Origin: a virus
Virus record (IMG/VR): IMGVR_UViG_3300030419_003630
Coordinates: 1 to 23,712 of that record
Reading direction: 5' to 3' (one strand)
DNA length: 23,712 bases
Shown: positions 1 through 23,712 of the stretch, piece after piece
How the letters are laid out: each line of letters starts with the position of its first letter
Numbering within the stretch: position 1 is the stretch's first letter
Program-made: the position numbers and the translations under genes
The notes under the pieces: generated by a model
What the model saw: only the letters and a program-made list of their open reading frames with translations
The model's database searches: none
What the model was told of the DNA's origin: nothing

Positions 1-1237
1 GCTCGCCCTCAGAGAAGACTCTGCTAGTCGAAGCACCAAGGATCCTGGCAGGCTCGTTGCGAAGACCCTCGCGCCTATGGGAAAGAGCCCGCAGAGTCTC
101 TGGATCCTGACCATACGGAACAAATCTCTCAGCCAATTCCCCGAGGCTCCCAGGGGCTCTCAGGCCCTCAAGCTCCCTCTGCCTCGATGTCAGTGGCACA
201 GGAGGGGGCTGTCCGCCTCTTAGATACTCTGGGATATCACCCACAACCCCTGAGCCAATGTCAACAAGCGGCTCCGTAAAGACTGGCCTGCCGCTGGCAG
301 CTACCCGACTGTCAGCCTCAAGGGCGGCCATGAGCTGAGCACGCTCCTCTGGGTCGGCAAGGCGTTGGGCTGGAAGGCGAGATGCGATATACCTAGCAAC
401 CTCTTCTTCTGAGGCAGCTGCAGCAAGGGCCGCTCGCCTGTCCACCTCAGACTCGGGAAGCGGGCTAAGGCGCTTGCCGTAACCCTCGCCAGCCTCCTGT
501 GAATAAACCCGCTCTACAGGATCCGGAGGAAGAGCGTCAGGATGACCGGCTGGCAATGCCTGTCGCCTCTCCTTATCCATCAAGGCAGCTACGGCATCGT
601 CCAGGCTTGCGGTTCTGGCCTTAACAGACAGCAGCCCCCTCCAAGGTTCAGACCTAGACCTATCGACCTCTTCCTGACTGATCCCAGTCACATCAAGATC
701 CTCTACGATCCCCCTCCTCGCCTCACGCTCCGCTGCCTCACGCGCAGCCCGCTCCTCTGCATCGGCCTCCGGGGACCAGCTCGACCCCCTCCTACTTGCG
801 TGGGGCACCACTCTTCCCTGCTGAAGGGCCTGAGCCGCCTGCCAGATAGCATCCTCACCCGAAGCGACTGCGCCAGGGGAGTACGGAGGCGTTCCCATAG
901 GAACAACAGGCTGACCACGGGACACCTGACCACCACCACCCCGTCCTCGACCCTGGCCTCTTCCACCACCCTGGACACCCTGTCCTTGAGCAGCGATGGC
1001 CGCATCCAGGGCATCCATCTCTTCTCCGGTGACGAAGGCACCAGCGGCCCTGGCAGCATCAAGGTCATGGGCCTCTTGCGCTCGACGCCCAACCCCCTCC
1101 TTGAGCCGGATGATTCGCTCTCTTGCGAAGGAGTCTTCAGCATCCTTAACGCCACGAAGAAGTCCTTCGAAGAACTTCTCACCAACAGCGCTCTGGAGTG
1201 CGGGAGCGTAGTACCCAGCTGGAGTAAGGATAGGCAT
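1..1237 (-). CDS. Partial large hypothetical protein, candidate virion/ejection protein
   Basis: The reading frame is open for 412 codons from ATG at 1237 to the left edge, so the C-terminus is missing. The start follows a GAGGAAG ribosome binding site that overlaps the stop codon of the upstream gene. The protein begins MPILTPAGYYAPALQSAVGE. It has charged, probably helical stretches (residues about 25-85 and 155-205), a Gly/Gln/Arg-rich low-complexity segment near 85-105, and Pro/Ala/Glu-rich stretches after 230. I see no catalytic motif. It is the last visible gene of the structural operon, after the nozzle and appendage genes. In short-tailed phages that position commonly holds internal virion (ejection) proteins, some carrying a lytic domain, but this is only positional inference. 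An enzymatic domain could lie beyond the edge. Confidence 0.7.
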   Translation of the reverse strand, partial: MPILTPAGYYAPALQSAVGEKFFEGLLRGVKDAEDSFARERIIRLKEGVGRRAQEAHDLDAARAAGAFVTGEEMDALDAAIAAQGQGVQGGGRGQGRGRGGGGQVSRGQPVVPMGTPPYSPGAVASGEDAIWQAAQALQQGRVVPHASRRGSSWSPEADAEERAAREAAEREARRGIVEDLDVTGISQEEVDRSRSEPWRGLLSVKARTASLDDAVAALMDKERRQALPAGHPDALPPDPVERVYSQEAGEGYGKRLSPLPESEVDRRAALAAAASEEEVARYIASRLPAQRLADPEERAQLMAALEADSRVAASGRPVFTEPLVDIGSGVVGDIPEYLRGGQPPPVPLTSRQRELEGLRAPGSLGELAERFVPYGQDPETLRALSHRREGLRNEPARILGASTSRVFSEGE

Positions 1238-1248
1238 TGCTTACTTCC

Positions 1249-2160
1249 TCAGTATGCGAAGGGGCTGTCTTCTTCGGTTTGATCCGTTGCGTATGGACTT
1301 CTCAGGGCAACCTCGTTCGACCCCTTCGGAGAATACTGAAGCCCAACAGTCCCAGGCGTAGACCCCTGGAGTGCTGTGTAGAAGTCAGGAGCCCGCGCAG
1401 CGCTTCCGGCAAGCTTTCCTGCCATCATCTGCCCCCATTCTTGCTCCTTTGCCGCCCCGGCAGCACCGCCGGCCTGAAGGCCCAGGCCAACACCGGTAAC
1501 GATTCCTCCGACTCCAGCAGCAATCGGATTTCCACTGGCAAGAAGCTGGCCTCCGGTCACAGTGTGACCCCCACCAACGGCATCCCCCATAATCGTTGAC
1601 CACCTCTGCCCCCGAGCGGCTGCTCCAGCCTGGGCTGCGCCAGCAAGTTGGTTCTGCCTATAGAAGCGACTGGGGGACTCAAACTGTCTTGCGAGGTTCG
1701 ACAGCGCTTGCGACATGCCTCGACTGGCGGCAAGACCCTGAGGCCGACCAATGGTCCGCTGTTGCCTAGCCGCAACACCAGTGTCAGCAAGGCCAAGCTG
1801 GTCGGCACGCTGTCGGCTTGCGGTTCCAGCAAGTCTCGCTGCGCGCCCGTATCCTCTTCGCATGGAAGACTCAAGGTTCGCGATTCTCTGCTGCTCTTCA
1901 GGGGCTCCGAAGAACTCGTAGACATCTGCAGCAGTGAAGTTGACCAGACCCATGTCTGCCTGGGTCATGAGGTGATCGAAGAGATCCTGCTTGCTGCTGA
2001 TCTTCGTCCTTCTTGTCAGCTCTTCTGCGGGAGCGCCAGCCCTGATCGCATAGACATCCTCACCAGCAAGGCCAGACTCGTACCTGGGCCTGTCTGGGTT
2101 CGTATATGTGATGTAGCCCTGGTCAAGAGCCCTTTGCCATTCGTCTGTAGCCGAACTCAT
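1249..2160 (-). CDS. Gly/Ala-rich candidate internal virion (ejection) protein
   Basis: This 303-aa protein is unrecognised by family. Residues 1-90 are mixed and acidic, with a DVYEFFGAPEEQQ segment. Residues about 95-180 are Arg/Gln/Ala-rich and probably helical. Residues about 195-240 form a Gly/Ala/Val-rich weakly hydrophobic stretch (GNPIAAGVGGIVTGVGLGL) that could insert into or cross a membrane. The C-terminus is polar and acidic. The ATG at 2160 overlaps the TAA of the preceding gene by one base (TAATG), indicating translational coupling. The position after the tail nozzle and appendage genes and the amphipathic Gly-rich composition resemble ejection proteins of podoviruses (T7 gp14-16 or P22 gp7/16/20 class). 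No residue-level match is claimed. Confidence 0.75.
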   Translation of the reverse strand: MSSATDEWQRALDQGYITYTNPDRPRYESGLAGEDVYAIRAGAPAEELTRRTKISSKQDLFDHLMTQADMGLVNFTAADVYEFFGAPEEQQRIANLESSMRRGYGRAARLAGTASRQRADQLGLADTGVAARQQRTIGRPQGLAASRGMSQALSNLARQFESPSRFYRQNQLAGAAQAGAAARGQRWSTIMGDAVGGGHTVTGGQLLASGNPIAAGVGGIVTGVGLGLQAGGAAGAAKEQEWGQMMAGKLAGSAARAPDFYTALQGSTPGTVGLQYSPKGSNEVALRSPYATDQTEEDSPFAY

Positions 2161-2657
2161 TAGCCCATCCCCTGCTGGTTAGCGGTGCGAGACGCCGGAA
2201 TCGAGATTGCCTTAAAAATCTCTTCCCAGATTGAGTCTGCGTTCGGGTTTCTCTTCTTGATCCCAGTCTCTGCCTTTGCGAGCCCAGAACCAACGCCAGC
2301 AACCAAACCCCTTCCCATGGCCCTTGCTGCGTCCTGTCGGAGCTTCTGGACGGACATGGCTGTTGCCATCTTCCCAAGCTCGTACCTGCGACGAGCCTCC
2401 TCCTGAGCCAGTCCAGCAAGTGCCCTGGAGGACACTGCGCCAGAGATATATCCAGCCGGGATATCCCTGTGCGCGGCCATGCTCTGGCCGAGGGCCCTGC
2501 CGTACGTGTAGGGCTCTCCAACGCTCTTGACCTGGGCGTCCGTGAGGGCTCTGGCGTATGGCCCCCTCATCACGTCAGTCTTGTAGAGCGACTGAGCCTC
2601 ATACGGTGCGACGAACGGCTCGAACTCACCGATGTCTGAATAAACTCGTGTTGCCAT
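2160..2657 (-). CDS. Small candidate internal virion protein
   Basis: This 165-aa protein starts at ATG 2657 behind a strong AGGAG site five bases away. It is coupled by a one-base TAATG overlap to the 303-aa gene that follows. A Tyr-rich N-terminal part (residues 1-60) leads into a long helical Ala/Arg/Gln region (about 75-120) with a Gly/Ala segment GRGLVAGVGSGLAKA near 115-130, then a basic KKRNPNADS turn. Size, the helical Gly/Ala composition and the location are like small podovirus internal virion proteins (T7 gp14 is of similar length), but the family is not recognised and the role is inferred from position. It could also be a tail-needle or chaperone-like accessory protein. Confidence 0.75.
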   Translation of the reverse strand: MATRVYSDIGEFEPFVAPYEAQSLYKTDVMRGPYARALTDAQVKSVGEPYTYGRALGQSMAAHRDIPAGYISGAVSSRALAGLAQEEARRRYELGKMATAMSVQKLRQDAARAMGRGLVAGVGSGLAKAETGIKKRNPNADSIWEEIFKAISIPASRTANQQGMG

Positions 2658-2665
2658 GTCAGCTC

Positions 2666-3367
2666 CTACCTGTAGGTGGCGACGATAGTTGTACCGCCAC
2701 CAGATCCCTTGAAGTGGGTGAAGGTGTTGTCCGATGCGGGCGTACCATTCATGTCCATCGTAAGTTCGAGCTTCAGGTGTACCGTATGGAAGCCCTTTGT
2801 GGCAGCTGAAGTTCCAGCGACAACCATGTGATTAATGGTAGGCGTCTTGCCTCTGTGCTTGTCATCGTCAAGCGTGAAGTCAGAGAAGGCAACAGCAGCT
2901 ACAGACCCGTCGATGACAAGGCTCGCCTTAATCGTGAAGTCCACGTACGTCGCGTTGTTTGGACCAGCGAACGCATGCAGCGCCTTAGCCTTCTGCAGAT
3001 TCACATAAGACATGAAACTTACAGACTGAGCATTCTCCCGTAGGTAGTAGTTCAGACCACTGGAGGCCACGTCATAGGTGTTCGACCACTCGTTGTAGGC
3101 AATCGTGCTTGCGCCGCCCTTCTCGATAACGATGAAGCACTCGCTGCCACCAAGATCACCACTCTTCCAAACCTCTGTCAGAGAAGACTTGTGGAACGAG
3201 TGATAGGACAGTGACTTTCTGTCGTTGTTTACGTTTCTGCCATCAACGTACTGATAGTCACCGATGGTTGCGTTCGAGACGCTCTTCAGCTTGTCGAAGT
3301 TTTCCTCGACAACGGTCGCGCTGAAGTCATCCGACCCAGTGATGCTTACTGGAAGGAACTCTGCCAT
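2666..3367 (-). CDS. Tandem appendage/fibre protein, copy 3
   Basis: This 233-aa protein is the last of three consecutive genes with the same plan. An N-terminal linker (residues about 1-60, with a DDFSATVVEENFDKL helix and then an Asn/Asp/Val-rich YVDGRNVNND segment) leads to a beta-rich domain of about 150 residues, ending in a short hydrophobic strand and a terminal Arg (TTIVATYR). The layout suggests a trimeric virion appendage with a jelly-roll tip, a known theme in head or tail fibres. This is inference from pattern, since no family was matched. Its ATG overlaps the TGA of the previous gene by one base (TGATG). Many Ser, Thr and Asn residues and few charged residues in the C-terminal half fit an exposed beta structure. 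Confidence 0.8.
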   Translation of the reverse strand: MAEFLPVSITGSDDFSATVVEENFDKLKSVSNATIGDYQYVDGRNVNNDRKSLSYHSFHKSSLTEVWKSGDLGGSECFIVIEKGGASTIAYNEWSNTYDVASSGLNYYLRENAQSVSFMSYVNLQKAKALHAFAGPNNATYVDFTIKASLVIDGSVAAVAFSDFTLDDDKHRGKTPTINHMVVAGTSAATKGFHTVHLKLELTMDMNGTPASDNTFTHFKGSGGGTTIVATYR

Positions 3368-3936
3368 CAGCTTCTCACTCCGATGACGTTGAGCTGTGCG
3401 CTGCTGGCTCCGGTGTCGGTGATCGAGTAGTTCGTGTTTGCCGCAACAACCTTGAACTCAATCTGGTGACCAGAGGCTGTTGCCTGGAACATGTATGAGA
3501 GTGACACCTGAAACTTCGCGTTGGTGCCTCCTCCTGCAACTCTTCTTGTCTGGTCGAGGAACACGCTGTGCTTCTTCACGGTATCCACATAGATCCCAAG
3601 CTCAAGCTCCGGGCTAGTGGTCAGGTGGGTTATCTGAACAAACGCAGTTGCGATAACGAGCACAGCCTGCCCAGGCTCAACGCTTGTCTTTGTCGGAGCA
3701 GAGGCTGGGCAAATCAGCGTCGTGCCCGCAGCGTTGATTGTGAAGCTGCTTCTCAGGTGCTGAGTTACCTGCTTCCAGTCCCCCCTGTCTCCTGATGCAT
3801 GCCTTCCGAAGATCGCACCATCCTCAACGTTGTCCGTTGTAATCGTTGAGAGATTGCTCTTGATGGAGTCAAAGTTTGACTTGACCTCGGAAGCAAGGGT
3901 GGATGCTCCTGGCTCGATCTTGAACTGATAGCTCAC
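3367..3936 (-). CDS. Tandem appendage/fibre protein, copy 2
   Basis: I place the start at GTG 3936, giving 189 aa, because GTGA overlaps the TGA of the upstream gene by four bases and a GGGTGG site precedes it. A GTG at 3945 would add three residues. The N-terminus has the helix ASTLASEVKSNFDSIKSNL followed by the linker ITTDNVEDGAIFGRH, a motif often seen joining fibre shafts to virions. From about residue 60 the protein is beta-rich (SFTINAAGTTLI, QAVLVIATAFVQI, LELGIYVD, YSITDTGASSAQLNVIGVR), resembling a C1q/TNF-like jelly roll. It aligns in plan with both flanking genes. Likely role: a virion surface appendage for attachment or decoration, inferred. Confidence 0.8.
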   Translation of the reverse strand: MSYQFKIEPGASTLASEVKSNFDSIKSNLSTITTDNVEDGAIFGRHASGDRGDWKQVTQHLRSSFTINAAGTTLICPASAPTKTSVEPGQAVLVIATAFVQITHLTTSPELELGIYVDTVKKHSVFLDQTRRVAGGGTNAKFQVSLSYMFQATASGHQIEFKVVAANTNYSITDTGASSAQLNVIGVRS

Positions 3937-4535
3937 CGCACCCACCCAACTGCAGCGATGTTTCCGCCACTGATGCTGGCTGGGACAGAGCTACCGAACT
4001 GCCTTAGTCCCACCTGAATGGTCCACGTCCCAGCCTCAAGGAGCTTGGACGTAGACACGAAGTACGGCGTCTTGATCGTAGAGGCAGCCATGTAGGCAGA
4101 GACAGACGTGTAGGGGATCATGAGCTGCCCGTTCAGAAAGAACGCGACATCTGCCCTGAGGATCGGAACAGGAGAGGCAGCCATCTGAACCGTTCCACTT
4201 GAGTAGAACGTGTACCAAGACGTTGTCGTAGACGTGAAAGACACGCTCTGGCTACTGAGAGTCCAGGCGACTTCCTTGGTTGTCGCTGGGTTTACCCCGT
4301 CAACGTAGAGAAGGTTCCCGCTTGCGTCGTGAGTCCTTGTGCATGCCAGCTTGGGAGAATCTGCTGGCGAGTACGCAGTGTCGAAGTTGATCCCGTTTGT
4401 GCCGTACGCAGAGCTTGCGAAGTTGTTCTGGTCGAGGTTGTTAACGGTCTCGTCAGCTCGGTAGAACTCTCGCATGACGCCATCAGCGTCTGCGACAAGA
4501 CCTGGGACCAGTGTTTCCTTCCTTACGTAGTGCAT
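3933..4535 (-). CDS. Tandem appendage/fibre protein, copy 1
   Basis: This 200-aa protein has an ATG that overlaps the TAA of the 68-aa gene by one base (TAATG). Residues 1-45 contain a short charged helix (GVMREFYRADETVNNLDQ) and an Asn/Ala-rich linker. Residues 60-200 are Ser/Thr-rich beta strands (VAWTLSSQSVSFTSTTTSWYTF, ILRADVAFFLNGQLMIPY, GTWTIQVGLRQFGSS) ending IAAVGWVR. The ending (hydrophobic strand plus Arg) and overall plan match the next two genes, so the three look like diverged tandem duplicates or components of one hetero-oligomeric appendage. It lies directly downstream of the tail nozzle gene, favouring a tail-associated fibre, although a head fibre is possible. Confidence 0.8.
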   Translation of the reverse strand: MHYVRKETLVPGLVADADGVMREFYRADETVNNLDQNNFASSAYGTNGINFDTAYSPADSPKLACTRTHDASGNLLYVDGVNPATTKEVAWTLSSQSVSFTSTTTSWYTFYSSGTVQMAASPVPILRADVAFFLNGQLMIPYTSVSAYMAASTIKTPYFVSTSKLLEAGTWTIQVGLRQFGSSVPASISGGNIAAVGWVR

Positions 4536-4741
4536 TACTTGCTCTTAGTAATTTCAGACTCAAGCGAAAGAACAGCACGAAGCAGCGCAGCAGGCTCGTC
4601 AAGACTAGCAAGCTTGGGCCTGCCCACCCTTGAAAGAGCGCGGTTAGTCGCTGCGAGCAGGTCCCTCCCGATGAGAACCTGTGAGATCCCAAGGTCTAGA
4701 TCGCGGATTGCAATCTGAAGCCTCTCAAAGAGTCTAGGCAT
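4535..4741 (-). CDS. Small hypothetical protein between tail nozzle and fibre genes
   Basis: This 68-aa, mostly helical protein starts MPRLFERLQIAIRDLDLGIS and is Leu/Arg/Ala-rich. It has alternating hydrophobic and charged residues consistent with two or three amphipathic helices. The start ATG overlaps the end of the nozzle gene by eight bases and follows a GGGAGAGGG site. The stop overlaps the start of the next gene by one base. No function is recognised. Its place between the nozzle and appendage genes suggests a small assembly factor or linker that joins fibres to the tail. It is retained as a gene because both junctions show tight coupling typical of this operon. Confidence 0.7.
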   Translation of the reverse strand: MPRLFERLQIAIRDLDLGISQVLIGRDLLAATNRALSRVGRPKLASLDEPAALLRAVLSLESEITKSK

Positions 4742-6782
4742 CTGTTCCCTCTCCCCTCACTCCATGCTCATCAAGGTGAAGCAAGAAGCCAACAATTCTC
4801 CACGGCTGGTTGGACGAGGAGGTCTCAAACCTGAACTTGATGGACTTCGCAGTCAGCGGGGAGCCTGAGGGGTACGAGTCGGGTGCAGTGATGTTGATCT
4901 TCTTGCAACGAACCCTTTGCTCATCCCAAGTCTTTGGATCCAGTGTGGAGTTCCACTTTCTGGCAGTTCCGTCAGAGAGTGCCTCGTCCCAGATGAGTGC
5001 GTCTGGGTCTGCAAGGTTGAACGTCGTAGAGCCGATGCTGTCCCTGTTCCAGTCAGTGGCCCATGAGACGTTCATGCTGATGTCTCCTGTTTGAACATAG
5101 AAAACATCAAGCCTGTAGTAGGTCTTGTCTGTCTGCGGGTTCTTCCCGAAGAGCCACCGAGTGTCGAAGCTTCCAGCAAGGGAGCCACTCATCGGAAGGC
5201 TATCCTGTGCCTCCCACATGCCAATGTCGTACCTGTACGTAGGCCTGGGGTGGGTCGCCTCCTCGTACCTGAATGCAACGAGGGTCTCCCCCTTGTAGGA
5301 GAGGGCGTCGTAGACGCTCATGCGGATCTTAGAAACCGCTCCGGTGTCCGCGTGGATGACCCAGATTTCGTTATTGAAGTCACCCGGGCCAGAGTTAACT
5401 GCGAACAGAATCCTTCTGTTGATCGGGTCTGCCCATCCAACAATGTTCTTGATGAAGGACTCGGGGAGTTCCTTAACCCTTGTCGCGATCTCCTTGGAGA
5501 TGGGCTTGAGCTTGCTGCCATCAAAGACGAAGACCCCTGCCTCAGAGAAGAAGAAGATCCTGTCCTCAAACCCGACCACCGCCTTGTCAGAAACAGCACC
5601 GATGTACTGACTGATCGGGGTCATGATCGGCTCGCCCTCCTTGCTGTTTGTAAGGAGGTGAGTGCTTCTTGAGGTGAAGATCAGACCGTAGTCACCGGCA
5701 ACGCCAAACCCGGTGATGTAGTCAGAACCATCAACACCGCTGATGACGATGTAGTTGTTTGCGCTTACAGCCTCTTTCCCACCCGCAGCTGCAGAGTAGT
5801 AGAGGATGCTGGGGGTCTCCGGGTTCCCACCGTAGTAGGTCCGACCCCGGTACTCAAAGGCCCACTTCGCAAGGGGAGGAGCAAAGTTTGTGCCGTCAGC
5901 AGGAAGCTCGTCTGTGAGCGTTTCTCCGGGCTCAACGAAGTCCCAGTAGGTGTCGGCACTGGTCCCGGAGAGAAAAGCGTTCCTGAAGTACGTCAGGTTG
6001 TCTCCAGAGCGCCACAGGAACCTGCCGGTGATGTCGTCTGAAGGCGGCTCCTGCGAGAGGCCGCCAACCAGAACCATGTACCTCTTGTTCGCTATAGTGC
6101 TCCCATCACTGACCATGTTCGACGGAAGACTTGGCTCAGACTCCTGGCCGTACTCGTTTACATACGTGAGCTTGTACCAAAACTTCTTGTCTACAGCCCC
6201 TGACTTCTTGATGGACTGCCCAGACCAGAACCCGTCCGCTGATGCGAGGGGGATGTCTCCGTCCCCGGGATTCGTCTCTGCGATAACGGGGGCGGATGGG
6301 ACAGAGTTGATGCCAAGCGGCGTCACCTTAACCCCATCCCACTTGATGTTCGGGTCACGCCCGTTGAGGATCATGACCACATTTCCGACCTGAAGGAACC
6401 GACTCGATTCCGAAGGGGATGTGGCTACCCACCGGTTCTCGGCAATAATCTCAAGCTCATCCCCCCTGAGCACAGCGATCTTCCCCCCGTACTCAAGGAG
6501 AATTTCAGTTGTCCCGTGGTGATGGAACGCACCAAGGGAAACGACCGGGTAGGAGTCACCAACGAGGGGGTTAAACGGAGTGTTCGTGGAGCTAAGCTCT
6601 GACCGACTACGCCACGCAGGGACAAGCGGCTGAATGCCCCTCGCCTTGACGACCTCTCCCTCAAGGGAGAAGACAACTCCAAGGTTGTCTGTAGACGTTC
6701 CTGTCTTCTGCCAGACCTGACCATCTAGCCCGGCTATCTGAAGGATGTCGAGAACCTGAGTTCTGCCCTTGGCTCCCGACAT
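4734..6782 (-). CDS. Tail nozzle / DNA-stabilisation-like tail hub protein
   Basis: This 682-aa protein is built of repeated beta-strand blades with aromatic/Gly turns: LLEYGGKIAVLRGDELEII near 95, GNVVMILNGRDPNIKWDG near 133, GDYGLIFTSRSTHLLTN near 363, and FEDRIFFFSEAGVFVFDG near 405. The C-terminal sandwich ends WRIVGFLLHLDEHG. Such propeller proteins close the short tail of podoviruses (T7 gp12 nozzle, P22 gp10 stabilisation protein). The family placement is by pattern and gene order, directly after the adaptor. Residues about 160-297 look like an inserted fibronectin-III/Ig-like module (FWYKLTYVNEYGQESEPS through DFVEPGETLTDELP) related to one in the adaptor. It starts with ATG two bases after the adaptor stop, with only a weak AAGG site, so translational coupling is likely. 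It acts in the virion. Confidence 0.75.
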   Translation of the reverse strand: MSGAKGRTQVLDILQIAGLDGQVWQKTGTSTDNLGVVFSLEGEVVKARGIQPLVPAWRSRSELSSTNTPFNPLVGDSYPVVSLGAFHHHGTTEILLEYGGKIAVLRGDELEIIAENRWVATSPSESSRFLQVGNVVMILNGRDPNIKWDGVKVTPLGINSVPSAPVIAETNPGDGDIPLASADGFWSGQSIKKSGAVDKKFWYKLTYVNEYGQESEPSLPSNMVSDGSTIANKRYMVLVGGLSQEPPSDDITGRFLWRSGDNLTYFRNAFLSGTSADTYWDFVEPGETLTDELPADGTNFAPPLAKWAFEYRGRTYYGGNPETPSILYYSAAAGGKEAVSANNYIVISGVDGSDYITGFGVAGDYGLIFTSRSTHLLTNSKEGEPIMTPISQYIGAVSDKAVVGFEDRIFFFSEAGVFVFDGSKLKPISKEIATRVKELPESFIKNIVGWADPINRRILFAVNSGPGDFNNEIWVIHADTGAVSKIRMSVYDALSYKGETLVAFRYEEATHPRPTYRYDIGMWEAQDSLPMSGSLAGSFDTRWLFGKNPQTDKTYYRLDVFYVQTGDISMNVSWATDWNRDSIGSTTFNLADPDALIWDEALSDGTARKWNSTLDPKTWDEQRVRCKKINITAPDSYPSGSPLTAKSIKFRFETSSSNQPWRIVGFLLHLDEHGVRGEGTDA

Positions 6783-6784
6783 GC

Positions 6785-8035
6785 TTACGCCTTGAAGTCG
6801 GCTTCACTCGTGCCGCTGCTGTACAGCCACGAGGTCTTGCCATGAACAGTCCTTCTGCCACCCATCACGACACGGTACTGCTGGTTTAGCCTGTCCTGCT
6901 GGACCATGCGGGCGATGCCCATCTCGAAGCGCTGGCGAGCCTGATTCGCACGACCCTGCTCGTCTGACGACTCAAGCATGAGGGCCTCAGCGCCATCCAG
7001 AATCAGATGGTGGAACTCTGCGTCGAAGAGTGGTCGGTCGTTGTCGTCACCAAGCTTGACCCCCTCCATCTGCACGAGAGCCCTGACCTCGTACTCAGCG
7101 TCTGGACATGGGTAGAGCTGTAGAAACATTGAGGCAGCGCTCTGCGGCCCCCTTGGACCAAGGTACTCATCAGACATCGAGTCCGTGAAGTTTGCCGTAG
7201 CCCCCTGATCATCTCTGATCAAGTAGGCAGTAGATCCATTCGCAGAGCTTCTGTAAGTGCGAACGTAGAAGTCGTTCCGCGCCGTGTCCGACCCAACGGC
7301 AACCCTGGATGTCCCAGAAACCGTGGTCACGGAAGAGGAAGGACCGAGAGCAGACTCCGCACCGGTCTGCTTGTCCACATGCGTGTACCAATACTTGTAT
7401 GCAGCGCCAGCGGTAAGCCCAGCCCCAGCAGCGAGCGCAACTGTCGGAGCAACTCTAGGTGCTGGGATCGGCTCCTTGCGGACGACTGCGAAGCGGGTCG
7501 GCTGACCGTTAACATCCTTGCCCATGTACAGCATGGTTGCTGGAGCAACCGCCGTAAGACTGTTCGGGTATGCGTAGGCACCAGCCGCACTCGCACCAGC
7601 AAACAGGACACACTCAACAACAGACTTCGAGCCCACAGGAAGGGCGACCTCGTCGTAGAGCACCGTGATGGCGATGCTGGCTGCTGAGCTACACCGAAGA
7701 GGCCTATCGAGAGTCCACTCCGTTGCCACAGAGCCCACGTTCTCGATGCGATAGATGTCGTTCTCGATCAGGATTCTCTTGCCAAACACGGTGTGCGTAG
7801 TCGCACCAGACACCGTGATGACACGCTTGTTGACCTCTGTGGACCCGTTAACGGTGAACGTGCCCGTGTTCCTGTTGTGGGTAGCGAACGAGACAGTCCG
7901 CCGAAGCCAGCCCCACTTCCTCCTTGAACAGATGTCGAGGTAGGACTGGTTGATCTTCCTGTCCAGCTTTGCGCTGGACTGGGAGTAGTCCTCACGCCGC
8001 TCCTGAAGAGCCGTTCTGAGTTCCGCGAGGTTCAC
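6785..8035 (-). CDS. Head-to-tail adaptor protein with inserted Ig/FN3-like domain
   Basis: This 416-aa protein starts at GTG 8035 behind GGAGG seven bases away. The first 50 residues (LRTALQERREDYSQ, then INQSYLDICSRRKWGWLRRT) are the helical start typical of gp4/gp11-type adaptors, which bind under the portal ring. The C-terminal part (residues 300-390: LQLYPCPDAEYEVRALVQM, then FHHLILDGAEALMLESSDE and a long helix) is also characteristic: a strand pair followed by two helices. Between them, residues about 193-293 carry an extra fibronectin-III/Ig-like module (YKYWYTHVDKQTGAESALGP through DSMSDEYLGPRGP). The protein sits between the capsid and nozzle genes, the usual place. It should form a dodecameric ring that joins portal to tail; this is inferred from family and order. 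Confidence 0.8.
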   Translation of the reverse strand: MNLAELRTALQERREDYSQSSAKLDRKINQSYLDICSRRKWGWLRRTVSFATHNRNTGTFTVNGSTEVNKRVITVSGATTHTVFGKRILIENDIYRIENVGSVATEWTLDRPLRCSSAASIAITVLYDEVALPVGSKSVVECVLFAGASAAGAYAYPNSLTAVAPATMLYMGKDVNGQPTRFAVVRKEPIPAPRVAPTVALAAGAGLTAGAAYKYWYTHVDKQTGAESALGPSSSVTTVSGTSRVAVGSDTARNDFYVRTYRSSANGSTAYLIRDDQGATANFTDSMSDEYLGPRGPQSAASMFLQLYPCPDAEYEVRALVQMEGVKLGDDNDRPLFDAEFHHLILDGAEALMLESSDEQGRANQARQRFEMGIARMVQQDRLNQQYRVVMGGRRTVHGKTSWLYSSGTSEADFKA

Positions 8036-8068
8036 GAACGACCTCCAGGGAGCGGGTGAGTTTTAGGA

Positions 8069-8524
8069 CTAGGCCTTAATCCGAACGCGGACATGCCCTG
8101 CCACGGTGGCGGCAGGAGAGCTTGCGTGGTTCGGGTTGCACTTCAGCCAGATAGCCTGTCCCTTGGGGATAACAGCTCGGGCTGCAGTGATCGTAAAGCC
8201 GTGCTCAGTAAGCTCTGCAAGCGGAGTGCTAGCACCACCAACACTTGAGCTTAGGGAGGTCTCGCTAGCCAGCCCATTGGGACCGGTAACGAGGTCGAAT
8301 GTCCAGTAGTGCGATGCGTGGCTTGCAATCGCGTCTACTGTCGTAATCGAGCCCGCCTCAAGGTAGATGTCCGACTGATCTGCAAACGCCAGAGGCACGT
8401 ACTGATCGTCGGTTGCCCCAGCAACAAGCTCATAAAGGACCGTAGACGTATCCATGACAGAGTAGCCATGGGGAGCGTAGTCGCCCGAAACCCGACTAAC
8501 GTGTGGTGCCAGCGGAGTTGCCAT
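8069..8524 (-). CDS. Small beta-rich virion protein of unknown function
   Basis: This 151-aa protein starts with ATG behind AGGAG eight bases away. It is rich in Ala, Ser, Thr and short beta strands (STVLYELVAGA, HYWTFDLVTGPNG, GHVRVRIKA), with no Cys pair or catalytic motif visible. The final strand is followed by a terminal basic residue, like the three appendage proteins further on, and the middle (GFTITAARAVIPKGQAIWLK) is consistent with a jelly-roll or sandwich fold. It lies between the likely decoration protein and the adaptor, so a second decoration protein, head fibre or head-completion protein is plausible. A strong GGGGGC/GCCCCC hairpin separates it from the preceding gene, suggesting reduced transcription relative to capsid genes. 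Confidence 0.75.
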   Translation of the reverse strand: MATPLAPHVSRVSGDYAPHGYSVMDTSTVLYELVAGATDDQYVPLAFADQSDIYLEAGSITTVDAIASHASHYWTFDLVTGPNGLASETSLSSSVGGASTPLAELTEHGFTITAARAVIPKGQAIWLKCNPNHASSPAATVAGHVRVRIKA

Positions 8525-8551
8525 TTCTTATTCTCCTAGTTGCGACGACGA

Positions 8552-8566
8552 GGGGGCAGAGCCCCC
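8552..8566 (-). terminator. Intercistronic GC hairpin (possible attenuator/processing site)
   Basis: A perfect six-base-pair stem GGGGGC/GCCCCC with a three-base loop lies in the 58-base gap after the decoration gene. On the minus (transcribed) strand it is followed by TCGTCG rather than a T-run, so it is more likely a partial terminator, pause site or mRNA-stabilising hairpin than a full terminator. Confidence 0.4.
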
Positions 8567-8582
8567 CCGTCAGCACACGTTG

Positions 8583-9074
8583 TTAGACCGGGAGGCCCTT
8601 GAGCCAAGCCTCGATAAGGACGTTGTCAGCGGTTGCCGCCCCACGAGCGATTGCCTTCGTCTTCAGAATCTCCTGAACGTCGGCAAGCGCGCCACCAACC
8701 AAGTCGGGCTGAGCCGCAATGGTCACCAAGTCGGTAGAACCGTTGACAATCATCAGACAGTCACCGACAGCAATGTTCTGGGAATTGCCATCGACCCGAA
8801 CCTTGCAAGGACCAACAACACGGAGGGTCAGGTTCTCGCCGTCAGGAATGCTCTGTCCGGTGGGGACAAGAGCAGCTCCGTGGACGGTCACAATCATCTC
8901 CGGGTTGCCTGCTGCGAGCACAGGGATCTGAGCGCGGAAGCCATCGACATTGGCGGCGGAAGCGTCGTCCATCTCGATGGCAAGAACCATTCCTTCAGTA
9001 ACGGCAGCGCCGGTCGCATTAACGACACCGACATCCAGCGTAAGAGCCGAACCGCCAAACATGAATCCAGACAT
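8583..9074 (-). CDS. Probable capsid decoration (cement) protein
   Basis: This 163-aa, Gly/Ala/Val-rich, acidic protein immediately follows the major capsid gene and begins with ATG behind AAGGAG eight bases away. Alternating hydrophobic strands and Gly turns (ALTLDVGVVNATGAAVTEGM, PEMIVTVHGAALVPTG, CKVRVDGNSQNIAVGDCLMI) precede AIARGAATADNVLIEAWLKG at the end. This pattern, where a beta-roll ends in a segment like A-x-A-x-x-A followed by a strand, is common in phage head-stabilising proteins encoded next to the capsid gene. The assignment rests on position and fold pattern, not on a matched family. Expected to bind the outside of the shell after expansion and to be made in high copy. Confidence 0.6.
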   Translation of the reverse strand: MSGFMFGGSALTLDVGVVNATGAAVTEGMVLAIEMDDASAANVDGFRAQIPVLAAGNPEMIVTVHGAALVPTGQSIPDGENLTLRVVGPCKVRVDGNSQNIAVGDCLMIVNGSTDLVTIAAQPDLVGGALADVQEILKTKAIARGAATADNVLIEAWLKGLPV

Positions 9075-9086
9075 TTCAATATCTCC

Positions 9087-10151
9087 TTAGAACTGGATGG
9101 TGCCAGAGAAGTTGTTGACACCCTGTCGGGCGAGGCTCGAAGAGGTCAGCATGCACGTAAGGTAGTTGTGCGCGATGATCACATCAGAGTTCGGAGGAGT
9201 CATGAATTCCGTCATTCGGAAGTCATCGCTCTTAAGAATCGCAAGCTGAAGGCCAATGCCAGTTGCCTTGCCCTGAACCAGCGGGTTCTTGCCCGGGGTC
9301 GTGAAGTATTCCGGCTTCAGGTTGAAGTCGTTCACAGAGCGCTTTCCGGTCGTCGTCAGGAAGTAGGTCAGGCCAGTTCCATCAAGCTCATCGTCGGGCA
9401 CGACAGGCGTTCCCTCGAAGAGAAGGTTCTGGAAGCCCTGGTCCCACAGAGCCTTGTCTCGCTCCTCCTGATTCGGAGCCACAAGCCGCTTGAAGAAGCG
9501 GTAGACAACCGGGGAGGTAACGATGATGTCAGGGTGCGTACCCTTCTTGGAGCAGTTCATGTAGGTCTGCTCCCAGACATCGAGGCCGTCAGTGCCGAAG
9601 GCGGTGATGCTGCCAAACTGGTTCTGCCAGTTCGAGTAGCTCGCCTGCGCGATGCCACCAACCGTCAGTCCACTGCCCGTCGTGGAGATGAAGTTGGGAA
9701 GACCAGCAATCTCCTTAGGCGCAGCTGCGTTACTCGTGTAGAGCTGACGGTTCAGCTCGTTGATCATGCTGATCTTCGAGATGGCGAGCTTGGCGTTCAG
9801 CAGGTTGACAATCTGGTAGGCCCCACGGTTCTGGGCAAGCTCCGTGTTGTCCACAACGATGGACGCACGGTTCTTGTACCAAGTCGGGTAACGAGCCGTG
9901 TCAGGACCATCCTCAGGGGTGGTCGAGAAGGTCTCGTAGGTGCTGATTGCAGAGACGTTCTGCGACTCAGTCAGGACGACCGGCAGGCGACACTCGGTGC
10001 CACCTTCGTACATCACTGCGCCCTGGCGATAGAAGTGCCAGAGGAGAGGGTTGGACTGGACAATCTCCATCGCAACGGTGTCTCGCTGCGCCTGGAGGGT
10101 GGTCGAGTAAACGCGGTCAAGCGCAAGACTCGTAATAGTATTTGCAGGCAT
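9087..10151 (-). CDS. Major capsid protein (HK97 fold)
   Basis: This 354-aa protein lies directly downstream of the scaffold gene, with ATG behind GAGG six bases away. HK97-fold landmarks are visible. There is an N-terminal arm (1-45) and strand-rich E-loop/P-domain (50-105). The long spine helix runs over about 106-140 (ELAQNRGAYQIVNLLNAKLA). The A-domain part HPDIIVTSPVVYRFFKRLV lies near 206-224. The characteristic turn F-E-G-T-P-V-V-P-D (245-253) is followed by strands GLTYFLTT. The C-terminus (330-354) is hydrophobic. There is no protease gene nearby, so the shell probably matures without a separate encoded protease. The protein forms the icosahedral head with the scaffold and portal. 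The general assignment is confident. The exact subfamily is not determined. Confidence 0.88.
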   Translation of the reverse strand: MPANTITSLALDRVYSTTLQAQRDTVAMEIVQSNPLLWHFYRQGAVMYEGGTECRLPVVLTESQNVSAISTYETFSTTPEDGPDTARYPTWYKNRASIVVDNTELAQNRGAYQIVNLLNAKLAISKISMINELNRQLYTSNAAAPKEIAGLPNFISTTGSGLTVGGIAQASYSNWQNQFGSITAFGTDGLDVWEQTYMNCSKKGTHPDIIVTSPVVYRFFKRLVAPNQEERDKALWDQGFQNLLFEGTPVVPDDELDGTGLTYFLTTTGKRSVNDFNLKPEYFTTPGKNPLVQGKATGIGLQLAILKSDDFRMTEFMTPPNSDVIIAHNYLTCMLTSSSLARQGVNNFSGTIQF

Positions 10152-10159
10152 GGATACCT

Positions 10160-10951
10160 CTAGATGTTAACGCCCTGCTCTCGCAGCGCACGGGTAGCGG
10201 CCTCAAGAGGAGTCTCTCGCTTCTTCTTGGTGACTGCAGATCCGTTGCGTGTAGATACAGGTGCGGCTGCTCTTCGCTTCTTTGACTTTGCGGTGGTCTT
10301 CGCTGCGCTCGCTGTCGTCTGTGCAATCTTCGCCGCAAGGCGGACTGCACGGTCAGGATCAACGGACGCAAGTTCAACCAAATCTGGGTCAGAGTCGAGG
10401 ACCCTTCCCACCTCGCCAGCAAGATCGCCATGGTTGAGTCCAGGGTTCTCCTTGGCCCAGTTGCGGTACGCACTAACGACGCGCTGCTGAGCTGCAAGGG
10501 GCTGGATCTCGTTCACGGTTTCACTAACACCAAGCGCCTCAAGCTTCGCCTTAACCGCCCGATCAACGTAGTAGTTGATGACATCTTCTGGGCTTGCGCC
10601 CTTCTTCATGTCCGGCGGCGGTGCCTCCTTCTTCTCAGCAGGAGCCTCTGCGGCACCCTTCTGAGCAAGAAGAATCTGATCAACAACGGATCGCCTGTCA
10701 TCAAGACGTGCGCGATCTGCAGCTAGGCTCTGTGTCTTCTTGGTGTAATCCGATTGCCTAAGGAATCCGCCCTTGATTGCTTCCCTGACCTCGTCGGGGA
10801 AATCTTCGAGCTTCTCAATATAGGCTAGCGGGTCGGCTGAGTAGTCGGGCTCTTCTTCAACAACCTCGTCTGCCGAAGCGCCGATCCCGTCATCAGGGTT
10901 GTCCTCATCCGGGATCCCCATTTCCGGGTTGTCGGTGGCATCCACTGTCAT
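10160..10951 (-). CDS. Capsid assembly scaffolding protein
   Basis: This 263-aa protein has the usual scaffold composition. There is a strongly acidic N-terminal third (residues 1-50, many Asp/Glu). A helical segment EAIKGGFLRQSDYTKKTQSL (about 58-77) is of a type recurrent in phage scaffolds. The middle is long and helical and the C-terminus basic (KKRRAAAPVSTRNGSAVTKKKRE, about 223-250), a feature often used to bind the capsid inner surface. It lies immediately upstream of the major capsid gene with an eight-base gap. The ATG at 10951 follows GGAGAGG. It is the first gene of the minus-strand structural operon and diverges from the portal gene. It should be expelled or degraded before DNA packaging (family knowledge). 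Confidence 0.8.
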   Translation of the reverse strand: MTVDATDNPEMGIPDEDNPDDGIGASADEVVEEEPDYSADPLAYIEKLEDFPDEVREAIKGGFLRQSDYTKKTQSLAADRARLDDRRSVVDQILLAQKGAAEAPAEKKEAPPPDMKKGASPEDVINYYVDRAVKAKLEALGVSETVNEIQPLAAQQRVVSAYRNWAKENPGLNHGDLAGEVGRVLDSDPDLVELASVDPDRAVRLAAKIAQTTASAAKTTAKSKKRRAAAPVSTRNGSAVTKKKRETPLEAATRALREQGVNI

Positions 10952-10964
10952 TTGACCTCTCCGT

Positions 10965-10985
10965 GAGCCGACTGAATGCCGGCTC
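10965..10985. repeat. Inverted repeat in the scaffold-portal divergent gap
   Basis: GAGCCG and CGGCTC face each other across a nine-base loop in the 65-base gap between two divergent genes. On the plus strand the stem is followed by TTTT, like a small terminator. On the minus strand it lies directly upstream of the scaffold ribosome binding site. It could be an operator for a regulator, a short terminator, or an mRNA leader hairpin. I cannot identify good -35/-10 boxes for either gene here. Confidence 0.4.
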
Positions 10986-11016
10986 TTTTCAACTATTCAG
11001 TGTGTAACCAGCCAAT

Positions 11017-13008
11017 ATGTCAAGTAGCATCGCCACCATGCCTGTAAAAAAGATTCAGCTCACTCTCGATGAAATCCAGACGTGGCACAGCCGCATCTCC
11101 TCGGCAGAGGAGTGGCTAGAAGAGAACGTCCTTCCAGCATGGAAAAAGACGCTGGAGGACTACACCAGCGAGAGAGAACATGAAGGCCTTGTTTATGGAG
11201 GCGACGATGTTCCTGAGTTTAACTTTCTTCTCGCAACTGCAAATGTGATTGTTCCATCAATCGTGTCTGCAGATCCGTATGTCAGGTTCCACCCGCGACG
11301 ACCCGGCGATGAAGAGGGTGCGCGCATGGGTGAGGCCGCCGTGAACTACGTGTTCCGAGAAATCGGAATCAAGGACAAGGTTCAGGACATCGTCCTCGAC
11401 GCGTTGCTCTACAACCTCGGCTTCTCAAAGGTTGGATACGACCCGTCAGGGGCGTTCCTTCTTGAGGAGGATTACGACACAGGCCCTGAGCAGTTCGAGG
11501 AGGAAGAGGGTCAGATGACCCCAGACGCGCGCAGGGCACTGATGAAGGCTATGGCTGCCGAAGATGTCCCGTTCGAGGAGGGTCCTAGCGACAACCCCAC
11601 GGTAGAGCGCGTTGCTCCCTGGAACATGCTCCTCCCGTCTGGGTATGACGACATCCAGAAGTGTCCATGGATCGCAGAGCGCATGACCGTGCGCCTTGAT
11701 GACCTTCGGATGGATGAGAGGTTCAAGCTGCCCAAGAACCTTGATGCTGACTCTTGGATGTCCACAGGCGTTCCAGAGAACTATGCGTACAAGGAAGATC
11801 AGATCTTTGGCCTCAACGACGGGGACGCCGAGTACATCACCGTCTATGAGATCAGGTACTGGGCGCGAACCAAGGCGGGCCTTCGCCGTCGCGTCATGTG
11901 GATGGTCAGGGAGCAGGAGGGAGTCGATACCGGCGAGACAGTGATTCGCCACATCAACGACCCACTGTCCGTCCGTGGCTACCCCTACCAGATGCTCCGG
12001 TTCAACCGCGTGCCAGGGCTGCTCTACGCAACCAAGGTTGCTGAGATTGCCTCGGTAAGGGAGATCGCAGAGCGGCTGAACGAGGAGTGGGGAATCCTCC
12101 TGAGGCACCACAGGATCTCCTCCCGGAGAAAGTGGGTCGGACTGCCCGGAATCCTTGAGGATGGGCAGCTGGCTGGACTGCTTGAGTCCGATCAGGACAT
12201 GGAGGTCGCTGAGCTTCCTGCCAACGTGGGAGATATCCGCAACGCGCTGATGCTGCTCCCAGAGGCCGCACCACCCAGCACTACACCGATGGTGCTCCAG
12301 GGGCTGCAGAGGCTCATGTACGAAATCAGTGGCGTAGACGTTTATCAGCGCGGTGGGGTCGGAAGGAAGGGCACCACAGCCACTGAGGTAGCTGTCGCAG
12401 CACAGGGGTCGTCCAACCGGGCCACCACGCGACTCGGGGTCGTGGAGCGGTTCACAGAGGCCATCGCAAGGCAGGTTCTCTCCATCATCCGACAGTATTG
12501 GGATGAGCCCAGGTACATGCGCGTCACGGGCGCTACCGGAGAGAACGAGTTCGTCTCCTTCTCGTCCTCAGATATCTCTGGGATGTACGACGTTCTCGTG
12601 GAGGCAGGGTCCACCATCGGCAAGGATCCTGGAACCGAGCAGCAGGCGTTTATGGGATTGCTGCAGACGATCCAGGCAACCGTAGGCTCACTCGTCCCGC
12701 TTGTTCAGTCGGGAATGGCAAGTCCAGATACCATCAAGAACTTTGTCGATAAGGCGTTTTCGATCTGGCAAGCTGACAAGCGTATGCTCATGCAGCCCCT
12801 GGCTGCGCTGCAAGCAGCAGCAAGTCCAGCAGCCCCATCCCCAGCCGGTGGACCGTCGCTTGAGTCGGTCGAAGCAGGAAGAGGTATGGGTGGGCAAGGA
12901 GAGTCCCTGGCAGGGCCGCGAACTGAAGCTTCCCCAGGTGGGCAGACCAGCGGAACTGGCGGAACAGCAGATCTAGCAACACTGATGTCACGAGTAAGAG
13001 GAACCTGA
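11017..13008 (+). CDS. Portal protein
   Basis: This 663-aa protein has the layout of podovirus/siphovirus portals. The helical N-terminus (residues 15-60) precedes FNFLLATANVIVPSIVSADPYV (69-90), a hydrophobic helix-turn typical of this family. The wing (about 120-330) includes an acidic insertion near 148-190, followed by PYQMLRFNRVPG (323-334). The stem and tunnel-loop region (about 340-440) includes ISGVDVYQRGG (438-447), near a Thr/Ala helix rich in small residues (TTATEVAVAAQGSSNRATTR). The Ala/Pro/Gly tail lies beyond 595. It forms the dodecameric DNA gate. It lies on the plus strand, opposite both terminase and capsid genes. I see no clear ribosome binding site for ATG 11017 or for ATG 11038, which would remove seven residues. 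The TGA overlaps the next ATG by one base. Confidence 0.88.
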   Translation: MSSSIATMPVKKIQLTLDEIQTWHSRISSAEEWLEENVLPAWKKTLEDYTSEREHEGLVYGGDDVPEFNFLLATANVIVPSIVSADPYVRFHPRRPGDEEGARMGEAAVNYVFREIGIKDKVQDIVLDALLYNLGFSKVGYDPSGAFLLEEDYDTGPEQFEEEEGQMTPDARRALMKAMAAEDVPFEEGPSDNPTVERVAPWNMLLPSGYDDIQKCPWIAERMTVRLDDLRMDERFKLPKNLDADSWMSTGVPENYAYKEDQIFGLNDGDAEYITVYEIRYWARTKAGLRRRVMWMVREQEGVDTGETVIRHINDPLSVRGYPYQMLRFNRVPGLLYATKVAEIASVREIAERLNEEWGILLRHHRISSRRKWVGLPGILEDGQLAGLLESDQDMEVAELPANVGDIRNALMLLPEAAPPSTTPMVLQGLQRLMYEISGVDVYQRGGVGRKGTTATEVAVAAQGSSNRATTRLGVVERFTEAIARQVLSIIRQYWDEPRYMRVTGATGENEFVSFSSSDISGMYDVLVEAGSTIGKDPGTEQQAFMGLLQTIQATVGSLVPLVQSGMASPDTIKNFVDKAFSIWQADKRMLMQPLAALQAAASPAAPSPAGGPSLESVEAGRGMGGQGESLAGPRTEASPGGQTSGTGGTADLATLMSRVRGT

Positions 13009-13619
13009 TGCCCTACTACCCCATGCGATGTTCGTTCTCTGGATGCGGGATGGAGTTTGACTACTTCACCAAGCCCGACCTTTACATGGTCAGCAAGCGA
13101 TCTGGGTTCAGAGACATTCGGTGCGTCTACTGCGGAAGCTTCGGATCGGCGGATCGCGCCTACCCAAGCGACTCCGCACCAGCGAACACAACCGTCAAGG
13201 GAACATGGGGAAGACACGCCAGCCCAGGACTCAAGGGCAAGGACTTCTACACGAAGCAGGAAAGAGACCGTCAGCTCGCATCCGTTGGGCGTATCTCTGA
13301 GCCCATCGATGAAGGAGCAGCTCCGAACAGGCCAAGGAGCGCAAAGGTCTATAAGAGAAACGAAGAAGGAAAGATCGCTGAGGTCGTCAGGGCTAAGCCA
13401 GAGCCAAAGGCCATCGTCTACGATGAGAAGGCCATCAGCGCGAAGCCAGCCGACATCATCCGAAAGTTCGGAGAGCAGAACGGTGGGCTGGTCGTTTTCA
13501 GCGACATTGTGAACAGCGGCAAGATTGAGAGCCGCAAGCTCCAGGGCGGCATCATGGGAGCCATCAGGCAGGGGTGGCTAGAGAAGACCGAGCAGAAGAA
13601 GATCTACCGCCTCGTCTGA
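13008..13619 (+). CDS. Zinc-ribbon protein coupled to portal gene
   Basis: This 203-aa protein carries a four-cysteine ribbon near the N-terminus: C8 and C13 (CSFSGCG) paired with C39 and C42 (CVYCGSFG). The middle is basic, Pro/Lys/Glu-rich and probably disordered (about 85-140). The C-terminal domain (about 148-203: ADIIRKFGEQNGGLVVFSDI through GWLEKTEQKKIYRLV) looks like a winged helix. Nucleic-acid binding is therefore likely, but no known family is recognised. The ATG overlaps the portal TGA by one base and follows GAGGAA, so the two genes form a transcription unit. The last 16 bases overlap the end of the opposing large terminase gene. Roles in packaging, head assembly or regulation are possible. 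Confidence 0.78.
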   Translation: MPYYPMRCSFSGCGMEFDYFTKPDLYMVSKRSGFRDIRCVYCGSFGSADRAYPSDSAPANTTVKGTWGRHASPGLKGKDFYTKQERDRQLASVGRISEPIDEGAAPNRPRSAKVYKRNEEGKIAEVVRAKPEPKAIVYDEKAISAKPADIIRKFGEQNGGLVVFSDIVNSGKIESRKLQGGIMGAIRQGWLEKTEQKKIYRLV

Positions 13620-15496
13620 AAGATCTTGCTCTTCACTCGCTTGATCCACTTCTCGTACTTGTCCCACTCATCCCCAGACCACCTGTTGTGATCTCCAGAT
13701 GAGGCAGGGGTTGTGTCACCGCTGACATCTGCACCAGACCCTGGGCAGTAGTGAGCCACTGCGCTCGCAATCATCATCGAGACACAGGCGTCGTCATTCT
13801 TTCCGGGAGGGGCACCCATCCTTGCCTCAGACTCTGTCCCGTTCGGCTTGAAGTCGATCGTCCTTCGATAGGCAACCATCTCAGCGAGTACCTGCTGGGA
13901 TCTGATCTTGATATAGCCGTCTTTGAGAGCCTTTTGCATTAGCCCAACCATCGCAGGCTTAGTTTTTCTGTTAGTGTCCCAGCCTAGCATTTGGGTCATG
14001 CCTACCAGAGAGTCAACGCTCTTCCTCCGGTAGATGTTCCAATACTTGGTCTGCCCGAGCATGGCAACCAGACCAGCCCCAAGGCCAGACACCTCTGGTG
14101 CCAGGGTGGCGTTGTTGTAGTGCATGGCGATCATCAGTGACTGCTCAGCGAGTACGTCGAGATCGACCTTGCCCCTCCACTCAGCGACCTGACTCATGCT
14201 CGCGATGTCGATGACGACGATGTGGTCCCAGTCCCTGGACGACATGCCCTTGCTGACATCAACAGAAACAACGTAACGCCTGTTCCTTCTCGGACCCTCC
14301 CAGACAGACAGCCTCCCGTTTCCATCCATGCACTCCTGAAGCTCAGGCTCGTAGCTAGAGAAGAAGCGAACCCTTCCGGGCTCGTTACCGGAACCGTCTA
14401 CGATCTCGTACCACTTGTGCTCAGGACAGTCGTTGTCCTCATGGAGTCTCAGCCTCTTCGAGCACAAGTCGCATGAGCACCCATGCTTCCGCACCTGCTC
14501 CCAGACAAGATCTTGATCAAAGACAGGGCTTCCTGTCGTTGAGAAGGCCTCTTCGTCTGTACTCGGATACTCCTGCCTGAACCTGTCGAGACTTCCTCCA
14601 CACTTGCTGACAAGGGTCTCCCTGCGCCACTGGAGGTTCTCAAGACTGATCCAGTCACCAAACTTCTCAAGCAGCTCTCTCTCGTACCCATCAAGCGTCT
14701 TGCGGTACTCCTCCTCAGGAGAGGGGAGCTTTCTCTGGTACTCCTCCATGAGGAACCAGGGGGTGAAGAGCGCATACCACGTCGAGTCAGGATGCCCAGG
14801 GTGCTTGCGCTTCAGCTCCATCCAGGGAGGGATCTCATCCCACCAGACGTTCGCCGCTAGGTACTGGGTGTGGTGAAAGTCACCAGATCCGTTGCACGTA
14901 GACTCTGAGTAGATCATCGTCCCAGGCTCATCTGGCACAGCCTGCAGTGTCGCCAGGAAGAACGCCTCTGGGTTCTTGTAGAAAGCGACCTCAGAGCAGT
15001 GAACCTGTCTCGCCGTAAAGCCACGAGCATCGTCCACGCTCTTCGCTGTCATCACGATGAACCTAGACCGAAGTCCTGCAGAACCGTTAGGCGCTCTGAA
15101 GTCCAGCTCGTAGACGTTGTTGTACCTAGTTAGCGGCTTGACCTCATCCTTAAGGTAGTCGTAGAAGACCTTGCACTTCGTGAAGATCGCCCTGACAGAT
15201 GGCTCCGTATGCGCTGCGACAAGGGCAACCTCGTCGTGGTTCGTGATGCACTTCCAGAACATTCTCGCCTGGACGTGAGTCGAGCATCCCAGCTGCCTAG
15301 CCTTCGCCTCCCAGACTCTTACCGGGATCCCCTTGGCCTCCATCTCTGAGATAAGGCCCTCGCGGATCAGCTGAGACTTGTTCAGATTCAGATTTACGAA
15401 GTCACCACCCTTCGTCTGAATCCTCAGATACTTCTCTGCAAACTCGATGAAGTCGTCATGCCTCCCCGACACGAGGACATCTGCCGCCTCGTCCAT
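13604..15496 (-). CDS. terL: Terminase large subunit (packaging ATPase-nuclease)
   Basis: The protein is 630 aa from ATG 15496. A TTG at 15514 would give 636 aa and an 11-base overlap, and neither start has a strong ribosome binding site. Numbering from the TTG, the ATPase domain shows a variant Walker A AKARQLGCST (70-79), Walker B-like VHCSEVA with the catalytic Glu (E175), and the coupling motif YSESTCNG (202-209). The RNase H-like nuclease shows D419 in VSVDVSKG, E474 in LAPEVSGLGAG and D574/D575 in KNDDACVSMM. Between the domains lies a Cys/His cluster, C346-x-C348-xx-C351 and C363-xx-H366, that could bind zinc. It powers DNA translocation through the portal and cuts the concatemer. It converges on, and overlaps by 16 bases, the zinc-ribbon gene. 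Confidence 0.92.
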   Translation of the reverse strand: MDEAADVLVSGRHDDFIEFAEKYLRIQTKGGDFVNLNLNKSQLIREGLISEMEAKGIPVRVWEAKARQLGCSTHVQARMFWKCITNHDEVALVAAHTEPSVRAIFTKCKVFYDYLKDEVKPLTRYNNVYELDFRAPNGSAGLRSRFIVMTAKSVDDARGFTARQVHCSEVAFYKNPEAFFLATLQAVPDEPGTMIYSESTCNGSGDFHHTQYLAANVWWDEIPPWMELKRKHPGHPDSTWYALFTPWFLMEEYQRKLPSPEEEYRKTLDGYERELLEKFGDWISLENLQWRRETLVSKCGGSLDRFRQEYPSTDEEAFSTTGSPVFDQDLVWEQVRKHGCSCDLCSKRLRLHEDNDCPEHKWYEIVDGSGNEPGRVRFFSSYEPELQECMDGNGRLSVWEGPRRNRRYVVSVDVSKGMSSRDWDHIVVIDIASMSQVAEWRGKVDLDVLAEQSLMIAMHYNNATLAPEVSGLGAGLVAMLGQTKYWNIYRRKSVDSLVGMTQMLGWDTNRKTKPAMVGLMQKALKDGYIKIRSQQVLAEMVAYRRTIDFKPNGTESEARMGAPPGKNDDACVSMMIASAVAHYCPGSGADVSGDTTPASSGDHNRWSGDEWDKYEKWIKRVKSKIFQTRR

Positions 15497-15503
15497 GTAC
15501 TTC

Positions 15504-16124
15504 TTATTTGCCAAGGTGCTTCTTCATCCTGTCCGAAGGTGGTGGAACCTCTCTGCTCTTAAACTTCTTCCGCATCTCGGCGCGCCAGTGCTCAAGGTCG
15601 CTGCCGATCACATCGACATCGTCCTCGTGAAGCATCCTGCAGTTCCAGACTGTGCCCTTCATCATCCGATGCGGATAGGTGACGAAAGCCACACGAAGCT
15701 TTCCCATGGCCCCGTCAATCAACCTCTTGGCCTCGTACCTGCTTACGGAGATCCGCTCACCAACGTGCCTCGGAGCTATGTAGCCAGCTTCGTTGGCCTT
15801 CTTGAAGGCGCGCTGTGCTACCTCGTCAGAGAAGACAGGGGCGTCAGGAAGGGCCGGGGGCCCCACGTGCCACAGCCCGTCTGAGCCGATCCACTTCCTC
15901 CACTTACGGCGGGTCAGGATGGCGTTGCGCCACTGCTCCATCTCCCAACCGTATCGGGCTGTGTCGTCTTTGAACTCTGGGACTGTGACCGTGTCTTGGA
16001 GAAGCTCTCGGTCCTTAACCTTTGCGGCGCTAGGCCGGTAAGCGATGCTGTCATCCGCAGCCTTGCGCCACGAGTTGACCCCACCTACACGGTCGTTCCT
16101 AGCCAAGCTTCTCGTACTTCCCAT
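15504..16124 (-). CDS. Hypothetical protein, positional candidate for terminase small subunit
   Basis: The ATG at 16124 gives 206 aa. A GTG at 16157 (217 aa, preceded by GAGGGG very close by) is an alternative. Both overlap the end of the upstream acidic-protein gene. The protein is basic. Trp/Arg-rich helices occur early (YGWEMEQWRNAILTRRKWRKWIG). A helix-turn-helix-like stretch follows (EVAQRAFKKANEAGYIAPRH, then ISVSRYEAKRLIDGAMGKLR). It ends with a charged tail (MRKKFKSREVPPPSDRMKKHL). It lies immediately upstream of the large terminase, where the small subunit is normally encoded, and its length and basic character would fit. I do not recognise a small-terminase family signature, so the call is positional only. 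Confidence 0.6.
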   Translation of the reverse strand: MGSTRSLARNDRVGGVNSWRKAADDSIAYRPSAAKVKDRELLQDTVTVPEFKDDTARYGWEMEQWRNAILTRRKWRKWIGSDGLWHVGPPALPDAPVFSDEVAQRAFKKANEAGYIAPRHVGERISVSRYEAKRLIDGAMGKLRVAFVTYPHRMMKGTVWNCRMLHEDDVDVIGSDLEHWRAEMRKKFKSREVPPPSDRMKKHLGK

Positions 16125-16428
16125 CCCCCACGTAACGCCACATCCTGCGCTCCACACCCCTCATACGCATGAAGGTGTCGTGGTCCACAAAAACTGGCGA
16201 GGGAACCTCCTCCTCAACAACCTCCTCCTCAACAACCTCGTCCCCAACAGCCTCTTCCTCGGTGGTGGCGAGTTCGTCCAGACAGCTGCTGATTGCCGAG
16301 AGAAGGGTAGACCGATGCTTCCCGTCAAGCTCGGCGCTGTACAGAGAGAGAAGCTCAGACTTCCCTAGCCCGGCAAGCAGGGACGATGCAGACTTGACGC
16401 TGTGCTCTGAGGGGTCGAAAGGCAGCAT
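16099..16428 (-). CDS. Small acidic hypothetical protein with VVEEE repeat
   Basis: I choose ATG 16428 (109 aa) because GGAGGA stands four to five bases upstream, whereas the longer starts at 16443 (ATG) and 16455 (GTG) lack a site. The N-terminal half is helical (SVKSASSLLAGLGKSELLSL). Residues about 64-82 are an acidic low-complexity stretch of VVEEE units produced by a 15-base tandem repeat. The C-terminus is basic and aromatic (MRMRGVERRMWRYVGDGKYE). The gene opens the terminase operon and overlaps the next gene. The acidic spacer joined to a basic tail suggests a small binding or adaptor protein, possibly for terminase. No family is recognised. Confidence 0.65.
   Translation of the reverse strand: MLPFDPSEHSVKSASSLLAGLGKSELLSLYSAELDGKHRSTLLSAISSCLDELATTEEEAVGDEVVEEEVVEEEVPSPVFVDHDTFMRMRGVERRMWRYVGDGKYEKLG
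16206..16250. repeat. 15-base tandem repeat inside the small acidic gene
   Basis: Two identical 15-base units (16206-16220 and 16221-16235, CCTCCTCCTCAACAA) are followed by a diverged third (16236-16250, 12 of 15 matches) and part of a fourth. On the coding strand they specify Val-Val-Glu-Glu-Glu units, so slippage changes the length of an acidic spacer without shifting the frame. Confidence 0.8.
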
Positions 16429-16479
16429 GATTCCTCCGGGCATCTTGCTTACCACATTGTACGCGAACAGGCTAATACC

Positions 16480-16596
16480 ATGAAGAAGAAGAAGAGCGCC
16501 GCCAAGAAGCGGAAGACAGCAACCACAAAGGCCAAGCGCCCCGCCAAGGGGAAGCGAGCCAAGAGCACAACCTACAGCAAGGGCTACAGGTACTGA
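16480..16596 (+). CDS. Tiny lysine-rich basic protein A
   Basis: This 38-aa protein starts MKKKKSAAKKRKTATTKAKR and ends TYSKGYRY. Roughly half of its residues are Lys or Arg, the rest mostly Ala, Thr, Gly and Ser, so it looks like a histone-H1 or protamine tail. No strong ribosome binding site precedes the ATG (only AGG about nine bases upstream). The TGA overlaps the ATG of the next basic protein by one base (TGATG), strong evidence that both frames are translated together. It stands on the plus strand between two minus-strand operons. Nucleic-acid binding or condensation is the obvious inference. An arginine/lysine-rich virion component is an alternative. Confidence 0.65.
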   Translation: MKKKKSAAKKRKTATTKAKRPAKGKRAKSTTYSKGYRY

Positions 16597-16739
16597 TGCC
16601 AGTCAAGAAGTGCAAGACCAAGGGCAAGGCGGGCCGCAAGTACGGCAAGTCTGGGAAGTGCTACCCGGGTAAGTCTGGGAAGAAGAAGGCTGCCAAGCAG
16701 GGCAGGGCCATCAAGGCCTCGAAGAAGAGAGGCTACTAA
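16596..16739 (+). CDS. Tiny lysine-rich basic protein B
   Basis: This 47-aa protein starts MPVKKCKTKGKAGRKYGKSG and has the pattern KYGKSGKCYPGKSGKKKAAKQGRAIKAS. A turn-rich GKSGK segment is followed by a helix with A-A-K-Q-G-R-A-I. Short phage proteins with a similar G-K-x-Y ... QGRAI layout recur in many tailed phages without known function (recalled pattern, not searched). There are two cysteines (C6 and C22). The start overlaps the preceding basic gene by one base and the stop overlaps the opposing minus-strand gene by four bases. Likely DNA- or RNA-binding, or packaged with the genome. Conservation of the C-terminal helix supports a real gene. Confidence 0.7.
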   Translation: MPVKKCKTKGKAGRKYGKSGKCYPGKSGKKKAAKQGRAIKASKKRGY

Positions 16740-16978
16740 GCCTCGATCTCTTCAAGACCCTCTACGATCACACCCTCGATGGTCGGCTCTATGAGGATTC
16801 TCATACTCCCCTTGCGGGAGGAGCCGTGCTGGTACTCAATCTCGCCGTAGACGGCTGAAGATGGGTCTTCGTACAGACGGTTGATGGCGTCGGAGAGAGC
16901 GTCATCGACACAATCCCCGACGCCAACAATAGTCAGCGTGAAGTGAACGATCCTAGAAGGGGAGGTCGTCCTCTCCAC
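16736..16978 (-). CDS. Small hypothetical protein after SSB
   Basis: This 80-aa protein starts at GTG 16978 with a GGTGG-like site about six bases upstream, overlapping the SSB gene by 26 bases. The pattern is beta-alpha-beta: strand RIVHFTLTIVGVG, helix DCVDDALSDAINRLYED, strands AVYGEIEYQHG and MRILIEPTIEGVIVEGL, with an acidic end. It may be a small ferredoxin-like fold. No function is recognised. It closes the replication operon, and the location after SSB suggests a replication or recombination accessory role, which is only positional. Its stop overlaps the end of the lysine-rich gene on the other strand by four bases. Confidence 0.65.
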   Translation of the reverse strand: MERTTSPSRIVHFTLTIVGVGDCVDDALSDAINRLYEDPSSAVYGEIEYQHGSSRKGSMRILIEPTIEGVIVEGLEEIEA

Positions 16979-17300
16979 CGCTATCCACCTTCGGCTTCGG
17001 TGAACCGCTGAAGACCTGAACGTCGCTAGCCACGACCTCGGTCACCCACTTGGTCTCACCGTTGTGCTCAAACTTTCTGTTGTCGAGCCTACCATCGACT
17101 CCAACAATCGCACCCTCACTCAGGCCCACAAGCGACTGAGCGGTCATACCAAAAGCCACAACGCGAACAACAGTGCTGAACTCGCTGTCCTTCCACTTCC
17201 GCTTAGTACGAACCCTGAATCCAACCTTCTTCTCAGAGTTATGCGTGTCGCCTTCAACTCGGCCCATCACGAACACCTTGTTCGCACTCGGGTATTCCAT
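16953..17300 (-). CDS. ssb: Single-stranded DNA-binding protein
   Basis: This 115-aa protein starts at ATG 17300, chosen over GTG 17303 because GGGAG is well spaced and the ATG forms TGATG with the previous stop. OB-fold features are visible: NKVFVMGRVEGD opening strand, KVGFRVRTKRKW strand pair, STVVRVVAFGMTAQSL (as in VxxFxKxAE of bacterial SSBs), then GAIVGVDGRLDNRKF and KWVTEVVASDVQVF. A short linker leads to the acidic tip G-E-D-D-L-P-F, the classic partner-docking tail. It binds single-stranded DNA at the fork and probably recruits the primase-helicase. It is small for the family because the linker is short. Confidence 0.92.
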   Translation of the reverse strand: MEYPSANKVFVMGRVEGDTHNSEKKVGFRVRTKRKWKDSEFSTVVRVVAFGMTAQSLVGLSEGAIVGVDGRLDNRKFEHNGETKWVTEVVASDVQVFSGSPKPKVDSGGEDDLPF

Positions 17301-17632
17301 CACAAAGCTCCCATCAATCTGGTTACGTCATCGTCGCTCAGTTCACTCCAGCGGTACGAAAGCACCGCAGCCAGCCGGTTCTGCTTAAGAGTTATCTCTT
17401 CAGTGTGGAACTTCACGTGCCCCCTGGAGCGCACAGCAAGCACGTAGAGTTCAAGCGGATCGGCATCAAGAATCTCTGCAATCTGGTCGATTCTCTCCCT
17501 GGTGAACGGAGCCCTGCGGCCCAGCTCAACGTCGGACACGTAGACCTTGGTCACGCCAAGCCTTCTCGCGACCTCTGAGATCGTCATTCCAGCACCCTTG
17601 CGGGCTGCGCGGACAGCCTTCCCAAACGTCAT
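17300..17632 (-). CDS. Cro/C1-type helix-turn-helix protein
   Basis: This 110-aa protein starts at ATG 17632 behind GGAGG seven bases away. A GTG at 17668 would add 12 unlikely residues. An HTH_3 (XRE) domain covers residues about 3-58: GKAVRAARKGAGMTISEVARRLGVTKVYVSDVELGRRAP, with the recognition helix at TKVYVSDVELG. A second part (60-110) is charged and helical. It lies inside the replication operon between primase-helicase and SSB rather than beside a promoter, so it may autoregulate this operon or time the early-to-late switch. Its target could be the repeats or hairpins in the divergent gaps. It could also be a plain DNA-binding accessory factor. No integrase is seen, so a lysogeny role is not supported. 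Confidence 0.82.
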   Translation of the reverse strand: MTFGKAVRAARKGAGMTISEVARRLGVTKVYVSDVELGRRAPFTRERIDQIAEILDADPLELYVLAVRSRGHVKFHTEEITLKQNRLAAVLSYRWSELSDDDVTRLMGAL

Positions 17633-17667
17633 TTCATTGCCTCCATAAGCTTGGCAGCTTACATACA

Positions 17668-19608
17668 CTAAATGCGGTTGTCAAAGTCCCTGTCCTCAAG
17701 CCATCCGAAGGGCTCTGGCAGGTGCATCGTGAAGGTTCCGGTCGAGCCGTTCCTCTGCTTTGCGATGCGGACGTTGAAGTCGCTGAAGTTCGCTGTCGGG
17801 TCACGGTTGAACGGTCTGTCAACGAAGAGGATGGCGTCAGCGTCCTGCTCAATCTGTCCAGACTCCCTCAGGTCAGACATCTGAGGGACACTGCCTACAC
17901 GTCGCTCGATGTCACGGTTCATCTGGACCACGGTGATGATCGGGACCAGAAGCTCGTTTGACAGGGCCTTGATAGCCCTGGAAGCGGCAGCGACTTCCTC
18001 CTGACGGCTCCTAGAGCTGTTCTCAAGCAGCTGCAGGTAGTCAATCACGACCATCTCGATGCCGTGCTTCTTCACGTTGGATCGGATGTCGTTGATGACG
18101 CGATCCAGCTTCCTAGAGCCGAAGTCCACGAGGATCGGGAGGGATGAGAATGTCCGCTTGGCGCGGGCTGCAGCCTCCTCAAGCTCATGCATCGGCAGCT
18201 TCGTGTTCTGGCCTAGACGCATCTGGGCAGAAGAGATCCGCTTGGCTACCGAAGGCTTACTCATCTCCAGTGACACGAAGAGACTCTTGGTGCCGATCTT
18301 CGTAGCCATGCGCTGCATCATGCTCAGCACGAAGTGGCTCTTACCAGTCGAAGGCCTAGCCGCAACAACCACCATGTCGCCCGGCTGAACCTCAAGAAGA
18401 GAGTCCATCAAGGGATAACCAGTGCGAACCTGCTTGCTCTGCTTCTTCCCAGACGCAACAGCGAGAACGTCCTCGACGCCCTCACTCATGATCTCACCGA
18501 TCCAAGTCTCGTCACTGATGGGCTTGTGAGACACGATTTCTGGAGACCGCTCTGGGTACTCCCTGAACCAGTCGCACCAGTCACCAGTGAACGACTCGGG
18601 CCACTCAATGCTCAGAGAATCAGCGCCAAGATCACCGAAGACCTCGACAACCCCAGGAGTCGAGCCACGACCCGCCTTGTCAGCATCGAAGCCGACCACC
18701 AACTCTGTGTTGCCGTCTAGAAGCCGTAGAATCCTCTCAGAGCGATTTTTATTGAGCCACCCAACCCCAGGTATACCCAGAGCCCCTAAACCGCGCTGAG
18801 CGAGCGCTGCGGCGTCAAGAGCGCCCTCTACGAGGAACAGTCTCTTCTTGCCTTCCTTGTTGGTCTGGAGTTCTCCCAGGCATGGGAGGTTGTGTGGAAG
18901 CGGTACTTTCCCCTTTAGGTGTACGTACTTAGGTCCTGAATCGCTTCCACTTCGGGAGAGTCTTCGGAACTGGATGTGCGCTACGGAGCCCCCTGGTGTG
19001 AGGTAGGGGATCGCTAGGTGGTATGCGAATCCGACAGGGCAGAAGAGGTTGTCAGACGACTTCGACTTCGCAGCGAGTCCCAGTCTTACGCAGGTCTCCA
19101 CGCTTGTTGCGTGTATCGCCGCTCCCATGGCTGCGTTGGCCTTGGGCTTGTCGATGTCTGTGATTCTGAGCTTCTTGACGGTCTCGTGGTTGATGCCTCT
19201 CTTGGTGACAAGCCAGTCGAGTCCGAACTCACCGATAGGCCCCAGGCTGTTCACAAACGCCGTACACGCAGCGATTCGCATCCTGTCTGGCAGGTCGTCT
19301 TTCTGCTCTTCGATCTCCGGGTACTTCACGTCCGTTCCGTTGATTCCGGTGAGCCACTCTACTGCCTGCTTGTTGTCGCATCCCCGTCGCCACTCGACTA
19401 GGTCGATGACATCTCCCGACCGCTGGCAGCCGTGGCACTTGAACCTGTGGCTTCCATCTTTGCGGTAGAAGGATATCGACGGAGTTCCATCCCCTGGTCC
19501 TCGGCTGTGGTCAGGGCAGTAGGCCTTTCTCTTGCCTCTTGCGATGGTGATTCCCAGGGAGTGTGCAACGGATCGGATGTCTCTGGTCTTTGCGTCTTCG
19601 ATGTTCAT
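17668..19608 (-). CDS. Bifunctional DNA primase-helicase
   Basis: This 646-aa fusion resembles the layout of T7 gp4. Residues 25-75 form a CHC2-type zinc finger (C31, H34, C58, C61). A Toprim primase domain spans about 190-345, with E261 in LFLVEGALDA and D308/D310 in VVGFDADKAG. A DnaB/RecA-like helicase spans about 395-646, with Walker A ARPSTGKS (417-424), Walker B MVVIDYLQLL (D523), the QMNR segment (562-565) and KQRNG (617-621). It makes RNA primers and unwinds DNA at the fork. The ATG overlaps the TGA of the upstream gene by four bases (ATGA), consistent with translational coupling to a helicase loader. No DNA polymerase gene appears in the window. Confidence 0.93.
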   Translation of the reverse strand: MNIEDAKTRDIRSVAHSLGITIARGKRKAYCPDHSRGPGDGTPSISFYRKDGSHRFKCHGCQRSGDVIDLVEWRRGCDNKQAVEWLTGINGTDVKYPEIEEQKDDLPDRMRIAACTAFVNSLGPIGEFGLDWLVTKRGINHETVKKLRITDIDKPKANAAMGAAIHATSVETCVRLGLAAKSKSSDNLFCPVGFAYHLAIPYLTPGGSVAHIQFRRLSRSGSDSGPKYVHLKGKVPLPHNLPCLGELQTNKEGKKRLFLVEGALDAAALAQRGLGALGIPGVGWLNKNRSERILRLLDGNTELVVGFDADKAGRGSTPGVVEVFGDLGADSLSIEWPESFTGDWCDWFREYPERSPEIVSHKPISDETWIGEIMSEGVEDVLAVASGKKQSKQVRTGYPLMDSLLEVQPGDMVVVAARPSTGKSHFVLSMMQRMATKIGTKSLFVSLEMSKPSVAKRISSAQMRLGQNTKLPMHELEEAAARAKRTFSSLPILVDFGSRKLDRVINDIRSNVKKHGIEMVVIDYLQLLENSSRSRQEEVAAASRAIKALSNELLVPIITVVQMNRDIERRVGSVPQMSDLRESGQIEQDADAILFVDRPFNRDPTANFSDFNVRIAKQRNGSTGTFTMHLPEPFGWLEDRDFDNRI

Positions 19609-20582
19609 ACCGGCAGCAGTCCCAGGTCGTACCTAACGTCTGTCACCAGCTGTCCGATGGCCCACTGCATGGCCCTGTCGCTCTCTGGCTTGGCCCCCAG
19701 TTCTCGTAGGGCTTCGAGCAGCGGAGCAGGGTCATGCGGGTCGCTGCTGGTCTCGAAGCGCTGCTTGATGAGCTTCACGAGCCTTTCTCTGTACTGCAGG
19801 TTTCCGTTGGTCATGTTCTGCCCGGAGAGGATGAAGAGGTCGTCCTTGAGGCTTCGGTTGATGGACACCCCGTTGACGACTACAGCCACCTCAGACCTTC
19901 CAGCGTTGACGGCATCGGTCTTGGCTCTTCTTGACATCCCCGACCAGTGTCCCTGGTCTGCAGTGGCCCTGATCACGGTCTCTTTCTCGAAGGACTCTGC
20001 GCGGTTGAACCAGTTCCCCAGGAAGCGTCTGATGGATGTCTTCTGCTTCTTCTGCCCCATCTCCCAGGCTCTAGCCTTCTTCGCTTCAGCCAGCAGGTCC
20101 ATGGTGGGGTGTGCCTCTTGCTGCACAGCAGCCCAGGTCTCCAGGGGCTTACCACGGGTCACCAGATCTCCCCAGGTTCGCTCCAGATAGTCTTCGAATT
20201 CCCCTCGCGCGTGTGTGATCGCGGGTGTGCGCCTGTCCGCGGGATCAGCACCTTCGGTGCATACCAACGCGGGTCCGCCCCCCCGCGCATTATGGGCGCC
20301 CGGGTCCGGGGGCGAGGGCGCGCCTACACGTGCGGGCGGGTCGTGCGGGCGCGTGAGGAACCATCCGCCCTCAGTAGGCCGCAGGAGCATCGTCTCCTGC
20401 AGGCCGGACAGCCCACGAGAGACCACCTCCACGGGCAGCCTGGAAATGGAGTGGATGTAGAGTGGATCGGCGTATTCAGCAGGTACATAGCCATCTGAAC
20501 GGGACACACTCTCTACAACAGGATAGACAGCAACACTCTGCCAACAGGCTCTGACCAAGCCGGGCAAGCTCAAGTAGTTCAC
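19605..20582 (-). CDS. Candidate replication initiator / helicase loader
   Basis: This 325-aa protein starts at GTG 20582, with a well placed GGAGG four bases upstream. Residues about 28-78 (SDGYVPAEYADPLYIHSI, then LQETMLLRPTEGGWFLTRP) resemble the winged helix of phage replisome organisers. Residues 80-123 are a Pro/Ala/Gly/Arg linker encoded by very GC-rich DNA. Residues about 128-195 (EFEDYLERTWGDLVTRGKPLE, SIRRFLGNWFNRAES) resemble the helical C-terminal domain of initiators, in which a final Trp/Leu-rich motif contacts the helicase. A further helical part (200-325) has no match. The position before the primase-helicase, with a four-base overlap, supports a loading role. Family is inferred from pattern. 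A generic DNA-binding protein is the alternative. Confidence 0.72.
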   Translation of the reverse strand: MNYLSLPGLVRACWQSVAVYPVVESVSRSDGYVPAEYADPLYIHSISRLPVEVVSRGLSGLQETMLLRPTEGGWFLTRPHDPPARVGAPSPPDPGAHNARGGGPALVCTEGADPADRRTPAITHARGEFEDYLERTWGDLVTRGKPLETWAAVQQEAHPTMDLLAEAKKARAWEMGQKKQKTSIRRFLGNWFNRAESFEKETVIRATADQGHWSGMSRRAKTDAVNAGRSEVAVVVNGVSINRSLKDDLFILSGQNMTNGNLQYRERLVKLIKQRFETSSDPHDPAPLLEALRELGAKPESDRAMQWAIGQLVTDVRYDLGLLPV

Positions 20583-20615
20583 GGCACCTCCAACGTCACC
20601 TCCGTGGCGACCCGA
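20583..20615 (-). promoter_or_regulatory. Short leader with doubled GGAGGTG
   Basis: On the minus strand the leader carries two copies of GGAGGTG about 12 bases apart before GTG 20582. The first could serve a four-codon frame TTG-GAG-GTG-CCG that ends TGA, overlapping the real start as GTGA. The duplicated ribosome binding site may boost or couple translation of the replication operon. Confidence 0.45.
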
Positions 20616-20617
20616 TG

Positions 20618-20647
20618 AGTGTACGCCACCGCAGCTGACGGTGTCAA
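20618..20647 (-). promoter_or_regulatory. Promoter for replication operon (TTGACA-18-TACACT)
   Basis: On the minus strand a perfect -35 TTGACA (20647-20642) is followed after 18 bases by TACACT (20623-20618, 4 of 6 to TATAAT). Transcription would start near 20611 and read through the short leader into GTG 20582. This is the best sigma70-like promoter seen in the window. Confidence 0.6.
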
Positions 20648-20657
20648 CCGGGTTTCT

Positions 20658-20674
20658 CTGGGCCGTAGGCCCAG
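20658..20674. repeat. Perfect inverted repeat CTGGGCC-GTA-GGCCCAG
   Basis: A seven-base-pair perfect stem with a three-base loop lies between the minus-strand replication promoter and the plus-strand methyltransferase leader. It could be a dyad operator shared by both directions, or a hairpin if transcribed. Confidence 0.6.
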
Positions 20675-20679
20675 GGTCG

Positions 20680-20688
20680 TGCTATCCT
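20680..20688 (+). promoter_or_regulatory. Possible extended -10 promoter for methyltransferase
   Basis: TGCTATCCT resembles an extended -10 element (TG-N-TATNNT). No good -35 box is found at the right distance. If real, transcription would start near 20695 and the leader would contain two stem-loops before the ATG. Confidence 0.35.
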
Positions 20689-20693
20689 GCGGG

Positions 20694-20760
20694 CGTCTGC
20701 ACCTCCACGTAGACGACCCACCTGCGAGCGCCCCGGTGACTGACCCGCCGGGGCGCTTGC
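20694..20760 (+). promoter_or_regulatory. Structured 5' leader of the methyltransferase gene
   Basis: Two stem-loops are visible. The first is CGTCT/AGACG (20694-20698 with 20711-20715), whose loop exposes CACCTCC, which can pair with GGAG-type ribosome binding sites. The second is a 13-pair stem (20724-20736 with 20748-20760) with one G-U pair and an 11-base loop, ending five bases before the GGAG site. The second is strong enough to act as a terminator or a translation switch. Confidence 0.45.
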
Positions 20761-20776
20761 GATCTCGGAGACCGGC

Positions 20777-21277
20777 ATGGTGTCTGCCTGGAACGGGACG
20801 CAGCTGTTCAGCTCAGCTTCCACAGAGTGGTCCACACCCCAAGCCCTCTACGACCACCTCCACAGTCGATTCAACTTCAGCCTGGACGCTGCCTCCAACG
20901 GCATGAACTCCAAGTGCCCCTCCTACCTCGTAGACGCACTCACACAGCCCTGGGACTGCCCCACCAAGGCCGTGTGGCTCAACCCTCCCTGGGGCCGTGG
21001 CATCGGTCGGTTCCTAGACCAAGCCATCCTCCAGTCAAGGGAACACAAGCTCACCGTCGTCTGCCTCGTACCCGCATGCACAGACACCCTGTGGTGGAGC
21101 AGGTACGCCTGGGCTGCTGCAGAGATCTGGTTCCTCACAGGACGACTGCACTTCGTCAGAGAAGACGGACACACAGGACCATGCACCAAGGGCGCTGCTA
21201 TCCTCGTCTACACACCCTGGCACACAGGAGACCCACAGACCCGACTTATGAACAAGGAAGAGTGGGCAGAGGGGTAA
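20777..21277 (+). CDS. dam: Phage DNA N6-adenine methyltransferase
   Basis: This 166-aa protein starts at ATG behind GGAG six bases away. It matches the phage Dam family (PF05869 type). The N-terminal block TEWSTPQALYDHL with FNFSLDAAS (16-40) precedes a Cys/Tyr segment KCPSYL. The catalytic motif is VWLNPPWGRGIGRF (66-79), the N-P-P-W form of the D/N-P-P-Y/F/W site. Strand VCLVPACTDTLWW (94-106) and a C-terminal block EIWFLTGRLHFV with GAAILVY follow. It transfers methyl from S-adenosylmethionine to adenine N6. Protection from host restriction or marking of replicated DNA is likely, but target specificity cannot be read. It is a single-gene plus-strand unit facing away from the replication operon. 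Confidence 0.88.
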   Translation: MVSAWNGTQLFSSASTEWSTPQALYDHLHSRFNFSLDAASNGMNSKCPSYLVDALTQPWDCPTKAVWLNPPWGRGIGRFLDQAILQSREHKLTVVCLVPACTDTLWWSRYAWAAAEIWFLTGRLHFVREDGHTGPCTKGAAILVYTPWHTGDPQTRLMNKEEWAEG

Positions 21278-21330
21278 GAGCGTTGGAGAGAGCGACGTTT
21301 ATGTACCCCGAATATATATAGACAAGATTC

Positions 21331-21349
21331 AGGGGGGTGGGGGGGTGGA
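21331..21349 (+). repeat. G-run (possible G-quadruplex)
   Basis: A run of six G, one T, seven G, one T and two G stands on the plus strand, with a further GGGG about 15 bases downstream. It could fold as a G-quadruplex in single-stranded DNA or RNA, though the third T-separated run has only two G. Confidence 0.5.
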
Positions 21350-21376
21350 TCAAGCTCTAGATAGAGGGGTACAGAG

Positions 21377-21445
21377 ACTGTCTAGGGGGTAGGCCTCTAA
21401 ACGATTGACAGGGAGCCTTGACTACTGCCCAGGACTACTGTCTAG
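21377..21445. repeat. Direct repeats ACTGTCTAG and GACTACTG
   Basis: ACTGTCTAG occurs at 21377-21385 and 21437-21445, exactly 60 bases apart. GACTACTG occurs at 21420-21427 and 21433-21440, 13 bases apart. TTGACA and TTGACT also lie here, 13 bases apart, but no -10 box follows either. The set looks like protein-binding iterons. Confidence 0.5.
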
Positions 21446-21709
21446 AGAGGGAACAGGGGCGACGTGCAGCGGTAGTACTAGTGGGAGGGGGAGACAGGAG
21501 CCCGAAGCGGGAGCTCCGTCCCAGCTCCTCCCCTCAGCCCCTATTCCGTCCAGCCCCCTGGCACCGTCTCTCCGGCCCTAACTCGCTCCGCCCCGTGTCC
21601 AGACATGCCCGGAGCCGCTCCGAGGCCTCTACGGCGCTGTCAGGGCCCTTCCTGGCCGTCCTGGGGCGGCCGCTGAGCCCCGGATCCCGGTCCAGGCCCA
21701 GGCGGAGCC

Positions 21710-21778
21710 CCGTCCTGGCGGACCGCTAATCGCTGTACGTCGCTCGATTTGTGGGGGGATGCTCAACCGCCAGGACGG
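21710..21778. repeat. 12-base perfect inverted repeat CCGTCCTGGCGG / CCGCCAGGACGG
   Basis: The arms are at 21710-21721 and 21767-21778 with a 45-base spacer. The core CCGTCCTGG also occurs directly at 21656-21664. A 14-base near repeat, CTAATCGCTGTACG at 21726 and CTAATCGCTCTACA at 21837, overlaps this set. Confidence 0.65.
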
Positions 21779-21804
21779 CGGGAGCTGAGGCTCCGGAACG
21801 TAGA

Positions 21805-21836
21805 AGGGGGCCTCCCGGTTTCCCAGGAGACCCCCT
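21805..21836. terminator. Probable bidirectional terminator hairpin
   Basis: An 11-position stem AGGGGGCCTCC / GGAGACCCCCT (one mismatch) with a ten-base loop lies 26 bases past the end of the minus-strand 223-aa gene. On the minus strand it is followed by TCTACG, on the plus strand by CTAATCG. There is no long T-run, so it relies on stem strength. Placement between two convergent genes fits a shared terminator. Confidence 0.5.
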
Positions 21837-21861
21837 CTAATCGCTCTACAGAGCCGCTGTG

Positions 21862-22533
21862 CTAGCTCGCCAGGAGGCCAGCCTTCGCCAGGGTCGCCTC
21901 AACGGCCTCAACGGCCTGCTTCAGCTCGCCCTGCTTGCCGGTGGCAAGGGCCGCGAGCCTTGCGGCGACGCTGGGGGAGTCCGTCCCCATTGCTGCAGCG
22001 GCTGCCCTTGCAGTGCTCTCCGCCGTCAGCCATGCCGCCATGACGTCCTTCCGCTGTCGGTTGGGGCAGGGCTTCACTGCTCCCGGAGTCGGGGGACTGG
22101 AGAGCATCCAGTCGGCCAGCCCAGGAGCCGGAGCTGCAGGAGCTGCAGGGGTCGGAGCGGCCTGGACGACTTCCACCACCTCGTCCGGCTCGTTCGACAG
22201 CAGCTGGAAGGCTGCAGGGGTCCCCAGGGCCTTGACCAGTCGAGCAAGGAAGTCGCTCCACTGGGACTCCGTCAGTCCCTCAGCATCGATGGAGAAGGCG
22301 GTCTTGTGCTTGCTGTAGGGGACCGTCTTGATCCAGTCCCCGTCGTCATTGAGCCGGACGGCGTGAACGTAGCACCGTCCGCCATTCCAGCACCAGATCC
22401 CCACTCCGCCGTCCTCCTTCGAACCGCCCTTGATCCAGGGTACGAAGTTGAAGACCTCAGCGAGACTCTTGAAGCTCCGGCGATTGGGGCTCTGTCCACT
22501 GTTTCTGCTCTGCTTCTTGAGGTGTCTAGGCAT
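21862..22533 (-). CDS. Hypothetical protein with Ala/Pro linker
   Basis: This 223-aa protein starts at ATG behind AAGGAAGAG. The first 20 residues are basic (MPRHLKKQSRNSGQSPNRRS). Residues about 20-118 form a compact domain with many aromatics (VFNFVPWIKGG, GIWCWNGGRCYVHAVRLND, WIKTVPYSKHKTAFSID, WSDFLARLVKAL). A Pro/Ala linker (124-138) follows, then a Ser/Pro/Cys stretch, then a helical Ala-rich C-terminal region (about 163-223) that may oligomerise. I do not recognise the family. It stands at the end of an early-looking minus-strand cluster with the VWA gene, before a terminator hairpin. Possible roles are host takeover or DNA metabolism, with no sequence proof. Confidence 0.72.
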   Translation of the reverse strand: MPRHLKKQSRNSGQSPNRRSFKSLAEVFNFVPWIKGGSKEDGGVGIWCWNGGRCYVHAVRLNDDGDWIKTVPYSKHKTAFSIDAEGLTESQWSDFLARLVKALGTPAAFQLLSNEPDEVVEVVQAAPTPAAPAAPAPGLADWMLSSPPTPGAVKPCPNRQRKDVMAAWLTAESTARAAAAAMGTDSPSVAARLAALATGKQGELKQAVEAVEATLAKAGLLAS

Positions 22534-22553
22534 TGTCTCTCTTCCTTTGCTGT

Positions 22554-22569
22554 GCCGCTGAATTGCGGC
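22554..22569. repeat. Small dyad GCCGC-TGAATT-GCGGC upstream of 223-aa gene
   Basis: A five-base-pair inverted repeat with a six-base centre lies about 20 bases upstream (minus strand) of ATG 22533, just before its ribosome binding site. It may be a small operator or leader hairpin. Confidence 0.3.
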
Positions 22570-22672
22570 GGGTGAGGCTCCAGGCTATCACACTCGCAAC
22601 TTCCCGGAATCATTGGGCTTTCCGGCCGAATGCCGACTGTATCCCAACTGTTTGCATCTAAGTTTTTTTGAC

Positions 22673-22993
22673 CTACTCAACTCCTTTTTTCTCAGCTCTG
22701 TGACGCGTTCGATTTCTCCGCGATGCAGAGCCGGGCATGTGGTAACTGCCTGCAATCCAGGCATCCTTACCAATCAGTTCAGCTATCAGGTAGTGCCATC
22801 CCAGCCAATCAATGTGAACGTCGTAACTGTCGGCTACATCCTCCGCTCTTTCCTGAAGTTGTCTAATGTTGTCCACTTCTTCTTCGCTGGGATTGTCGGG
22901 GAGCTTGTCGCACTCTGTCTCTATGAGTCTCAAGTGCGATTCAATCTCGTCCGGCAGGTATGCCGATGTGTACCGGCTAACAAAGAATCCCAT
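22673..22993 (-). CDS. Small hypothetical protein coupled to VWA gene
   Basis: This 106-aa protein starts at ATG 22993, 17 bases before the end of the VWA gene, with only a weak AAGAAG site, so it is probably translated by coupling. The first 60 residues are acidic and helical (ESHLRLIETECDKLPDN, EEEVDNIRQLQERAEDVADS). Then a short aromatic stretch follows (VHIDWLGWHYLIAELIGKD). It ends in a basic tail (ASRRNRTRHRAEKKG). No family is recognised. The overlap with the VWA gene suggests a functional partner. After its stop (22673) there are 139 bases with no other gene, containing an A/T-run and the dyad above. Confidence 0.65.
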   Translation of the reverse strand: MGFFVSRYTSAYLPDEIESHLRLIETECDKLPDNPSEEEVDNIRQLQERAEDVADSYDVHIDWLGWHYLIAELIGKDAWIAGSYHMPGSASRRNRTRHRAEKKGVE

Positions 22994-23712
22994 TTAACTT
23001 CTTAACAGCCAATCGCAGGCCGTGAACCGCAGTCCTTGCACAGAGAACATTCGGAACAACTACAGCGCTGCTGTGCCTCTCTGAGAAGTACCGTGTGCTT
23101 CTTGCATCCATGCAGGAGAGCCATACGAAGTTAGTGACTTCTGAGATTTGCTCAAAAAGCCACTCAGCATCGTCGTCACCAAAGGCAATCACCCCTGAAA
23201 CAGTCTTCAGCTTTTCGATGAATGCCTTTGAGGAACTCTCCCTTTTGTCCGGATCAGTTACAGGAATCTCAGACTGCCTGTTGCCGAGTATGTAGGCACC
23301 GCGTCTGGTGACCCATCCATTGAAATGTGCAAACAGAACAATGTTTGGGTCATTGTTTGCAAGTGCAATAGCTGCTGCCATTGCCTTGTCCCTAACAGCG
23401 CTGCAACTAGGGCTTATGTCCACCATGACAAGCTTGAGACCAGTCCCCATTTCCTCCTTCCCGGTTCGGGACATACGGTAGGACTTGCCTGTGATTTCCT
23501 TGACAAGCCGCTTAGCATCGATGCGAGGAGTTGATTCAACTCCCACCCCAACTTCCAGGGCATCGAAGTAGCGATCCACGGCTCTTGCGATTGATTGCGC
23601 TTGCTTCCTTTCTTTCTTTGAGTTCAGTGCTGCCATTGCCATATCAACGAAGCCGCCGGGGTTATCCCTTCTGTGTGCTTTCTTCTTGTATGCAGCATCT
23701 TCCAGCACTTGT
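22977..23712 (-). CDS. Partial VWA (MIDAS) domain protein, CobT/CoxE-like
   Basis: The frame is open to the right edge, so the N-terminus is probably outside; a GTG at 23708 is the first start in view. Residues counted from there: a basic N-terminal part, then PRIDAKRLVKEITGKSYRMS (61-80) leading into the VWA domain. This opens with LKLVMVDISPSCSAVRDKAM: D97-x-S99-x-S101 is the metal-binding DxSxS motif. IALANNDPNIVLFAHFNG is the second core strand. GVIAFGDDDAEWLFEQISEV and NFVWLSCMDAR continue the Rossmann-like fold. Such proteins usually act with a MoxR/CobS-type AAA+ ATPase as a metal-dependent remodelling pair. An ATPase gene upstream (beyond the edge) is the expected partner, which is inference. 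Confidence 0.78.
   Translation of the reverse strand, partial: QVLEDAAYKKKAHRRDNPGGFVDMAMAALNSKKERKQAQSIARAVDRYFDALEVGVGVESTPRIDAKRLVKEITGKSYRMSRTGKEEMGTGLKLVMVDISPSCSAVRDKAMAAAIALANNDPNIVLFAHFNGWVTRRGAYILGNRQSEIPVTDPDKRESSSKAFIEKLKTVSGVIAFGDDDAEWLFEQISEVTNFVWLSCMDARSTRYFSERHSSAVVVPNVLCARTAVHGLRLAVKKLNGILC

Follow-up and report, generated by a model that had tools for sequence, protein, structure and literature searches.

The replication origins oriR and oriL of Bacillus phage SPP1 are composed of direct repeats beside an AT-rich unwinding element, with gp38 as the origin-binding protein (PMC6316719). Of the two, oriR lies within one of the longest intergenic regions of the genome, and both the initiator and a DnaB-family helicase are encoded by the phage (PMC6316719). 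The origin of phage lambda has iterons next to an AT-rich tract and is tied to the gene of its initiator, the O protein (PMC7466680). The basal unwinding system of bacterial oriC comprises a DnaA-box, a GC-rich spacer, and DnaA-trios (PMC8287927). Origins of uncultured phages are rarely identified, and repeats and skew are weak guides to them. Here we describe a non-coding region with a short conserved core that is probably the theta-type replication origin of a tailed phage (we put the probability at roughly 0.7).

Genomic context of the non-coding region

The window, i.e., the whole stretch of DNA that was analysed, is a 23,712-base linear viral contig (IMG/VR IMGVR_UViG_3300030419_003630) from a tailed phage, with genes for an SU10/P22-like portal, large terminase, capsid, scaffold, SSB, primase-helicase, and Dam methyltransferase. 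DNA searches of GenBank phages, for close as well as remote relatives, gave no match to the window, and the nearest cultured or catalogued capsid relatives, e.g., those of Myxococcus Mx8/Mx9, were just 22-28% identical. Relatives were found by protein searches as IMG/VR contigs of the same group, which we take to be marine from the numbers of the source metagenomes. In the window and the compared relatives alike, the portal gene and its neighbour (11017-13619) are inverted with respect to all other virion genes.

The following features are discussed below.

17668-19608, minus strand: primase/DnaB-like helicase, from PHROG/Pfam family searches
19605-20582, minus strand: candidate initiator, with a winged-helix domain (residues 1-83) and a conserved C-terminal part, from AlphaFold2 and structure comparison
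20618-20647, minus strand: sigma-70-like promoter of the initiator/primase operon (TTGACA, 18 nt, TACACT; one found against 0.1 expected)
20777-21277, plus strand: Dam-type methyltransferase between the core and the initiator gene, outside the proposed origin and variable in position within the group
21278-21861, no strand: non-coding region, proposed replication origin, the longest gap in the window, with a syntenic non-coding stretch in relatives
21288-21309, minus strand: right-hand core motif GGGGTACATAAACGTCGCTCTC, with related forms in relatives in the core alignment
21311-21320, minus strand: AT tract TATATATATT, candidate DNA unwinding element, the least stable duplex in the window and the least stable 12-mer in most relatives
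21332-21348, minus strand: C-tract of the core, CCACCCCCCCACCCCCC on the minus strand and a G-run on the plus strand, kept in 23 other group contigs
21349-21861, no strand: repeat arm, located on the C-tract side and carrying short repeats, both direct and inverted, among them CCAGGACGG at 21656, 21710, and 21770, from the sequence and repeat statistics
21806-21836, minus strand: hairpin just after gene 21862-22533, without a T-run and not called a terminator, from the sequence and folds

The gene-free stretch of 584 bases claimed in a preliminary description of this DNA is real. It is bounded by the stop of the Dam methyltransferase ORF (plus strand) at 21277 and the stop of a minus-strand ORF at 21862, and it is the largest gap in the 23.7-kb window, the second-largest being 280 nt. 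A comparable non-coding stretch lies upstream of the homologue of gene 19605-20582 in relatives. The sole ORF of at least 60 aa in the gap (21418-21729, 103 aa) had no PHROG or Pfam match and no tblastn relative among the compared loci, and a sequence search with the flanking gene 21862-22533 gave no relatives. The flanking operons had been described as convergent, which holds where the methyltransferase gene sits between the region and the replication genes, whereas in relatives without the gene at that place the flanking genes are co-directional.

A conserved core of about 60 bp

The core spans ~60 bp (21288-21348) and reads on the minus strand as CCACCCCCCCACCCCCC, 11 nt, TATATATATT, and then a GTACATAAACGTCGCTC motif; its G-run on the plus strand (21332-21348) reads G6-T-G7-T-GG. 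The core recurs in 23 further IMG/VR contigs, all from one phage group. Contigs retrieved by pattern are partly selected for the AT run, whereas those found by protein (the window, L004, L014, L015, L020, L040, L045/G013, L061, L062, and L068) are not. The surrounding sequence is otherwise unalignable. Global alignment of the whole non-coding regions was uninformative because the core alone aligns. In the core alignment, where identity at the C-tract is inflated by anchoring there, identity was at background beyond ~60 bp on either side of the core.

The layout of the core in relatives is CCACCCCCC, followed by a second C-run or a G-run, the AT run, and a TACNTAAGCGTCG-like motif. The distance from the start of the C-tract to the AT run was 25-28 nt in 17 of 18 representatives and is ~27 nt in the window. 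The form of the core varies, with a direct C-run repeat in the window versus a C/G palindrome in many relatives, and a diverged form is found in G004 and G005. The core was present once per contig in 21 of the 25 group records, with no occurrence for a reversed-pattern control, and the C-tract/AT pattern occurs once in the window against 0 expected. G013 carries an additional C-tract ~200 bp away from the core, not convincing on reading as a second copy of it. G015 and G024 appear to start downstream of the expected core site. Contig ends also cluster within ~1 kb on the C-tract side at differing points (G042, G026, G027, G012, G031, G033, G035, G039, and G041).

The AT run at 21311-21320 is the only one of at least 10 nt in the window. 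The AT tract ranked first for low duplex stability in the 23.7 kb at window lengths of 12, 16, 20, and 30 nt, and was the least stable 12-mer in 10 of the 11 relatives tested. Among the 12-mers of five long relatives, the core AT tract ranked 6, 1, 1, 1, and 1 for instability. GC skew, suggested earlier as a check, did not consistently indicate the core: of the five long contigs, only one has its skew minimum there.

When the pattern CCACCCCCCN{8,22}TATATATATT was searched alone, 33 viral contigs were retrieved from IMG/VR, about half of which belong to the group, as judged from homology of the terminase, capsid, portal, or helicase or from near-identity to members. Those of the 33 that have an AT-rich context and no family genes (e.g., L085, L086, L088, L092, and L105) look like chance matches and were discarded. 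Bacterial and archaeal genomes totalling 257 Gb gave 15 scattered matches to the same pattern. Furthermore, an IMG/VR search with AACCCACCCCCCNGGGGGGT added two contigs with a different helicase arrangement. The signature is usable for finding members of the group from DNA alone.

Contig ends near the core raise the question of a packaging or terminal site, in which the core would mark the cut of a concatemer (cos or pac) or sit in a terminal repeat. Ends within ~1.1 kb of the core occur in three of the five long contigs (G042, G011, and G005) and in many short ones, G042 lacks only the 244 bp immediately upstream of the core, and the C/G palindrome of many relatives resembles a symmetric cut site. 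However, the break points are scattered over a range of 3 to 1127 bp, even between contigs of one species, other contigs of that species read through, and in G038, G013, and G032 the core is well inside the contig; we therefore read the breaks as a weak spot of assembly. In addition, IMG/VR finds no end repeats, the core of the window is a direct C-run repeat rather than a palindrome, and the large terminase gene (13604-15514) is ~5.8 kb away, the core being neither beside nor inside the terminase genes. A packaging role is thus unlikely.

Genes beside the core

Relative to the initiator/helicase genes, the core is located upstream, and its C-rich strand has the same sense as these genes, an orientation that is constant in the group. 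The distance from the core to the initiator start is ~130-370 bp in genomes with no methyltransferase gene in between and ~730-770 bp in those with one there, as in the window; in G013 the core is 7.6 kb from the initiator gene. The initiator differs by lineage (full length in some, another version in others, or just the C-terminal part), and so does the helicase (a fused primase-helicase or, in relatives, a DnaB-like helicase alone), while the core is kept throughout. The initiator candidate is reduced to its C-terminal part in L079 (8903-9388), L081 (966-1523), and L096 (~2472-2729), beside a DnaB-like helicase without a primase domain.

The constant orientation towards the replication genes would also fit a promoter or operator through which the core controls their early transcription, and TATATATATT is a conceivable -10-like or regulator site. 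This role seems improbable to us because a separate -35/-10 directly precedes the initiator gene and because an antisense methyltransferase gene lies between the core and the operon in the window, L061, L062, and L065. Moreover, the next genes in G013 run the opposite way.

Gene 19605-20582 showed no Pfam, PHROG, or PDB sequence family match. AlphaFold2 gave a confident winged-helix domain for residues 1-83 of its product, and the structural neighbours of the model include plasmid Rep initiators (4pql, Z 6.9; 5kbj, 6.5; 4pt7/4pta, 6.3). However, CRP-family winged helices score equally well, so the predicted fold supports DNA binding but not a specific function such as that of an initiator.

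The Dam-type methyltransferase gene varies in location within the group (20777-21277 in the window; also in L061, L062, L065, L006, L014, L015, L096, and L103), being located antisense between the core and the initiator, after the SSB gene, or near the DnaB gene. A copy with 39% identity was found in L002, a contig without other matches. Genes for tRNA-Met (cat) adjoin the methyltransferase gene in L014 (5623-5699) and L015 (4779-4855), and another is located ~50 bp past the core in L020 (2853-2929). GATC sites in the non-coding region are not enriched (2 against 3.1 expected), so there is no sign of Dam/SeqA-like control.

Repeats and hairpin

The AT tract, the G-run, and all of the repeats named in the preliminary description are present in the sequence. 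Copies of ACTGTCTAG lie at 21377 and 21437, of GACTACTG at 21420 and 21433, and of CTAATCGCT at 21726 and 21837, and CCGTCCTGG is present twice in direct and once in inverted orientation, with a perfect 12-nt inverted pair at 21710-21721/21767-21778. Direct 8-mers in the gap numbered 16 against 6.5 expected (p = 0.007, shuffles; p = 0.02, block shuffles), and 9-mers numbered 6 against 1.7 expected (p = 0.03, shuffles; p = 0.07, block shuffles). The short repeats of the window are only modestly above chance; the strong features are the AT tract and the G-run.

Repeat enrichment of the arm is clear in most relatives and weak in the window, and no iteron is common to all; CCAGGACGG also occurs twice in the arm of L004. 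The repeats called iteron-like are present, but the named 9-mers are mostly lineage-specific and only weakly above chance. When their conservation was checked in relatives, these 9-mers differed between lineages, and the signature that was kept is the G-run with the AT tract. The hairpin near 21806-21836 had been taken for a terminator, a designation we do not retain, as it has no T-run and a scan of 20500-22000 for a hairpin followed by a T-run gave 0 terminator-like sites.

The minus strand of the region folds better than shuffled sequences (z -3.4), as might be expected if a structured RNA were encoded there. However, the plus-strand fold gave a z of only -1.3, no Rfam match was obtained (0 at the gathering score of the curated covariance models), and the sequence outside the core is unalignable. 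No pairing is kept within the core either, because it takes the form of a direct C-run repeat in some genomes and of a C/G palindrome in others. A small gene is the other form of this explanation, and here the ORF 21418-21729 had no match in PHROG or Pfam and no tblastn relative in the compared loci. Both forms are very unlikely.

Proposed replication origin

Among the three candidates put forward in the preliminary description, the replication origin is the one favoured by the conserved core, the weakest AT tract, the initiator, primase, and helicase neighbours, and the repeat-enriched arm; the packaging site is less likely, and a functional RNA is little supported. In the proposed origin, the winged-helix protein (19605-20582) would bind the repeat arm, the C-tract, or both. 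The adjacent AT tract, as the weakest duplex around, would melt, and the primase-helicase would be loaded at the melted tract. Probably the C/G-tract determines both the edge of melting and its direction; it could do so by forming a rigid boundary, by serving as a protein site, or through a structure of the freed G-rich strand. Several observations count against an origin here: the GC skew, the weak and lineage-dependent repeats of the window, an initiator candidate that lacks a sequence family and whose fold matches CRP-type regulators equally well, and the 7.6-kb separation from the initiator gene in G013.

We further speculate that the C/G-tract and AT tract at fixed spacing represent a new phage origin core, read by a factor shared in the group or by a host protein. 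The genes for the initiator, primase, and helicase would then have been exchanged around an unchanged core, and helicase loading may take its direction from a strand-specific G-rich structure. This extension is tentative, and we regard it as possible rather than probable. Our literature search on C-tract or poly-G phage origins did not find the signature, the matches being SPP1-type, lambda-type, plasmid, or bacterial oriC work.

The short signature described here points to the likely origin throughout a phage group that is distant from cultured phages. The core also provides a target of ~60 bp for studying how an origin core stays fixed while the replication proteins around it change.

Comparison with known origins

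The layout of the region, with a repeat arm, C-tract, and AT tract beside initiator and helicase genes, appears from this comparison to be that of theta-type phage origins such as those of lambda and SPP1. The region resembles the SPP1 origins in its short repeats and AT-rich element, its long intergenic site, and its phage-encoded candidate initiator and DnaB-family helicase. However, the available parts of the SPP1 account describe no C/G-tract at fixed spacing (PMC6316719), SPP1 has two origins versus one core per contig here, and gp38 has no known sequence relation to the initiator candidate. The region resembles the lambda origin in its short repeats beside an AT-rich tract, although these are weakly enriched in the window, and in its linkage to a candidate initiator gene. 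The lambda origin, in contrast, is located within the O gene and contains four iterons of 19 bp, whereas the region described here is intergenic, its repeats are degenerate and lineage-specific, and its conserved element is the C-tract. Similar to bacterial oriC, the core has a G/C-rich stretch beside the candidate melting region at a short constrained spacing, with a C/G-tract of 15-20 bp here in place of the GC-rich spacer of ~4 bp in oriC.
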